A stretch of DNA of 64,000 nucleotides from Kroppenstedtia eburnea (GTDB lineage: Bacteria > Bacillota > Bacilli > Thermoactinomycetales > DSM-45169), in NCBI RefSeq assembly GCF_013282215.1, contig NZ_CP048103.1, positions 1,426,001 to 1,490,000 on the forward strand, in the 5' to 3' direction. The position numbers were made by a program, and so were the translations under genes. The notes beneath the pieces are model-generated. The model saw only the letters and a program-made list of their open reading frames with translations, was not told the DNA's origin and ran no database searches. Shown here one piece after another: positions 1 through 64,000 of the stretch; within the stretch, counting starts at the first letter, position 1; each line of letters begins with the position of its first letter.

Positions 1-788
1 TCGAGATCTATGAGAAATTCATGGGTGAAGATCCGCGCAAGGTTCCGATGAAGATCTTCCCGGCGGTCCACTACTCCATGGGCGGTCTGTGGGTGGATTA
101 CAACGGGATGACCAACATCCCGGGGCTGTTTGCGGCCGGGGAAGCCAATTACCAATACCACGGTGCCAACCGCCTCGGTGCCAACTCCCTGGTCTCCTGC
201 ATCTTTGACGGGATGGTCACCGGCCCCAGTGCGCTGGAATACATCCGTGGACTGGACCGATCCGCTGACGACCTGCCTTCCACCCTGTTTGAGGGGCATC
301 AGAAGCAGGAGCAGGAGAAGTATGATAATATCCTCAAAATGGATGGGGACGAGAACCCCTACCAGCTGCACAAGGAACTGGGTCAGTGGATGACGGATAA
401 CGTGACCGTGGTCCGTTACAACGATCGGTTGAAGAAAACCGATGAAAAGATCCAGGAGCTGATGGAGCGCTACAAGCGGATCAATGTGACCGACACCAGC
501 ACCTGGAGCAACCAGGCGGCCTCCTTTGTCCGGCAGTTGTGGAACATGCTTCAGCTGGCCCGGGTGATGACCCTGGGTGCCTACAACCGGAATGAAAGCC
601 GGGGAGCTCACTACAAACCGGATTTCCCGGACCGGAATGACGAAGACTGGCTGAAGACGACCAAGGCCAAGTACACGGAAAACGGCCCCGCCTTCGAGTA
701 TGAAGATGTGGATGTCTCCCTCATCAAGCCACGGCCGCGACGCTATGATGTGGCCAAACAATCTGAGAAGGGGGCGGAAAGCAAATGA
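1..788 (+). CDS. sdhA: succinate dehydrogenase flavoprotein subunit, C-terminal part
   Basis: C-terminal 261 residues of the FAD-binding subunit of succinate dehydrogenase (complex II), which oxidises succinate to fumarate at the inner face of the membrane. The reading frame is open at the window edge (frame starts at base 3), so the N-terminal FAD-binding part lies upstream. Visible family signatures are the HYSMGG active-site stretch, the FAAGEANYQYHGANRLGANSL flavin/capping motif, and the C-terminal helical domain ending in the usual K/R-rich tail. The stop overlaps the sdhB start by 4 nt (ATGA), indicating translational coupling. An sdhC membrane subunit is expected upstream but is outside the window. 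Confidence 0.97.
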   Translation, partial: EIYEKFMGEDPRKVPMKIFPAVHYSMGGLWVDYNGMTNIPGLFAAGEANYQYHGANRLGANSLVSCIFDGMVTGPSALEYIRGLDRSADDLPSTLFEGHQKQEQEKYDNILKMDGDENPYQLHKELGQWMTDNVTVVRYNDRLKKTDEKIQELMERYKRINVTDTSTWSNQAASFVRQLWNMLQLARVMTLGAYNRNESRGAHYKPDFPDRNDEDWLKTTKAKYTENGPAFEYEDVDVSLIKPRPRRYDVAKQSEKGAESK

Positions 789-1558
789 GCGAACAGACGG
801 CGACAGCTGTGGAAAAAAAGACCGTTCGTTTTATCATCACACGTCAGGATTCCCCCGACAGCGAGCCCTATGAAGAGGAGTTTGAGCTGGAATATCGCCC
901 CAATATGACGATCAACTCTTCCCTGATGGAGATTCAGCGCAATCCTTACAATGCCAAAGGGGAAAAGGTGTCACCGGTCACTTGGGAGTCCAACTGTTTG
1001 GAGGAGGTTTGCGGTGCCTGCTCCATGGTGATCAACGGAACCCCCCGCCAGGCCTGCTCCACGTTGGTGGATTCGCTGGAGCAACCGATCCGGATTCAGC
1101 CGATGGATACCTTCCCGGTCCTGCGGGATATGGTGATCGACCGGAACCGGATGTTTGATGCCCTGAAACGGGTGAAAGCCTGGATCCCGATTGACGGTAC
1201 TTATGATCTGGGACCGGGACCCCGCATGCCGGAAGTGGAACGCCAATGGCGTTATGAACTGTCCAAGTGCATGACCTGCGGGGTCTGTCTCCAGGCCTGC
1301 CCCAACGTCAGCCCCCGTTCCAATTTCATGGGGCCCTTTATCGTCGGTCAGGTGGACCTGTTCAACTCCCATCCCACGGGAGAGATGAACAAAGAAGAAC
1401 GGACGGACGCCCTCATCGGCGAAGGCGGATTGCAGGAGTGCGGGAACTCCCAAAACTGCGTCCAAGCTTGTCCGAAAGGTGTGCCGCTGACCACAGCCAT
1501 TGCCCGGATGAACCGGGAGGGAACCAAGCACATGTTCCGCAAATGGCTCTCCCTCTGA
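785..1558 (+). CDS. sdhB: succinate dehydrogenase iron-sulfur subunit
   Basis: 257 aa, full length for the family. It carries electrons from the flavin of SdhA through three Fe-S clusters to the membrane quinone site. The N-terminal ferredoxin-like domain has the [2Fe-2S] cysteines in CLEEVCGACS and a later C. The C-terminal half has the CMTCGVCLQACP motif and a second CVQACPKG motif, which ligate the [4Fe-4S] and [3Fe-4S] clusters. The ATG start overlaps the sdhA stop by 4 nt. A strong terminator follows directly, so sdhB is the last gene of the sdh operon, as in Bacillus. Confidence 0.97.
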   Translation: MSEQTATAVEKKTVRFIITRQDSPDSEPYEEEFELEYRPNMTINSSLMEIQRNPYNAKGEKVSPVTWESNCLEEVCGACSMVINGTPRQACSTLVDSLEQPIRIQPMDTFPVLRDMVIDRNRMFDALKRVKAWIPIDGTYDLGPGPRMPEVERQWRYELSKCMTCGVCLQACPNVSPRSNFMGPFIVGQVDLFNSHPTGEMNKEERTDALIGEGGLQECGNSQNCVQACPKGVPLTTAIARMNREGTKHMFRKWLSL

Positions 1559-1567
1559 TATGAATGG

Positions 1568-1604
1568 AAAAACACCCTCCGATTTGGCGGAGGGTGTTTT
1601 CTTT
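1568..1604 (+). terminator. Rho-independent terminator of the sdh operon
   Basis: Inverted repeat AACACCCTCCG / CGGAGGGTGTT with a short loop followed by TTTTCTTT, starting about 10 nt after the sdhB stop. Confidence 0.9.
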
Positions 1605-1896
1605 GACTTCAGGCGTGTTGATTAGCCATATTTTGGGTGGGGAGATCGTGTTCTACCACGCTCCGGTTGCCATCCAGCAAGGAAGTAATGACTGGCCGCT
1701 CCAAATCTTCTGTTCGGGCAGGGGCAAAGCCTTACGGAAGCAACACAAGGAAGAATGTTGCCCCTAAACGCCCTCTCTCCAGATTCTCCGCTGGGTAGGA
1801 TGGCAAAGGTCGCTTTGGCAGCACACGACTCCCTTCCACCGCCCATTTTCTGGTTAATCAACAGCCCTGCTTTGACTTGTATTCTCTGTCTCCCGA
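1605..1896. other. intergenic stretch without a recognisable gene
   Basis: About 290 nt between the sdh terminator and the 3' end of the DUF1002 gene. Short open frames exist on both strands (the longest is 79 codons on the minus strand, 1622-1861), but none has a convincing ribosome binding site or a family I recognise. It could be the decayed tail of a mobile element. I see no terminal repeats. Confidence 0.4.
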
Positions 1897-2790
1897 TCAG
1901 GAGGAGAAGACACTTTTCAGGGAGTCAAACAGATCGGATAACCAGGCCCACAACTTGTCAAAAAAGCCCTGAGCTTCTTTGGAGTCGACGATTTGACCGA
2001 GGTTGCCCTTCAACTTTTCCAGTTGATTGCTGAAGCGGTCCCAGTCGATATCCAATTGGGAGAACTTATACATCATATTGGTGATGTTATTGATTTCCTG
2101 GTTGTTCAGATTGATGTTGAGATCCCCGGCCACGTTGACGATGATATCCCGAACCTGCTCCGGGGAATCGGGTTTTTTGTCGGCGATCTCCTCCTTGACC
2201 TGGGTCATAAATTGGGCGGCTTTATCATTGTCTCCCAGTTTCTTGCCCAGTTCGGAGGTGCGAACCATCTCTTCGTTGGCCACTTGTTTTTGTTCTTCAC
2301 TGATACTTTGGTCGGCGGCGGTTTCAAAGGCCTTCAGAATTCCGGTCAGGCCGGCGGTGCCGGAGACCTGCATCGGAGCGGTGACATAGACTTCCGCATC
2401 AGTGACGCCGGCGGTGATGAGGGCATTGGCATACATTTGTTCAGTGATGGTGGTGATGTTGTGTGTCTGCACCTTGATACCGGTGCCCTGTTTTGCCAGG
2501 GTGATCCTGGCGGATGAGAGAGCCCGGTTGCCGATGGTGGCCCGGTTCAGGTATTTTCCGAGATAGCGATGTTCTTCCTGATTGGTGACGGTGATGGTTT
2601 TGACACCGGAATCCACATTCATTTCCTGAAGGATTTGTTCTTTTTGTTGCGGGGTCAGATCATGTCCCAGGGTGACCACGGTTTCCCCGGCAACCGCATC
2701 GGCTGAGGCCGGTGTCGGCAGGGCCCATGAGAATAACAGGGTGATCACGGTCAGATATAGCAACCCCGAAGTCCATCTGTGTCTGTTCAT
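1897..2790 (-). CDS. DUF1002 domain secreted protein (YpuA-like)
   Basis: 297 aa. The N-terminus (MNRHRWTSG followed by a hydrophobic run and PTPASADA) is a typical Sec signal peptide, with cleavage probably after ASA near residue 31. The rest matches the DUF1002 family (Bacillus YpuA), including VVTLGHDLTPQQKEQ near the mature N-terminus and the G.ALSSARI and YVTAPMQVSGTAGLTGI segments. Function is unknown; the family is exported in Firmicutes. A strong site (AAGGAGGGGG) precedes the ATG. It is followed on the same strand by nothing related. The penicillin-binding protein gene lies about 100 nt upstream and is also on the minus strand. Confidence 0.85.
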   Translation of the reverse strand: MNRHRWTSGLLYLTVITLLFSWALPTPASADAVAGETVVTLGHDLTPQQKEQILQEMNVDSGVKTITVTNQEEHRYLGKYLNRATIGNRALSSARITLAKQGTGIKVQTHNITTITEQMYANALITAGVTDAEVYVTAPMQVSGTAGLTGILKAFETAADQSISEEQKQVANEEMVRTSELGKKLGDNDKAAQFMTQVKEEIADKKPDSPEQVRDIIVNVAGDLNINLNNQEINNITNMMYKFSQLDIDWDRFSNQLEKLKGNLGQIVDSKEAQGFFDKLWAWLSDLFDSLKSVFSS

Positions 2791-2888
2791 CTTTTGAAAA
2801 CCCCCTCCTTCACTAATATAGACGAAAACGGTCTCCCGGATGTTTCACCCGGGTTGTCGGATCTCAGGCCAACCGGGAGGAATGGAGA

Positions 2889-4943
2889 TCAGCGGTAGCG
2901 TTCGGCCAGCATCTTTTTAACGGATGGGAAGATATAGTGGCTGCCGCCGCGATCCTGAACTTCATCCACCATGGCGGCCACCACCAGATCCGGTTTCTCT
3001 CCCTTTTTACCTGCCATCCAGGCGAGCCATCCCAGTTGGCGGTTGTTTTTATCATCCTTGCTCGCTTTCAGCTCTGCGGTTCCCGTCTTGGCTCCCAAAT
3101 CCACACCGGCAGTCTTCAGATCCCGGGCCGAGCCCTTGGGCAGTTCGACCACTCCACGGAGTAATTCCTGCACTTGGGTTGCCGTGTCAGGGGTGATCAC
3201 TTTTTTCTTCCAGATCACCCGTTTTCCTTTGTGATCGGGATCCATGAGCAGATAAGGTTTGATCATATCCCCTTCGTTGGCGAAAGTGGTGTACATCGCC
3301 GCCAGATGGAGAGGACTGACCAGGAGTTGTCCCTGTCCATAGGAGGTATCCGCCAGCAGGATTTCATTGTCCAGCTTGTTGTCGTTGGAATACTGGGATG
3401 GAGTCATTCCCAGGCTTTCCAGTTTTGCGTTGAAACCAAATTTCTTGTAGTAATCGATCGTCTTTGCTGCCCCGATTTTCAGACCGACACGGGCAAAGTA
3501 GATGTTGTCCGACCAGGCGAGAGCTTTGGCGAGATCGACACCGCCTCCCGGATTGTCCACCCGGGTCACATAGTAGCCGCCCCAGGAGGAGTCTTTCTGC
3601 CATTTCCCCTCATCGGTGTTATAGGAGGTGTCGGGAGTGATGGTCTTGGTATCCAGACCGATGGCGGCAGTGATCGGCTTCATGGTGGAGCCGGGAGCAT
3701 AGGTAAGCTTGGCCCGGTTGGCCAGGGGCTGATCGGGTCCGCTGATTCTGGACCATTCAGCCTGAGACAGACCGTGAATAAATTGGTTGGGATCGTAGGA
3801 AGGGGCACTCACCATCGCCAGGATTTCTCCCGTTTGGGGATGCAGAGCGACACCTGCTCCTTTGTCATTCTTGATGCCCCGGTACAGCTGTGCCTGTGTT
3901 TTCAAGTCGATGGTGACTTGAATGTCTTCCCCGTTTTTGGAAGGGGTTTCGCCAAGGACTGCCTTTTGTTTTCCATCCTCCCGGCTGATCACCACCTTCC
4001 ATCCGGGGGTTCCCCGCAACCGCTCTTCCAGATCCGATTCGAGGCCGCGATGGCCGATCCAGTCACCGGGTTGATAGCCCCCTTTCTCTTTGTATTTTTT
4101 CAGCTGTTCCTTGGTGATGGGGCGAATGTAGCCGGTAATGTGAGCGGTCAGATCTTTTTGGGGATAGACCCGGACCGATGCATCCTGTGCGGAGACACCG
4201 GAGATTTTCTTCAGGGTGTCCACCTGTTCGCCGCCCTTCCCGTTAAAAACCTGGATCGGAATAAACCGGTTGGGATCCTTTTTTTCTCCCTCTTTCAATC
4301 GGTTCCGGATGGTTTGGGGATCCCGGTTCAATGCTTTGGCCAGCTCCCGGCAAGTTTTTTCCGGATCCAATACTTCATTGGGCACCATGCCCACAGCGGT
4401 TTTTTTGGTGTTTACAGCCAGGGGCTCTCCATTCCGGGCGGTGATTTCTCCCCGGGTTCCCGGAGCGGTCCGGAGAACACCGACCCGGTCTCCCTCTTTC
4501 ATTTGCGGGAAAATCAGAGAGGGAGTCCAAGCCACCCGCCACCCCTCGTCGTCTTCCACCATTTTGGCCCGGTTTTTAAAGGAGAGTACCCCGACGGTGC
4601 CCGTTTCCATCTGGGATGAGAAGGGAATGGTCTCCACTTCTTTCTCCGGGCTTTTTTCCAATTTCAGCTGAATCTTCCGTTGCTTGATTCCTTTGGCGAT
4701 GGATTCGTGCTTTTTGATGAATTCCTTTTTGGTCACCTTTTGTTTCGCATTCGCACTGAGCAATTCGTACATGGACGCATAATCACCATGTTCCCAATGG
4801 TTCATGTATTTTTCCAGAACCACCCGTGGTCCGGGTCCGGAATCTCCTTGAAAGGCATAGACCAGTCCTGCAATCGTGGCGATCAAGACCACGACGATCA
4901 ACAGGGTGATCTTTTTGGAAATTGGAAACTTCCCCTTGTCCAT
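2889..4943 (-). CDS. class B penicillin-binding protein (PBP3/PbpC-like transpeptidase)
   Basis: 684 aa. It cross-links peptidoglycan on the outer face of the membrane. An N-terminal anchor (about residues 10-30) is followed by an NTF2-like MecA_N domain (about 35-150), the PBP dimerisation domain (about 160-320) and the transpeptidase domain. The three active-site motifs are present: GSTMK (Ser near residue 418), SDN (near 477) and KTGT (near 618). The MecA_N domain places it with Bacillus PbpC and staphylococcal PBP2a-like enzymes. That family includes low-affinity, beta-lactam-tolerant members, but resistance cannot be read from sequence. The ATG at 4943 has GAGGTGAC upstream. Confidence 0.92.
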   Translation of the reverse strand: MDKGKFPISKKITLLIVVVLIATIAGLVYAFQGDSGPGPRVVLEKYMNHWEHGDYASMYELLSANAKQKVTKKEFIKKHESIAKGIKQRKIQLKLEKSPEKEVETIPFSSQMETGTVGVLSFKNRAKMVEDDEGWRVAWTPSLIFPQMKEGDRVGVLRTAPGTRGEITARNGEPLAVNTKKTAVGMVPNEVLDPEKTCRELAKALNRDPQTIRNRLKEGEKKDPNRFIPIQVFNGKGGEQVDTLKKISGVSAQDASVRVYPQKDLTAHITGYIRPITKEQLKKYKEKGGYQPGDWIGHRGLESDLEERLRGTPGWKVVISREDGKQKAVLGETPSKNGEDIQVTIDLKTQAQLYRGIKNDKGAGVALHPQTGEILAMVSAPSYDPNQFIHGLSQAEWSRISGPDQPLANRAKLTYAPGSTMKPITAAIGLDTKTITPDTSYNTDEGKWQKDSSWGGYYVTRVDNPGGGVDLAKALAWSDNIYFARVGLKIGAAKTIDYYKKFGFNAKLESLGMTPSQYSNDNKLDNEILLADTSYGQGQLLVSPLHLAAMYTTFANEGDMIKPYLLMDPDHKGKRVIWKKKVITPDTATQVQELLRGVVELPKGSARDLKTAGVDLGAKTGTAELKASKDDKNNRQLGWLAWMAGKKGEKPDLVVAAMVDEVQDRGGSHYIFPSVKKMLAERYR

Positions 4944-5067
4944 CTGGTTGAGTCACCTCTTTGAATGGGTGGATGAGTACCCCAACATTCTACCCTTTAT
5001 GAGGGCGGCTGTGAATCTGTCTTTTGTATAAAACTGTTGGTTGTGGGTCGGTTGTGAGCGGGAAGGG

Positions 5068-5096
5068 ACAAAAAGAAGCGGGGTTGTCCCCGCTTC
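5068..5096 (-). terminator. terminator of the fumarase gene
   Basis: Read on the minus strand: GAAGCGGGG - ACAA - CCCCGCTTC followed by TTTTTG, immediately after the fumarase stop. Confidence 0.88.
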
Positions 5097-5110
5097 CCAC
5101 CGGAATTGGA

Positions 5111-6655
5111 TCAGGAAAAGACAGGCTCTTTAAATTGTGCCAGCTTTTCCAGGGAATCCATTTCAATATCTTTGTGCAGACTGTTACCGTGGGCGTCCAT
5201 GGTGACAATGGCGGCGAAGTTTTTCACCCGCAGATGCCACATCGCCTCAGGTACGCCGAAGTTCATGAAGTGAACCCCCTCTACACCGGTGATGCAATCT
5301 GCATAGTATTGGGCGGCTCCCCCGATCGCATTCAGATAGACGGCGCCGTGCTCTTTCAGACCTTGCAGGGTGCGGGCGCCCATTCCGCCTTTACCGATTA
5401 CAGCCCGGATCCCGAATTTCTTGATGATGTCAGCCTGATAGGGCTCTTCCCGGATACTGGTGGTGGGACCGGCTGCTTTCACTTCCCAGCCCCCCTCCGG
5501 ATTTTTCAACATGACCGGACCGCAGTGGTAGATCACTCCGCCTGTGAGATCCACGGGAGCATCATGATCGATCAAATATTTATGCAGGGCGTCGCGACCG
5601 GTATGGATGATTCCGTCCAGGATAACCACATCTCCCACGCGCAAGGAACGAATATCCGCTTCTGAGATGGGAGGTGTCAGCCGCACTTCCCGGGAGGAAG
5701 TGGCAGTTTCCGGGGCGGCCGGCGGTTCAGCCGGTTCGGTGACGGTTTCAGCTTTCGGTTCATCCTTGTAAAGCCATCCGGTGATTTTCCCGCTGGTGGG
5801 ATCCAGGGTGATTCCCTGCCGTCGGAAGGCCCAACAATTGTAGGCGACGGAAACGTAAAAGCTGGCCGGGATCCGGTGCATACTGCCGATCTTGCACCCG
5901 AGAAGGGTGGTATTGCCGCCAAAGCCCATCGTTCCGATGCTCAGTTGGTTGGCCTTATCCAGGATGTAGTCTTCCAAGCGGGCCAGATCAGGATGGGGGT
6001 TGGTATCATCTGTTTTCCGGAACAACTGCTTTTTGGCCAACTCATAACCGGTGGTACGGTCACCGCCGATGCCCACTCCGATGAATCCGGCGCTGCATCC
6101 CTGCCCTTGAGCTTGGTAGACGCTGTGCAGGATGCACTTGCGAATCCCATCCAAGTCCCGACCGGCACGACCCAACCCCTCCAATTCACAGGGGAGACTG
6201 TATTGGATGTTTTTGTTTTCGCAACCGCCGCCTTTCAGAATCAGGCGAACTTCAATTTCATCTTTTTCCCACTGTTCATAGTGGATCACCGGAACCCCCT
6301 CGCCCAGGTTGTCGCCGCTGTTTTCTCCGGTGAGGGAGTCGACGGAATTGGGGCGGAGCTTCCCGGTCTTTGTCGCCTCCACGATCGCTTCCCGGATGGC
6401 CCGGGTCAGCTCCATCTGGTTGACGCCGACAGGAACACGGATGTAGAAGGTGGGCATCCCTGTATCCTGGCAGATCGGAGACACCTTATCCTCCGCCATC
6501 TGGATATTGTCGGTGATGGTGGTCAGGGCCAGTGCGGCCCGGGTACCGGCATCTTCTTTTTTCTTGGCCTTGGCAATGGCATGCCGTACATCCGGGGGCA
6601 GGTTGGTGGAGGTTTCCGTGATCAGTTGGAGAAGAGATTCTTTAAGTTCACGCAT
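5111..6655 (-). CDS. class I (iron-sulfur) fumarate hydratase
   Basis: 514 aa. It interconverts fumarate and malate in the TCA cycle using a [4Fe-4S] cluster. The N-terminal alpha domain (about 1-285) contains the candidate cluster cysteines in SPICQDTGMP, QGCSAGFIG and LLGCKIGS. The C-terminal beta domain (from about 340) contains GDVVILDGIIHTGRDA. The two parts, separate genes in some archaea and clostridia, are fused here through a P/A/E-rich linker (about 300-330). Bacillus subtilis instead uses the unrelated class II enzyme. Start choice: ATG at 6655 fits the family and has AAAGGAG 7 nt upstream. An in-frame ATG at 6754, also with a good site (GGAGGCAAGGGG), would add 33 residues. Confidence 0.93.
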   Translation of the reverse strand: MRELKESLLQLITETSTNLPPDVRHAIAKAKKKEDAGTRAALALTTITDNIQMAEDKVSPICQDTGMPTFYIRVPVGVNQMELTRAIREAIVEATKTGKLRPNSVDSLTGENSGDNLGEGVPVIHYEQWEKDEIEVRLILKGGGCENKNIQYSLPCELEGLGRAGRDLDGIRKCILHSVYQAQGQGCSAGFIGVGIGGDRTTGYELAKKQLFRKTDDTNPHPDLARLEDYILDKANQLSIGTMGFGGNTTLLGCKIGSMHRIPASFYVSVAYNCWAFRRQGITLDPTSGKITGWLYKDEPKAETVTEPAEPPAAPETATSSREVRLTPPISEADIRSLRVGDVVILDGIIHTGRDALHKYLIDHDAPVDLTGGVIYHCGPVMLKNPEGGWEVKAAGPTTSIREEPYQADIIKKFGIRAVIGKGGMGARTLQGLKEHGAVYLNAIGGAAQYYADCITGVEGVHFMNFGVPEAMWHLRVKNFAAIVTMDAHGNSLHKDIEMDSLEKLAQFKEPVFS

Positions 6656-6781
6656 CAGACAAACTCCTTTGTGAGAAATCGGTTTTTTGTCCGAAGGTAT
6701 TGGTCCCATATCAGGTATAGGTCGGACTGAGGAGGGAGCGGATTCGGTATTCATGTCAAAATCCCCTTGCCTCCTGCTTAA

Positions 6782-6812
6782 ATCATAACACACCCGAAAA
6801 AAGAAAAAGCGC
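6782..6812 (-). promoter_or_regulatory. possible sigma-A promoter of the fumarase gene
   Basis: On the minus strand a TATGAT -10 (6787-6782) lies about 30 nt upstream of the ATG at 6754. The -35 region is a T-rich TTTTTC, which is weak. Confidence 0.35.
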
Positions 6813-6851
6813 CCCCGGGTGATTTTCCCTTCAGGCGCATCTGTGTGAAGT

Positions 6852-7106
6852 TTAAATACTCAGCTCGCCCGTTCCCCGTCGGGCTGTTTTCACAAATCGC
6901 TGTTCTGCGTCCACCACTCCGCAAACCCCGCACTGAACCCGTAGTTCCTCTCCCCGGTAAGGAGCCTGCAGCGGGTCGGAAGCGTCCACCTCTGCGACGA
7001 TTTTCCCGGTTTGGGGATCTTTTTTCACTGGGCGGACCTTTTGTTGGATCAGATTAAACCGGCTGCGATTGGTGCCGCAAGCGGGGCAAAGATAGGGATT
7101 TTCCAT
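6852..7106 (-). CDS. small zinc-ribbon protein, function unknown
   Basis: 84 aa. Two CxxC pairs (CPAC near residue 7 and CGVC near residue 59) about 50 residues apart suggest a single zinc ribbon. Between them is a basic, soluble segment. I do not recognise a named family. It could be an RNA- or protein-binding ribbon. The ATG at 7106 is chosen because GGGAGGTGG lies 7-8 nt upstream; a longer frame to 7214 lacks such a site. It sits between the HEXXH protein gene and fumarase on the same strand. Confidence 0.7.
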   Translation of the reverse strand: MENPYLCPACGTNRSRFNLIQQKVRPVKKDPQTGKIVAEVDASDPLQAPYRGEELRVQCGVCGVVDAEQRFVKTARRGTGELSI

Positions 7107-7217
7107 GGACAGTCCACCTCCCGGAATTATTATTTCCCGGGCGGGTTTCCTCATATACGAGAGGGGGGAGGTGAGAGGTGAGGAGTGGGACCGGTCCTGC
7201 CGGTATCTTTCCAATGG

Positions 7218-8153
7218 CTATTCCGGGGGTTTTTGGGCCGGTTCCGTCAGGGAACGATATTTCTCTTGGAGTTGTTGGAAATGATCCCGGATTTGGGATT
7301 TGGACCAGCCCCGATCCGTGAGCAGGAGTAAATGGTCCAGCCACAAGGGAGACCAGGACAATCCCAAAGCTGACTGGGTGAAAGAATGGGCGGCGATCTC
7401 CCTCAACCGATAAATCCGTCTGCGGAGAACCAAGGGACCCCATCGCTTTTTTTCCACTTTGGGCAGACGGTGATCCGTCCGGCCGAGGCTGGAGGATTCC
7501 AGGTGATGAAACCATTCATGATACAGGTGCAAGGCGATCAGGTCATCCGGGTGGATCCGGTATCCTGATTGGCGGAAAAATTGGCCCAGTTGCTTCAGGG
7601 AGGGTTTGTAAATTTCAATGGTGGGAGGTTTCCGGCGGTATTGGGCACGGATCCAACCGGAAGAGTCATGCCCTTCCCGCTCCACAAAACGGATCCGAAC
7701 ACCGGATTGAATCACTCGGTTGATCAACGGAGCCAAGTCTCCCTCATAATGTTCTCCCCTGGCGGCATTTTTTCCGAAGGAGATCGCTTCCTCCAGAACG
7801 TGTGAGATCATTTGTTCGGGGAGCAGGGGATACATCTCATCTTGTTCCAACTCAGTCAAGGCAAGAACAGCGGGTGACAGGGTCGGCCAGTTGTTTTCCA
7901 GCGGAATTTGATGTAATCTGTCTTCCCTCTGCCGGTCCCTCTTGGATGGGCCCGGTCCGCGGGACTCGATTCGAACCGTTTTCCATCCCCCCTCTGTGGC
8001 GAATACGGTCGAAGAGTGGAGGTCGATGTCCGGATTCCACTCCACTTCTCCCGTTTTTTCATTGCTATGAGTCCGGCGGCTTGACCTATCACAGAAAAAC
8101 CTGCCCGGATTTCCGGTGGGGTTGTCTGTGAAAAGGGACAAGTGGGGGATCAT
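7218..8153 (-). CDS. HEXXH-motif protein, putative metalloprotease-like, function unknown
   Basis: Up to 311 aa. The C-terminal half contains HEWFHH, a perfect HEXXH zinc-binding helix. A conserved-looking EIAAHSF segment about 45 residues later could supply the third ligand, as in gluzincins. No signal peptide or membrane segment is visible, so it is probably cytoplasmic. The first 100 residues are low in recognisable structure and the start is uncertain: the ATG at 8153 has AGAGGAG only 2-3 nt away, and an internal ATG near 7838 would leave a 206-aa protein containing all the conserved-looking parts. Not recognised as a named family. It is transcribed divergently from the gene at 8254. Confidence 0.6.
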   Translation of the reverse strand: MIPHLSLFTDNPTGNPGRFFCDRSSRRTHSNEKTGEVEWNPDIDLHSSTVFATEGGWKTVRIESRGPGPSKRDRQREDRLHQIPLENNWPTLSPAVLALTELEQDEMYPLLPEQMISHVLEEAISFGKNAARGEHYEGDLAPLINRVIQSGVRIRFVEREGHDSSGWIRAQYRRKPPTIEIYKPSLKQLGQFFRQSGYRIHPDDLIALHLYHEWFHHLESSSLGRTDHRLPKVEKKRWGPLVLRRRIYRLREIAAHSFTQSALGLSWSPLWLDHLLLLTDRGWSKSQIRDHFQQLQEKYRSLTEPAQKPPE

Positions 8154-8253
8154 TTCTCCTCTTCGACATCATTTGACGGGGGAGTTGGATTCCAAAGGTG
8201 AGTATGATCCTGTCAAATCCGGGGAGATTAAGAGAGAAGGGGGCGGCGAATCC

Positions 8254-8745
8254 ATGTTTCTTCATGGTATACCCTTTGTTCACTTGGTCTCCCAATATCC
8301 GGAATTATCCCCTGAAGGAAGGAAGAGGCGTAAATCCCCGGCACAAAAAACCGATGCCCGCCGTCTGGTCCGGCATCTGGGGTATGAACCGGTGCATCTG
8401 CTCCGCTCATCCCGGGAATATCCCCTGACCCGGTGCATCGAGGAGTGTCTGGGGTATGGGGACACCATCCTTGCCTTTCCCGGAATCCCTTATCCCCGGG
8501 TTCAGCTCAGTCGCCGGGAATGGGGGGTTCGCCGGTTAAACATTTTCGATGTCGCCTGGATCCTGACCACCCGGGAGAACGCCCGGGAGTGGTTTCATCA
8601 TCGGCTGCCGGGGATCCCTGTATTGTATTGGAGACCCGACGTCCCAAAGGCTTTGGATCGACGGCGAGCAAGGAGGGGTGACGCACTTGACGAGCAACCA
8701 GAAAGGAAAGCCTTTGCTAACCAACAGGGAAAGGGAAGTGTTTGA
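8254..8745 (+). CDS. hypothetical protein, C-terminus altered by a gerE duplication
   Basis: 163 aa, soluble, rich in R, P and W, with no family I recognise. GAAGGGGGCGG precedes the ATG at 8254. From about residue 138 (base 8665 onward) the frame runs through the duplicated gerE segment in a different reading frame. The last 26 residues (RARRGDALDEQPE...) are therefore not original and the native C-terminus was probably lost when the duplication formed. It occupies the position between sdhB and gerE where B. subtilis has ysmA, but it does not resemble the YsmA thioesterase. Confidence 0.55.
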   Translation: MFLHGIPFVHLVSQYPELSPEGRKRRKSPAQKTDARRLVRHLGYEPVHLLRSSREYPLTRCIEECLGYGDTILAFPGIPYPRVQLSRREWGVRRLNIFDVAWILTTRENAREWFHHRLPGIPVLYWRPDVPKALDRRRARRGDALDEQPERKAFANQQGKGSV

Positions 8746-8830
8746 GCTGTTGGTGCAGGAGAAGCCGACCAAAGAGATCGCGCAGCAACTCTTTATCAGC
8801 GAAAAAAACCGTCCGAAATCATATCTCCAA
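8665..8830 (+). repeat. 165-bp direct repeat, left copy (5' part of gerE)
   Basis: Nearly identical to 9759-9923. Both copies begin at CGAGCAAGGAGG and end at ATATCTCCAA. A handful of substitutions separate them, plus one extra A in the left copy (seven A after TCAGCG instead of six). Confidence 0.95.
8687..8830 (+). pseudogene. gerE: truncated, frameshifted gerE copy
   Basis: Starting at the TTG equivalent to the gerE start, this copy reads TSNQKGKPLLTNREREVFELL and on to LFISEKN. It then loses frame through an extra A in a run of seven A near 8803-8809. Homology stops at 8830, inside the recognition helix of the LuxR-type domain, so the DNA-binding helix-turn-helix is incomplete. After the shift the frame runs to a stop at 8914. 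Substitutions (Asp to Glu, Thr to Pro) indicate some drift since duplication. Confidence 0.88.
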
Positions 8831-8932
8831 TCTGATGCACACCTTTTGCAAAACCCCTTCTGCACGATCAGGGAAGCGAAGTCCATGGTCTCACCTCCCC
8901 TCATGATGAAGTGAGGCGGGCCGTCACCCTCG

Positions 8933-8961
8933 GAAAAACCCTCCACGTAGGAGGGTTTTTG
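8933..8961. terminator. bidirectional terminator
   Basis: AAAAACCCTCC - ACGTA - GGAGGGTTTTT. It lies between the gerE fragment (plus) and the 3' end of the DnaA domain I gene (minus) and could serve both. Confidence 0.85.
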
Positions 8962-8962
8962 T

Positions 8963-9343
8963 TCATCCGTTTTTTCTTGTCACGATCGATTTGATTTCTT
9001 CAATGTTCTTTTCTATTCGATCCAATCGCTTGTCCAACCGTTGCCAGATGGTTTCTCCCCCGGCATCTATGGTGTTCTGATCATCCCCGTTTGCCTCGCG
9101 AGTAAAAACTACCTGAGCTTCTGCTTTAGTCACCGTTTGTAAGACTCTGTTTACTTGATTGTTGTATCTGCTTTCCAACCAGTCCCGCGCGAAGTCATTT
9201 ACTGTGGAGATCGTTAACACGTTATCGGTATAACTGACCGCTTGGGTCGGCTCAAACCAAGTCTCGAAAGCTGGCTTGCTCAATTCCCGACGGAGATGTT
9301 CAAGAACATCCGCCCATATTTGTTTTGCTTTTGCTGTTTCCAT
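8963..9343 (-). CDS. stand-alone DnaA N-terminal (domain I) protein
   Basis: 126 aa. Residues about 8-80 match domain I of the replication initiator DnaA, including IWADVL, LSKPAFETWF and FARDWLESRY, which are close to the B. subtilis DnaA N-terminus. The AAA+ and DNA-binding domains are absent. Instead a linker (about 85-98) leads into a predicted coiled coil (WQRLDKRLDRIEKNIEEIKS, about 99-120). In DnaA, domain I self-associates and binds helicase and regulators such as SirA. A free copy could join or block those contacts, but that is inference. GGGGG lies 8 nt before the ATG at 9343. The gene lies wholly within the insert between the two gerE repeats. Confidence 0.8.
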   Translation of the reverse strand: METAKAKQIWADVLEHLRRELSKPAFETWFEPTQAVSYTDNVLTISTVNDFARDWLESRYNNQVNRVLQTVTKAEAQVVFTREANGDDQNTIDAGGETIWQRLDKRLDRIEKNIEEIKSIVTRKNG

Positions 9344-9692
9344 TTCTTTTCCCCCGTCTCTCCTTAATTTCCGTTTCTTGCTCAAGTGATCGCGTGGACA
9401 AAGCCACCAAAAAATTCGGTCTTGGCGTTCTTGACTTTGTACCCATCGTTCCAAACACTGTTCCGCTCTTTACCTGAAGTTCCGCACTGAGTTATTGTTT
9501 TCCTTCCACGTTTGGGACAAGCATGATCTACTGTCATCCCTCTTGAGCCTGACTTCTGGAGGTGGGCTCCGGGATCCCCACCGAAGCAGACAGAAGGTCA
9601 CTCCCGGCCCGGGGCAGGCATAGGATACATTGTCCCCCTGGAAAAAAACGAGCCTTCCCGGGTCCCGGCGGCCTAATTTTCTCCGGCCACTG
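9344..9692. other. insert segment without a clear gene
   Basis: Lies between the DnaA domain I gene and the gerE promoter. The minus frame continues upstream of 9343 for 37 codons without a start or site I trust. No tRNA, repeat or membrane-protein frame is seen. Confidence 0.4.
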
Positions 9693-9721
9693 CACCACGT
9701 TATAAGCCCGTTCATAAGATA
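9693..9721 (+). promoter_or_regulatory. sigma-K-type promoter of gerE
   Basis: -35 CAC (9693-9695), spacer 17 nt, -10 CATAAGATA (9713-9721). This matches the sigma-K consensus mAC-N16/17-CATAnnnTA exactly. Transcription would begin about 50 nt before the gerE start. B. subtilis gerE is also sigma-K dependent. Confidence 0.75.
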
Positions 9722-9758
9722 CCTTGACTGAGTCCCTGACCCTCGTGTTCCAAGAGCC

Positions 9759-9923
9759 CGAGCAAGGAGGGATGACGCACTTGACGAGCAACCAGAAAGG
9801 GAAGCCTTTGCTAACCAACAGGGAAAGGGAAGTGTTTGAGCTGTTGGTGCAGGACAAGACGACCAAAGAGATCGCGCAGCAACTCTTTATCAGCGAAAAA
9901 ACCGTCCGAAATCATATCTCCAA
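9759..9923 (+). repeat. 165-bp direct repeat, right copy (inside intact gerE)
   Basis: Partner of 8665-8830. This copy continues without break into the rest of gerE. Confidence 0.95.
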
Positions 9924-10002
9924 CGTAATGCAGAAGTTGAATGTGAAAGGACGGTCGCAGGCAGTGGTGGAGTTGGTCCGGCTCGGCGAATTGAAAATTT
10001 AG
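9781..10002 (+). CDS. gerE: GerE, LuxR-family late sporulation transcription regulator
   Basis: 73 aa, the size of B. subtilis GerE (74 aa), which modulates sigma-K genes for spore coat proteins in the mother cell. Almost the whole protein is a LuxR-type helix-turn-helix: PLLTNREREVFELLVQDKTTKEIA, FISEKTVRNHISNVMQKL, then KGRSQAVVEL. The TTG at 9781 is chosen because AAGGAGG sits about 10 nt upstream. The ATG at 9772 almost abuts that site and is replaced by GTG in the duplicate copy. A sigma-K promoter lies upstream and a terminator follows. Confidence 0.95.
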   Translation: MTSNQKGKPLLTNREREVFELLVQDKTTKEIAQQLFISEKTVRNHISNVMQKLNVKGRSQAVVELVRLGELKI

Positions 10003-10013
10003 CCCCATCCCTT

Positions 10014-10041
10014 TACCCTACCGCATGCGTAGGGTTTTTTT
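10014..10041 (+). terminator. terminator of gerE
   Basis: CCCTAC - CGCAT - GCGTAGGG followed by TTTTTT. Confidence 0.8.
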
Positions 10042-10073
10042 ATGCGTGGGGGATGGCGACGGATCCCCAGCAA

Positions 10074-10823
10074 TCAGAGCTTGATTCCAAAATAACGAAG
10101 GAGTTCGTCATGAAACTGCCGGTCCGATGTAACCGGGTGCTTCTGTTTTTTCCCGTCCCGGGTGATGGTCAGAAAATCCTGAGTGAGTGTGATTCTGCCA
10201 TCATCAGTGGCGATGGTGCACATCTTTTTCTGTGTAAATGTGGATGCGGGGGATGTTTGGTGATGCTGGCACATGGAGGTGAAGGCTTGCAATTCATAGG
10301 GGAGGGTTGTAAAACGGTACTCCGTCACCCAGTGGCCCTCCGTCTTTTTTTGCAGGGCATACCCTTCTCCGTCAGTCTTTGAAGCCACCCTGTAACGACC
10401 GCTGATATCTTCCACCTCATCCCCGGTCAAAGGCAAGGGATGTCGACAACAGTCACCGAAGCCCACATCCACCACATAAGGTGTTTCCAATAAGACCAGC
10501 ACGGCCAAATGATCGAATTCGGGACCGAAGGAACCATCCGCCTCCCGTACACGTGCGGAGATGAGCGTCGTATGAAATCCGCACTCCCGAAGGAGCCAAT
10601 GGAACAACCCGTTCAATTCGTAGCAAAAGCCACCACGACCCCGTTCCACCACTTTTTCATACACCGGGGGCAATGATAAGCGAATCGGTCGGTGGAGTGA
10701 GATATCCAGATTTTCGAAGGGAATGTGGAGCAGATGGTTCTCCTGAAGCCGGGACAGGAACTGTCGGTCCGGATGATCGACGGCAGAGAGCCCGATCCGG
10801 CGAAGATAAGCGGATACATTCAT
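10074..10823 (-). CDS. arylamine N-acetyltransferase
   Basis: 249 aa, cytoplasmic. It transfers acetyl from acetyl-CoA to arylamines and arylhydrazines through a cysteine thioester. The catalytic triad is visible: Cys67 in RGGFCYELN, His105 in FDHLAVLV and Asp119 in VVDVGFGD. AAGGAGGGAACATC precedes the ATG at 10823; the longer upstream frame is a low-complexity extension and is rejected. The gene is absent from this position in B. subtilis and points opposite to gerE and marR, so it looks like a single-gene insertion. Confidence 0.93.
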   Translation of the reverse strand: MNVSAYLRRIGLSAVDHPDRQFLSRLQENHLLHIPFENLDISLHRPIRLSLPPVYEKVVERGRGGFCYELNGLFHWLLRECGFHTTLISARVREADGSFGPEFDHLAVLVLLETPYVVDVGFGDCCRHPLPLTGDEVEDISGRYRVASKTDGEGYALQKKTEGHWVTEYRFTTLPYELQAFTSMCQHHQTSPASTFTQKKMCTIATDDGRITLTQDFLTITRDGKKQKHPVTSDRQFHDELLRYFGIKL

Positions 10824-11316
10824 GATGTTCCCTCCTTGTTTGGGGATGAAATGTTTGCGCCAATGCCTCTTTCCGGAATGGAAAATGTTTGGGGGGAGTT
10901 GTCGGCCTTTACTTACCAGTGTCTCACAAATCTCGGGGAAACCGGGCTGTCCCCGGCCCAGGTGAGACCCAGTCCCGACCGTCCCGGCCCCGGATATGGA
11001 TTTGCCAGACACACCCAAACACACCCAATCACACCCAATCACACCCAATCACAACGTTTCTGATCGCTTTGCCTGGAAACTCAGTTAAAATCATATCATT
11101 GGCGTGTGGTTGCGGTCTTCGGTCCATTTACTCAGACAGTATCCTTTGATGGTCCTGGGACGGATGGATGGGGATTTCGCATTTCATTTTCTGAACACTT
11201 GTGTCAGGCCGGTTCACCCGTTACCATATGTGATAGGACAGACCATCTCCGTTGCAGGCGAATTTGGAGGTAAACTGACAGAGATCGGCAAGGGGCCGTT
11301 AAAGGGGTTAACGGAA
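10824..11316. other. intergenic stretch with short tandem repeats
   Basis: About 490 nt between nat and the MarR gene. It contains a 10-bp tandem repeat (listed separately). No further gene is supported. Confidence 0.5.
11011..11050 (+). repeat. tandem 10-bp repeat, four units
   Basis: ACACCCAAAC once, then ACACCCAATC three times, ending in ACAACG. There are no spacers. Confidence 0.9.
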
Positions 11317-11760
11317 ATGGATAATCAAACGGGTTTGTCAAAAGAGCTGGTGGCCGAAATTGAATGCTTGCTCAGAGAGATCAGTGTGGTGGTGAAACGA
11401 AAGGGCCGGGAGATTCTCAACGAATTCCCGATCACACCTCCCCAGTTCACAGCACTATTGTGGCTGAATGATGAAGGGGATATGACCATAGGTGATCTGA
11501 GCCAAAAGATGTATTTGGCATGCAGTACGATGACTGATTTGGTGGATCGGATGGAAAAAAACGAGTTGGTGGAACGGGTTCGTGATGACCGGGACCGGCG
11601 GGTGGTACGGATCCATCTCCTGCAGAAGGGAATAGAGATCATCGGGGATGTGATGGAGACACGTCGGTCTTACCTGTCTCAAGTGCTGTCCCGCTTTTCC
11701 GAGGAGGAAGTGAGGGAGATGGCCAAGCACCTCTCTCTTCTCCATCATGGAATCAAGTAG
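11317..11760 (+). CDS. MarR-family transcription regulator (YsmB-like)
   Basis: 147 aa. A winged-helix dimeric repressor type. ITPPQFTALLWLNDEGDMTIGDLSQKMYLACSTMTDLVDRMEKNELVERVRDDRDRRVVRIHL is the classical MarR wHTH (about 40-110), with the wing at DDRDRR. Its position between gerE and murI matches B. subtilis ysmB. The ATG at 11317 has AAAGGGG 9 nt upstream; the upstream in-frame extension has no family similarity. The ligand and targets are unknown. Confidence 0.88.
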   Translation: MDNQTGLSKELVAEIECLLREISVVVKRKGREILNEFPITPPQFTALLWLNDEGDMTIGDLSQKMYLACSTMTDLVDRMEKNELVERVRDDRDRRVVRIHLLQKGIEIIGDVMETRRSYLSQVLSRFSEEEVREMAKHLSLLHHGIK

Positions 11761-11870
11761 ATCCTCCCGGGAGGCGGGGGAGAATGCGAAGGCGACGGAG
11801 GTGGGTTTCACCCAGTTGATTGGTCTGGTCTCCGGAGGGAAATGGTCTCCTTCGGAGAACCTTCCCGGGC

Positions 11871-12010
11871 CTTTGAAGCATTGTGAAAAAGTCATTCATA
11901 GGGAGGGTTGGGTTTCACATGGAGTGATTTTGGATCGTAAGAACAACGAAAACGACATGTGAAGCCCAATCCCGACCGGCCATGAACGCATAAATCACAA
12001 CGCTTTTTGG
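11871..12010 (+). repeat. dispersed inverted-end repeat, copy A (MITE-like)
   Basis: Left end GAAGCATTGTGAAAAA, right end ATCACAACGCTTTTT. Inside are GGGTTGGGTTTCACAT and a partner ending TGTGAAGCCCAATCCC that can fold back on it. It lacks the extra hairpin block found in copies B and D. No coding capacity. Confidence 0.75.
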
Positions 12011-12186
12011 GGAAGTTTTTTAATGCGATGGGTGCAAACCTCTATTTTCCGGGAAGGGGACATTTGATAGAATCAATCACGTTCCCGGGAATCTGCACAA
12101 ACCGCTTTCTTGGGAGCTACATATTCTGAACATAAAGTGACAGTAACAAAAACGGAGCCAACCTGGTTCATGGAGGATGGAAGGTT

Positions 12187-13029
12187 TTGACCCATCAACA
12201 TTCTGCAGACAGTGCCATCGGCATTCTGGATTCGGGTGTCGGAGGTCTCACCGTTGTCAGGGAAGTTTTTCGGCAATTACCCAACGAAAAAATTCTTTAT
12301 TTCGGGGATACTCTCCGTTGCCCCTATGGTCCCCGATCGTCAGATGAGGTTCGTAGATTCACGCTGGAAATCGTCCGCCATTTGTCCGGGTATCCCCTGA
12401 AAGCCCTCGTGATCGCTTGCAACACTGCCACAGCCCTCGCTCTCGAAGAGGTGCGCCATCAGGTGGATGTTCCGGTGTTGGGAGTGATCGAACCGGGGGC
12501 CCGGGCGGCAATCAAAGTGTCGCGACGGGGACGGGTCGGAGTGATCGGCACTGAAGGAACCATCCGGAGTTCCGCCTATGAACGGGCATTGAAGCGGATT
12601 GATCCCAGGTTGTATGTGGTGAGTCTCTCTTGCCCCGCCTTGGTTCCCCTGGTGGAGAGCGGGGGGGTGGAGAATGAGGAATCACGCAAGATCCTGAGGG
12701 AATCCCTGGCTCCGTTGAAGAGTCACAGACTGGAATCGTTGATTCTGGGATGCACCCATTATCCCTTGATCGCCTCCATGATTTCCCGGGAGATGGGACC
12801 GGGGGTGGCCCTGATCAGTTCCGCTGAGGAAACCACCCGGGAATTGATTGCGATCCTGCGTGGCGATGGACTCCTCCGTGAAGGTCCCCCCTGCGGCCCG
12901 GAGGAACATCTCTTCTTCACCAGCGGCCGTCCTTCATCCTTCCGCGACATTGCGGAGCGCTGGCTTCACCGGCGAGTGCGGGTGGAGCAGGCGGTCCTGC
13001 CCGCTTTGGACGAAAGTCGCGTCGGATGA
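12187..13029 (+). CDS. murI: glutamate racemase
   Basis: 280 aa. Converts L- to D-glutamate for peptidoglycan without a cofactor. Both catalytic cysteines are present: C78 in VIACNTATA and C189 in ILGCTHYPLI. The N-terminal IGILDSGVGGLTV motif is typical. The TTG start at 12187 follows GGAGGATGGAAGG. The position next to the MarR gene and gerM corresponds to racE in B. subtilis. A terminator follows. Confidence 0.96.
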   Translation: MTHQHSADSAIGILDSGVGGLTVVREVFRQLPNEKILYFGDTLRCPYGPRSSDEVRRFTLEIVRHLSGYPLKALVIACNTATALALEEVRHQVDVPVLGVIEPGARAAIKVSRRGRVGVIGTEGTIRSSAYERALKRIDPRLYVVSLSCPALVPLVESGGVENEESRKILRESLAPLKSHRLESLILGCTHYPLIASMISREMGPGVALISSAEETTRELIAILRGDGLLREGPPCGPEEHLFFTSGRPSSFRDIAERWLHRRVRVEQAVLPALDESRVG

Positions 13030-13061
13030 AAAATCAGCAGTTTCCGCTCAGCCCACTGCCT

Positions 13062-13088
13062 CTCCCCGCCATTACGGCGGGGTTTTTC
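13062..13088 (+). terminator. terminator of murI
   Basis: CCCCGCC - ATTAC - GGCGGGG followed by TTTTTC. Confidence 0.9.
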
Positions 13089-13118
13089 TATGAGATCCGT
13101 TCATGGACCAAACAAGTG

Positions 13119-13148
13119 TGATATTTTCCCTCAGGGCTCGTATACATG
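13119..13148 (+). promoter_or_regulatory. putative sigma-E promoter of gerM
   Basis: TGATATT (13119-13125), 15-nt spacer, TATACATG (13141-13148). This is close to the sigma-E consensus KMATATT-N14/15-CATACAHT. B. subtilis gerM is expressed in the mother cell under sigma-E. Confidence 0.5.
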
Positions 13149-13184
13149 TACCAGAAACTTTTGTCCCAGGAGGGAAAAACACAT

Positions 13185-14222
13185 ATGTGTAACAAGTGGT
13201 TCAAAGGGATGGCTCCTTTGCTGATTCTACCCCTGGCGCTGACAGGATGTCTGTTCGGCCCTGAAAACGAGTCACCCCCCATCGATCCGCCACCCAAAGA
13301 GATGAAGCAAAAAGAGAAGGATTCGGGGGCTTCGGAGGAGAAGAGCGCGGCCCGGAAGCAGGATGAACTGGAGCTTTATTTCCTGACGGATACGGGCTAT
13401 CTGGTACCCTACTCCATGAACGTTCCCAAGGTGGAAGGGATTGCCAAAGAAGCGATGAAGTACATGGTGAAGGGAGGGCCCGCCGAATCCAACCTCCCGG
13501 AAGGGTTCAGTGGAATTTTACCGGAGGGGACGGAAGTGAAGGGGTTGGATATCAAGGATGGGACAGCGGTTGTTGATTTCTCCAAACAGTTCCTCGACTA
13601 TGATGCAAAAATGGAAGAGAAGATCCTGAGTGCGGTCACATGGACCCTGACCGGATTTGACTCAGTGAAGCGAGTGGATATCCGGGTGAATGGACAGCCA
13701 CTCGAGGTGATGCCGAAAGGAAAGACACCGGCCCAGGGGATGACCCGTGACGGAGGGATCAATCTGGAGGTGGCCCAAGGGGTGAAGGTGAGTGACAGCA
13801 TGCCGGTCACCTTGTACTTCCTGGGACAAACAAAAGATAACACCGTTTACTATGTTCCGGTCACGCGATTGATACAACGTCAGGAAAATGGAGCGGTGGC
13901 GGCGATGAAAGAGTTGATCAAAGGTCCCCAACACGGTTCCGAGTTGGTCAGCGCCCTGGTTGAATCCACCCGGGTGAACAGTGTGAAGTTGAAGGGGGAT
14001 ACAGCGATCGCCGATTTTGGCAAAGAACTGCTGCAATACAGCGACGAAAAGAAAGCTTCCCAGGATGCTCTCCATGCCATCGTTCTGTCTCTGACAGAAA
14101 ACACCGCGGCCAAAAAAGTGAAGATCACCGTGGAGGGGAAATCCAATGTGGGAAGCGAGGGTGGCGAACTGTTTGACAAACCGGTCCTTCGCCCCAAACG
14201 GGTGAACCCCGCCGGACTGTGA
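13185..14222 (+). CDS. gerM: GerM, sporulation/germination lipoprotein
   Basis: 345 aa. The signal peptide ends in a lipobox LTGC (Cys22), so the mature protein is membrane-anchored outside the cytoplasm. Two tandem GerMN (germane) domains follow: about 60-165 (LYFLTDTGYLVPY...GTAVVDFSKQFL) and about 205-315 (LYFLGQTKDNTVYYVPVTR...TAIADFGKELL). In B. subtilis GerM supports engulfment-stage peptidoglycan and the mother cell-forespore channel. The start at ATG 13185 is preceded by AGGAGGG; starting at 13146 would spoil the lipoprotein signal. Confidence 0.94.
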   Translation: MCNKWFKGMAPLLILPLALTGCLFGPENESPPIDPPPKEMKQKEKDSGASEEKSAARKQDELELYFLTDTGYLVPYSMNVPKVEGIAKEAMKYMVKGGPAESNLPEGFSGILPEGTEVKGLDIKDGTAVVDFSKQFLDYDAKMEEKILSAVTWTLTGFDSVKRVDIRVNGQPLEVMPKGKTPAQGMTRDGGINLEVAQGVKVSDSMPVTLYFLGQTKDNTVYYVPVTRLIQRQENGAVAAMKELIKGPQHGSELVSALVESTRVNSVKLKGDTAIADFGKELLQYSDEKKASQDALHAIVLSLTENTAAKKVKITVEGKSNVGSEGGELFDKPVLRPKRVNPAGL

Positions 14223-14256
14223 CCCATCCGCATGGATTATCGGTGATCCGGTTAGG

Positions 14257-14288
14257 CTAAAGAGGTGAACCTGCCTCTTTTTCTTTTG
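14257..14288 (+). terminator. weak terminator after gerM
   Basis: AAAGAGG / CCTCTTT stem followed by TTTCTTTT. Confidence 0.5.
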
Positions 14289-14465
14289 AGCGGGATGCTC
14301 GCACCGGCTTAGGCGCTGTGATATAATTATGAACTACTTGTCGATGATTGATTGAACCTCCGGCGTCTCCTCTCCGTGATCGCCACTTCTGAGTTCCTGA
14401 GCCATGTCTTCGAGCGGGTATTTCCCCCGCAGTTTCATAAAACATACATACTGGAGGGGTACGAG

Positions 14466-15245
14466 TTGAGGGTGGACGGACGACAGTACAACGAGTTGAG
14501 AAAAGTGGAGATGATTTCCGATTATATCAAGCATGCGGAAGGGTCCGTCTTGATGTGTGTGGGAGATACGAAAGTGATCTGCACCGCATCGGTGGAAGAG
14601 CGTGTACCCCCCTTTTTGCGGGGGTCCGGGAAGGGATGGGTGACTGCGGAATATTCCATGTTGCCCCGTGCCACCCAATCCCGGACGATCCGCGAATCCA
14701 GCAAAGGCAAGGTGGGCGGACGGACGATGGAAATCCAGCGCCTGATCGGACGCAGCCTGCGGTCGGTGATCCAGCTGGATCGGTTGGGGGAGCGGACCAT
14801 CTGGCTGGACTGTGATGTGATCCAGGCGGACGGAGGCACCCGCACAGCCTCCATCACCGGCGCATTTGTGGCAGCGGCACAGGCGATCCACGGGTTGGTG
14901 AAATCGGGGGCTTTGGATTCGGTTCCGATCACTGATTTTCTGGCGGCGACCAGTGTGGGGATCGTGGATGGCCAGCCCTGTCTGGATCTTTGCTATGAGG
15001 AAGATTCCAAGGCAAAGGTGGATATGAATGTGGTGATGACCGGTTCCGGAAAGTATGTGGAGATTCAGGGAACCGGTGAGGAATCCCCCTTTACCCCGGA
15101 GGAACTCCACCAGCTTCTGGCTTTGGCCGGTCACGGGACGGAGCAGCTGATCCGTTTGCAAAAAGATGTGCTTCAAGAGGCGGCACGAGGGATTGGAGGG
15201 AAGAGGGATGGGGGAAGTAAAAACAACCGCCCAACCGGAAACTGA
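14466..15245 (+). CDS. rph: ribonuclease PH
   Basis: 259 aa. Phosphorolytic 3'-5' exoribonuclease that trims tRNA 3' ends. Family signatures are [50 protein letters not shown] and [22 protein letters not shown]. The TTG at 14466 is taken because GGAGGGG lies 6 nt upstream and the protein then begins MRVDGRQ, as in Bacillus (MRHDGRQ). The 3' end overlaps rdgB by 38 nt. Confidence 0.96.
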
Positions 15246-15858
15246 ATGGGTGTTTGCCACCCGTAACGCCCATAAAGTGAAAGAGTTGGATGCGATCTTT
15301 CATTCCGTCCTCGGGATTCACGTGGTGGGGCTGGATCACTTTGATGGTTTGCCCGAGATCGTGGAGGATCGGGACACTTTTGAAGGGAATGCCAGCAAAA
15401 AAGCGGAGACGATCGCCGCAATTCTGGGCCTTCCCGTAGCCGCCGACGACTCCGGGCTGTGTGTCGACTTTTTAAAGGGAGCGCCCGGTGTGTATTCGGC
15501 CCGCTATGCGGGTCCCGGGGCGACAGATCAAAAGAACAACGAAAAATTGTTGCAAGCGTTGAAAGGGGTCCCGGAAGAACAGAGGGGGGCCGATTTCGTC
15601 TGTGTGCTCGCCCTGGCGATCCCGGGGCAGGATACCCGGATCGTCCGCGGGGAGTGCAGGGGCCGCATCGCTGAAGAACCCCGGGGGAAATACGGCTTCG
15701 GTTATGACCCGCTCTTTTTTCTTCCCGAACAGGGATGCACCATGGGAGAGTTGCCCCCTGAGGTGAAAAACCGGATCAGTCACCGATCCCGGGCGACGAA
15801 GAAGTTGCTTGACCTGTTGAAAGATCAGTTTTCCCCGGAATGGACGACAGGGGGGTGA
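15208..15858 (+). CDS. rdgB: RdgB/HAM1-type non-canonical purine NTP pyrophosphatase (YsnA)
   Basis: 216 aa. Hydrolyses ITP, dITP and XTP to monophosphates, cleaning the nucleotide pool. Motifs include [13 protein letters not shown] at the N-terminus, [39 protein letters not shown] and FGYDPLFF. The ATG at 15208 follows GGAGGGAAGAGG and overlaps the end of rph, so the two are co-translated. The order rph-ysnA-ysnB is the Bacillus order. Confidence 0.95.
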
Positions 15859-15865
15859 ATCTGTC

Positions 15866-16393
15866 GTGCGGGTTCTGATTGTCAGTGACAGCCATGGGGA
15901 AGGGGCGCTTCTGCGGGAAGTGGTGGACCGTGAACAAGCGGATCATGTGATTCACTGCGGTGACTTCTGCACCGAAAGTGCCCAGCTCCCGGGGGGCTGG
16001 ATCACGGTGGTCCGGGGGAATTGCGACTGGGTGGAAGTTCCTTGGGAAGCACGGTGGGAAGGCGGGGGCATCCACTTCTTGATCACCCACGGGCACCGAC
16101 TCCAGGTGAATTCTTCCCTCCTTCCCTTGCAGTACCGCGCGCAAGAGGTGGGTGCACAGATCGCCTGTTTCGGTCATACGCATATCCCTATGTCAGAGTG
16201 GGTGGATGGCGTGTTGTTGCTCAATCCCGGCAGCCTGGTGAATCCCCGGGGCGGATTTCCAAAGCCTTCTTATGCGATCTTGGAGACAACGGGGAGAGAG
16301 GATGTCACCCTCTCATACTTCACCCCGGATGGAGAGCGCCTCCCGGGATTGGGCGGAAAATTCCCCGTTTTTGCAAGGAGTAATCCCCCTTGA
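15866..16393 (+). CDS. YfcE/MJ0936-type metallophosphodiesterase (YsnB)
   Basis: 175 aa. Calcineurin-like phosphoesterase fold. The metal-binding motifs are visible: SDSHGE near the N-terminus, HCGDF, VRGNCDW, ITHGH, and FGHTHIP, followed by NPGSLVNPRGG. The GTG start at 15866 lies 7 nt after the rdgB stop. The physiological substrate is unknown in this family. It is the last gene before the tRNA, whose promoter overlaps its stop. Confidence 0.92.
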   Translation: MRVLIVSDSHGEGALLREVVDREQADHVIHCGDFCTESAQLPGGWITVVRGNCDWVEVPWEARWEGGGIHFLITHGHRLQVNSSLLPLQYRAQEVGAQIACFGHTHIPMSEWVDGVLLLNPGSLVNPRGGFPKPSYAILETTGREDVTLSYFTPDGERLPGLGGKFPVFARSNPP

Positions 16394-16417
16394 CGGTTTG
16401 GATTTCCATGGTATAAT
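16390..16417 (+). promoter_or_regulatory. sigma-A promoter of the tRNA-Arg gene
   Basis: TTGACG (16390-16395), 16-nt spacer, TATAAT (16412-16417), about 30 nt before the tRNA 5' end. Confidence 0.85.
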
Positions 16418-16447
16418 GAACTTCATGAGTTGTAACTCCTCCGCCGG

Positions 16448-16828
16448 GTCCCAGTAGCTCAGCTGGATAGAGCAACGGCCTTCAATTAGGAGCCTCTGCA
16501 GGAAAACAGAAACCTGCAGAGTGGACGGCACTGTATCGGTGAATCCTTAACAGGTCATGCTGATGGTAACACCGAGGAAACTTACGATCCCCGCACAGGG
16601 GATTCAGGAGTTTCAAAGGCTTGGGCCACTTTGCCCAAGGGTAGAGACTCCGAAGAATCATCCGATGCAAAGGGCATGGGATGATTGTGAGGATCCGTAG
16701 AGACTATACGTGCCGCACCTGAAATGGTGAAGATATAGTCCAGACCACAAACAATCATTCTTGGTGGCGAAAGCCATAGTGGTATGCTAAGCCGTCGGTC
16801 GGGGGTTCGAATCCCTCCTGGGATGCCA
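16448..16828 (+). tRNA. tRNA-Arg(UCU), interrupted by a group I intron
   Basis: The exons are 16448-16482 and 16787-16828; joined they give a 77-nt cloverleaf. Acceptor GTCCCAG pairs with CTGGGAT (one G-T). The D arm is GCTCAGCTGGATAGAGC, the anticodon stem ACGGC/GCCGT has loop CTTCTAA (anticodon TCT), and the T arm is GGGGGTTCGAATCCCTC. Discriminator G and CCA are encoded. The intron sits between anticodon bases U34 and C35. The gene has its own sigma-A promoter and lies between ysnB and tig. Confidence 0.93.
16483..16786 (+). ncRNA. group I self-splicing intron in the tRNA anticodon loop
   Basis: 304 nt, no internal gene. Pairings by eye: P1 between exon GG(C)CUU plus intron C and GGAGCC, giving a U34-G wobble at the 5' splice site; P10 between intron UUAG and 3' exon CUAA; P2 CTCTGCAGG/CCTGCAGAG (16494-16502/16513-16521); P3 CGGCAC (16526-16531) with GTGCCG (16710-16715); P7 GACTATA (16702-16708) with TATAGTC (16734-16740); P8 CACC/GGTG. 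The S element AAGATATAGTCC is a group I hallmark. The last intron base is G. Extra hairpins CTTGGGC/GCCCAAG and AATCATCC/GGATGATT decorate the P5/P6 side. Confidence 0.92.
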
Positions 16829-16919
16829 TATTCCTCGGGATCGGATGGAGTTACAACTTTGTCAGAAAAGAGGCCCCTGCCCGGGGTTTTTGTTTTGAAC
16901 GCCGGGTGGTGGGTCTCTC

Positions 16920-16947
16920 TTGCAACAGAATCCGCATATGGTATAAT
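16920..16947 (+). promoter_or_regulatory. sigma-A promoter of tig
   Basis: TTGCAA (16920-16925), 16-nt spacer, TATAAT (16942-16947), about 95 nt before the tig start. Confidence 0.75.
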
Positions 16948-17040
16948 GAAGCAGTTGCAGATGCACGGGATCCTTGCGGGTACCATCTTTTTTGTGCCCG
17001 CATGGTTGGCAATAGAGTTCGTCAGGAGGGAAAAACACTG

Positions 17041-18333
17041 ATGAAGGCAAGCTGGGATAAGAATGAGAAGAACCGCGGTGTACTCACTGTTGAGGTCGAT
17101 GAACAGAAACTGGGGGAAGCGCTCAACCAAGCATTTAAAAAAGTGGTAAAAAATGTGAACCTCCCCGGATTCCGCAAAGGTAAGGTTCCACGCCCCATCT
17201 TTGAAAAACGCTTCGGTGTGGAAGCTCTGTACCAGGATGCGGTGGAGATCCTCGTTCCGGAGGCATATCAGTCTGCGGTGGAAGAAACGGGGATTGAACC
17301 GGTGGATCAACCGGAGATCGACATTGAGCAGCTGGAAAAGGGGAAACCCTTTATTTTCAAAGCGACGGTTACGGTCAAGCCGGAAGTGAAACTGGGTGAT
17401 TACAAGGGTCTGGAAGTGCCGGAAAAAGACTTTTCCGTCACCGCGGAAGATGTGGAGGCCGAACTGAAGCGGATGCAGGAGCGCCAAGGACAACTGAAAC
17501 CCGTGGAAGAGGGAGAAGTGGCAGAAAAGGACCGGGTCACCCTCGATTTTGAAGGTTTCGTCGACGGGGAAGCCTTTGAAGGCGGCAAGGCGGAAGGGTA
17601 CACCCTGGAAGTGGGTTCCGGTCAGTTCATTCCCGGCTTTGAAGAGCAATTGATCGGATTGAAACCCGGGGAAGAAAAGGATGTAAAAGTGACCTTCCCC
17701 GAGGATTACCACGCTGAGGAACTGGCAGGCAAAGAAGCGGTGTTTCAGGTGAAGCTTCACGAAATCAAACGCTTGGAACTGCCGGAATTGGACGATGAAT
17801 TCGCTCAGGATGTCAGCGAATTGGACACCCTGGACGAATTGAAGAAGGATATTGAGAATAAATTGAGAGAACAGAAGGCTGAGGAAGAAGAAAATTACAA
17901 GCGGAATTCTTTGGTTGAGAAAGCCTCCGAACAGGCGGAGATCGACCTGCCGGATGTGATGGTGGAGCATGAGGTCGATCACATGCTGCAACACTTTGAA
18001 CAGCAACTGCGGATGCAGGGGATCAATCTGGATCAGTATGCCCAATTCACCGGACAGGAAAAGTCGGAGCTCCGCGAACAGTTTAAAGAGGATGCGGAAA
18101 AGAAAGTGCGGGCCAATCTGGTATTGGAAGCCATCGCCGCTCAGGAAAATGTGGAAGTGAGCGATGAAGAGACGGAAGCGGAAGTGAAAAAACTGGCAGA
18201 ACAGATGGGCCGCGACATCGAAGAAATCCGTAAACTCCTTGAAGCTCAAGGCGGTTTCGCCCAGATCCGGAATGAAGTGAAGATCCGAAAAACGATTGAC
18301 CTACTTGTATCCAACAGTAAAAATGCGGCATAA
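17041..18333 (+). CDS. tig: trigger factor
   Basis: 430 aa. Ribosome-associated chaperone and peptidyl-prolyl isomerase. The N-terminal ribosome-binding domain has the [20 protein letters not shown] signature (about 35-55). An FKBP-type domain (about 160-245) contains [19 protein letters not shown] and [15 protein letters not shown]. The C-terminal helical arm (about 260-430) holds substrates. The ATG at 17041 follows CAGGAGGG. It lies upstream of clpP-clpX, an arrangement typical of many bacteria; B. subtilis keeps clpP elsewhere. Confidence 0.97.
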
Positions 18334-18350
18334 TGAGAATAGGACGGAAA

Positions 18351-18388
18351 AAAACGAGGCACGTTGAGAGCGTGCCTTGTTTTTAAAC
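18351..18388 (+). terminator. terminator of tig
   Basis: GAGGCACG - TTGAGAG - CGTGCCT followed by TGTTTTT. Confidence 0.85.
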
Positions 18389-18414
18389 ATATGCTCCGAA
18401 GGGAGGAAGAAACC

Positions 18415-18996
18415 GTGAACTTGGTCCCCATGGTTGTGGAACAGACCAGTCGGGGAGAACGGGCGTACGATTTGTATTCCCGTCTGTTGAAAGACCGCAT
18501 CATCTTTATCGGGAGTCCGATCGACGATTCGGTTGCCAACTCGGTCATGGCTCAGATGTTGTTTTTGGCGGCGGACGACCCGGACAAAGAAATTTCTCTG
18601 TACATAAATTCCCCGGGAGGATCGATCACGGCGGGAATGGCGATTTATGACACCATGCAGTACATAAAGCCCGACGTTTCCACCATCTGTGTGGGGATGG
18701 CTGCGAGTATGGGCGCATTCCTGCTGGCGGCCGGAACCAAAGGGAAACGATATGCTTTGCCCAACAGTGAGGTGATGATCCACCAACCACTCGGAGGGGT
18801 GCGCGGTCAGGCCGCCGATATACAGATTCACGCCGAATGGATTCTTAAAACCAGGAAGCGGATTTATGAAATCTTGGCCGGGCGGACGGGTCAACCCCTT
18901 TCAAAAATTGAACGGGATTCTGATCGCGACTTCTTTATGGATGCTCAGGAAGCCAAGGAGTACGGGTTGGTGGATCAGGTGATGATCACCCGCTGA
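18415..18996 (+). CDS. clpP: ATP-dependent Clp protease proteolytic subunit
   Basis: 193 aa serine peptidase that forms the tetradecameric barrel of ClpXP/ClpCP. The catalytic triad sits at the canonical places: Ser98 (GMAASMGAF), His123 (VMIHQPLGG) and Asp172 (DSDRDFF). The GTG start at 18415 follows GGGAGGAAGAAACC and gives MNLVP, matching Bacillus ClpP (MNLIP). No CtsR box (GGTCAAA-type direct repeat) is obvious in the short upstream region. Confidence 0.97.
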
Positions 18997-19020
18997 CATA
19001 CTTTGAGAGGGGTGATACGG

Positions 19021-20283
19021 TTGTTTAAATTCAATGAGGAGAAAGGGCAACTGAAATGTTCCTTCTGCGGTAAATCACAGGACCAGGTCCGGAAGCTGGT
19101 GGCCGGTCCCGGTGTCTACATCTGTGATGAGTGTATTGAGCTTTGCAATGAGATCGTGGAAGAAGAATTGGGCGGCGAAGAGGAACTTGATCTGGAGAAC
19201 CTGCCGAAACCCCAAGAGATCAACGCGATTCTGGATGAGTATGTCATCGGACAGGAGCAAGCCAAAAAATCCCTCTCCGTGGCTGTCTACAACCACTATA
19301 AAAGGATTAACAGCTCCCACAAGTCCGACGATGTGGAGCTTCAAAAAAGCAACATCATCATGATCGGGCCGACGGGGAGCGGGAAAACGCTGTTGGCCCA
19401 AACCATGGCCAAGATCCTGAATGTCCCCTTCGCCATCGCCGATGCCACCTCTTTGACTGAAGCCGGGTATGTGGGGGAAGACGTGGAGAATATTCTTCTC
19501 AAACTGATCCAGGCTGCGGATTACGATGTGGAAAAGGCGGAACGGGGGATTATCTATATCGACGAGATTGACAAGGTGGCCCGCAAGTCTGAAAACCCGT
19601 CCATCACCCGGGATGTCTCCGGTGAAGGGGTTCAACAGGCACTCCTTAAAATCCTGGAGGGAACCGTGGCCAGTGTTCCTCCTCAGGGGGGACGCAAACA
19701 TCCCCATCAGGAGTTCATCCAGATCGACACCGGCAATATCCTGTTCGTCTGTGGTGGTGCATTTGACGGTTTGGAACCCATCATCAAACGCAGGATCGGT
19801 AAAAAAGTGATCGGTTTCGGTGCGGACAGCAACACCGACGATCTGAAACAGGGGGAGTATCTGAAGATGGTCTTGCCGGAAGACCTGCTCCGTTTCGGCC
19901 TGATTCCGGAGTTCGTCGGCCGTCTGCCGGTCATCTCCACCCTGGAACCTCTGGATCAGGATGCCCTGGTTCGGATCCTGACCGAGCCGAAGAATGCGCT
20001 CGTCAAGCAATATCAGAAGCTGTTGGAAATGGATGATGTCAAACTCACCTTTGAAGAAGACGCCTTGAAGGCGATCGCGGATGAGGCGATCCGGCGCAAC
20101 ACCGGTGCCCGGGGCCTGCGTGCGATCATCGAATCCATCATGTTGGATGTCATGTTCGACCTTCCCTCCCGCGACGATGTGTCAGAATGTGTGGTAACGG
20201 AAGCCACCGTCCGAAATAAGGTGGCCCCCCGCCTTACCACCAGAAAAGGACGCTCAGTCAACAAAAAGGAAGAGAGCGCCTGA
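19021..20283 (+). CDS. clpX: ATP-dependent Clp protease ATP-binding subunit ClpX
   Basis: 420 aa AAA+ unfoldase that feeds substrates to ClpP. The N-terminal zinc domain has Cys13, Cys16, Cys35 and Cys38 (CSFC...CDEC). Walker A GPTGSGKT is near residue 117 and Walker [10 protein letters not shown] near 180. The ClpP-binding loop contains IGFGA. The TTG start at 19021 has AGGGG 8 nt upstream and gives [18 protein letters not shown], identical in layout to Bacillus ClpX. It is 24 nt downstream of clpP and very likely in the same operon. Confidence 0.97.
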
Positions 20284-20289
20284 AAGAAA

Positions 20290-20326
20290 TGAAAACGCAC
20301 TCGAAATCGGGTGCGTTTCTTTTTTC
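20290..20326 (+). terminator. terminator of clpPX
   Basis: AAACGCAC with GTGCGTTT around an A-rich loop, followed by CTTTTTT. Confidence 0.85.
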
Positions 20327-20435
20327 TGCTGTTGAAGAAAAGGGGACTTCTCCGGAACATTTATGATAGAATACTGTTGGCAGTTTATTATTATATAATT
20401 TAATTGGAAATCATCAGAAGTGGAGTTGTGGTTGC

Positions 20436-21560
20436 ATGCAAGTGGAAGTGGTTTCACGGGAAGACTATTTGTCCTTCATTGAAAAACAACCTTTGGGAAA
20501 CTTCATGCAGTACCCTTCCTGGGCGGAAGTGAAGACCGAGTGGAAAAGCGATCTCCTGGGCTGGTTTGACACAGAGGGGCAAATGGCGGGCTGTGCTTTG
20601 GTCTTGTACCGCAAACTCCCCGGTTTGAATAAGTATCTGGCTTACCTGCCCCGGGGGCCGGTGATCGACTGGGAATCAAAAAACATCGGCGAATGGTTTG
20701 CTCCCTTGTTTGAGTTTCTCCGGCGGCGTAACGTGTTCAGTATTAAAATGGAGCCTCCGGTCGTGCGGGCCAAATGGAAAACCCCCACGATCAAGAGTTA
20801 TCTCAAGGAGGTGCGGGATCACGGTCTGAAAGGGAAAACCTTTCGCGATCTGGGCCCGGATGAGGTGGATGCCCGCGCGGAATATGTTCAGCAGGAATTG
20901 ACCGCGATGGGATGGAAGAAAAAAGAGGGGGAAGGCGGTTTTTCCGCGATTCAACCCCAATATGTGTTCCGGTTGCCTTTACAGGGCCGGACCCTGGATG
21001 AGATTTTTGCCGGGTTCCATTCCAACTGGCGTCGTAACGTCCGGAAATCGGAAAAACAGGGTGTGGAAGTGACTGAAGGCGGGCTGGAAGAGTTACCCGA
21101 GTTTTATGATCTTCTGAAAGTGACGGCAGAGCGGGACAAGTTTGCCGTTCGCAGCTACTCTTACTTTGAAACGATGTACAAGGCACTGAAAAAAGAGGAT
21201 CCGAATCGGATCCGGCTGTATTTGGCAAGGTATGAGAATCAACTGCTGGCCTCGACCCTTGCCATTCATTCCAACGGTCACACATGGTATCTCTACGGAG
21301 CCAGCAGCAATGAGATGCGGGAGAAGATGCCCAACCATGCCATTCAGTGGCGGATGATTCAGGACGCCCATGAACTGGGGGCACATACTTATGATTTCCG
21401 GGGAATCAGTGATGCCCTGGATGAATCGGAGCCCTTGTACGGCTTGCTCCGCTTTAAATTGGGCTTCGGCGGAGAAGCTTGCGAATTGATCGGAGAATGG
21501 GACTACCCCTTACAACCTATTCTCCATTGGGCCTTTGACATGTATATGAAGAAGCGATGA
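20436..21560 (+). CDS. FemAB-family peptidoglycan bridge aminoacyltransferase
   Basis: 374 aa, cytoplasmic face of the membrane. Members add amino acids from aminoacyl-tRNA to the lipid II stem peptide. Two GNAT-like halves are visible: GNFMQYPSWAEVK at the start and FHSNWRRNVRKSEKQGVEV plus YLYGASSNEMREKMPNHAIQWRMIQDAHELGAHTYDFRGI in the second half, the latter being a strong FemAB signature. It closes with FKLGFGGEACELIGEWDYPL. GTGGAG lies upstream of the ATG. The next gene, 15 nt on, is an alanine-racemase-like protein, so the pair may act in wall modification. The pair is not present between clpX and lonB in B. subtilis. Confidence 0.88.
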   Translation: MQVEVVSREDYLSFIEKQPLGNFMQYPSWAEVKTEWKSDLLGWFDTEGQMAGCALVLYRKLPGLNKYLAYLPRGPVIDWESKNIGEWFAPLFEFLRRRNVFSIKMEPPVVRAKWKTPTIKSYLKEVRDHGLKGKTFRDLGPDEVDARAEYVQQELTAMGWKKKEGEGGFSAIQPQYVFRLPLQGRTLDEIFAGFHSNWRRNVRKSEKQGVEVTEGGLEELPEFYDLLKVTAERDKFAVRSYSYFETMYKALKKEDPNRIRLYLARYENQLLASTLAIHSNGHTWYLYGASSNEMREKMPNHAIQWRMIQDAHELGAHTYDFRGISDALDESEPLYGLLRFKLGFGGEACELIGEWDYPLQPILHWAFDMYMKKR

Positions 21561-21575
21561 CAGAGGTGGTTGACA

Positions 21576-22751
21576 ATGAGTCTCACCTTGTACCTGAACC
21601 GACGGGATTGGTTTCGGCACATGGAACACATGGAGGAGCTCTATCCCGGCTGTGTTCCGGTGATCAAAGGGAACGGATACGGTTTTGGCAATGAAGTTTT
21701 GGCTGATGCCGCACGGAAGTCCGGCAAGCGGGAGATTGCCGTGGGAACTGTGGAAGAAGCGAGACAGTTGGAGGCGACTCATCGCTTCGATCAGATGATT
21801 GTACTGACTCCTGTCATGTCGGAACTGATGGAAGCCGACTTGGTTTCGGAACGTGTTTATACCGTGGGCAGCCGGGATCATCTGCAATTTCTCGTAACTG
21901 CCGTCGATGGATTGCTCTCCCGCGGAACAGGGATGGAGGAGCCCTTCCGGTTGAAACTTTTGCTCAAATGCCAGTCTCCGATGAAACGATACGGTTTTTC
22001 CCTGGAGGATGCGGGTCTGTTGCCTGAATGGATCCAACGGGCGGAGACGGATCGGGTCAAAATTGAGATCAAAGGTCTCTCCATTCATTTTCCCAAGGAA
22101 AGAACGACTTCCCAGGCAAAAGAGAAGTGTATCGGGGATTGGTTGGAAACCATGAAACGGGTGGGCCTTCCTTCCGGCCGGATGTATGTCAGTCATCTCT
22201 CTTCGGAACAGTATCACCAGTTGACGGAGAAATGGCCTGAGGTCAGGTTTGCGATGCGGCTTGGGACCGACCTCTGGCTCGCAGATAAATCCTTTGTTGA
22301 AACCAAGAGCACGGTGTTGGATGTACAACCCATTCGCAGAGGAGAGCGGTTTGGCTACAAGCAACAGCGCGCCTGCAGAAACGGACATCTGGTGTTTCTG
22401 GCCGGTGGCACGGCGAATGGTGTGGGTCTGGAAGCCCCCATCGCTTCCCGGGGTCTGAAAGATCGGTTGAAGCTGACGGTCTTTTGGGTGCTGAGTCTGT
22501 TCAACCGCCACCTGAGCCCCTTCACCTATCGTGGAAAGCGACTCTGGTTCGCGGAACCGCCTCATATGCAGACGAGTGTCCTTTTATTTCCTGCCGGCTC
22601 CCCTCTTCCCGAGGTGGGGGAGGAGCTTCCGGTGCAACTGCGTATGACGACCGCCTCTTTTGATCGGCGGGTGGAGACCGGAGAAGTGGAAGAAACGATG
22701 AATGCTGAGGAAAATGAAGAAAAAGGCAACCCTGTTCATCTGGCGCTGTAA
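21576..22751 (+). CDS. alanine racemase-like PLP protein (N-terminal barrel)
   Basis: 391 aa. The first 250 residues follow the alanine racemase N-terminal TIM barrel. PVIKGNGYGFGN contains the candidate Schiff-base lysine, followed by VGTVEEARQL, LLLKCQSPMKRYGFS and MRLGTDLWL. The C-terminal third does not show the usual racemase beta-domain with its catalytic tyrosine, so racemase activity is uncertain. Start at ATG 21576 with GAGGTGG 6 nt upstream; a TTG at 21570 is possible. Probably co-transcribed with the FemAB gene. Confidence 0.75.
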   Translation: MSLTLYLNRRDWFRHMEHMEELYPGCVPVIKGNGYGFGNEVLADAARKSGKREIAVGTVEEARQLEATHRFDQMIVLTPVMSELMEADLVSERVYTVGSRDHLQFLVTAVDGLLSRGTGMEEPFRLKLLLKCQSPMKRYGFSLEDAGLLPEWIQRAETDRVKIEIKGLSIHFPKERTTSQAKEKCIGDWLETMKRVGLPSGRMYVSHLSSEQYHQLTEKWPEVRFAMRLGTDLWLADKSFVETKSTVLDVQPIRRGERFGYKQQRACRNGHLVFLAGGTANGVGLEAPIASRGLKDRLKLTVFWVLSLFNRHLSPFTYRGKRLWFAEPPHMQTSVLLFPAGSPLPEVGEELPVQLRMTTASFDRRVETGEVEETMNAEENEEKGNPVHLAL

Positions 22752-22767
22752 CAACGCGCAGCCCTGT

Positions 22768-22803
22768 CGCCGTGGCCCTGATCCGGGAAACGGCGTTTTT
22801 TTT
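22768..22803 (+). terminator. terminator after the racemase-like gene
   Basis: CGCCGT ... ACGGCG stem with a long loop, followed by eight T. Confidence 0.65.
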
Positions 22804-22808
22804 GGCCC

Positions 22809-22839
22809 TGATTATCCCCCGGGACCGGCGGTCATACTA
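22809..22839 (+). promoter_or_regulatory. putative forespore (sigma-G/F) promoter of lonB
   Basis: TGATTA (22809-22814), 18-nt spacer, CATACTA (22833-22839). The -10 is a perfect sigma-G element; the -35 differs from TGAATA at one base. LonB is a forespore protease in B. subtilis. Confidence 0.55.
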
Positions 22840-22897
22840 ACACCCAGATAAAAGGGTATCGACTTTGGTGTGACCTGAAGACGGGGAGGAAAGGGAA

Positions 22898-24583
22898 TTG
22901 AACTGGACAATCTTGATTATGATGCTGCAGGTTTTCTTTTCGATTGTGATCGGACTGTATTTCTGGAATTTGCTTCGGAATCAGCAATCCAGCCGCTCCG
23001 CGGTGGATCGGGAATCCCGGAAAGAGATGGACAAGTTGAGGAAGATGCGCAGCGTTTCCTTGACTGAACCTCTCTCGGAAAAAACCAGGCCTTCATCCTT
23101 TGATGAGATCGTGGGTCAGAAAGAGGGACTCAGGGCGCTGAAAGCGGCTCTCTGCGGGCCCAATCCTCAGCATATCCTGATCTATGGACCCCCGGGTGTC
23201 GGCAAGACAGCCGCAGCCCGGGTGGTACTGGAAGAGGCCAAAAAAAATCCGCAGTCCCCCTTCAACTCCACTTCCAAGTTTGTGGAAATCGATGCCACCA
23301 CCGCCCGCTTTGATGAGAGGGGGATCGCCGATCCCCTGATCGGATCGGTGCACGATCCCATCTATCAGGGAGCTGGCGCCATGGGCATGGCCGGGATCCC
23401 GCAACCCAAACCCGGGGCGGTTTCCAAGGCCCATGGGGGAGTTCTGTTCATCGATGAAATCGGAGAACTTCATCCGATTCAAATGAACAAGCTCTTGAAG
23501 GTTCTGGAGGATCGAAAGGTGTTTTTTGAAAGTGCATATTACAGCTCAGAAGATGTAAACACCCCGACCCATATCCATGATATCTTTCAAAACGGTCTCC
23601 CCGCTGATTTTCGCTTGGTGGGGGCCACCACCCGCACGCCCGATGAGATTCCGCCGGCGATCCGTTCCCGCTGTGTGGAGATCTTTTTCCGGCCGCTTCT
23701 GGCGGAAGAGATTGCCCGGATCGCACACCAGGCCATGGAGCGGATCGGGTTTGACCATGAGCCTGCCGCAGTGGATGTGATCAAGAAATATGCCACCAAT
23801 GGCAGGGAAGCGGTCAATATGGTACAGACCGCCGGCGGGTTGGCACTGACTGAAGGTGAAAAAGAGATCAAAGCCTCAGATGTGGAATGGGTGGTTCACA
23901 GCAGTCAATTAACTCCGCGGCCGGACAAAAAAGTGCCGGAAAAAGCACAGCCGGGTCTGGTGAACGGGCTGGCCATCCATGGGCCCAACATGGGAATTCT
24001 GCTGGAGATTGAAGTGACTGCGATACCGGTGGGGCCGGGACAGAGGGGTTCCATTCAGATCAGCGGGATGGTGGATGAAGAGGAATTGGGAGGGCGGCAC
24101 CGCACCCTGCGCAGAAAGAGCATGGCCCGCAGCTCGGTGGACAATGTGCTGACCGTTTTGCGCCGAACTGATATCGATCCTTATGCATATCATTTGCACC
24201 TCAACTTTCCCGGCGGGGTTCCCTTGGATGGCCCCTCAGCGGGAATTGCGATGGCTTCCGCCATCTACTCCGCGATCCGGGGGATCCGGGTGGATAATCG
24301 CTTGGCGATGACCGGTGAATTGAGCATCCATGGTAAAGTGAAACCTGTCGGCGGGATTGTGGCCAAAGTGGAGGCGGCCAAGCAGGCGGGAGCCAACCGG
24401 GTGTTGATCCCCGAGGAAAATATGCAGGCGATGTTTTCCGGGATGGATGGGATTCAGGTGATCCCTGTCAGGGGAATAGAAGAGGTGTTGCGAGCTTTGC
24501 CCGTGGAAGCCGCCATGGAACAACAACAGGGTACGGTGTCCGCATCGACGGTCCTGACTGCCACTCCTTCCCCGATCACCTGA
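22898..24583 (+). CDS. lonB: ATP-dependent protease LonB
   Basis: 561 aa, close to B. subtilis LonB. An N-terminal membrane segment (about 5-25, YFWNLLRNQQ) anchors it. The AAA+ domain has Walker [14 protein letters not shown] (near residue 100) and GGVLFIDEIGELHP. The C-terminal Lon protease domain has the catalytic Ser in DGPSAGIAM (near 447) with a Lys about 40 residues on (GGIVAKVEAAK). The TTG start at 22898 has GGGAGGAAAGG upstream and gives MNWTIL. Likely expressed in the forespore, as in Bacillus. Confidence 0.95.
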   Translation: MNWTILIMMLQVFFSIVIGLYFWNLLRNQQSSRSAVDRESRKEMDKLRKMRSVSLTEPLSEKTRPSSFDEIVGQKEGLRALKAALCGPNPQHILIYGPPGVGKTAAARVVLEEAKKNPQSPFNSTSKFVEIDATTARFDERGIADPLIGSVHDPIYQGAGAMGMAGIPQPKPGAVSKAHGGVLFIDEIGELHPIQMNKLLKVLEDRKVFFESAYYSSEDVNTPTHIHDIFQNGLPADFRLVGATTRTPDEIPPAIRSRCVEIFFRPLLAEEIARIAHQAMERIGFDHEPAAVDVIKKYATNGREAVNMVQTAGGLALTEGEKEIKASDVEWVVHSSQLTPRPDKKVPEKAQPGLVNGLAIHGPNMGILLEIEVTAIPVGPGQRGSIQISGMVDEEELGGRHRTLRRKSMARSSVDNVLTVLRRTDIDPYAYHLHLNFPGGVPLDGPSAGIAMASAIYSAIRGIRVDNRLAMTGELSIHGKVKPVGGIVAKVEAAKQAGANRVLIPEENMQAMFSGMDGIQVIPVRGIEEVLRALPVEAAMEQQQGTVSASTVLTATPSPIT

Positions 24584-24609
24584 GAAAATCCGCAATCAGC
24601 CGGCTGTCA

Positions 24610-24638
24610 TGGACAAAAGAGAATGAATAAGATAAAAT
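24610..24638 (+). promoter_or_regulatory. sigma-A promoter of lonA
   Basis: TGGACA (24610-24615), 17-nt spacer, TAAAAT (24633-24638). Confidence 0.6.
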
Positions 24639-24689
24639 CGTACAAAGCTCGACAATACGACATCGGAGACGGCATTCGGAGGTGCATTC

Positions 24690-27026
24690 ATGGCTGTAAA
24701 AGAGGAGGAGCGCGTACTGCCATTACTGCCACTTCGCGGTTTGCTGGTTTATCCCAGCATGGTTTTGCACCTGGATGTGGGCCGCGAACGATCCGTGAAG
24801 GCGTTGGAGCAGGCAATGGTGGAGGATGATCTGATTCTCCTTGCGACACAGCATGAGGTTCAGCTTGAAGAACCGACGCCGGAGGATATTTATAAAATGG
24901 GTACGATTGCCCGGGTGCGGCAAATGCTCAAATTGCCCAACGGGACCATTCGGGTCCTGGTGGAAGGGTTGTCCCGGGCCCGGCTTCTGGAGTTTTTGGA
25001 GACTGAATCCCATTACCGGGTACGTGTTCGCGAGATCATTCAGGAGGAAGTTCATGATATAAATGTGGAGGCTTTGATGCGATCGGTGTTGGATCATTTT
25101 GAACAGTACCTGCGGCTGTCCAAAAAGATGTCCCCGGAAACGTTGTCAGGGGTGTCCGATATCGATGAGCCGGGTCGCCTGGCAGACGTGGTCGCTTCCC
25201 ATCTTCCCCTCAAAATGGAGGACAAACAGCAAATTCTGGAGACAGTGGAGATCCGGGAACGCCTGGAAACCCTCCTCTCCATGTTGAACAATGAGCGGGA
25301 AGTACTGGAACTGGAGCGGAAAATCTCCCAGCGCGTCAAAAAACAGATGGAGAAAACCCAGAAAGAATACTATCTCCGGGAGCAGATGAAAGCGATTCAG
25401 CGGGAGCTGGGAGAAAAAGAAGGGCGTCTCGGGGAAGTGGAGGAACTTCGGGAGCAGCTGGCACAGTTGGAGGCGCCCGCGGATGTGAAGGAACGGATCG
25501 AGAAAGAATTGCAGCGGTTGGAGAAGATTCCCACCTCTTCCGCCGAAGGCGGTGTGATCCGCACATACGTGGAATGGCTGCTGGAGCTTCCTTGGCTGAA
25601 ACAGACCGAAGATGACCTGAATCTGAAAAAGGCGGAAAGAATTCTGGAAGAGGATCATTACGGGTTGGAAAAGGCGAAGGAACGGGTGTTGGAGTACCTG
25701 GCTGTCCAAAAGATGGTACAGCAATTGAAAGGGCCCATCCTGTGTCTGGTCGGACCGCCGGGGGTGGGAAAAACTTCTCTGGGTCGCTCCATCGCCCGGG
25801 CATTGGGCCGTCAATTTGTCCGCATCTCCCTGGGAGGAGTCCGGGATGAGGCGGAAATCCGCGGCCATCGCCGCACTTATGTGGGAGCCATGCCCGGACG
25901 GATCATCCAGGGGATCAAAAATGCGGGTACATCCAACCCCGTCTTTCTCCTGGATGAGATCGACAAGATGACGATGGATTTCCGGGGAGATCCCGCTTCC
26001 GCCCTGTTGGAAGTGTTGGACCCGGAACAGAACAAGACCTTCAGTGATCACTATATCGAGATGCCCTATGACTTGTCGAAGGTGATGTTCATCACCACAG
26101 CCAACACCTTGCACACCATTCCCCAGCCTCTTTTGGATCGGATGGAAACTCTGTACATTTCCGGGTACACCGAGATTGAGAAGGAACAGATCGCCAAGGA
26201 ATACCTGATCCCCAAACAGATCAAGGAACATGGCCTGACCAAGGAGAATTTTCAGATTCACAAAGAAGCGATTCGCAATGTGATCCGGTATTACACCCGG
26301 GAGGCCGGTGTGCGGAATCTGGAGCGGACTTTTGGCAAATTGGCCCGCAAAGGCGTAAAGCAATTGGTTTCCGGCGACCGGAAGCGGGTGGTCGTCACTG
26401 CCAAAAACCTCTCCAAATATCTGGGGCCGGAAAAATTCCGCTACGGGAAGGCAGAGGAGACCAACCCGACGGGAGCGGCCACCGGATTGGCTTGGACTGC
26501 GGCCGGTGGAGATACCCTCACCATCGAAGTATCGGTTCTTCCCGGCAAAGGGAAATTGACCCTGACCGGAAAACTGGGAGATGTGATGAAGGAATCAGCC
26601 CAGGCGGCGTTCAGCTATATCCGCTCCCGCGCGGAAGAATGGAAAATCGATCCCGAGTTCAACGAGAAAAATGATATTCACATTCATGTGCCGGAAGGTG
26701 CCATCCCCAAAGACGGCCCCTCCGCCGGGATCACGATGGCCACAGCATTGGTTTCCGCGCTGACAGGTGTACCGGTATCCCGGGAGGTCGGGATGACCGG
26801 AGAGATCACCCTCCGGGGCCGTGTCCTGCCGATCGGGGGACTGAAGGAGAAATCCCTGGCCGCCCACCGGGCGGGTTTAACCCGGATTCTGATTCCCAAA
26901 GAGAATGAAAAGGATCTGGACGAGATCCCAAAGAGTGTAAGTAAAGAGTTGAAAATCACCCCGGTCAGCCATATGGATGAAGTGCTGAAACTGGCATTGG
27001 TGAGGGATCCCAATGAAAGTGACTGA
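24690..27026 (+). CDS. lonA: ATP-dependent protease LonA
   Basis: 778 aa. Cytoplasmic quality-control protease. Domains are the N-terminal LAN domain (about 1-200, [24 protein letters not shown]), a long coiled coil (about 200-310), AAA+ with [20 protein letters not shown] (about 353) and FLLDEIDKM, and a C-terminal protease domain with catalytic Ser678 ([10 protein letters not shown]) and a Lys near 721 ([14 protein letters not shown]). GGAGGTG precedes the ATG. The last 14 nt overlap ysxC. Confidence 0.97.
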
Positions 27027-27606
27027 GTCGGAGTTTGTCATCAGCGCCGTCGGACCAGCTCAATACCCTGCGGACGCCCTGCCGGAAATCGCTCTGGCCG
27101 GGCGTTCCAATGTGGGGAAATCCTCATTGATCAATCGGTTGATTCACCGAAAAAATTTGGCCCGGACCAGTTCCAAGCCGGGAAAGACCCAAACCATCAA
27201 TTTCTATCGGATCAACGGGGCTCTGTTTTTTGCGGATATGCCGGGATATGGATTTGCCAAGGTTCCCAAATCGGTCAAAGCGGCCTGGGGCCGCATGATT
27301 GAAGGTTACCTCAGTAACCGGGATGAACTTCGTGGAGTGATCCAGGTGATCGATGTGCGCCATCCACCCACCCGGGATGACATCGCCATGTACGAATGGC
27401 TGAAACATTACCGGATGCCGACGATGATCGTGGCCACCAAGGCGGATAAAATCCCCCGCGGCCGCTGGCAGAAGCATCTGAAACAAGTCCGGGAGGGGCT
27501 CCGTCTGGAAGCGGGTGTCCCGCTGATTCTGTTCTCTGCTCAGACGGGACAGGGGAAAGAAGAGGTTTGGGCGGAAATCCGGAAATGGATGCCAGGTGCA
27601 TCCTGA
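27013..27606 (+). CDS. ysxC: ribosome biogenesis GTP-binding protein YsxC/EngB
   Basis: 197 aa. GTPase needed for 50S subunit assembly. G-motifs are [14 protein letters not shown] (G1), TPGKTQ-like switch region ([10 protein letters not shown]), DMPGYG (G3), TKADK (G4) and SAQTG (G5). The start lies inside lonA (14-nt overlap), the same coupling as in Bacillus. It is the last gene before a break in synteny: in B. subtilis hemA follows directly, whereas here about 8.7 kb intervenes. Confidence 0.96.
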
Positions 27607-27623
27607 AAACCCGTTCATCCTAG

Positions 27624-27799
27624 CTGGAAGCGTTGTGAAAAAACCATCATACCCATAGGGCACAAGTCGTGCCTAGGGTCGCTTCGCTCCCCGGTCACGC
27701 TATGCAGGGAGGGTTGGGTTTCACATGGAGCGCCTTTGGCTCGTCAGAACAACGAAGCGGAATGTGAAACCCAATCCCGACCGTCCATAAACGCTTTTA
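27624..27799 (+). repeat. dispersed inverted-end repeat, copy B (MITE-like)
   Basis: Left end CTGGAAGCGTTGTGA, right end near AAACGCTTTT. Internal complementary arms are GGGTTGGGTTTCACAT and ATGTGAAACCCAATCCC. An extra block (ACCCATAGGGCACAAGTC... with GGTCGCTTCGCTCCCCGG hairpin) is shared with copy D. Confidence 0.8.
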
Positions 27800-27902
27800 A
27801 GAGGGGAACCCGACGGGACAGGACTGAATAGATTACATACGACACTGATGATAAGCCGTATCAGATGACAGAGACATTTGGGGAGAAAGGTTGGGGGACA
27901 GG

Positions 27903-29006
27903 ATGGATCAGAAGATTCGCGTGGCCGTGCTCTTCGGAGGTAAATCAGGGGAACACGCGGTTTCACTTCAGTCTGCCGCATCGGTCATCCAAGCCATGGA
28001 CCCGGAAAAGATGGACGTTTTTCCGGTCTTGATCAATCCGGAGGGGAAATGGCAACCGGGAGAATATGCTCTTCCCGCCTTGGAAGGGAAGATGGAACCG
28101 AAACTGCTGGAGGAATTGGGCAAGCGGTCGACAGCCAGGGACCCATTGCCTGTCACCACCTCCCTGCCGGTGCTGAAGTGGGAAGAGATCGATGTGGTGT
28201 TTCCGGTCCTTCACGGCACCTTCGGTGAAGACGGGACGATTCAGGGAATGTTGGAGATCGCCGATATCCCTTATGTGGGTGCAGGTGTTCTGGCTTCTGC
28301 CGTCGGTATGGACAAGGTGATGATGAAGAAAATTTTTGCACAGGAAGGGCTTCCCCAGGGAGACTTCACATTCTGTTTGCGAAGGGCGATCGAACAGGAT
28401 ATCGACACAGTCATCTCCGGAATCGAAGCAGAATTTGCCTATCCTTGTTTTGTCAAACCGGCCAATCTGGGGTCCAGTGTAGGCATTTCCAAGGCGAAAA
28501 ACCGGGAGGAGCTGAAGGGAGCGCTTCAACTGGCTGCCCGTTATGACCGCAAAGTGATTGTGGAAGAGTTTATCGATGCCCGGGAAGTGGAGGTGGCTGT
28601 TCTCGGAAATGAGGAGCCGGTCGCTTCCGTACCGGGCGAGATCGTCTCTTCCAACGACTTTTATGACTACCGGGCCAAATACATCGACGGCAAGTCGGAG
28701 ATGCGGATCCCTGCGGACTTGCCGGAGCCTGTGCTGGAAGAAATCAGCGGATTGGCGTTGAAAGCCTATCAGGGAATCGATTGCAGCGGTCTCGCCCGGG
28801 TCGATTTCTTTATCCGAAAATCGGATGGAAAGATCTTGATCAATGAGATCAACACCATGCCCGGTTTCACACCCTTCAGCATGTACGCCAACCTGTGGAA
28901 GCATTCCGGCATCAGCTATCCGGAACTGATTTCCAGGCTGATTGACTTGGCTTTGGAGCGCCATGGGGAGAAAAAGAAATCGATCACCACTTTTGATGTG
29001 GAGTAA
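27903..29006 (+). CDS. ddl: D-alanine--D-alanine ligase
   Basis: 367 aa ATP-grasp enzyme that joins two D-alanines for the peptidoglycan stem. Signatures are VLFGGKSGEHAVSL near the N-terminus, PVLHGTFGEDGTIQGMLEIADIPYVGAG, KPANLGSSVGISKA, and INEINTMPGFTPFSMYANLW. Start at ATG 27903; an in-frame TTG at 27891 is an alternative. It sits alone with its own terminator in the block inserted between ysxC and hemA. Confidence 0.95.
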   Translation: MDQKIRVAVLFGGKSGEHAVSLQSAASVIQAMDPEKMDVFPVLINPEGKWQPGEYALPALEGKMEPKLLEELGKRSTARDPLPVTTSLPVLKWEEIDVVFPVLHGTFGEDGTIQGMLEIADIPYVGAGVLASAVGMDKVMMKKIFAQEGLPQGDFTFCLRRAIEQDIDTVISGIEAEFAYPCFVKPANLGSSVGISKAKNREELKGALQLAARYDRKVIVEEFIDAREVEVAVLGNEEPVASVPGEIVSSNDFYDYRAKYIDGKSEMRIPADLPEPVLEEISGLALKAYQGIDCSGLARVDFFIRKSDGKILINEINTMPGFTPFSMYANLWKHSGISYPELISRLIDLALERHGEKKKSITTFDVE

Positions 29007-29013
29007 GATGTTG

Positions 29014-29045
29014 AAATCCCCGTATGCGATGCGGGGATTTTTATA
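29014..29045 (+). terminator. terminator of ddl
   Basis: AAATCCCC - GTATGCGATGC - GGGGATTT followed by TTAT. Confidence 0.85.
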
Positions 29046-29087
29046 ACGGGGAAAATTGCCATCAAAAAACCGCCGGAGACTGACGGA

Positions 29088-29564
29088 TTATTTTTTAAAG
29101 GCCATATAACCACCCAATATCACCAGAACAGCGGGCCAATAGCTGTTCAAAATTTGCGCCGCCGGATTCAGTCCCGGGATTTCCGTCACCCCCGGCCAGG
29201 CGAACAATCCGAGTAGCAACAACAGGGCACCGATCATGCCGTGGTTTCTGTTTTTTCTGATCAGACCGCCTAAGAGGAGAAAAGAGGCACCGATGATGGC
29301 GGGGATCATGCTCCAGTGAGAAGGCCAATCCTTGATCCGGTTCAGACCCCAAGCGTGTATGCCCAAGCCCAGTGCGATTCCACCCCAGATCATTAAATAG
29401 GGGTGCCTCGGCTTGTGCCGGGCATAGAAAATCACCAGCAAACCAGTCGCCGCCAGGATCAATTCCCAGGAGAGAGTGTCGGGGGAGAGTGCGATTCCCT
29501 GTTCCCGGAACAACAGGAACATGCCGGCGAGGGCGATCAATATTCCGATGGTTTTTGTACGCAT
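29088..29564 (-). CDS. small integral membrane protein (LiaF-type transmembrane region)
   Basis: 158 aa with four or five hydrophobic segments (about 5-25, 33-50, 58-75, 85-105, 110-130 and a C-terminal segment). No soluble domain or catalytic motif is seen. The repeated GG-rich helices and terminal WPAVLVILGGYMAFKK resemble the transmembrane part of LiaF/DUF5668 proteins. That likeness is weak, and function is unknown. The ATG at 29564 has AAAGGAGAG upstream and overlaps the end of the EamA gene by 28 nt, so the two are co-expressed. Confidence 0.7.
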   Translation of the reverse strand: MRTKTIGILIALAGMFLLFREQGIALSPDTLSWELILAATGLLVIFYARHKPRHPYLMIWGGIALGLGIHAWGLNRIKDWPSHWSMIPAIIGASFLLLGGLIRKNRNHGMIGALLLLLGLFAWPGVTEIPGLNPAAQILNSYWPAVLVILGGYMAFKK

Positions 29565-30472
29565 GTCGACTCTCCTTTACGATTGATCAAGTGTTTTCCG
29601 GGGAGTTCGGACAGAATCATCCCGACAAAGATGAGAGCGCCGCCTGTCAAACCCCATCCGGTCATCGACACACCGAGCCAAACATAGTCGGTCAAGGCGG
29701 CGAAAACGGGCTCCATGGCAAAGATCAAAGCCACCCGGTTCGGACTGGTTTCCCGCTGAAAATAAGTCTGTCCGACATAGGCCAGCACCGTTGCGAATAA
29801 AGCGGTCACCAGCACCGCCATCCAGACACCGGGTTCCGCCCAAGGGTGCTTCCGCAACAACAGATTCCACGGTTCAAACAGGAAGGAGAGGACCAGGCTG
29901 GCCACTGTCACCAGAGTCACCTGCACCGTAACCAACGGAAGAGCCCCGGCACGGGGAGCATATTTGGAGGTATACACCACTTGCAGCCCAAATCCGACTG
30001 CACAGAGCATGGCCAACAGATCGCCCTGGTTGATCCGGGAAAAATCGGCCAAAGCCAGGAGATACAATCCCATGACAGACAAGGCAACCCCGGCCCATGC
30101 GTTAGGTCGGGGGCGGAGCCCGAGGATGAAAAAACTGAGGATGGGGATCATCGCCACGGACAAACCCGTCAAAAAACCGGACTTTCCGGAAGTCGTGTAC
30201 AACAGACTGAGCGTCTGAAAAGAAAAACCCATAAGCAACCAGAGACCAAGAAATATACCGGGACGAAGAGTCTGCTTTGCAAAGGCTTGTCGATGCTTGC
30301 CCCGCCAGCAGAGAAACCCCCACAGCAAGATGGAGGCAAGACCGAATCGAAAGGCCAGAAAGGCGAAAGGGGGTAAGGTATCGATCGCTCCTTGCACCAG
30401 TACGAAAGTGGCACCCCAAACAAAAGCGATGGAAAGCAGGGCCGCATCAGCCCGGATCTGTCTGGCTGACAT
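29537..30472 (-). CDS. EamA-family (DMT superfamily) transporter
   Basis: 311 aa with about ten hydrophobic helices arranged as two EamA repeats. The first begins LSIAFVWGATFVLVQGAI...FLAFRFGLASILLW and the second LLAMLCAVGFGLQVVYTSKYA. The near-end EPVFAALTDYVWLGVSMTGWGLTGGALIFVGM is the typical last-helix signature. Members export metabolites or amino acids; the substrate cannot be told. GAGGAGAC lies before the ATG at 30472. Operon with the downstream membrane protein. Confidence 0.9.
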   Translation of the reverse strand: MSARQIRADAALLSIAFVWGATFVLVQGAIDTLPPFAFLAFRFGLASILLWGFLCWRGKHRQAFAKQTLRPGIFLGLWLLMGFSFQTLSLLYTTSGKSGFLTGLSVAMIPILSFFILGLRPRPNAWAGVALSVMGLYLLALADFSRINQGDLLAMLCAVGFGLQVVYTSKYAPRAGALPLVTVQVTLVTVASLVLSFLFEPWNLLLRKHPWAEPGVWMAVLVTALFATVLAYVGQTYFQRETSPNRVALIFAMEPVFAALTDYVWLGVSMTGWGLTGGALIFVGMILSELPGKHLINRKGESTCVQKPSEY

Positions 30473-30819
30473 CTGACAAGTCTCCTCTGATGTATAAAAA
30501 TTGATTCAAATCCCATAGTATCACAGATCGTAATCAGGACAGACAAGAACTTTTCAAAAGAGAATCGGCTGTTTCAATGGTTCCCGTCTTAATAACCATG
30601 GTAAAATTATGTTAAGATTGAATAAGACATTTGCATGGGTTTTTACTAACCAAAGAACTACTTCGAGGAGCCGCTGATCCGGCCGGCGGAGAAGAGGGAA
30701 AGGAGGTCGTGAGGATTTCACGTCGGATCCATAGCTTCAGGCACTCCCCCTCGGGTCGGATGTGTCCACTTACATAAGCTGTTCGCAAGAGTACAAAAAG
30801 ATTGGCGGGTAGGATCTGT
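30473..30819. other. intergenic region between divergent units
   Basis: Holds the promoters for the EamA operon and the histidine kinase operon. No gene, RNA motif or repeat was recognised. Confidence 0.4.
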
Positions 30820-32664
30820 ATGAAATGGCAGAATTGGCTGGAACGGACGAGTCGATGGTCAGTGGTCTTTTTTGCATGGTTTCTCTCTGCTTTCACGGTT
30901 GTGATGCAACAGTCGGACGTCGGATGGAGTCCGCTTCATCTGATCGTATTGGCCTCCCTGTTGATGATTACGGAATTTTTTCCGTTTCCGGGTCAGGAGG
31001 GAAGGGTGACTGTTCACTTTCCGTTTCTGTTCACGCTGACCTCCATGTTTTCTCCGGGTTTGACAGGAATGGTGTATACAGCGATCGTCCTGACGGTGAC
31101 CTTGATCAAAAAGCACTCCCTGTACCGGGCGGCTTTCCGGACCGGGTACACCATTCTGGGATTGTTCGGAATCCAATGGTTCCTGACTGAAGTCGGGACG
31201 GGCTGGATCAACCAGGGCGGGATTGCCATGCCTTTTCTGGCGATCGCGGGAAGTGTGCTGGTCTATGAAACCATCAGCAAAGGTGTTCGCGACGGCATCG
31301 AACTTATACGTCCCCGTCCGCGGCGTTCGCGGCTCTGGTGGGCCAATTGGCAGTTGGAATCGGGAGCGGCTCTGTTGTCTCTGATCTACTCTCTCGCATA
31401 TTACGGGATGTTGCATGAGGGGCGGGAGACCGACCCCTTGGCATTTTTGTTTTTCTATGCTCCCTTGGCGGCGTTCGCCGTCCTGTCCAATGTCATTGTC
31501 CGGCTGGCACGAAAAGAACAGAAATTGAAGTTGTTGTTTGTGCTGGCCACGGAAATCAACCGAAATCTGGATCTGCGAAAAGTGATGGAAAAAACGATTC
31601 TGCCCTTATCCAAGGTGATTCCCTACAATCGTGGCTTCTTTTATCTGCTGAAGAACGGCCGGCTCCATCCCGCGGTGACGGCGGGTGAAGTGCCGGAACA
31701 CCTGAAGAAGCGGCAACCTCCGCTGAACCAGGGGATCAGCGGGTGGGTCGCCGCCCACGGGGTTCCCGCCATGATCCATCATGCCGGACGGGATCCCAGG
31801 TGCATTGAAGACATGGAAGAGATGGATGAGGTCTGTTCGGTGCTCTCTGTCCCCTTAAAGATGGATGGAGAGGTACTGGGTGTGATCACCCTGTGGAAGA
31901 TGGAACAGCGGGCCTTTGAAGAAGTGGATCTCACCTTTCTTCAAGTATTGGCCAGTCAGACTGTGGTGGCAATCAAAAACGCGCGGTTGATGGAAGAGAG
32001 AGAACGGCGGGTGGTCGCGGAAGAGAGAAACCGCCTCGCCAGGGAAATCCATGATGGGATTGCCCAATCATTTGCAGGTGTATTGATGAAAGTGGAATCT
32101 TCCCTTAAGATTTTTGATTCCCGACCGGAGCAAGTGCGCAAGTGGTTGGATGAGAGTCAAGTGGAGTTGCGGGACGGTCTCAAAGAAGTCCGCCATTCGA
32201 TCACGGCCCTCCGTCCTTCCCCGGCGGCCCGGATCGGGTTGATCCCGGCTCTTCGCAGACGTGTGGAGGCATTTGAAAGTGAAACAGGCGCCGAAGGCAT
32301 TTTTGAAGTCCGCGGGGAAAAAGTCCCCCTCCATGATGATGCGGTGGAAACCATATATATGGTCTGCCACGAAGCACTCTCCAATGCCGGCAAACATGCA
32401 AAAGCCTCCCGCATTCGTGTTACCCTGGATTTTCAATCTGATGAGGTGCGGCTGACAGTGGAGGACAACGGTGTCGGTTTTTCCTTGGCCAAAGCGGTCT
32501 ACAAAGCTGAAGCGCAAAAACGTTACGGGATCGTGGGGATGAATGAACGGGCTCAAAATTTGGGCGCCGCCCTGCAATTTGACAGCGAAGAGGGAGAAGG
32601 GACCCGGGTCATCCTGACCATACCGATCGGAGAAGAGGAGGAGGCGGCTGTCCATGCCCATTAA
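30820..32664 (+). CDS. membrane sensor histidine kinase with GAF domain
   Basis: 614 aa. The N-terminal half (about 1-235) has roughly six to eight hydrophobic helices. A GAF domain follows (about 240-395, LRKVMEKTILPLSKVIPYNRGFFYLL ... LSVPLKMDGEVLGVITL). Then come a HisKA_3 dimerisation/phosphorylation helix with the acceptor His near residue 411 (REIHDGIAQ) and a C-terminal HATPase_c domain (NAGKHAKAS, DNGVGF, GIVGMNERA). This is the NarX/DegS/LiaS class. The signal is unknown. ATG at 30820 is taken over a TTG at 30802. Overlaps the response regulator by 11 nt. Confidence 0.92.
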   Translation: MKWQNWLERTSRWSVVFFAWFLSAFTVVMQQSDVGWSPLHLIVLASLLMITEFFPFPGQEGRVTVHFPFLFTLTSMFSPGLTGMVYTAIVLTVTLIKKHSLYRAAFRTGYTILGLFGIQWFLTEVGTGWINQGGIAMPFLAIAGSVLVYETISKGVRDGIELIRPRPRRSRLWWANWQLESGAALLSLIYSLAYYGMLHEGRETDPLAFLFFYAPLAAFAVLSNVIVRLARKEQKLKLLFVLATEINRNLDLRKVMEKTILPLSKVIPYNRGFFYLLKNGRLHPAVTAGEVPEHLKKRQPPLNQGISGWVAAHGVPAMIHHAGRDPRCIEDMEEMDEVCSVLSVPLKMDGEVLGVITLWKMEQRAFEEVDLTFLQVLASQTVVAIKNARLMEERERRVVAEERNRLAREIHDGIAQSFAGVLMKVESSLKIFDSRPEQVRKWLDESQVELRDGLKEVRHSITALRPSPAARIGLIPALRRRVEAFESETGAEGIFEVRGEKVPLHDDAVETIYMVCHEALSNAGKHAKASRIRVTLDFQSDEVRLTVEDNGVGFSLAKAVYKAEAQKRYGIVGMNERAQNLGAALQFDSEEGEGTRVILTIPIGEEEEAAVHAH

Positions 32665-33304
32665 CGTGTTATTGGTGGATGACCATGCGGTTTTGAGAGA
32701 TGGGCTGTCCAATATCATCAGTCTGGAAGAGGACATGGAGGTCGTTGGACAGGCGAGCAGCGGAGCGGAAGCGCTTTTGATGATTGAAGAATTGCAACCC
32801 GATGTGGTGCTGATGGATATCAATATGCCGGGGATGAGCGGGGTGGAAGCGATCCGGCGCATCCGCGCCAAAGACCAAAAAGTGGCGGTGCTGGTGCTGA
32901 CCATGTTTGACAGGGATGAATATCTGTATGAATCGATCCGGGCCGGGGCGACAGGCTATCTGTTGAAAGATGCACCCTCCTCCGATGTGATCGATGCGAT
33001 TCGCTCCGCCTCCCGGGGAGAGTCCACCCTTCATCCGGTGATGGCCAGAAAGCTGTTGGACAATATCAGCGGAGGCAAAAAGACGGACCGGGGCTCCAAC
33101 GAGGATTCACTCACTCCCCGGGAATTGGATGTTCTCAATCTGATGGTGAAAGGGCTGTCCAACAAGGAGATCGCCGAACAGCTGTTTATCAGCGACAAAA
33201 CTGTCAAGATCCATGTGAGCAACATATTGAAAAAGTTACGGGTCAAGAGCCGTTCCCAGGCGATTATCTATGCGATTCAGCACGAGTTGGTGTTGCTGGA
33301 TTGA
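32654..33304 (+). CDS. NarL/LuxR-family response regulator
   Basis: 216 aa. Receiver domain (1-120) with acidic pocket DD (9-10), phospho-acceptor Asp55 (VLMDINMPG), Thr near 83 and Lys near 105 (YLLKDA). The C-terminal LuxR helix-turn-helix (about 150-210) reads LTPRELDVLNLMVKGLSNKEIAEQLFISDKTVKIHVSNILKKL. Partner of the preceding kinase through the 11-nt overlap. The target genes are not evident from the neighbourhood; the EamA operon diverging upstream is one candidate. Confidence 0.95.
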   Translation: MPINVLLVDDHAVLRDGLSNIISLEEDMEVVGQASSGAEALLMIEELQPDVVLMDINMPGMSGVEAIRRIRAKDQKVAVLVLTMFDRDEYLYESIRAGATGYLLKDAPSSDVIDAIRSASRGESTLHPVMARKLLDNISGGKKTDRGSNEDSLTPRELDVLNLMVKGLSNKEIAEQLFISDKTVKIHVSNILKKLRVKSRSQAIIYAIQHELVLLD

Positions 33305-33326
33305 GGGGAGCGGGCTGATTCCGCAG

Positions 33327-33365
33327 AAAAAACCGGGTCAACGAAAGGTTGGCCCGGTTTTTATT
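33327..33365 (+). terminator. terminator of the two-component operon
   Basis: AAAAACCGGGTCAAC - GAAA - GGTTGGCCCGGTTTTTA. Confidence 0.9.
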
Positions 33366-33449
33366 TTCTGTAAGAGTTCGTACGTGAATTAAACCACAAC
33401 TCTTCTATTGAAATGGGCATGATTCCCCCGTGGCTCGATCAACAGATCA

Positions 33450-34286
33450 CTATTCCAGGTTGCGGTGTCTTAGCAGATACTTTTCCAAACGGGAGACGGC
33501 TTCATACATGACTGTGGCACAGATGGCCACAATCACCAGGCTCATGATGACGAGGGTCAGGTTGAACACTTGAAACCCGTACATGATCAGGTATCCCAGC
33601 CCATTTTTGGAAACCAGAAATTCTCCCACGATCACCCCAACCCAGGCAAGGCCGACATTCACCTTTAAGGCGGCGATCATGTCGGGGATACAGGCGGGGA
33701 AGATAATCCGGGTGTACAGTTGCCATCGGGTGGCTCCAAAGGAGCGGGCCAATTTGAGATAGTCGGTGCTCACGCTCTGAAAGCTGTTGTGGATCACCAA
33801 AGTGGTGATGATGATGGTGATGGCCACCCCCATCATCAGGATGGAGCCGAATCCGGCACCGAAGGTGACGATAAACAACGGCCCGAGAGCCACCTTGGGC
33901 ATGCTGTTCAAAACCACCAGGTAGGGATCCAGTACCCGGGAAAGAAAGGGAGAGGCCCAGATCAGCGTGGCCAGAGCGATACCTGCGGCGGTTCCCAGGA
34001 TAAAACCGATCACCGTTTCAAGGATCGTCACCCCGATATCGTGGATCAGATTGCCGCCGGACAGCATCTCAAGAAACAGGTTCCAGATGCGGACGGGGCT
34101 GCTGAAGAGAAAAGGATCGATCCACCCCGCCCGGGAACTGATCTCCCATCCACCCAGGAAAATAATCAGGATGACCCAGCGGGCGGTCCCCACCCACCCG
34201 TCCATCAGCCGGAGACGTCGCAAGTAACGGGCGTGGACCTCCGATTTGGCCCCCCGGGTCAAGCGGGCATCCATCCATTTCATCAT
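33450..34286 (-). CDS. ABC transporter permease, nitrate/sulfonate/taurine type
   Basis: 278 aa with about six membrane helices and the BPD_transp_1 EAA-type loop (SFGATRWQLYTRIIFPACIPDMIAALKVNVGLAWVGVIVGEFL). ATG at 34286 overlaps the ATPase stop (TGATG). With the ATPase and binding protein it forms a three-gene importer read leftward: binding protein, ATPase, permease. The substrate class could be sulfonates, pyrimidine precursors of thiamine, or similar. I looked for a thiamine riboswitch upstream and saw none. Confidence 0.9.
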   Translation of the reverse strand: MMKWMDARLTRGAKSEVHARYLRRLRLMDGWVGTARWVILIIFLGGWEISSRAGWIDPFLFSSPVRIWNLFLEMLSGGNLIHDIGVTILETVIGFILGTAAGIALATLIWASPFLSRVLDPYLVVLNSMPKVALGPLFIVTFGAGFGSILMMGVAITIIITTLVIHNSFQSVSTDYLKLARSFGATRWQLYTRIIFPACIPDMIAALKVNVGLAWVGVIVGEFLVSKNGLGYLIMYGFQVFNLTLVIMSLVIVAICATVMYEAVSRLEKYLLRHRNLE

Positions 34287-35053
34287 CACAGCTCCATCTC
34301 CTTCCACAACACTTCAAAGAGGGGGCGAAAAGAGGACGCTCCCCGGGCCTCCAGCGGGGAAGCTGACCTGAGTTCTTCCGGGACTTTCAGCGTGCGACGG
34401 ATTTTGCCCGGTCTCCCTCCCATCACCAGGATTCGGTCGGACATGGCGAGGGCTTCTTCCAGATCGTGCGTAACCAACAGAACAGTCATCGAACGGGTTT
34501 CCAAAGCCCGGATCAATAATTCTTCCAAATGGAGTTTGTTCTGGTAGTCCACAGCGGAGAAGGGTTCATCCAACAGCAGGATTTCAGGTTGGACTGCCAG
34601 TGTCCGCACCAGGGCCACGCGCTGTCTCATCCCGCCGGAGAGCTGGGAGGGAAATTGCTTCGCTGTATGTTCCAGACCCAATTCCTCCAGCAGGAAGTGA
34701 GCCTGCTTTCTGGTTTTCTTGTCATCCATTCCTCTGAACTCCAGGCCGAGGGCGATATTTTCCTCCACTGTGCGCCAATCCAGCAGACAATCCCTCTGCA
34801 ACATGTAGCTGACACGCCTGTTTGGTGATTCCACCTTTTCTCCGGCAATCCGAACCTCCCCCTCTGTAGGTTGGATCAAACCGGCAACAAGGGAGAGCAC
34901 CGTACTCTTTCCACACCCGCTGGACCCGACCAGGCTGACAAACTCACCGGGTCGGATCTTGAAGGAGACCGGTTCCAGCGCCTGGATTTCATCTTCCCGG
35001 TTCAGGTATGCTTTGGTCACATGCAGGGCCTCAATGATGGGAGTGTCACTCAA
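34286..35053 (-). CDS. ABC transporter ATP-binding protein, SsuB/TauB type
   Basis: 255 aa. Walker A GSSGCGKSTVLS (about 43), Q-loop YMLQRDCLLDWRTVEEN, signature LSGGMRQRVALVRTLA, Walker B ILLLDEPFSAVD and switch His in VTHDLEEA. The Q-loop and DWRTV region are typical of the nitrate/sulfonate/taurine subfamily. It starts at ATG 35053, 32 nt downstream of the binding-protein stop, and overlaps the permease start by one base. Confidence 0.93.
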   Translation of the reverse strand: MSDTPIIEALHVTKAYLNREDEIQALEPVSFKIRPGEFVSLVGSSGCGKSTVLSLVAGLIQPTEGEVRIAGEKVESPNRRVSYMLQRDCLLDWRTVEENIALGLEFRGMDDKKTRKQAHFLLEELGLEHTAKQFPSQLSGGMRQRVALVRTLAVQPEILLLDEPFSAVDYQNKLHLEELLIRALETRSMTVLLVTHDLEEALAMSDRILVMGGRPGKIRRTLKVPEELRSASPLEARGASSFRPLFEVLWKEMEL

Positions 35054-35084
35054 AAATGTTCCCTCCTTCCGGTCCGGACTGCGG

Positions 35085-36098
35085 TCAATTCAAGCTTTTG
35101 ACCACCTTGTCGGCGATGTCCCTCCGGATCACTTTGTCATAGGGGACATGGCCGGGAAGTTCGCCCGCCTCTTTCATCACTTGAAGCATGTGGTTGTATT
35201 CCTCACGGTCAATCACCGGATCTTCAGCCCACGTCTCCTGTGACTGGTAACGTTGGATCACCTTGATCAGAATCTTGCGGTCTGTATCCTTGAATGAAGG
35301 CTGAATCACATCTGCGATCTCCTCCGGGGAGTGTTCTTTCACCCAGCGTTGACCTTTATAGAGGGCGCGGGTGAATCGCTCCATCAGCTCCCGATTCTCC
35401 TTCAGATAACTCTCTTTTGCCAAGTAGACGGTGTAGGGCAACCTGCCACTGTCCTCGCCGAAGGAAGCGACCACATATCCCTTTCCTTCCTGCTCGATCT
35501 TGGAGGCGACCGGCTCAAAGAGTTGGGCATAATCTCCCGTTCCGGACACAAAGGCGCTGCCCAGGTTTTTAAAATCGATATTTTGGATAATCTCCACCTC
35601 CTTGTGCGGCACGAGACCATTTTTCCGTTGCACGTGTTCGCTCACCATTTCCGGCATTCCGCCTTTGCGCTGTCCGAGGAGTTTCTTCCCCTTCAGATCC
35701 TTCCATTGAAAGTCTTTGACCGGTTTGCGGGAGACAAGAAAAGTGCCGTCCGTCTGGGTCACTTGAGCAAAACCGACGATGGGGTTTTGTGCACCCCGGG
35801 AGGTGACATAGATTCCGGTTTCCGCTCCGACGAGGACCACATCCGCATCCCCGGACAGGAGGGCGGTCATCGTTTTGTCCCCGCCGAATCCGTTGGTCAG
35901 CTCGATCCGGATCCCTTCTTCCTCAAAAAAGCCTTTGTTGATCGCTGCATACTGGGGAGCGTAAAAGATGGACCGGGTCACCTCCATCACTCGCACCCGC
36001 TCGTGACGGGGGCTGGCATCATCGGCGGAGCAGGCTGTGATCGTCAGGAGCAGACTCAGCACCAGGCACAGGGTGAAACCTTTTTTGACAGATTGCAT
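35085..36098 (-). CDS. ABC transporter substrate-binding lipoprotein (NMT1/SsuA-like)
   Basis: 337 aa. Signal peptide with lipobox ITAC (Cys23), so it is anchored on the outer membrane face. The fold is the NMT1/THI5-like periplasmic binding type: IFYAPQYAAINKGFFEEEGIRIELTNG, ALLSGDADVVLVGAETGIY, FQWKDLKGKKLLG. This class binds sulfonates, taurine, nitrate or HMP-type pyrimidines; the ligand residues are not diagnostic by eye. First gene of the minus-strand importer operon, divergent from hemA. Confidence 0.9.
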   Translation of the reverse strand: MQSVKKGFTLCLVLSLLLTITACSADDASPRHERVRVMEVTRSIFYAPQYAAINKGFFEEEGIRIELTNGFGGDKTMTALLSGDADVVLVGAETGIYVTSRGAQNPIVGFAQVTQTDGTFLVSRKPVKDFQWKDLKGKKLLGQRKGGMPEMVSEHVQRKNGLVPHKEVEIIQNIDFKNLGSAFVSGTGDYAQLFEPVASKIEQEGKGYVVASFGEDSGRLPYTVYLAKESYLKENRELMERFTRALYKGQRWVKEHSPEEIADVIQPSFKDTDRKILIKVIQRYQSQETWAEDPVIDREEYNHMLQVMKEAGELPGHVPYDKVIRRDIADKVVKSLN

Positions 36099-36171
36099 GC
36101 CGGTTCCCTCCGGTTAAAAAATGGGCTGATGTATCCTATGCCCAGCTTCAAAATCTGTTCACAACCACCTT

Positions 36172-36201
36172 TTTTCATGGGAGAATAGCCTGTGCTATAA
36201 T
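36172..36201 (+). promoter_or_regulatory. sigma-A promoter of the hem operon
   Basis: TTTTCA (36172-36177), 18-nt spacer, TATAAT (36196-36201). The transcript would have a leader of about 115 nt. Confidence 0.65.
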
Positions 36202-36226
36202 GGGGTATGAATACACACGATCCACG

Positions 36227-36251
36227 GCGTGTAATCTCATCGGTTACACGC
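36227..36251 (+). promoter_or_regulatory. hairpin in the hemA leader
   Basis: GCGTGTAA and TTACACGC pair perfectly around a 9-nt loop (36227-36251). Further GC-rich segments (ACCGGCAG, ACCGGCAAACCG, GCCGGG) lie between it and hemA and could form alternative pairings. No known riboswitch class recognised. Confidence 0.5.
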
Positions 36252-36322
36252 ACCGGCAGCACCGGCCTGTCGGAAGTGGATGACCGGCAAACCGAAGAGC
36301 CGGGTAGATCGGGGTGAGTCTG

Positions 36323-37666
36323 ATGCACATCATCGTAACTGGGTTCAACCATGAGACGGCGCCGGTGGAGCTTCGGGAACGGATGACTTTTTCCGCCGAA
36401 GGTTTGGGGCGTTCCCTTCAGCGGCTCCGCAACACCAAAAGCATACTGGAGTGCGTGATCCTCAGCACCTGCAACCGGATGGAGCTGTATGTGGTCAGCG
36501 ATCAGCCTCACACCGGCCGATATTACTCCAAGGTGTTTCTGGAGAGTGAATTCGGCATCCCGAAAGAGGAGTTTGTTCACAATCTGTATGTAAAAGAAGA
36601 TGACGATGCGGTTTCTCATCTCTTTCGGGTGGTATCCGGTCTGGATTCCATGGTGCTGGGTGAAACCCAGATTTTAGGCCAGGTGAAGGATGCCTTGATG
36701 TCCGCACAGGCGGAAAGAGTGACGGGCACCATCTTCAATCAGCTGTTTAAACAGGCCGTCACGTTGGGCAAACGGATTCAATCGACGACAGAGATCGGTC
36801 AAAACGCGGTGTCCGTCAGTTATGCGGCGGTGGAACTGGGGAAAAAGATGTTCAGCACTTTCACCGGGAAAACCGTCCTTCTGCTCGGCGCCGGTGAAAC
36901 CGGGGAGTTGACGGCGAAACACTTGGTTGAATCCGGTGCGGACCGGGTGATTGTGCTGAACCGCACTTTTGCGAAAGCAAAGGAAATGGCCGACCGTTTC
37001 CACGGGGAAGCGAGACCTTTTCATCAATTGGTGGCATCGATTCGGGAAGCGGACATCGTGGTCAGCTCCACGGGGGCACCAGAGGCCGTGATCGCCAAAA
37101 ATGCGGTGGAGAAAGCGGTGGACAAGCGCCTCTCCCCCTTGTTCCTGATCGATATCGCGGTTCCCAGGGACATCGATCCCGCCATTCATGGATTGGACAA
37201 TGTTTTTCTCTACGATATCGACGATCTGAAAGACATTGTGGAAACCAATCTGGGCTTGCGACAACGGGAAGCGGAGAAAGCGGAAGGAATGATCCGGGAA
37301 GAGGTGGAGCACTTCCGCGAATGGGTTCATACTCTTGGCGTGGTTCCCCTGATTACGGCTCTCCGCGAGAAGGCGATGGAGATTCAGGCGGAGACGATGG
37401 ACAGTATCGAGCGGAAGTTGCCCGATCTGACCGAACGGGAGAAACGGGTCCTGCGCAAGCACACCAAGAGTATCGTCAACCAGATGCTTCGCGACCCTTT
37501 GGCACGCATCAAAGAGCTTGCCGTGACCAAGAACCGGGATGAAGCATTTGAGCTGTTTGCCCATATCTTTGCATTGGAGGAACAGCTGGAGGCGAAGGAG
37601 ATCGAGACAACACAGCGGAAAACCGCGGGGGATGTCAGCCTGAAACCCTCCCCCCGGACCTGCTGA
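36323..37666 (+). CDS. hemA: glutamyl-tRNA reductase
   Basis: 447 aa. First committed step of C5-pathway tetrapyrrole synthesis: glutamyl-tRNA to glutamate-1-semialdehyde with NADPH. The catalytic Cys lies in ILSTCNRMELY (near residue 50). GETQILGQVKDA and the Rossmann motif LLGAGETGELTAKHL are present, and the C-terminal dimerisation helix is complete. ATG at 36323 follows CGGGGTGAG; GTG at 36314 is an alternative. First gene of hemAXCDB-x-L. Confidence 0.96.
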   Translation: MHIIVTGFNHETAPVELRERMTFSAEGLGRSLQRLRNTKSILECVILSTCNRMELYVVSDQPHTGRYYSKVFLESEFGIPKEEFVHNLYVKEDDDAVSHLFRVVSGLDSMVLGETQILGQVKDALMSAQAERVTGTIFNQLFKQAVTLGKRIQSTTEIGQNAVSVSYAAVELGKKMFSTFTGKTVLLLGAGETGELTAKHLVESGADRVIVLNRTFAKAKEMADRFHGEARPFHQLVASIREADIVVSSTGAPEAVIAKNAVEKAVDKRLSPLFLIDIAVPRDIDPAIHGLDNVFLYDIDDLKDIVETNLGLRQREAEKAEGMIREEVEHFREWVHTLGVVPLITALREKAMEIQAETMDSIERKLPDLTEREKRVLRKHTKSIVNQMLRDPLARIKELAVTKNRDEAFELFAHIFALEEQLEAKEIETTQRKTAGDVSLKPSPRTC

Positions 37667-37701
37667 GGGGTCTCCGTTTCCGGGTGAAGGGGGAGACCGG
37701 T

Positions 37702-38514
37702 GTGTTTGCCCAGGGGTGGTTTTACGATTTAATCATCTATATCTATGTTTTGAGCCTGCTGTTCGCTTTTTCCGACCTTCTCCAGCCCAGCCGACGCTTG
37801 CGTCGGTTGGCGCTTCTCTTATTAATGACCGTTTGGTTTTTTCAAACGGTTTTTTTGACATGGACCCTGAGCACCCGTTTTCCGGCACTTTCGGGAACAG
37901 ACTCCCTCCTTTTCTATTCCTGGATCCTGGTGACGCTTTCCCTGGTGTTGGATCGGGTGTACAAAAACGATTTCCTGATCTTTTCCACCAACCTGCCGGG
38001 ATTTGCATTTCTGGCGGCTCATCTGTATATCGCTCCGGAGTCTGCGCCTTTGTCCAAACCGTTGTTATCCGAACTGGTGTTCATCCATGTCACCTTGGCT
38101 TTTCTGGCATACGCCCTGTTTTCGCTGTCGGCGGTGACAGCGGTGCTGTACCTGTTCGGATGCAAGCTTCTGAAGCGTAAGCGTTGGAACCAGACACTTC
38201 GGCGACTGCCAAGCCTGGGCAGTCTGCAACATTTTTCAAACCGGATGGTGATGATCGGGGTTCCCCTGCTGATTTTGGCATTGGTATTGGGAGGGGTCTG
38301 GGCCAATAAACAGATGGGGGGCGCTTTTTGGTATGATCCCAAGATCTTCAGCTCCATCTTCGTGCTTTTCGCCTATTTGATCTACCTGTACCAGCGGGCG
38401 GTCCGGGGATGGAACGGCCAACGTCTCGCTTGGTGGAATATCGTCTCTTTTATCACCGTGGTGATCAATTACCTGATTTCCAATGCGGGCTTTTCCTTTC
38501 ATCAGTGGTTGTAA
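37702..38514 (+). CDS. hemX: HemX, CcsA-family membrane protein
   Basis: 270 aa with about eight hydrophobic helices and the cytochrome c assembly (CcsA/ResC-like) pattern, including NKQMGGAFWYDPKIFSSIFVLFAYLIYL near the C-terminus. In B. subtilis HemX lowers the level of HemA protein, so it acts as a feedback element in heme synthesis. The GTG at 37702 is chosen because AAGGGGGAG lies 6 nt upstream; a GTG at 37684 has no site. The position directly after hemA supports the identity. Confidence 0.9.
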   Translation: MFAQGWFYDLIIYIYVLSLLFAFSDLLQPSRRLRRLALLLLMTVWFFQTVFLTWTLSTRFPALSGTDSLLFYSWILVTLSLVLDRVYKNDFLIFSTNLPGFAFLAAHLYIAPESAPLSKPLLSELVFIHVTLAFLAYALFSLSAVTAVLYLFGCKLLKRKRWNQTLRRLPSLGSLQHFSNRMVMIGVPLLILALVLGGVWANKQMGGAFWYDPKIFSSIFVLFAYLIYLYQRAVRGWNGQRLAWWNIVSFITVVINYLISNAGFSFHQWL

Positions 38515-38551
38515 TGGTGTTTCCATCCAGTCAAAGTTGCCCGAAGGGACA

Positions 38552-38649
38552 CTGGAAGCGTTGTGAAAAAGTCCCTCAAAGGGAGGGTTGGGTTTCACAT
38601 GGAGTGATTTTGTATGACCGAATCCGGCCAGCACTGATTCACAGCGCTT
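38552..38649 (+). repeat. dispersed inverted-end repeat, copy C (MITE-like), inside the hem operon
   Basis: Left end CTGGAAGCGTTGTGA, right end TTCACAGCGCTT, with the core GGGTTGGGTTTCACAT. It lacks the BD hairpin block and the second internal arm, so it is a shorter variant of 98 bp. It separates hemX from hemC. Confidence 0.75.
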
Positions 38650-38687
38650 ATAGAAAGCCGGACGGTTTCCATAAGGAGGAGAGGATC

Positions 38688-39617
38688 ATGCGAACCATCG
38701 TCGTCGGAACACGGCGCAGCCAGTTGGCGGTCACCCAGACTCAATGGGTGATGGAGCAAGTGCGGGACCGGCTGCCGCAAGGTTGGCAGATGGAGATGGA
38801 GAAGATGGTGACCCGCGGGGACCAGATTCTGAATGTCACCCTGTCCAAAGTGGGTGGAAAAGGGTTGTTTGTCAAAGAGATTGAACAGGCGTTGCTGGAC
38901 GGCCGGATCGATTTCGCCGTCCACAGCATGAAGGATATGCCCGGTGAGATGCCGGAGGGGTTAATCTTCGGTGCAGTCACCCGGCGGGAAGACCCCCGGG
39001 ATTGTCTGTTGTCCCGGAAGGGGGAAGGGTTGGATGATTTACCGGAAAACGCCTGCGTGGGAACCAGCAGTCTTCGCCGCCAGGCCCAGCTCCTGGCATA
39101 TCGGCCTGATCTGCGGGTGGAGCCGGTCCGGGGAAATCTGAACACCCGGTATCAAAAATTGATGGACGGTCAATTTGATGCCATTATCCTTGCTCAGGCA
39201 GGAATCGCCCGGATGGACTGGACGGACAAAGTGACCCAGGTTGTGCCTGAAGAGGTGATGCTGCCGGCGGTGGGGCAGGGAGCCCTCGCAGTTCAGTGCC
39301 GAAGGGATGATCAAGAGCTGTTGGAGCTGTTGGCGGAGGTGAATGATCCGGTGACGGAACGGGCTGTCACTGCGGAGCGCACCTTCCTGCAAGCCTTTGA
39401 GGGAGGCTGTCACCTGCCGATTGCAGGCCGGGCCACGGTGGACGGGGAGCGGATCCGTCTCCGGGGGCTGGTGGCTCATCCCTCGGGCACACCGATCCTG
39501 CGGGAAGAAGCGGAGGGGGCGGATCCGGTGGAGCTGGGGCGCCGTCTGGCCCGGGAGCTGATGGAGAAAGGAGCCCGGTCCCTGCTGGAGGAAGTGAAGA
39601 AAGGGCTGGAAGAATGA
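38688..39617 (+). CDS. hemC: porphobilinogen deaminase (hydroxymethylbilane synthase)
   Basis: 309 aa. Condenses four porphobilinogens to hydroxymethylbilane on a dipyrromethane cofactor bound to Cys241 (FEGGCHLPIAG). Other signatures are VGTRRSQLAVTQTQWV, FAVHSMKDMPGEMPEGL, GTSSLRRQAQLLAYRPDL and PVRGNLNTRYQKL. TAAGGAGGAG precedes the ATG at 38688. The open frame continues upstream through repeat copy C but has no family similarity there. Overlaps hemD by 4 nt. Confidence 0.96.
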   Translation: MRTIVVGTRRSQLAVTQTQWVMEQVRDRLPQGWQMEMEKMVTRGDQILNVTLSKVGGKGLFVKEIEQALLDGRIDFAVHSMKDMPGEMPEGLIFGAVTRREDPRDCLLSRKGEGLDDLPENACVGTSSLRRQAQLLAYRPDLRVEPVRGNLNTRYQKLMDGQFDAIILAQAGIARMDWTDKVTQVVPEEVMLPAVGQGALAVQCRRDDQELLELLAEVNDPVTERAVTAERTFLQAFEGGCHLPIAGRATVDGERIRLRGLVAHPSGTPILREEAEGADPVELGRRLARELMEKGARSLLEEVKKGLEE

Positions 39618-41116
39618 AGGGGGAACAGGTTCCGGAGTTCGTCGTCCCGTTGGTGGGGGCCGGTCCCGGAGATCCTGATCTGTTGACGCTGAAAGGGCGG
39701 GATACACTGCGGCAGACGGACATTCTGTTTTACGATCCGAGGGTCTCCCCGGCGCTGTTCCAATTTTTGCCGGAAGGGGCCCGACAGGTGCCGGCGGAGA
39801 CGGGGACTGCCGGGCCAAAGATCCTCCAGGCTTGTCAGAGCGGACATCAAGTGGTCCGCCTGGTGAGCGGAGATCCTTATCTGGACCCGGGCACAGTCTC
39901 TGAAGCCTTGGAGCTTGCCGCCATGGGAATTCGGACGGAACCGGTTCCCGGATTGCCGATGGAGACAACCCTTCCTGCCTATGCGGGAATCGCCCCCGCC
40001 TTCGGTGCCGGCAATTGGATGGCATGCCGATTTGCAAAGGCGGAGGCCTTCGGGTGGGAAGGCGTCGCCGATTTCTCCGGGACCCGGATCATCTTCCCGG
40101 AGGGGCGTGGGGTCCAACAGGTGGCCGGGAAGCTGTTGAGGGCCGGTTTGTCTCCGGATACCCCTGTTGCCCTGATTGAAAAGGGAGGTCGGATGGAACA
40201 GAGAGTGTGGACCGGTAGTCTCGATGGGGTGACAACGGAGTATGACCCACATTCCGCCACACTGTTCATCCTGGGAGAAGCGGTGAAGTCCAGGGAGGAA
40301 CTGGCCTGGTTGGAGAGAAAACCTTTGTTCGGACGTCGGATCCTGCTCACCCGGGCCAAAGGGCAAAATCAGTCCATGGCGGAAAAAATCAGACGGCTGG
40401 GTGGGGAGGCTGTGGAATTTCCTGCCATCGAATTCCGTCCGCCCCGACACCAGGAGGTATTGGATCAAGCCTTGCGCCGTCTGGAGGCTTTTGACTGGGT
40501 GGTCTTCACCAGTGTGAACGGGGTGAACTTTTTCTTCCGCCATCTGAACCGTCTGAACATCGATATCCGGCAAATGCATCGGGCCCGGTTGGCTGCTGTC
40601 GGCCCCCGGACGGCGCAAGCTTTGGAAGAGAAGGGTCTCCGGGTGGAAATCCTGCCCGAAGCGTACCAGGCCGAAAATCTGATCGAGGCGTTGAAGCCCC
40701 ATGTGAGTCCGGGGGAAACCGTGTTGCTTCCCCGTGCCAACATTGCCCGGAAACTGTTGGCCACTGAGCTGACGGCCTGTGGTTGTCAGGTGACCGATGT
40801 GGATGTCTATGATACAGTCCCCGGTGTTCAGGGAATCGGGGAGGTGGTTGGGATGTTGAAACGGGGAGAGCTTCACTTTTTGACATTTACCAGCTCATCC
40901 ACGGTGCGCAATTTCGTGAAGGAACTCCGCAGAGTGGAGTCCGGGTGGAAGTCGTTGCTGGATGGTGTCCGGGTGGTCTGCATCGGACCGATCACTGCGC
41001 AGACAGCGGAACAATACGGTGTGCAGGTGGATGCGGTTGCCGGGATCTATACCGTCGACGGTTTGATTGAAGCCATGATTCAATTGCCATCATCTCATGA
41101 GGAGGAATCGATATGA
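39614..41116 (+). CDS. hemD: fused degenerate uroporphyrinogen methyltransferase / uroporphyrinogen-III synthase
   Basis: 500 aa. The C-terminal half (about 245-490) is uroporphyrinogen-III synthase ([32 protein letters not shown] ... [15 protein letters not shown] ... [12 protein letters not shown]), which closes the tetrapyrrole ring. The N-terminal half resembles the CobA/SUMT methylase fold: [15 protein letters not shown] is intact. The SAM-binding GGDPF...GRGGEE segment is replaced by [13 protein letters not shown], and the PGxTSA segment by PGLPMETT. This half may therefore be inactive. Overlaps hemC and hemB by 4 nt each, showing tight coupling. Confidence 0.9.
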
Positions 41117-42090
41117 AACCCTTTGCCCGTCACCGGCGGCTGAGAAGCGGGGAGAATATCCGCCGGATGGTCCGGGAACACCAGGTTTCCCCGGATGACT
41201 TTATTTATCCCATCTTTGTCGTGGAAGGGAGCCGGATCAAAGAAGAAGTCCCTTCCATGCCGGGGGTGTTCCACTTTTCCCTCGATCGTCTGAACGAAGA
41301 GGTGGATGAAGTGGTGGAACTGGGCATTCCCTCGATCATCCTGTTCGGGGTGCCGGAGGATAAGGATGCCTGTGGCAGTTCAGCCCATGCCGACGAGGGG
41401 ATTGTGCAGCGGGCCATCCGTCAAGTGAAAGAGCGGCATCCCGACCTGTATGTGATGGCGGATACCTGTCTCTGTCAATACACGGATCATGGCCATTGCG
41501 GTGTGGTGGAAAACGGGGAGATCGTCAATGACGAATCCTTGCGCGTATTGGCCCGAACCGCTGTCTCCCAAGCCCGGGCCGGTGCGGATCTGATCGCTCC
41601 TTCCAACATGATGGACGGATTTGTGACTGTGATCCGGGAGGCCTTGGATGAGGCAGGGTTCACCCACATCCCGATCATGTCCTATGCGGTCAAGTACGCC
41701 TCCGCATTTTACGGTCCCTTCCGCGATGCGGCTCACTCCACCCCTCAATTCGGAGATCGACGCACTTACCAGATGGACCCGGCCAATGCCAGAGAAGCGC
41801 TCCGGGAAGCCGCCTCCGATGTGGCGGAGGGTGCCGATCTGCTGATGGTGAAGCCGGGGCTGGCCTATATGGATATCATCCATCGGTTGAAAGAGAACTT
41901 TCACCTGCCGGTGGCCGCCTACAATGTCAGTGGGGAATACTCCATGGTGAAGGCTGCTGCCGAAAAAGGATGGATCGATGAACGGGAAGTGGTTTTGGAG
42001 ACATTGACGGGCTTGAAGCGGGCCGGGGCGGATCTGATCCTGACCTATCACGCCAAAGATGCGGCACGGTGGCTGACGAATCGCGCTTGA
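41113..42090 (+). CDS. hemB: delta-aminolevulinic acid dehydratase (porphobilinogen synthase)
   Basis: 325 aa. Joins two aminolevulinates into porphobilinogen. A zinc-type active site is indicated by [13 protein letters not shown], with three cysteines. The two Schiff-base lysines are in [18 protein letters not shown] and [19 protein letters not shown] and [17 protein letters not shown] complete the family pattern. ATGA overlap with hemD; AGGAGGAATCGAT upstream. Confidence 0.97.
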
Positions 42091-42165
42091 GGTCTCCTTG
42101 CAGGAAAACAGGACCATTTGTCGAACGATTGTACTGGACACAGCGGATGTCAAGGAGGCGGAGGA

Positions 42166-42498
42166 GTGGCCGAAACCTATTCCCTTCGGTTGTTGCGGGG
42201 AAGAACGAAGAATCGTATCGTTGTCATCCCTTTTGAGGAAGCCTGGCTTTCACTGGAGATGCCGGGACCCTTCAATCTGAAGAGTTGGTCGGTGACCGTG
42301 ACGGGAATCGAGGCTTCAGGAGCGGAATTTCTGGACAACTGTTATTACTATGGGGATCGAACCCTGACTCTGGAGATGGAGACATCCGGAGGCAAAAGGC
42401 TCGGCGGAACAGTGCGGATCCGTTCGGTGGCAGTGGGTCCCCAGGCCCGGGCTGTTTTTGATGGTGCGGGGTTTCTGGATGGATTTGAATCTTTGTAG
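42166..42498 (+). CDS. small protein of unknown function within the hem operon
   Basis: 110 aa, no signal peptide, no membrane segment, and a beta-rich pattern (YSLRLLRGRTKNRIVVIPFEEAW, SWSVTVTGIEASGAEF, RTLTLEMETSGG). The GTG at 42166 has AAGGAGGCGGAGGA just upstream. It lies between hemB and hemL with about 75-nt and 28-nt gaps, on the same strand, so it is almost certainly co-transcribed. B. subtilis has no gene here. No family recognised. Confidence 0.7.
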   Translation: MAETYSLRLLRGRTKNRIVVIPFEEAWLSLEMPGPFNLKSWSVTVTGIEASGAEFLDNCYYYGDRTLTLEMETSGGKRLGGTVRIRSVAVGPQARAVFDGAGFLDGFESL

Positions 42499-42526
42499 CG
42501 GCTGAGGAAAAGGGAGGGATGGACCG

Positions 42527-43816
42527 TTGACGAGAAGTTATGACCGGTCGGCGGCTTATTTTGAGGAAGCGAAACAGGTGATCCCCGGGGGAGTGAACAG
42601 CCCTGTTCGCGCTTTTAAAAATGTGGGGATGTCCCCGGTATTTATCCAACGGGGAGAGGGCTCCCGGATATTTGACGAAGACGGCAATGAATATATTGAC
42701 TATATCTGTTCCTGGGGTCCGCTGATTCTGGGACATGCTCACCCGGCGGTGGTGGAAGCGGTGACAGAGGCCGCCGCCCGGGGGACCAGTTTTGGAGCCC
42801 CGACTCAGATGGAGACCAAGCTGGCGCAATTGGTGACACAGATCGTTCCCGGGATGGAATCGGTCCGGATGGTCAACTCCGGAACGGAAGCGACGATGAG
42901 CGCTCTGCGATTGGCGCGGGCTTATACCAAGCGGAACAAGATTCTCAAGTTTGAAGGGTGTTACCACGGCCACTCAGACAGCCTTCTGATCAAGGCGGGG
43001 TCCGGGGTGGCTACGCTGGGGTTGCCCGACAGTCCGGGGGTTCCTGAAAACACCGGTCAACATACGCTTACGGTGCCATACAACGATTTGGACAGTACCC
43101 GGGTCGCATTTCAGAAGTTTGGACACGATATCGCCGCCGTGATTGTGGAGCCGGTGGCCGGCAATATGGGTGTGGTCCCGCCGGAACCGGGTTTTCTTGA
43201 AGGCTTGCGCCGCCTGACTCACCATTATGGGAGCCTCCTGATCTTTGATGAAGTGATGACCGGATTTCGTGTCGATTATCACTGTGCTCAAGGTTTGTTC
43301 GGGATCGAGCCGGATCTGACCACCCTGGGCAAGGTGATCGGCGGGGGACTGCCGGTGGGGGCCTACGGCGGGAAACGGGAGATCATGGAGATGGTGGCTC
43401 CCATCGGTCCGGTCTACCAGGCGGGAACCCTCTCCGGAAATCCCATCGCCATGGCCGCCGGATACACCACTCTGCTGGAAATGGGCAAGCCGGGTGCGTA
43501 CGATCAGCTGGAACAGCGGGCGATCCGTCTGGAGGAAGGCTTGAAGCAAAACGCCGAAGAGGCGGGGATTCCTCATCATATCAACCGGATCGGTTCCATG
43601 ATCTGCCTCTTTTTCACCGATGAGCGGGTGATCAGCTACGAACAGGCAAAACAGGCGGACACAGACCTGTTTGCCCGGTATTTCAGGGGAATGATGGAAC
43701 AAGGGATCTCCCTGCCCCCGTCTCAGTTTGAGGGAATGTTCATCTCCACTGCGCACACGGAAGAAGATATTGAACGCACGCTCGAGGCCAGCCGTCATGT
43801 GATGAATCAACTTTAA
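42527..43816 (+). CDS. hemL: glutamate-1-semialdehyde 2,1-aminomutase
   Basis: 429 aa PLP enzyme, class III aminotransferase fold. It makes 5-aminolevulinate, the step after HemA. Signatures are [15 protein letters not shown] at the start, [57 protein letters not shown], and the PLP lysine in [17 protein letters not shown] (near residue 268). TTG start at 42527 with AGGGAGG about 9 nt upstream. Last gene of the hem operon; a terminator follows. Confidence 0.96.
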
Positions 43817-43826
43817 AGAAATCGAG

Positions 43827-43853
43827 GCCGCCGATTCCGATCGGTGGCTTTTT
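43827..43853 (+). terminator. terminator of the hem operon
   Basis: GCCGCCGA - TTCCGA - TCGGTGGC followed by TTTTTG. Confidence 0.9.
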
Positions 43854-43908
43854 GTGTGTTGGAACCCTGAAGGAGGCTTCCTCCTCCACTTGGACGGACA
43901 GGGCACAA

Positions 43909-43936
43909 GTATATCCCGGCGGGACCCGCATATAGT
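43909..43936 (+). promoter_or_regulatory. possible sigma-E promoter of spoVID
   Basis: GTATATC and CATATAGT separated by 13 nt (consensus spacing 14-15). Weak match, offered because spoVID is a sigma-E gene in Bacillus. Confidence 0.3.
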
Positions 43937-44019
43937 TACAGTACGGGTAACCGGCGGCATCTTCCGTCCGGATGTCGTCGGTTTCATCGAGAGTGACGTC
44001 CAACAGAGGGGGGATTTTT

Positions 44020-45321
44020 TTGGCGGAGAGCAATCACAGCCAACTCCGGTTTGATATTCTGGAAAAGGTCCGATTGCATCCCCAACAGCCGGGGATCCGG
44101 AGTCTGCTGGATCTGGATCTGTATCCGGATGTTGAAATCGAAGACCAGGGAACCCACCTGAAGATCCATGGCTATCTCCGTCTGAACGGGGAATATGTGG
44201 GCGGCGACCCGTTGCCCGATGGGGAGGGGGGCCAAGGGGACATCCGGGAGCGGCCATCAGCATCATCCGGTACGGAGGAGATCGCCTATGTGATCCCTGT
44301 GGAAATCACCCTCCCGGCGGACCGGGTGGACATGGATCAGGTCTCCTCGGAGGTTCAGACCTTCGATTACAAGGTGTTGTCACCCTTTGAACTCCAGATT
44401 GAGGCGGTTTTGACCATCGACGGACTTCTGGAAGAGACGGAAAAAGAAGAAGACCCGGCTGTGGAAACGGTGGATCGGGCGGCCACCTTCTCCGTTCCGG
44501 ATCCGGGTGGGATGGGGACAGACGGATTCCCGGAACAAGAGCCGGTGCAGGATGAAGAGCTGATGAACAGAGAGGAAGATCTGGAGCCTCAGCAAGGGGA
44601 GTACCAGTTTGTCCATGTCGCCAGAAGCGATGCCGACGAGCAGGAGTCTCCGGCAGAGATCGCCTCACCGGAAGCGGAGACGGGAGAGGAAGAGGGCGAC
44701 GGGGAGAATGGGCCGGATCCATCCCCCGCTCCGGATCAGGTGGAGGCGTCTGAGGAGGCGGATCCCGATGAAGAGATCGGTGCGCACACTCCCGAAGAGA
44801 CACCGGCAGATCAGAAGCAGTCAGAGGATCAGGAGACGTCCGACGAGCCGAAAGAAGACGGGAAGACCGTGGTATTCAGGCCGGCGCGCCCGACCCGGGA
44901 TCGGGAGGAGAGGAACTTATCCGATCGTTTTTTACGGCAACCCCATGCAGAAGAATTTGATTTCCAGGAATTGAATGATGAACGGGATAAGTTTGGGATC
45001 GAGAGGATGACCCATCCCGAATCGGAAGAGGATACCGCCGCTTCCGACGGTGAAGAGGAAGCCGCCGGGGAAGCAGTGGAAAGTAAGGAAGACAGCGGGG
45101 AAAAGTCGGATGGGACCAGTCTGGAGTGGGCCCGTTGGATTTTGGGGGAAGAGAAGGAGCAGTTTGCCAAAATGCGTATGGTGATCGTTCATAAGGAGGA
45201 CTCCATTGAGTCGATCTCCGATCGTTACAAGGTGCCTGCCAGCAAAATCATGACGATGAACCAGCTGGAATCCAATCTGTTGGAAGAAGGACAGATTCTC
45301 TATCTTCCCACCAAAGGTTGA
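44020..45321 (+). CDS. spoVID: stage VI sporulation protein D, spore coat morphogenesis
   Basis: 433 aa. It helps the coat encase the forespore. The N-terminal domain (about 1-135) is the SpoVID-type coat-guiding domain (LRFDILEKVRLHPQQPGIRSLLDLDLYPDVEIE ... YVIPVEITLPADRV). A long, very acidic low-complexity middle (about 140-370, rich in E, D, P, S) follows. The last 50 residues form a LysM-like module (MVIVHKEDSIESISDRYKVPASKIMTMNQLESNLLEEGQILYLP). The TTG at 44020 has AGAGGGGGG upstream. Position between hemL and ysxE is the Bacillus order. Confidence 0.92.
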   Translation: MAESNHSQLRFDILEKVRLHPQQPGIRSLLDLDLYPDVEIEDQGTHLKIHGYLRLNGEYVGGDPLPDGEGGQGDIRERPSASSGTEEIAYVIPVEITLPADRVDMDQVSSEVQTFDYKVLSPFELQIEAVLTIDGLLEETEKEEDPAVETVDRAATFSVPDPGGMGTDGFPEQEPVQDEELMNREEDLEPQQGEYQFVHVARSDADEQESPAEIASPEAETGEEEGDGENGPDPSPAPDQVEASEEADPDEEIGAHTPEETPADQKQSEDQETSDEPKEDGKTVVFRPARPTRDREERNLSDRFLRQPHAEEFDFQELNDERDKFGIERMTHPESEEDTAASDGEEEAAGEAVESKEDSGEKSDGTSLEWARWILGEEKEQFAKMRMVIVHKEDSIESISDRYKVPASKIMTMNQLESNLLEEGQILYLPTKG

Positions 45322-45334
45322 ATTGGACCGGAAA

Positions 45335-45375
45335 CGGCCGCTGCCGTGCCTTCACGGGCAGTGGTCTTTTTGTCG
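45335..45375 (+). terminator. terminator-like hairpin after spoVID
   Basis: GGCCGCTGCC / GGGCAGTGGTC around GTGCCTTCAC, followed by TTTTTG. It could attenuate transcription into ysxE. Confidence 0.6.
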
Positions 45376-45395
45376 AATGAGAGGAGGGAAGGCGG

Positions 45396-46466
45396 ATGAA
45401 ACTGGATCCCAAAACGGATGGCCCTGTGGTTCCCCGGGTTTTTGCCGCTTTTGGTTGGTCACCTGTGCAGGTCCGCTATATCCGGGGAGTTCTCCGGGTC
45501 GATACCGGAGACGGTGTGTTCGCCCTTAAAAAAACAGCGGCGGAAACGGCACAACTGACCTTTCTCCATCAAACCCTCACCCAACTGAAGGAGAGAGGCT
45601 ATGAACATGTGCTGTTGCCGGTGAAAGTCAAAGAGGGGGACCGCCTTTTTGTGGAGGAGGAAGGGAGTTGCTGGTACGCACTCCCCTGGTACGGAGAGAC
45701 GGCGGAAAAGGGGGACGAGGTACCCCCTGAAGAGCTGATCAGAGGGCTGGCCCGGCTTCATAAACTGAGTGGACCCTTGATTGCCGGCAAAAAAGCACCG
45801 GATTCCGCGATCGTCACCAGTGGGCTGGAAGGAAAAACAGAAGCGGGGGAACGGTTGAGACAATGGCGGGAGGTCGCATCGGGACGGGAATATGCTTCCC
45901 CCTTCGAAAAGGCGGTACTCTTTCATACGGATTATTTGGAAAAAGCGCTTCACTTCTCTGTGGAGGGTTGGCGGAAGCAAAAGAGTACGGGAGAAGCGTT
46001 GCCCCGGACCACATTGGTTCACGGACGCCTTCATCCCCATAATTTGTTGGTGGGGGCATCCGGTTGGCGGTGGATCGATTTTGATCATGCACATGTCGGC
46101 ACTCCCGTAACTGACTTGGCCATGTTTTTGCGGCGGTTTATCCCTTTTGACCGGGATGAAGTGGTGGATCCCTTTGCCCTGTTGAAGGAATACGAGGCGG
46201 AATACCCCTTGAAGCAAAAGGAAAAGAAACTTCTGGCCCTCCATCTGGCATATCCGGAGGGGCCGATCCGGACGATCTCCGCCTATTACGACCGCCCGGG
46301 CCGATTGGAGGAAGCGGTGGCGGTTCGCACATTGTCGGAAGAGATGGATCGTCTTCGCCTGTTCCGGGAGTGGGTGCAGAGTGTCTGGAAGCAAAACAGG
46401 AGCAAGCCCCGGCCGCAAAAGCGTCGCGAAACGGCGAGTGTCCGTTCCAACCGGCGAAAAAACTGA
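45396..46466 (+). CDS. ysxE: YsxE, CotS-like spore coat kinase-fold protein
   Basis: 356 aa. Aminoglycoside phosphotransferase/kinase-like fold related to spore coat CotS/YutH. VRYIRGVLRVDTGDGVFALKKT is the N-lobe with a lysine. LVHGRLHPHNLLVGASGWRWIDFDHAHVGTPVTDLAMFLRRF shows the HGRLHPHN catalytic-loop equivalent (Arg replaces the usual catalytic Asp) and the DFD metal motif. The altered loop suggests a structural role or unusual catalysis. GGAGGGAAGG precedes the ATG. Follows spoVID as in Bacillus. Confidence 0.88.
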   Translation: MKLDPKTDGPVVPRVFAAFGWSPVQVRYIRGVLRVDTGDGVFALKKTAAETAQLTFLHQTLTQLKERGYEHVLLPVKVKEGDRLFVEEEGSCWYALPWYGETAEKGDEVPPEELIRGLARLHKLSGPLIAGKKAPDSAIVTSGLEGKTEAGERLRQWREVASGREYASPFEKAVLFHTDYLEKALHFSVEGWRKQKSTGEALPRTTLVHGRLHPHNLLVGASGWRWIDFDHAHVGTPVTDLAMFLRRFIPFDRDEVVDPFALLKEYEAEYPLKQKEKKLLALHLAYPEGPIRTISAYYDRPGRLEEAVAVRTLSEEMDRLRLFREWVQSVWKQNRSKPRPQKRRETASVRSNRRKN

Positions 46467-46503
46467 TGAGAATCTCATTGGGGCTTTTGTTTTTCCCGCG
46501 GGT

Positions 46504-46531
46504 GCGCCGGTCAATCACCGGCGTTTTTTGT
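46504..46531 (+). terminator. terminator of ysxE
   Basis: CGCCGGT - CAATC - ACCGGCG followed by TTTTTTG. Confidence 0.88.
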
Positions 46532-46879
46532 ATGGAAAAATACCCAACCACCCTTGCACCGCCCGTAATGGAAGATAGAGAACCAGAGAGAACAGCAGAG
46601 CCCAGATGTATTCCATTGAAAACACCTTCTTATGGAAATTGATTTGCTAAAACCAAAAGAGTTTCCTTAATACAACTATATGTCGTCTTCCGCTTCCCGG
46701 TTCGGGCCCGGGGCCCGGGGGTGAAAATGGGAAGCAGAGAGAAAAGGAGTGGGCTTTCCGGCAGTAAAAAGGGATGGAAAGAGCAGTTCCCAGCACAAGG
46801 TGAAGAAAAAGGGTGGACAATCTGTCGGGAAAAGCGCAAAATAAACGATAGAGAACGGTGGGCAAAGGGGGTTTTTGTC

Positions 46880-47041
46880 TTGGCCGTGGTGAAATCGACG
46901 GTACGGAGTGTGTACCGGGGATTTCTGATATTGTTTGCTCTCAGCTTCCTGCTTCTCAGCACGGTGCTGCTGCTTGCCTTTTTGGCCAACCCGCAACTGA
47001 TGTGGGAAAGCGTGCAGCAGGCTTTCGGCATGGTGAAATAA
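46880..47041 (+). CDS. small single-span membrane protein
   Basis: 53 aa from the TTG at 46880 (AAAGGGGG 8 nt upstream). A basic start (VVKSTVRSVYRG) is followed by one long hydrophobic helix (about residues 13-33, FLILFALSFLLLSTVLLLAFL) and a short outside tail. The frame is open upstream to 46721 but that part is basic, low-complexity and without a site. Function unknown. Confidence 0.5.
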   Translation: MAVVKSTVRSVYRGFLILFALSFLLLSTVLLLAFLANPQLMWESVQQAFGMVK

Positions 47042-47254
47042 AGGCCGATGCATGGAATCGGGCCGGGAAATGCAGGTGTCGGATCTGATCCAGGGTATCA
47101 TTTCATTCATTTGTAGTCGGGAGTTCTCTCCTGAAGGGGATGCCAAAGGGATTCACCGCTTGTGAAGATCCTGTCGGAATGTACAGGCGGCGGCATTCCC
47201 GTCACAGTGACGACGGTACGACCGAATCACCCCCTGCGGGGGATGGCCTGTCCG
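47042..47254. other. intergenic region before repeat copy D
   Basis: No gene seen. A palindrome CGTCACAGTGACG occurs near 47197-47209. Confidence 0.35.
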
Positions 47255-47442
47255 CTGGAAGTGTTGTGAAAAAGCTGTTCATACCCATAGGGCACAAGTC
47301 TCGCCAGGGTGCTTTCGCACCCGGTCCCGCTATGTAGGGAGGATTGGGTTTCACATGGAGTGACTTTGGTCCGTAAGAACAACGGAACGAAATGTAACCC
47401 AATCCCGCCGCCTTCAAACGCAGTAAATCACAATACTTCCAG
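47255..47442 (+). repeat. dispersed inverted-end repeat, copy D (MITE-like, best-preserved ends)
   Basis: 188 bp. Left CTGGAAGTGTTGTGA and right TCACAATACTTCCAG are inverted copies differing at one base. Inside are the core GGATTGGGTTTCACAT, the arm TGTAACCCAATCCC, and the extra ACCCATAGGGCACAAGTC hairpin block shared with copy B. Confidence 0.85.
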
Positions 47443-47458
47443 AATGGGTTCGAAGGAT

Positions 47459-47487
47459 TTGACGTGAGTTGTTTGGAGGGTTAGAAT
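47459..47487 (+). promoter_or_regulatory. sigma-A promoter of valS
   Basis: TTGACG (47459-47464), 17-nt spacer, TAGAAT (47482-47487), upstream of the T-box leader. Confidence 0.8.
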
Positions 47488-47494
47488 AAAAGAA

Positions 47495-47785
47495 CCATCG
47501 GAGACCCCCGGAAGCCGGGGTCTTCGCCAAAGGATCGGCGATGACGGGGAGAGTAGGCGGTGGATCCTCTCCAGAGAGAAGGCCCCCGGCTGAAAGGTCT
47601 TCAGGTGCAAGCCGCTGAACGTCACCCCGGAGCCGTCCGCCTGAAGTGAAGTAGGGCGGTCCGTCCTCCCGCGTTAAGGGATTGAGTGTATCGACTCCGG
47701 ACGCTTGTCAGCGAAGGGAGTTCGGTGAATAAAGGTGGTACCGCGGAACCTTCCGTCCTTTGGGATGGAAGGTTTTATTTATTTT
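47495..47785 (+). promoter_or_regulatory. T-box leader (tRNA-Val sensing) of valS
   Basis: Classical T-box: AGTA loop-E element near 47552, a specifier GTC (Val codon) at 47621-47623 in the context GAACGTCACC, the T-box sequence AAAGGTGGTACCGCGG (47731-47746), and a terminator AACCTTCCGTCC / GGATGGAAGGTT with T run to about 47783. Uncharged tRNA-Val(GAC) should stabilise the antiterminator and switch on valS. Confidence 0.93.
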
Positions 47786-47800
47786 TGAGGGGGTTCAACC

Positions 47801-50455
47801 ATGGCTGAGCAACAGTCCCAACTGCCCACCGCCTACGATCCGAAACGGGCAGAAGAGAAATGGTATGATTACTGGTTGGAGGGAGGGTTCTTTCAGGCGG
47901 GGAAAAATCCGGATCAAGAGCCTTTCACCATCGTGATCCCGCCGCCCAATGTGACCGGAAATTTGCACATCGGTCACGCCTTGGACACCACCCTGCAGGA
48001 TATCCTGATCCGTTGGAAACGGATGGAGGGGTATGATGCCCTCTGGTTACCCGGAACGGATCATGCCGGGATCGCGACGCAGGCCCGGGTGGAAGCCCAT
48101 CTGCGGGAAGAAGGGGCCAGCCGGCATGAACTCGGCCGGGAGAAGTTCCAGGAGAAGGTGTGGGAGTGGAAGGAACATTATGCGCAGGTGATCCGCAAGC
48201 AGTGGCGGAAGTTGGGGCTTTCCCTCGACTATTCCCGGGAGCGGTTCACGATGGATGAGGGCTTGTCCCGGGCGGTGCGGGAGGTTTTTGTGCGACTGTA
48301 CGAAAAGGGGCTGATCTATCGGGGTAAGTACATCATCAACTGGGACCCCGCCGCACGGACGGCCCTGTCGGATATTGAAGTGATCCACAAAGAGGTTGAG
48401 GGGAAGCTGTATCATATGAACTATCCCCTCAAACAGGGAAACGGTCACATTCGGGTGGCCACCACCCGGCCGGAGACGATGCTGGGGGATACCGGGGTCG
48501 CCGTTCACCCCGATGATGACCGATACAAGCATCTGATCGGAAAAACGGTGATCCTGCCCATCGTGAATCGGGAGATCCCCATCGTCGCCGATGAACATGT
48601 GGATCCGGAGTTCGGGAGCGGTGCGGTGAAAATCACTCCGGCCCACGATCCCAACGATTTTGAAATCGGTCAACGTCACGATCTGGAGCCGATCCTGGTG
48701 ATGGACGAGACCGGCACCATGAACGATCAGGCCGGGCCGTACAAAGGGCTGGACCGGTTTGAGTGCCGGAAACGGATTGTCAGGGACCTGCAGGAACAGG
48801 GAATCTTGACGAAGATCGAAGAACACACCCACTCCGTGGGGCACAGCGAACGCTCCGGCGCCGTGGTGGAACCTTACCTGTCGACCCAGTGGTTTGTCCG
48901 CATGCAACCTCTGGCGGAGGCTGCCATCCGGGACACCCGGTCGGGTGAGGGGGTCCGGTTTATTCCGGAACGGTTTGAAAAGATCTATCTGCACTGGATC
49001 GAGAACATCCGGGACTGGTGCATCTCCCGTCAATTGTGGTGGGGACACCGAATCCCGGCCTGGTATTGTGATGAGTGCGGGGAGATGATTGTACAGATGG
49101 AAGACCCGGACCGTTGCCCCCGGTGCGGCAACGGGAAGCTCCGGCAGGAAGAGGACGTGCTGGACACCTGGTTCAGCTCGGGTCTGTGGCCTTTCTCCAC
49201 ATTGGGCTGGCCGGGGGAAACTGATGACTTGAAACGGTACTATCCCACGGATGTGCTGGTGACCGGATATGATATCATTTACTTCTGGGTGGCCCGCATG
49301 ATTTTCACCGCCCTGGAGTTCACCGGCAGCAAACCCTTCAAAAATGTCCTCATCCATGGATTGGTGCGGGATGCCGAAGGGCGCAAGATGTCCAAATCGC
49401 TGGGGAACGGTGTGGACCCGATGGAAGTGATCGAGAAGTACGGTGCTGATGCGATCCGCTTCATGCTGTCCACGGGAATCACACCGGGCAATGACATGCG
49501 CTTCCGCTGGGAGCGGGTGGAGTCGGCCCGCAACTTCGCCAACAAAATCTGGAATGCTTCCCGGTTCGCCCTGATGCATCTTGACGGGGTGGAGACAGGG
49601 GAGCTCACTCTGGATGGACAGCTGTCGACGGCGGATCGCTGGATTCTCCACCGCCTCAACGAGACGGTGGACCGGGTCACCCGCAGCCTGAATCGCTATG
49701 ATTTCGGCGAGGCGGGGCAGGCACTCTATCACTTTATCTGGGATGAGCTTTGCGATTGGTACATTGAATTTGCCAAACTTCCACTGTACGGGGATGATGA
49801 GGAGGCCCGCCGTTCCACCCGGGCGGTACTGGCCCATGTGTTGGATCACTCCCTTCGTCTCTTGCATCCCTTCATGCCATTTATCACCGAAGAGATCTGG
49901 CAACATCTGCCGGTGGAGGGGGAAAGCATCACGGTGGCCTCCTGGCCGCAAGTGGATTCCGCCTTTGCGGCTCCGGAAGCGGTTCAGGAAATGGAAGTCC
50001 TGATCGAGACCATCCGTTCGGTCCGCAACATCCGTGCCGAGATGGACGTGCCGCCGAAGAAACAGGTGGATCTGTTGATCCGGGCGGAAGCAGAAGCCCT
50101 TTCCGTGTTCCAAAACAATGTGGCAGCGATCCGCCGCCTGTGCGGAGTCAACAATCTGGAAGCGGGCACGGGGATCCGCCGGCCGGAGCGGGCGATGACA
50201 GCGGTGGTGACCGGTGCTGAGATCTTCCTCCCGCTGGAAGGCCTGATCGACATTGAACAGACGCTCTCCAGGTTGGAAGGGGAGTTGAAGAAGCTGGACA
50301 AAGAAGTGGATCGGGTGGAGAAAAAATTGTCCAACGAAGGGTTTATCAACAAAGCTCCTGCCCACGTGGTGGAGGAAGAACGGGCAAAAGGTCAGGAGTA
50401 TCGGGAAAAAAGGGAAAAAGTACGCAACCGACTGGCAGAACTGAGAGGAAATTGA
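47801..50455 (+). CDS. valS: valyl-tRNA synthetase
   Basis: 884 aa, full length. Class Ia synthetase with HIGH motif [15 protein letters not shown] (near residue 50), editing domain (about 190-370, [17 protein letters not shown]), KMSKS motif [11 protein letters not shown] (near 530), anticodon-binding domain, and the C-terminal coiled coil (about 815-884, [22 protein letters not shown]) typical of ValRS. A CDEC...CPRC zinc pair lies near 425-445. Its start follows a T-box leader and TGAGGGGG. Confidence 0.97.
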
Positions 50456-50606
50456 AGCACAGCCCTTGATCAGGCGGTAATGAACGGTGGAAACACCGTG
50501 TGCCGCTGTAGCGGGAGCTGAGTGAAGGTGTGCAACCGTTGCGTGCAGAACACGATTCCCATCAGATGGACGGATATTCAACGCGCCCGGAAAGGAAGAA
50601 ACAAAA

Positions 50607-51929
50607 ATGACTGACGCACCGTTGTTTTCCACAGCGAAAGAGGTTTTTGACTGGATGGAGGAGGGTTGCACCCAGGGGATCCGTCCGGGGCTGGAACGGA
50701 TGGAATGGGTGCTTGGGCGGCTGAACCATCCGGAACGCCGCCTGAAGTTTATCCATATCGCCGGTACCAACGGCAAAGGGTCCACGGCGGCGATGGTCGC
50801 CTCCGTATTGCAGGAGGCGGGTTACCCGGTGGGGATGTTCTCGTCCCCGTATCTTCACCATTGGGGAGAGCGGATCACCCTGGACGGAGAACCGATTCCG
50901 GAGAAATCCTTTGTCCATTGGGCCGGTCAGGTGGCGCAACTGGTGGAGGAGATGGACCGCGAAGGTGTGGGTCGCGTGACCCCCTTTGAATTCTGGACCT
51001 TGGTGGCGATCCTCTATTTCGCAAAGGAAGCCGTCCCGTGGTTTGTGGTGTGGGAGACGGGACTGGGCGGACGCCTGGATTCCACCAATGTGGTTTACCC
51101 GCTGGTCTCGGTCATCACCAATGTCGGGCATGACCATACCCATATATTAGGGGAGACCGTGACCCAAATCGCCGGGGAGAAGGCGGGGATTATCAAGCCG
51201 GGTGTCCCGGTGGTCACCGCGTGCGAAGAAGAGGAGGCACTTTCAGTCCTCTCCACCGTTGCAGAGGAGAAACAGTGCCGGCTGTATCGTCTCCACCGGG
51301 AATTTGATGTGGTCCCCCGTTCCGGCGGGGAGGAGGGGGAATCCTTTTCCTTCCACAATCCCTTCCGCCCCCTGGAGCGTGTCCGGATTCCTCTGCGGGG
51401 GGAACACCAGGTGAAAAACGGGGCCGTCGCCCTGATGACACTGGAAATTCTGCGGAAATATTACGCCACGGTGTTGGAGGAAACGGACGTTTTGGCGGGG
51501 ATGGAGAATGTCCGCTGGCCTGGCCGTCTGGAACAAGTCTCACAACACCCGAGGGTGCTGTTGGACGGGGCACACAATCCGGAAGGGGCTGAAGCTTTGG
51601 CCCGGGCTCTCCGTGATTTGTCCTGTGATCGTCTCCTGCTGTTGACAGCAGTGTTGGAAGATAAAGATGCGACCGGAATTTTGAAACCGCTCCTTCCCTT
51701 GGTGGACCGGGTGATGGTGACCGGGGTGGATCAACCGAGGGGGCTGGAACCGGCCCGTCTGCGGGAAGTGGCGGCCCGCTTGCGCCCTGATCTGGAGATC
51801 GGCCAGGCAACCGAGGCGGATGAGGGGCTCCGTCGTCTGCTGGAGGAAGCCGGTGAGCGGGATTGTATCGTGGTGGCCGGCACCTTGTTTTTGGTGTCAG
51901 AGATCAGAGAAAGCATTTTGTCGGAATAA
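50607..51929 (+). CDS. folC: folylpolyglutamate synthase / dihydrofolate synthase
   Basis: 440 aa Mur-ligase-fold enzyme adding glutamate to (dihydro)folate. P-loop IAGTNGKGSTAAMVASVL, folate-loop region SSPYLHHWGERI, GLGGRLDSTNV, and NVGHDHTHILGET are family signatures. LLDGAHNPEGAEAL marks the C-terminal domain. Follows valS after about 150 nt, as in Bacillus. AAGGAAG precedes the ATG. Confidence 0.95.
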   Translation: MTDAPLFSTAKEVFDWMEEGCTQGIRPGLERMEWVLGRLNHPERRLKFIHIAGTNGKGSTAAMVASVLQEAGYPVGMFSSPYLHHWGERITLDGEPIPEKSFVHWAGQVAQLVEEMDREGVGRVTPFEFWTLVAILYFAKEAVPWFVVWETGLGGRLDSTNVVYPLVSVITNVGHDHTHILGETVTQIAGEKAGIIKPGVPVVTACEEEEALSVLSTVAEEKQCRLYRLHREFDVVPRSGGEEGESFSFHNPFRPLERVRIPLRGEHQVKNGAVALMTLEILRKYYATVLEETDVLAGMENVRWPGRLEQVSQHPRVLLDGAHNPEGAEALARALRDLSCDRLLLLTAVLEDKDATGILKPLLPLVDRVMVTGVDQPRGLEPARLREVAARLRPDLEIGQATEADEGLRRLLEEAGERDCIVVAGTLFLVSEIRESILSE

Positions 51930-51942
51930 GCCTTGAGGGTGG

Positions 51943-53343
51943 GTGAGTTGGTTGAAACCGAAGGAACATGTACATTTCATCGGAATCGGCGGCTACGGGA
52001 TGAGCGCTATTGCCCGTGTCCTGTTGGAGATGGGGTACCGGGTGACCGGTTCGGATGTGGCGGAAAACAAGTTAACGCAGAGTCTGGCGACGCGGGGGGC
52101 TGAGATCCATATCGGCCATCAAGCGGTGTTGGTGGAGGGAGCAGACCGGGTGGTATACTCTACCAGTATCCCCCGGGACAATGTGGAGTTGAAGGCAGCC
52201 CGGGAAAAGGGGATGACGGTTTTGCACCGTTCCCAGATGCTGGCCGCTCTGCTTAACGATAAGCAAGGGATCGCCGTGGCAGGTGCCCACGGAAAGACCA
52301 CGACCTCCTCCATGATTGCCCAGACGATGGAGGAAGGGGGGGCCGATCCCACCTACGTGATCGGGGGAGAGGTGGTCAGCCTCGGCAGCAACGCCAAAGC
52401 GGGCAGCAGCCCCTACGTGGTGGCGGAGGCCGATGAGAGCGACGGCACCTTTTTGGAGTACTTTCCCCGGATCGCAGTGGTAACCAATATTGAACCGGAT
52501 CATCTGGAGAACTATGAGGGCAGTTTTGAGAAACTGAAAGAGGCCTATCGTCGTTTCCTCAGCCAGGTGAAGGAAGACGGTGTGGCTATACTCGGTTGGG
52601 ACGATCCGTACCTCCCGGAGATCGCCGGGGAATGCAGAGCCCGTGTGATCACCTACGCCCTGGATCGGGAGGCGGATTACACCGCCACCCACCTCCAACA
52701 AGTGCTCAACCGGACCCAATTCACTGTAAATTATCAGGGAACCCCCCTCGGGGATGTGACCATCCATGTGCCGGGCCGTCACAATGTGGCCAATGCTCTG
52801 GCGGCTGTGGTCGTCTGTCTGGAAGCGGGTCTTCCCTTCGATACCATCGCGGAGGGATTGTCCCGTTTCCGTGGCGCCAAGCGACGGTTCCAGGTGATCG
52901 GGGAAGCGGACGGAATCTTGGTCGTGGATGATTACGCCCACCATCCGACGGAGATCAGGGCCACCATCAATGGCTTGAAAGCCTTGAATCGTCGTATTTT
53001 CGGCGTTTTTCAGCCCCAGCGATACTCCCGGACGCATCTGTTGATGGAGGAATTCAGCCGGGCTTTCACAGAGGCGGATGAACTGGTGATCACAGATATC
53101 TACTCTCCGCCGGGTGAACCTCCCATCGCCGGAGTCACATCGGAAAGATTGGCCCAAATGGTGCGGGAGAACAGCAATCCCAACACGGTGTACCGTGCCA
53201 CGAAGGAGGATGTGGAACTCCACCTGCTCCAACATGCCCGTCCAGGCGACCTGGTGATCACCATGGGCGCCGGAGACATCTGGCGCGTGGCTCACAATTT
53301 GGTCCCCGCCCTGAAAGCGAGACAGAAGGAGAAAGCCAAGTGA
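51943..53343 (+). CDS. murC: UDP-N-acetylmuramate--L-alanine ligase
   Basis: 466 aa. Adds L-Ala to UDP-MurNAc, the first peptide step of peptidoglycan synthesis. HFIGIGGYGMSAIARVL (N-terminal Rossmann), P-loop AGAHGKTTTSSMIAQ, EADESDGTFL, NIEPDHLENY, and the C-terminal DDYAHHPTEI and FQPQRYSRT motifs are all present. GTG at 51943 or TTG at 51952 (better spaced from GAGGGTGG) may be the start. It follows folC by 13 nt. In B. subtilis murC is elsewhere, so this marks the start of a non-syntenic block. Confidence 0.94.
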   Translation: MSWLKPKEHVHFIGIGGYGMSAIARVLLEMGYRVTGSDVAENKLTQSLATRGAEIHIGHQAVLVEGADRVVYSTSIPRDNVELKAAREKGMTVLHRSQMLAALLNDKQGIAVAGAHGKTTTSSMIAQTMEEGGADPTYVIGGEVVSLGSNAKAGSSPYVVAEADESDGTFLEYFPRIAVVTNIEPDHLENYEGSFEKLKEAYRRFLSQVKEDGVAILGWDDPYLPEIAGECRARVITYALDREADYTATHLQQVLNRTQFTVNYQGTPLGDVTIHVPGRHNVANALAAVVVCLEAGLPFDTIAEGLSRFRGAKRRFQVIGEADGILVVDDYAHHPTEIRATINGLKALNRRIFGVFQPQRYSRTHLLMEEFSRAFTEADELVITDIYSPPGEPPIAGVTSERLAQMVRENSNPNTVYRATKEDVELHLLQHARPGDLVITMGAGDIWRVAHNLVPALKARQKEKAK

Positions 53344-53350
53344 AAGAGGA

Positions 53351-53381
53351 GCAACCGTCCGGAATGGACGGTTGTTTTTTG
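53351..53381 (+). terminator. terminator of folC-murC
   Basis: CAACCGTCC - GGAAT - GGACGGTTG followed by TTTTTT. Confidence 0.92.
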
Positions 53382-53397
53382 ATCTGGATCCAGGTGT

Positions 53398-53412
53398 TTG
53401 GAAGCGTTGTGT
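53398..53412 (+). repeat. left end of the dispersed repeat family (solo)
   Basis: TTTGGAAGCGTTGTG matches the left end of copies A-D. The usual core does not follow. Confidence 0.55.
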
Positions 53413-53528
53413 TTCAGTGCGTTCCCAGTCAGGCGGGGATGTGGCATGGCAAGATGAACTGATCAGTTATTCATCACCTGCTTCTCAAACCCCTTTTCCG
53501 GGGGGAGGGGCGGTGATCCGGTTTTCCC

Positions 53529-53558
53529 TTGTCAATCCAACGTTCCCGACGGTATAAT
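53529..53558 (+). promoter_or_regulatory. sigma-A promoter of the GNAT gene
   Basis: TTGTCA (53529-53534), 18-nt spacer, TATAAT (53553-53558). Confidence 0.75.
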
Positions 53559-53593
53559 AGATCCAACTTTCTGGTGGAGAAGAGGAGATACAG

Positions 53594-54397
53594 ATGGGAA
53601 TCCGGCAATTGACGGAGACGGACCGGGAGCGGACGCTGCAGTTTTTGGAGGTGGAGAGTGCGCTCAATCTGTTTTTGATCGGGGATATATATAACCACGG
53701 ATTTGATCAGAAGTTTCAGCAGTTGTGGGGCGATTTTGATGGGACGGGCAAGCTGCGGGGTGTGTTGCTCCGGTATCGGGGCAGCTGGATTCCCTGGGCA
53801 CCGGGGTCCTTTGATGTGGAGGGTTTCGCCGATGTGATTCGCACCGGGCGGGAAGTGGAAATGCTCTCCGGGATCGATCGGGTGACGGAAGCATTTCAGG
53901 GGGTTCCCGGTTTGCCCTTTCGCTGGGAGAGCCGGCGGCAAACCCATTTTGCCCGCCTCACCGATGCCGACGGACTGGACCGGCTGGAGAAAGAAGTTTC
54001 CCTGCCCATCCGGCCCATGACCTTGGAAGATGTGCCGATCTTATCCCGCCTGTCTGAACAGATCGCGGAATTTGCGAGCCGGGACCGGGCGGAGGAGTTG
54101 CGGGCATCTCTGGAATCGGGAGATGCCCGGGGATACTGGGCGGAAGACGGGGGCCGGGCGGTCGCCATGGCCCGGACTGCGGCGGAAAACCCCGCGTCGG
54201 CGATGGTGGTGGGGGTGGGCACCCACCCTTCATACCGTCGGCAGGGACTTGCCACCCAGCTGATGATCCGGTTGTGCAGGGAAGTTTGGAGTGAAGGGAA
54301 GAGTGTGTGTCTCTTTTACGATAACCCCCGGGCGGGAGCCATTTACCGCCGTCTGGGATTCCGGGAGATCGGAATCTGGAATATGATCGGTGTCTGA
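53594..54397 (+). CDS. GNAT-family N-acetyltransferase
   Basis: 267 aa. The C-terminal half (about 140-267) is a GNAT domain: VVGVGTHPSYRRQGLATQLMIRLCREVWSEGKSVCLFYDNPRAGAIYRRLGFREIG contains the acetyl-CoA loop RRQGLA and the final alpha/beta signature. The N-terminal 130 residues resemble the extra domain of two-part GNAT proteins but lack a clear motif. Substrate unknown. GAAGAGGAG upstream of the ATG, own promoter. Solo ends of the dispersed repeat lie on both sides of the gene. Confidence 0.88.
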   Translation: MGIRQLTETDRERTLQFLEVESALNLFLIGDIYNHGFDQKFQQLWGDFDGTGKLRGVLLRYRGSWIPWAPGSFDVEGFADVIRTGREVEMLSGIDRVTEAFQGVPGLPFRWESRRQTHFARLTDADGLDRLEKEVSLPIRPMTLEDVPILSRLSEQIAEFASRDRAEELRASLESGDARGYWAEDGGRAVAMARTAAENPASAMVVGVGTHPSYRRQGLATQLMIRLCREVWSEGKSVCLFYDNPRAGAIYRRLGFREIGIWNMIGV

Positions 54398-54489
54398 AAT
54401 GTTTGTGACGACTTTGCAAGGAGACGGACATGAGGTGCTCCTTTGGGCTACACTGTAGAAGAGGCGTTTCCATGACAGTCTGCACCGCC

Positions 54490-54541
54490 CGGCCAGCACT
54501 CATTCACAACGCTTCCAATGCCCCATCAGGTAACTTTGATC
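54490..54541 (+). repeat. right end of the dispersed repeat family (solo) with matching flank
   Basis: TTCACAACGCTTCCA (54503-54517) is the inverted counterpart of the left ends. GGCCAGCACT before it matches the right part of copy C. The following ATGCCCCATCAGGTAACTTTG resembles, inverted, the sequence just outside the left end of copy C. Confidence 0.6.
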
Positions 54542-54608
54542 TTGTTTTTCAGCAAGGCGGGGGCAGGATGGTGGGGGGCCGGACGGGATGCCGAAAGGAG
54601 AGCGTACC

Positions 54609-55253
54609 ATGTCGGATGCGAAATGGCGTCGCAGGCGAATTTCACTCCTGTTGGTCCTGGTCCTGATGGTGGCGGCAGGTTGTGGAGCCGCGACGGAGGA
54701 TGGAAAAGAGACCGATGGTTCCGGAACGCAGGAGGAACAGCAAGCATTGAATTGGGAGGTTCCCGATTTTCAGTATAAAGACCAGAACGGGAAACCCTTC
54801 GGCCTGTCTGATTTGAAGGGAAAGGTATGGCTGTCCAATGCGATGTTCACCCGTTGTCCCGATGTCTGTCCACCGATGACTGCCAATATGAAAAAAGTCC
54901 AGGATCGGCTGAAAAGTGAGGGACTGAAGGTGGAGATCGTCTCCTTCAGTGTGGATCCCGCCCATGATACTCCCAAAGTGTTGAAATCCTTCGGGGAGCA
55001 ATTTGATGCCGACTTTGGAAGCTGGCACTTTCTGACCGGATATAAAGATGAGGAGATCCAATCCTTGATCCGGGAAGGTTTTAAGGGGGGGGTCCAGAGA
55101 AATGAACCGAAATCCAAGGATGACCCGCTCACCATCAGTCATCCTGTCTCATTTTTCCTGGTCGACAAAGAGGGTAAGGTGTATGAGCGCTATGACGGGT
55201 TGAAACCGGAGTTGGACCAACTGGTCAAGGATATCCGCAAGCTGGAAAAATGA
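54609..55253 (+). CDS. SCO1/SenC-family copper chaperone lipoprotein
   Basis: 214 aa. Lipobox VAAGC (Cys25) anchors a thioredoxin-fold domain outside the cytoplasm. The copper site CPDVC (Cys83, Cys87) and His178 (SHPVSFF) are intact, which is the SCO1 signature. In Bacillus the homologue (YpmQ) assembles the CuA centre of cytochrome c oxidase. AAAGGAG lies 7-8 nt before the ATG at 54609. No oxidase genes are nearby. Shares a bidirectional terminator with ecsB. Confidence 0.93.
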   Translation: MSDAKWRRRRISLLLVLVLMVAAGCGAATEDGKETDGSGTQEEQQALNWEVPDFQYKDQNGKPFGLSDLKGKVWLSNAMFTRCPDVCPPMTANMKKVQDRLKSEGLKVEIVSFSVDPAHDTPKVLKSFGEQFDADFGSWHFLTGYKDEEIQSLIREGFKGGVQRNEPKSKDDPLTISHPVSFFLVDKEGKVYERYDGLKPELDQLVKDIRKLEK

Positions 55254-55258
55254 TGACA

Positions 55259-55297
55259 AAACAAAGCTCTCTCCTCTACAGGAGGGAGCTTTGTTTA
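55259..55297. terminator. bidirectional terminator between the SCO gene and ecsB
   Basis: ACAAAGCTCTCTCCT - CTAC - AGGAGGGAGCTTTGT with A run before and T run after. The ecsB stop codon lies in the loop. Confidence 0.85.
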
Positions 55298-56505
55298 TGA
55301 AGTCGTTTGGGCAACCAGACACGGCCCAGGATCCAGGCCGTACTCCAACCGATCCCGAGCAACAAGGGAAGGAGAGGAAACGGCTGCCTCCACAGCCACC
55401 ATTGCAACAGCACCACCGTCGTGGCTTGTCCCGCCAACAGTGCAAAGGCGAGCCGGGACCAGTCGGTCCGTTTCTGCATGTCGGGGCGGGGGTAGAGGCG
55501 GAACCAGGGTTGAAAGCGGTGAATCCGTCGAATCCAGGGAAGTTGAATGCCGGTGATGAGCAAACCCAGGGGCAGCATCAGTGCCGACAGCCACCATTCT
55601 CCCCGCAGGAAGGCGACCAACAAGGCCGTCACCCCGGTTAACCGCACATAAACGCCGAAGGGTTCCCGATAACGGAAGAAGGTTCGCAAGTACAGATACA
55701 GATAGGTATTCTCCGGCCGGGTGGGGGGGAAACAGCGGAGAACAGGGTTGAACAGGGGGCGCGGCTTGATTTCATTGCCGATCTGGGGAACATCGACGAA
55801 ATGGCCGGCCAGTCGGTACCAGGCGGAGACGGTCTGTTCTTCCCGGAGGAGTAACCGATCCCAAGGGATGGTCCGGTTTTGGGAACAGGTCCGCCAATAA
55901 TGGAAGGTGAGCCAGGTGAACCAGAGGATGGCAACCAGGAGGGGCCAGCCAAATAATCCTCCGGAGAAAAGCCACAATGTGATCAGCCCGTTGCTGCCCA
56001 CGCGCAAGAGGAGGAGGGGTGCGGGACGGTCTATCCGGAGTTCCAGCCAATAAGCCCGCAGATTCCAGATTTTGAGTGGGATCAGTATGGCCAAGGCCGC
56101 CAAAAAGTCCCACGCATCCCCCAGACGGGCGTGGAACAGCGGAAACAGAAAGGCCATCCAGAACACGACTTTCAATGACTGCATGATTCCGCTGTACAAC
56201 AGGCTCCCCCGGAAATAACCCCGGAGTCCTTCCTCCGCCGGCAACAGGAAAACGGGGTCCGCCGCTTTCACATAGGTGCGGATTCCGGTACGGGAGAGAA
56301 TCCAAGTCAGCAGGACTGCCATCAGAAGGTTGACCGGAAACTCCGGAGGGAGTCCCGAAAGGAGTGCCCGGTAGCCAAAATAGATGAGCAGCAAGACCGC
56401 GAAGGGCAGAAAATGAAGGCCCTTGGCGATCAGGGCGGTGTAACGGGCCCCTTTGATCCAGGCCTGCTTTCTCCGCCGGCGAAAAAGGGATGCGACGGGA
56501 TTCAT
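55276..56505 (-). CDS. ecsB: EcsB-like ABC transporter permease
   Basis: 409 aa with about eight to ten hydrophobic helices. The N-terminal LFRRRRKQ and the LPAEEGLRGYFRGSLLYSGIMQS segment match the EcsB family. In B. subtilis the Ecs transporter supports secretion, competence and membrane proteolysis by RasP. Overlaps the ecsA stop by 4 nt. Its last codons form the terminator hairpin. In B. subtilis ecsAB is elsewhere. Confidence 0.88.
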   Translation of the reverse strand: MNPVASLFRRRRKQAWIKGARYTALIAKGLHFLPFAVLLLIYFGYRALLSGLPPEFPVNLLMAVLLTWILSRTGIRTYVKAADPVFLLPAEEGLRGYFRGSLLYSGIMQSLKVVFWMAFLFPLFHARLGDAWDFLAALAILIPLKIWNLRAYWLELRIDRPAPLLLLRVGSNGLITLWLFSGGLFGWPLLVAILWFTWLTFHYWRTCSQNRTIPWDRLLLREEQTVSAWYRLAGHFVDVPQIGNEIKPRPLFNPVLRCFPPTRPENTYLYLYLRTFFRYREPFGVYVRLTGVTALLVAFLRGEWWLSALMLPLGLLITGIQLPWIRRIHRFQPWFRLYPRPDMQKRTDWSRLAFALLAGQATTVVLLQWWLWRQPFPLLPLLLGIGWSTAWILGRVWLPKRLHKQSSLL

Positions 56506-57236
56506 GGTCGGCTCCCCCTTGCGGCACGGATGAAAAGTTCGTCCAGAGAGGCTCCGGGCATCCCGGCCTCTCTTCTCATCTCATCCATGGTTCCCGCCAG
56601 AGCGATGCGTCCTTCCCTGAGCAGGACAAACCGGTCACAGTTTTGTTCCGCTGTCGCCAGCACATGAGTGGACAAAAGAATGCCTGCTCCTCTTTTTTTC
56701 AACTCCATCATCCATTCCAACAGGTTGTGAATGGCCAGCGGGTCCAGACCGATGAAAGGCTCATCCACGATCAGCAGGGATGGCTCCACGAGGAAAGCCG
56801 CCATCACCATCACCTTCTGCCGCATGCCCTTGGAAAATGTACCGGGGTACCAGTCCAGCTTGCTTTTCATCTGAAAGAGTTCCAGCAACCGCTGTGTCCG
56901 TTCCTCAACCTCCTGCGGAGAAATACCGTAGGCCATCGCCGTCAGTTCCAGGTGTTCCCGCAGGGTCAGTTCAGGGTACAGATATGGAGTTTCCGGGATG
57001 TAGGCAAGCTTCTTTTTAAAGGCGGCGGGATCTTCATCCATCCTGTGACCGTTAAACCGGATCTCTCCTTCTTTGGGACGGAGAAATCCGAGAATCTGCT
57101 TGATGGTGGTGCTTTTCCCCGCTCCGTTCAACCCGATCAGCCCCACCATCTCCCCCGGGGAAACTGTGAAGGAGAGATCGTGAATGACCGGCTGACGGGC
57201 GGAGTACCCACCTGTCAGTTTTTTTACTTCCAACAA
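56502..57236 (-). CDS. ecsA: EcsA-like ABC transporter ATP-binding protein
   Basis: 244 aa (B. subtilis EcsA 247 aa). KKLTGGYSARQPVIHDLSF at the start, Walker A GLNGAGKSTT (about 38-47), IPETPYLYPELTLREHL, signature FSKGMRQKVMVMAAFL, Walker B LLIVDEPFIGLD and H-loop LSTHVLATAEQ. TTG near 57236 is preferred (GAAGGTG upstream and MLEVKKLTGGY resembles EcsA); the frame extends to 57413 without similarity. Confidence 0.9.
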   Translation of the reverse strand: MLEVKKLTGGYSARQPVIHDLSFTVSPGEMVGLIGLNGAGKSTTIKQILGFLRPKEGEIRFNGHRMDEDPAAFKKKLAYIPETPYLYPELTLREHLELTAMAYGISPQEVEERTQRLLELFQMKSKLDWYPGTFSKGMRQKVMVMAAFLVEPSLLIVDEPFIGLDPLAIHNLLEWMMELKKRGAGILLSTHVLATAEQNCDRFVLLREGRIALAGTMDEMRREAGMPGASLDELFIRAARGSRP

Positions 57237-57375
57237 AGACGGACCACACCTTCCCGATTCATCTCTTTTGCATCTTATCTCAGAGAGTGACCCGATGTCC
57301 AGGTTTTTCAAGGGGGAGAATACCCCGTCGGAGTCTTCCATATGGTTGTAAAGAGAGGAAAAGGAGGGGAGAGGG

Positions 57376-59274
57376 TTGCAGCGTTCACCGGAACATCTGC
57401 AAGCGGCGGCCAATGGAGCGAATCAGATGATCGGGGAGCTGACCCGGCAACAACAGACAGACGGACGGTGGATCTTCTGTTTCGAGAGCGGAGTCATGTC
57501 AGATGCATATATGCTCCTGTTATACGAAATCTTTGGAACAGGGAGACGAGAGTACCGGGAGGGGATGGCCCAGCGGCTCCTGTCTCTTTCAGATAACGGA
57601 ATCTGGAGGTCTTACCCTGATGAAAAGGGAGGGAGTGTCACTGCCACCTTGGAAGCTTCCATTGCGCTGGTGGCAGCCGGGTATAAGGAGTTATCCGATC
57701 CCCTCATCCAAAACAGCCAGGCCTTTGTGCGGGAACAGGGGGGAATGGCCGCGGCGGGGTCCCTGACCAGAGTGGCGATGATCCTGACCGGGCTCCACAG
57801 GTGGCCCGATAATTCCCAGATCCCGATCAAGCTCTTTCTGCTTCCCTGGTGGTTTCCGATCAATTTTTTCGATTTTGTCGGATTTACCCGGGTCCATGTG
57901 GCTCCGATCCTGCTGGCCTCCAACCGGAAATTCTCGGTTCGGTTGCCCAGGGGGCCCCGTGACTTGGCTCTGTGGAACGGGGAAGGGGGGACAAGTCATG
58001 ATTCGGCCCGATCTGTCCAGTTGGAGGGGAAGATTGATGAGTTCCTGCCCCACCTCCGCCTGAGCGCCAGCGGAGGCAGACTGGATCGGTTGGTCGAGGA
58101 GCGCGGTCTCCGGTTTATCCTGGATCGGATCGAACCCGATGGTACTTTGTACAGTTATTTCAGCACCACCTTTTTGATGATCTTTGCTTTGATGGCGATG
58201 GGGTACCGACGGGATCATCCGGTCATCCTCCGCGCGATCAGCGGATTGGAACGCTTTTATTTACCGGTGAAGGGGGGGCTCCATCTTCAGGAGACCACTT
58301 CCACCGTCTGGGATACGGCACTGATCAGCTATGCACTCCAGGAAGCGGGGATGACTGCAGATGACCCGGTGATCCAAAAGGCCGGGGGTTATCTTCTGAG
58401 CCGACAGCAAACCCGCCTCGGGGACTGGGCGCTGCGGAACCCCGGAGTGGCTCCGGGGGGATGGGGGTTCTCCGATATCAATACGATCAATCCCGATGTG
58501 GATGACACCTCTTACAACCTGCGGGCTCTCGGACCCTTGGCCCGGATGAACCGTCAGGTATATCAGTCCTGGGCCCGGGGAGCCCGCTGGGAATTGTCCA
58601 TGCAAAACCGGGATGGGGGTTGGTCCGCCTTTGAAAAAAACACGGACAAAAAGTGGCCGAAGATCCTGTTGCCGAAATCGGATGCTCAGACGGTTTGGAC
58701 GGATCCCTCCACGGCGGATCTGACCGGTCGCACGCTGGAGTGGGTCGGCAACCACCTCGGGTGGAAACGGGGGCATCCCGTCGTCGACCGCGCCGCCTCC
58801 TTCCTGGTGAAAAATCAGGAGCCTGATGGGTCCTGGTTCGGCCGTTGGGGGATCAACTATATTTACGGAACGTGGGCCGCTTTGACAGGCCTGACATCGG
58901 TGGGGTTTCGCCGGGGGCATCCGGCCATCGACAAGGGCGTACAGTGGTTGCTTTCTGTTCAGCATGAAGACGGAGGCTGGGGAGAGTCCTGTAACAGCGA
59001 TGTGGTTCGGAAATATGTTCCGTTGAAAATGAGTACACCTGTGCAAACCGCTTGGGCTGTGGACGCCCTGGTCGCAGTTCACGATGCCCCCACTCCGGCG
59101 ATTGAAGCAGGAGTCCACCGTCTGTTGCAGTTGTGTGAACATCCCGGTGAGCCGGCGGAGTATCCCACCGGCGGCGGCCTTTCGGGACAGTTTTACATCT
59201 ATTATCACAGCTATCGCTATGTCTGGCCGTTGACCGCTCTGTCCCACTACCGAAGGAAATATGCAGAGAAATGA
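57376..59274 (+). CDS. sqhC: squalene-hopene/sporulenol cyclase, copy 1
   Basis: 632 aa, the standard length. Class II terpene cyclase; the protonating motif is DVDDT with Asp374-Asp377, the same numbering as the Alicyclobacillus enzyme. QW repeats are visible, among them QQTDGRW (about 29), QNRDGGWSAFEKNTD, QEPDGSWFGRWG and QHEDGGWGESC. Overall it reads closer to Bacillus SqhC (tetraprenyl-beta-curcumene to sporulenol), with WIFCFESG near the N-terminus and QFYIYYHSYRYVWPL at the C-terminus. No signal peptide; the family binds the membrane peripherally. TTG start at 57376 after AAGGAGGGG. Confidence 0.93.
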   Translation: MQRSPEHLQAAANGANQMIGELTRQQQTDGRWIFCFESGVMSDAYMLLLYEIFGTGRREYREGMAQRLLSLSDNGIWRSYPDEKGGSVTATLEASIALVAAGYKELSDPLIQNSQAFVREQGGMAAAGSLTRVAMILTGLHRWPDNSQIPIKLFLLPWWFPINFFDFVGFTRVHVAPILLASNRKFSVRLPRGPRDLALWNGEGGTSHDSARSVQLEGKIDEFLPHLRLSASGGRLDRLVEERGLRFILDRIEPDGTLYSYFSTTFLMIFALMAMGYRRDHPVILRAISGLERFYLPVKGGLHLQETTSTVWDTALISYALQEAGMTADDPVIQKAGGYLLSRQQTRLGDWALRNPGVAPGGWGFSDINTINPDVDDTSYNLRALGPLARMNRQVYQSWARGARWELSMQNRDGGWSAFEKNTDKKWPKILLPKSDAQTVWTDPSTADLTGRTLEWVGNHLGWKRGHPVVDRAASFLVKNQEPDGSWFGRWGINYIYGTWAALTGLTSVGFRRGHPAIDKGVQWLLSVQHEDGGWGESCNSDVVRKYVPLKMSTPVQTAWAVDALVAVHDAPTPAIEAGVHRLLQLCEHPGEPAEYPTGGGLSGQFYIYYHSYRYVWPLTALSHYRRKYAEK

Positions 59275-59298
59275 TCGGAGCGGAAGGGAGGCAAAGGG

Positions 59299-61200
59299 GT
59301 GTGTCCAGCAGAACATCTGCAAGCGGCGTCTGAACGGATGCATCAGCTGGTGGAGGAGTTAACCCGTCAACAGCAGGCGGACGGACGTTGGATCTTCTGT
59401 TTTGAGAGCGGGCCCATGACTGATGCCTACATGCTGTTGCTGTATGAGATTTTCGGCACGGGGAAAAAAGAGTTCCGGGAAGGGATCGCCGGGCGTCTTC
59501 TCTCCCTGTCGGACAATGGCATCTGGCGGCTGTATCCCGATGAAAAGAAGGGAAGCATTTCCGCCACCATGGAGGCCTCCTTTGCCTTGGTGGCCGCCGG
59601 GTTTAAAGATCCGTCAGATCCGCTCATCCAAAACAGCCAGGCCTTTGTGCGGGAACAGGGAGGGGTCGCCGCAACGGGTTCCCTGACCAAGGTGATGTTG
59701 ACCCTGGTCGGTCAGTTCAATTGGCCGGATCTGGAACCCCAGGTTCCGATCAAGGTATTCCTTCTTCCCTGGTGGTTTCCCATCAGTTTCTTTGATTTTG
59801 TCGGGTTTACCCGGTGCCATGCGGCACCGATTGTGCTGGCATCCCACCGGAAATTTTCCCGCCGGTTGCCCCGGGGTCCCCGGAATGTGACCCCTTGGAA
59901 CGGAGAAGCAGGGGGAAGAGATGTGACCCCTTTTACCGGATTGGAACGGAAAATCGATGAACTGCTGCCTTATCCACCTCCATCCATCAGCGGCGGCGGC
60001 ATGGATCAACTGGCCGAGGAGAGGGGAATTCGGTTTATCTTGGACCGGGTGGAACCGGACGGTACATTGTACAGTTACTTCAGCACTACCTTTTTGATGA
60101 TCTTCAGTTTGATGGCGGTGGGATATCCACGGAACCATCCGGTACTCCAGCGGGCGATGTCGGGATTGGAAGGTTTCCTGTATCCGGTGAAGGGGGGCCT
60201 CCACCTTCAGGAGACCACTTCCGCTGTCTGGGATACGGCCCTGATCACTTATGCACTTCAGGAAGCGGGCGTGCCGGCCGACACCGCCGTCATCCGCAAA
60301 GGATGCAATTATCTCCTGAGCCGACAACACTCCCGCCTCGGGGATTGGGCATTGCGAAACCCCGGTGTGCCCCCCGGGGGATGGGGCTTTTCCGATATCA
60401 ATACGATCAATCCCGATCTGGATGACACCACCTACAGCCTTCGTGTGCTGGGCCCCCTCTCCCAGGTGGACGGCCGGGTCCGCCAAGCCTGGGAGAGGGG
60501 AGCCCACTGGGCTCTGTCCATGCAAAACCGGGACGGGGGGTGGTCCGCCTTTGAAAAAAACACAGATAAAAAGTGGCCTCTCGTCCTGTTGCCAAAGACG
60601 GACGCCCAGACGGTCTGGACCGATCCATCCACCCACGATCTGACGGGTCGTACCCTGGAATGGATCGGAAACCACCTGGGATGGAAACGGGGGCATCCCG
60701 TGGTGGAGAGGGCTTCCCGGTTCCTGGTGACCCATCAGGAGCCCAACGGTTCCTGGTTTGGCAGATGGGGGATCGCCTACATCTATGGAACCTGGGCGGC
60801 CTTGACAGGTCTGGCATCGGTGGGTTTTCGGCGGGGGGATCCCGCTGTCGACCGGGGCGTCCGGTGGCTCCTGAACATCCAGAATAAAGACGGGGGCTGG
60901 GGAGAATCCTGTCGCAGCGATGTGGTCCGGATGTATGTCTCTCTGGGGAAGAGTACCGAGGTCCAGACTGCCTGGGCGGTGGATGCTTTGGTGGCGGTCC
61001 ATGATTCGCCCATCCCGGAGATCGATGCAGGGGTCAAGCGGCTGTTGGAGTTGTCGGAAAGCCCGGGAGAGATGGCGGATACGCCCACAGGTGGCGGATT
61101 GTCAGGCCAGTTCTATATCCACTATCACAGCTACCGCTATATTTGGCCGCTGGTCGCCTTGTCCCATTACCGGAGAAAATACGGGGAAGAACCAGGCTGA
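59299..61200 (+). CDS. sqhC: squalene-hopene/sporulenol cyclase, copy 2
   Basis: 633 aa, clearly a tandem paralogue of the gene 24 nt upstream; long blocks are identical. The catalytic motif is DLDDT (Asp373-Asp376), one residue offset from copy 1. QW repeats and the C-terminal QFYIHYHSYRYIWPL are kept. Differences cluster in the segment before the active site (about 190-235, VTPWNGEAGGRDVTPFTG) and the 440-460 region. GTG start at 59299 with AAGGGAGG. Both motifs are intact, so both are probably active. Confidence 0.93.
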   Translation: MCPAEHLQAASERMHQLVEELTRQQQADGRWIFCFESGPMTDAYMLLLYEIFGTGKKEFREGIAGRLLSLSDNGIWRLYPDEKKGSISATMEASFALVAAGFKDPSDPLIQNSQAFVREQGGVAATGSLTKVMLTLVGQFNWPDLEPQVPIKVFLLPWWFPISFFDFVGFTRCHAAPIVLASHRKFSRRLPRGPRNVTPWNGEAGGRDVTPFTGLERKIDELLPYPPPSISGGGMDQLAEERGIRFILDRVEPDGTLYSYFSTTFLMIFSLMAVGYPRNHPVLQRAMSGLEGFLYPVKGGLHLQETTSAVWDTALITYALQEAGVPADTAVIRKGCNYLLSRQHSRLGDWALRNPGVPPGGWGFSDINTINPDLDDTTYSLRVLGPLSQVDGRVRQAWERGAHWALSMQNRDGGWSAFEKNTDKKWPLVLLPKTDAQTVWTDPSTHDLTGRTLEWIGNHLGWKRGHPVVERASRFLVTHQEPNGSWFGRWGIAYIYGTWAALTGLASVGFRRGDPAVDRGVRWLLNIQNKDGGWGESCRSDVVRMYVSLGKSTEVQTAWAVDALVAVHDSPIPEIDAGVKRLLELSESPGEMADTPTGGGLSGQFYIHYHSYRYIWPLVALSHYRRKYGEEPG

Positions 61201-61297
61201 ATTTTCGGTAAGGTGCTTCCATCCTGTCGTAAATTGTAATATGATAGAATCACTGGAATCCAAATTCTTACATACACCTGAAGTCGGAGGGGAGCCG

Positions 61298-61927
61298 ATG
61301 GAATGGCTGGCGTTGTTCGTGGGTGGACTCGTGGGGTGGTGGATTCCGGGGGTGTCAGGTCGTATTTTTCTTTCGGGCCCCCAGGGGAAGAGGGGAATCC
61401 AGCCCGCGATGGCAGTTGTGGGTGCTGGTGGTTTCCATTTGTTGGTTTTATCTTCCCTGACACTGGGAGAGCAGATCATCGGCGGGCTGTTGCTCCTCTT
61501 TTTGCTGGCGGCGGTCGCCCTTGATCTGTCCTGCCGCCTGATTCCCAATCGTCTCAACGGAATGGCGGCCCTCGGATTTTTGCTGGTCCGTCTCCTGTCC
61601 GGTCAGGAGGTTCTCTCACCGCTGGGGGCGGGCTTGTTCGGAGGTGGAATCCTTTTGGCCATCTCCCTTCTTTCCCGGGGGGGAGTAGGGGGAGGGGATA
61701 TGAAGATGGCCGCCGCTGCCGGGCTTGCTTTGGGATGGCCCAAGGTGGCCACCGGAGTGGGACTGGCGGTTTTATCCGGTGGGCTTTGGGCTTCCTTTCT
61801 TCTGATGACGGGAAAAGTGGATCGTAAAACCCCTCTCCCTTTTGCCCCCCATCTGGCGATCGGTTTTTATGTATCCTGGCTGTGGGGGGAGATACTGGTT
61901 CGGAAATATCTCTCCCTGTACAGCTGA
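61298..61927 (+). CDS. comC: ComC, prepilin peptidase (A24 domain only)
   Basis: 209 aa membrane aspartic protease that processes prepilins for competence. About six to seven hydrophobic helices. The catalytic aspartates are Asp76 (ALDLSCRLIPN) and Asp134 (GGGDMKM). The usual N-terminal cysteine-rich methyltransferase domain (CxxC pairs) of bifunctional ComC/PilD is missing, and the protein is about 40 residues shorter than B. subtilis ComC. GGAGGGGAGCCG precedes the ATG at 61298. Position before spoIIB-maf matches Bacillus. Confidence 0.85.
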   Translation: MEWLALFVGGLVGWWIPGVSGRIFLSGPQGKRGIQPAMAVVGAGGFHLLVLSSLTLGEQIIGGLLLLFLLAAVALDLSCRLIPNRLNGMAALGFLLVRLLSGQEVLSPLGAGLFGGGILLAISLLSRGGVGGGDMKMAAAAGLALGWPKVATGVGLAVLSGGLWASFLLMTGKVDRKTPLPFAPHLAIGFYVSWLWGEILVRKYLSLYS

Positions 61928-62028
61928 GATCGGCAATTCTCCGTCTGTCGCTGGCTACCGACGGTTCTATCTCAATCTATCATTTCATAGTCATGATAGT
62001 ACAAGTTGGCAGAAGGAGACGATAACCG

Positions 62029-63147
62029 ATGATGAAACCCCGGATCAATGTACGTACCAAAAATGCCACCATCCAGTTGGCTGAGCCGTCGAATAAAAAG
62101 AGGGAGACCGATGGGGAGAATCGGCAGACCGGGGGACGGGATTCCCGACGAAGGGGCGGGGGGGGATCCCAGTCACCGGGGGAGAGGCCGCCGGGGTGGA
62201 AACGACCGTTGGTGTGGGCGCTCCGGGAAGTGGAGGAAGGGGACGCGATCGGTTGGGGGAGCCCTTATTCCGGGCGCAGGCCGGGAAAGGGAGGGAAGGA
62301 TAAGCGGATCCGATCGGTGCTGGTTTCTGTGTCGGGAGCGGTGCTGTTGGGAACTTTGATGGGGGGGCTGATCATGAATCTCTTCTTTTCGGAGGAGCCG
62401 GATCTTTCCACCCGGAGCATCGATTCCCACCTGAGACGGGCCCCCGTTGAAGCAGAACAGTCCAAATCCCGGGTCGGAGGGGAAAAGCAAGAGTCAAAGA
62501 AAAAACCATCCCCAAAATCCTTGCAGTTGCCCGTACTCCAAGCCGTACTGGTCCAGGGTGGCAATTTCAAAGAAAGGACAGGGGCTTTGGAGACCGTCCG
62601 GAAATACCGATCCGAGGGATGGGCCGCGGTCACGACGGAAGATCCGCCGTACCGGATCTATCGCGGGGTGGGTTTGAACCAAGAGGGTTCCCGCAAGCTG
62701 ACAGACGTATTGGAGGAAAGGGACGCCAAAACCTATGCAAAAGCGGTTCGGTTCGGGGATGACTCCATCCCTCTCTCCTCCATTCCGGACAAGAAAGGGA
62801 AGAATCTCATCACTTGGTTGAATCACGGGCATCAGGTGTTCCGGGTGTTGGGAGAAAAGACTGCAGAGGGGCTGGCACCGGGGAAAAAGGAAGTTTCCCT
62901 TGAACCGGTCTGGAGTGAGGTCCTCCAACATTATAATAAGCTGGTACAGACAGCTCCTCAACTTGAAAAGGGGATCCCGGCTAAAGCCAAGCCTCAGCTG
63001 GTCCAGATGGTACGGGCGATGGATCAAGTGGTGCAAAGCGGGCAAACCAACCCGAAGCAGCCGGAAAACGCCATGTTGTGGCAAATGCAGGAAGGACTGA
63101 TCCGATATGCACTGGCTTATGAAAAATTTGTGGAGGCTTTACGTTAA
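62029..63147 (+). CDS. spoIIB: SpoIIB-like SPOR domain sporulation protein
   Basis: 372 aa. A basic, disordered cytoplasmic N-terminus (1-105) precedes one transmembrane helix (about 106-126, VLVSVSGAVLLGTLMGGLIM), then a linker and a SPOR-like domain (about 168-245, LQAVLVQGGNFKERTGALETVRKYRSEGWAAVT). The rest is helical. B. subtilis SpoIIB has this layout and localises early to the sporulation septum. AAGGAGAC precedes ATGATG at 62029. Gene order comC-spoIIB-maf supports the name. Confidence 0.85.
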   Translation: MMKPRINVRTKNATIQLAEPSNKKRETDGENRQTGGRDSRRRGGGGSQSPGERPPGWKRPLVWALREVEEGDAIGWGSPYSGRRPGKGGKDKRIRSVLVSVSGAVLLGTLMGGLIMNLFFSEEPDLSTRSIDSHLRRAPVEAEQSKSRVGGEKQESKKKPSPKSLQLPVLQAVLVQGGNFKERTGALETVRKYRSEGWAAVTTEDPPYRIYRGVGLNQEGSRKLTDVLEERDAKTYAKAVRFGDDSIPLSSIPDKKGKNLITWLNHGHQVFRVLGEKTAEGLAPGKKEVSLEPVWSEVLQHYNKLVQTAPQLEKGIPAKAKPQLVQMVRAMDQVVQSGQTNPKQPENAMLWQMQEGLIRYALAYEKFVEALR

Positions 63148-63511
63148 CAGGGGATTCTTTCTTGTTCCCCTCCGTTGATTTTGCTAAACTGAACATGTAT
63201 CTGAGCTTTTTTGCGATCCTGTCTGTCCGGATTCGGGACGGCCGGCCGGGACTCCCCGTCGGTGACCACGCAGGGTCGATTTTCTTCGTTTGTAACTTTT
63301 TGCATATATTATCAGACACGCTCAATCCAGATGGAACAGGTTCGCCGCTTACTGACTTCCTTCAGACCAGAGCCTGTTTACAATGTGAGAGGGTGGTTTT
63401 GTGGGGTTTTCACCACTTCTGTCACCCTCACCTCACAGAGATCGTTGTCCGGATATAATATATGGAAAATCATCCATTGAAACATGGCAGTCATGAAGGA
63501 GGTCGGGGCCC
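63148..63511. other. spoIIB-maf intergenic region
   Basis: About 360 nt. A TATAAT-like -10 lies near 63456 (GGATATAATATATGG) without a clear -35. No gene supported. Confidence 0.4.
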
Positions 63512-64000
63512 ATGCAGCCGGAACTCGTACTCGCCTCCGGTTCCCCGCGGCGAAAAGATCTTCTCGAAATGATGGGTCTCTCCTTTTCGGTTCACCCCAG
63601 TTCCGTGACGGAGGAAGTTCCGGGAGATCCGGCGCCGGGGGAACTGGTGGAGATCCTTGCCGCTAAAAAAGCGCTGGCAGTGGCTCATACAAAAAAACAG
63701 GCATTGGTGATCGGATCGGATACAGTCGTGGCCCTGGGCGATGAGATCCTCGGCAAGCCGAAGGATGAGGAAGAGGCTTGTCGCACCCTGCAACGCCTTC
63801 AAGGGCAGTCCCACCAGGTCTATTCCGGGATTGCTCTGGTGAAGGTGGACAGCGGCAAGGTGTCCCATCGTCTGATCAAACACCGGGTGACGGAAGTGAT
63901 GATTCGAAACATGGGCTTGGAGGAGATCCAATGGTATGTTTCCACCGGGGAGCCGATGGACAAAGCGGGGGCGTACGGGATCCAGGGCATCGGTTCGCTC
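63512..64000 (+). CDS. maf: Maf, nucleoside triphosphate pyrophosphatase (partial)
   Basis: First 163 residues; the frame runs off the window. Maf hydrolyses dTTP, UTP or modified nucleotides and affects septation in Bacillus. LASGSPRRKDLLEMMGL is the N-terminal nucleotide-binding motif, then AAKKALAV, GSDTVVALGDEILGKPKDEEEA, VYSGIALV and the final DKAGAYGIQGIGS. AAGGAGG precedes the ATG. Confidence 0.95.
   Translation, partial: MQPELVLASGSPRRKDLLEMMGLSFSVHPSSVTEEVPGDPAPGELVEILAAKKALAVAHTKKQALVIGSDTVVALGDEILGKPKDEEEACRTLQRLQGQSHQVYSGIALVKVDSGKVSHRLIKHRVTEVMIRNMGLEEIQWYVSTGEPMDKAGAYGIQGIGSL

Follow-up and report, generated by a model that had tools for sequence, protein, structure and literature searches.

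A group I intron that splits the anticodon of tRNA-Arg(UCU) in Kroppenstedtia eburnea, and the intron family around it

Group I introns in bacterial tRNA genes are established. Small ones interrupt tRNA-Ile of Azoarcus and tRNA-Arg(CCU) of Agrobacterium, that is, tRNAs with other anticodons than the one considered here, and the intron of the endonuclease I-Ssp6803I lies in tRNA-fMet of Synechocystis. Closest to the present case, a putative group I intron in tRNA-Arg-TCT was reported from Thiomargarita nelsonii and Beggiatoa BOGUAY (PMC4853749, available text). The authors of tRNAscan-SE mention that tRNAs are missed through such introns (PMC8450103, available text). For a tRNA-Arg(UCU) of Bacillota, the open-access literature, which leaves out most subscription journals, yielded no description of such an intron; a first-pass annotation of the same DNA had named none in a Firmicute either.

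The DNA analysed here (the window) is a stretch of 64,000 nt from Kroppenstedtia eburnea (contig NZ_CP048103.1, positions 1,426,001 to 1,490,000); all positions below count from its first letter and all features lie on the forward strand.

The split tRNA gene and the fold of its insert

The 5' exon of tRNA-Arg(UCU) occupies positions 16448–16482, beginning with GTCCCAG and ending in ACGGCCTT with U34 as its last base, and the 3' exon runs from C35 to CCA (16787–16828, beginning with CTAAGCC and ending in TGCCA). Between them lies an insert of 304 nt with a terminal G (16483–16786), which sequence, alignment, covariation and homologues characterise as a group I intron. When joined, the exons are read by ARAGORN as a tRNA-Arg(tct) of 77 nt with cloverleaf and UCU anticodon, and the unspliced gene is miscalled by the same program as tRNA-Ser(gct). 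The DNA alignment alone leaves the junction ambiguous by one base (C16483/C16787); because P1 and the terminal G decide, it was placed between U34 and C35. The first-pass annotation had already given the coordinates, the length of the insert and the split correctly to the base, and the other elements it had named (P1 with U-G at the 5' splice site, P10 as UUAG/CUAA, P2, P3, P7, P8, the AAGATATAGTCC element and the final G) are all found in the sequence. The RNA fold is beyond chance (z = -5.67).

For the structural analysis, a 27-nt pattern drawn from the P8-P7-P9 stretch was searched in 84,980 species genomes and in viral contigs and was found at 60 and 8 loci, respectively. Together with the window this gave 69 introns, of which 56 were aligned; eight were left out as too long (L035, L037, L049, L066, L076, L095, L042, L078) and five since their 5' exon was unmapped (L044, L071, L090, L093, L097). 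A structure from P1 to P10 with 62 pairs was drawn by hand on the window sequence, and its pairs are formed in 94.3% of 3457 cells of the alignment. Double changes occur in 36 of the 62 pairs and in 216 cells, compared to 17.4 pairs and 41.3 cells in shuffles (none of 500 as high) and to 13–20 pairs and 32–57 cells when the partners were slid as a control, a comparison in which drawing on the window sequence favours the window structure and the rows are related to each other.

P1 pairs CUU (16480–16482) with GAG (16490–16492) and places U34.G at the splice site (16480–16492 in total); CUU and GAG are identical in 56 of 56 introns. The group I hallmarks are likewise constant, with the U-G at the 5' splice site in all 56 aligned introns and an invariant terminal G. 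The P10 guide UUAG (16486–16489) finds its partner CUAA in the 3' exon (16787–16790; 78.6% of cells paired), and the P2 hairpin (16494–16502 with 16513–16521) shows double changes in seven of nine pairs. The 5' strand of P3 (16526–16531) pairs with its 3' strand at 16710–16715, as drawn and as supported by covariation, which is strongest here. P4 (16536–16541 with 16570–16575) and P5 (16545–16546 with 16565–16566 and 16551–16553 with 16560–16562) carry double changes in 4/6 and, for P5/P5a, 4/5 pairs of the 56 aligned introns. P6/P6a (16576–16579 with 16693–16696; 16581–16588 with 16684–16691) is paired in 80.6% of cells with double changes in 9/12 pairs; the window copy has an A-A mismatch in P6 and extra hairpins in this region, at the place where relatives carry an endonuclease gene. 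The 5' strand of P7, GACUA (16702–16706), and its partner UAGUC (16736–16740) are invariant in 56/56 introns, as is P8 (16716–16719 with 16726–16729). The AAGATATAGTCC element at 16730–16741, identified by sequence and alignment, comprises J8/7 and the 3' strand of P7. P9 (16745–16748 with 16779–16782) encloses the P9a GAAA hairpin (16765–16776); all four pairs of P9a show double changes, and three of the four P9 pairs never vary. The window intron therewith has a P3-P7-P8 core with P4-P6 and a P3/P7 pseudoknot, found in the drawn structure and across the 56 rows. Covariation is uninformative on P1, P7 and P8, which are constant throughout (P7 and P8 being complementary), and on the nearly constant P9. 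Of the compensatory P3/P7 pattern that had been proposed as a check in relatives, the P3 part was borne out in 6/6 pairs, and P7, invariant in all 56 rows, speaks neither way.

The Rfam group I model alone is not decisive. Against RF00028 the window intron scores 22.1 bits (E 0.0018 in the 501 nt searched), below the gathering score of 50; no group I match reaches gathering level in the window and none E <= 0.001 in the whole genome, and in a search of ten loci (58.8 kb) the window copy is not listed at E <= 0.01. The cut-off is passed by two homologues, one in Aeromonas veronii (75.5 bits) and one in a viral contig (L098, 61 bits), and two others stay below it (L088, 39.4 bits; L060, 37.9 bits). 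The remaining six of the ten loci are without match at E <= 0.01 (the window copy, listed as L001, and L055, L096, L091, L079 and L036). The weak score may be due in part to the length of the P6 region, though some relatives with short P6 also fail. The suggested covariance-model check for group I had a divided outcome, with the window copy below and two homologues above the curated cut-off. The decisive route to group I identity is the family, that is, the pattern loci, the alignment, the covariation and the homologues' scores, and a group I intron in tRNA-Arg(UCU) remains the best reading of the locus, upheld by covariation and by the RF00028 scores of homologues.

TRNA introns of Archaea and eukaryotes are removed by proteins, and an archaeal-type endonuclease together with a ligase might in principle remove this insert in place of its own RNA. 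The insert lies, however, at 34/35, is 304 nt long and has a group I core with covariation, and its homologues match the group I model RF00028, so that such a route appears extremely improbable.

Upstream of the split gene, a consensus scan found a promoter-like site (TTGACG-16-TATAAT, 16390–16417, 11/12 matches); three such sites occur in a stretch of 611 nt, compared to 0.6 in shuffles. A perfect 12-nt inverted repeat, with its left arm AGTTGTAACTCC at 16428–16439 and its right arm GGAGTTACAACT at 16847–16858, would close the precursor; none of 200 shuffles contained one as long. Repeats of at least 10 nt, partly of other letters, also flank the tRNA in three loci with intron (L002, L008, L014) and in one without (L020), and none of this length was found in L003, L004 and L017, which belong to the same family. 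The repeat thus seems to be a stem of the precursor that does not depend on the intron. A scan of the split-tRNA stretch found no terminator. Elsewhere in the window, a T-box leader was noted at 47532–47763 (110.6 bits).

The intron family, its endonuclease and the reading of AGA

In a DNA search of 101 genomes, that of K. eburnea included, matches were obtained in all, mostly to the tRNA exons, and the insert together with both exons was present in 15. In 13 fetched loci without insert (L017–L027, L029 and L030) the two exons abut exactly; in L017 and L020 the empty site is bordered by the neighbours of the split gene, yfcE-like and tig, and the flank is too short to show tig in several others. 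The survey of relatives proposed in the first-pass annotation hence yielded both occupied and empty sites. Within the order Thermoactinomycetales, a 26-nt intron signature (up to two mismatches) was detected in 12 of 42 genomes, and in 29 of 398 genomes drawn from the class (11 of 146 genera), counted by signature alone. Carriers of the 27-nt pattern include Kroppenstedtia, Melghirimyces, Shimazuella, Exiguobacterium, Bacillus, Neobacillus, Priestia and Aeromonas, and also metagenome-assembled genomes (MAGs) labelled as Chloroflexi, Cytophagales, Bdellovibrio and Gammaproteobacteria. In a search of plasmids, at most 21% of the intron was matched, in two Tritonibacter records.

Both exons could be mapped in 63 of the 68 pattern loci: 60 belong to tRNA-Arg(UCU) and three (L055, L096, L098) to tRNA-Leu(UAA), split after U34. 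Among the five remaining loci, L071, L044 and L090 are truncated, the last two with the Arg 3' exon retained, and L093 and L097 were read in the intron mode of ARAGORN. This distribution bears on the idea that an IStron or another transposon has been inserted that happens to splice. Some group I ribozymes do ride on insertion sequences (PMC4227781, available text), but the same base of tRNA-Arg(UCU) is hit in 60/63 loci, the 304 nt hold no long open frame, and relatives carry a PF11645 endonuclease, which leaves a transposon origin next to no probability.

Nearest to the window intron in the intron tree is that of Kroppenstedtia guangzhouensis, with 93% identity over 271 columns; the tree, in which 25 of 53 forks are open and branches are long, was used solely for this purpose. 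Because the two introns are so similar, inheritance of the intron with its gene inside the genus Kroppenstedtia is likely on sequence grounds.

Two loci show further arrangements around the exons. In genome G076 (L119, 744–1117 and 12466–12528), the split tRNA-Arg is followed at a distance of about 11.3 kb by a second occurrence of the final 26 nt of the intron, with most of the 3' exon; by eye, the intervening stretch holds restriction-modification-like and resolvase-like genes, as if an integrating element had taken the intron tail and exon as its site. In genome G055 (L120, 914–975), an intronless tRNA-Arg(UCU) is accompanied, 4.8 kb further on, by an intron-like P9 tail fused to GGCCTT and the 3' exon. 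Between L120 and L119, the element ends are nearly identical.

In five relatives (L035, L037, L049, L078 and L076, the last from Priestia abyssalis), a PD-(D/E)XK endonuclease is encoded by a long open frame within the P6 region. The frame has an ATG in four of them, L037 being without ATG at the others' start, and it is broken in L066 and L095. All three endonucleases tested belong to PF11645 (E 2.9e-36 to 7.8e-38). A predicted structure whose confidence is modest (pLDDT 65.6, five sequences) had as its first structural match I-Ssp6803I (PDB 2OST; E 1.7e-8, TM 0.68, 21% identity). In Bacillota, the frames terminate at a UAG that at the same time belongs to CCGUAGAGACUA, ahead of P7. The window intron contains no intact PD-(D/E)XK endonuclease but broken ends alone, in two different frames. 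By tblastn of the relatives' endonucleases, a remnant of the N-terminus was located at 16598–16633 (GDSGVSKAW, compared to GDLGVLKAQ; E 0.08–0.7, not significant alone) and a remnant of the C-terminus at 16638–16700 (RVETPKNHPMQ...DP, stop TAG 16698–16700; E 2.2e-4 with one 304-nt subject). In RVETPKNHPMQ, nine of 11 residues are as in L037, and the remnant runs to the same UAG stop. Because some relatives keep a PF11645 endonuclease in P6 and the window keeps its broken ends, the window intron is best read as a deletion derivative of a mobile intron that would have lost its endonuclease.

The genome consists of one contig of 3.56 Mb, in which RF00005 yields 61 tRNAs. ARAGORN, run on these stretches, gave 61 genes, the Arg anticodons among them being CCT, ACG (twice) and CCG, and one of the 61 having an unreadable four-base anticodon; no TCT anticodon was found among the 61. 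A wide sequence pattern detected no intact tRNA-Arg(UCU) in the 15 intron carriers, other matches not being tRNAs by their sequence; at its single match in the genome of K. eburnea, ARAGORN sees no tRNA. All four empty-site genomes searched with it (G002, G005, G006 and G055) do have an intact tRNA-Arg(UCU), that of G055 lying at 5822–5893 of L120 with GAGTTC instead of GGTTC. In the window, AGA accounts for 50 of 15,020 codons and is used by 25 of 37 mechanically chosen, non-overlapping open reading frames of at least 200 codons. Since no intact tRNA-Arg(UCU) was found in a single-contig genome, AGA reading very likely depends on the predicted splicing of the precursor. Within the reach of these searches, the earlier statement that, barring a second copy, splicing would be needed is upheld.

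It could still be argued that the intron has decayed, leaving a tRNA pseudogene, and that the cell decodes AGA in some other way, such as with a tRNA that escaped detection; the broken endonuclease and the low Rfam score would fit. The exons, though, form an intact tRNA by ARAGORN, the window intron retains the core positions that do not vary among the other 55, no other TCT tRNA was found while AGA is in use in the frames counted above, and the congener's intron is closely alike. A decayed intron is accordingly considered very unlikely. We are confident, close to certainty, in the preferred reading, in which a mobile-type group I intron splits the one tRNA-Arg(UCU) gene detected at U34/C35, has lost its endonuclease and is now passed on with the gene.

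Phage and viral members

Parts of the family's sequence also recur in three phage records with tRNAs that appear split. ARAGORN reads a split tRNA-Leu(taa) in Agrobacterium phage Atu_ph07 (278 nt) and in an uncultured 735-kb phage (LR756501, 205 nt), and a split tRNA-Arg(cct) in the partial genome of Microcoleus phage My-WqHQDG (213 nt), where it was deposited as a 286-nt tRNA-Arg. The word 'intron' is absent from the available text of the Atu_ph07 paper (PMC6102473). In My-WqHQDG, an annotated PD-(D/E)XK nuclease gene (L122, 1–565) ends just before the split tRNA-Arg. Two viral contigs belong to the pattern loci. One (L097, match at about 922, minus strand) has a UCA tRNA, which would read UGA, with a 605-nt insert encoding a PF11645 endonuclease (E 9.8e-19) that lies, by eye, near the start of the insert rather than in P6. 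The other (L093, at about 766) has a tRNA-Leu(UAA) split by 720 nt, and the open frame inside this insert is HNH-like by eye and perhaps adds a second endonuclease type to the same ribozyme family. In a 181-kb viral contig (L121, 351–426 and 506–913), a free-standing relative of the intron endonuclease (54%) directly follows an intronless tRNA-Arg(CCU).

At E <= 0.01, RF00028 has no match in the five phage and viral loci with split tRNAs (L122, L123, L124, L093, L097), and the group I nature of the three phage introns and of those in L093 and L097 is suggested by family likeness. Three further candidates were set aside. The intron of L095 has the same length and ends as that of Pullulanibacillus pueri (L066) and perhaps lies in a chromosomal stretch within a predicted prophage. 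The matches in a crAss-like Kolpuevirus and in Pelagibacter phage HTVC120P adjoin a helicase gene and capsid genes, respectively, and look like cores outside a tRNA.

It is conceivable, though we rate it as somewhat doubtful, that a single intron lineage, guiding on CUU in tRNAs with U34, moves back and forth between phage tRNA genes and bacteria labelled as Bacillota, Chloroflexota, Pseudomonadota, Bacteroidota and Bdellovibrionota. Its driving force would be an endonuclease cleaving the anticodon loop, and phage tRNA arrays would be the vehicle. Our estimate was lowered a little because the five phage and viral examples are without RF00028 match. If true, such a lineage would split even a UGA-reading phage tRNA, and decoding of AGA, UUA or UGA could hang on RNA splicing. 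Phage introns known in 2014 were all in protein genes according to the available text of a review (PMC3984707), and the family would thus place group I-like introns in phage tRNA genes.

Proposed course and comparison with known systems

We infer transcription, splicing and homing as follows. The precursor would be transcribed from its own promoter, and the intron would fold into the P3-P7-P8/P4-P6 core. Its guide UUAG-GAG would bind the 5' exon through CUU, with U34.G, and subsequently the 3' exon through CUAA in P10; guanosine would attack after U34, and U34 would then attack after the terminal G, so that a 77-nt tRNA results and the 304-nt intron is set free. Its ancestor was presumably mobile, carrying in P6 a PD-(D/E)XK endonuclease that would cut the anticodon loops of intronless tRNAs. 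In the window, this gene would have been deleted except for both broken ends, and the copy would now be inherited with its gene.

AGA decoding in many Bacillus-like bacteria seems to be ribozyme-dependent, which common annotation misses, as ARAGORN calls tRNA-Ser(gct) and the Rfam score is below cut-off. Loci with the endonuclease, with a broken one, with a deleted one and with no intron at all make up a natural series on which homing, decay and loss become testable. Its breadth, the endonuclease cycle and the phage members are of interest. The first-pass annotation, right on the intron, had missed that the family is common, that the endonuclease is carried or lost, and the Thiomargarita/Beggiatoa report (PMC4853749, available text).

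Among described systems, the tRNA-Leu(UAA) intron cited in the available text of PMC3984707 is split after U34 as in L055, L096 and L098; it is likened by site alone, and its tRNA and host are other than those of the window. The relatives' endonuclease shares fold and PF11645 with I-Ssp6803I (sequence match E 0.077 alone), but its target would be the anticodon loop of tRNA-Arg(UCU), and in the window the gene is gone. In core and P9, the window intron gives us the impression of being alike the Azoarcus and Agrobacterium introns, and subgroup IC3 is our impression as well. The introns of Thiomargarita and Beggiatoa reside in the same two host tRNAs as the present family (PMC4853749, available text) and presumably belong to it; in three gammaproteobacterial MAGs found by the 27-nt pattern (L048, L073, L079), tRNA-Arg(UCU) is split at the same base as in the window. 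Those hosts are giant sulfur bacteria, and structure and type of their introns were left undetermined in the available text of that report, whereas the present family lies in Bacillota and comes with an endonuclease and its loss.
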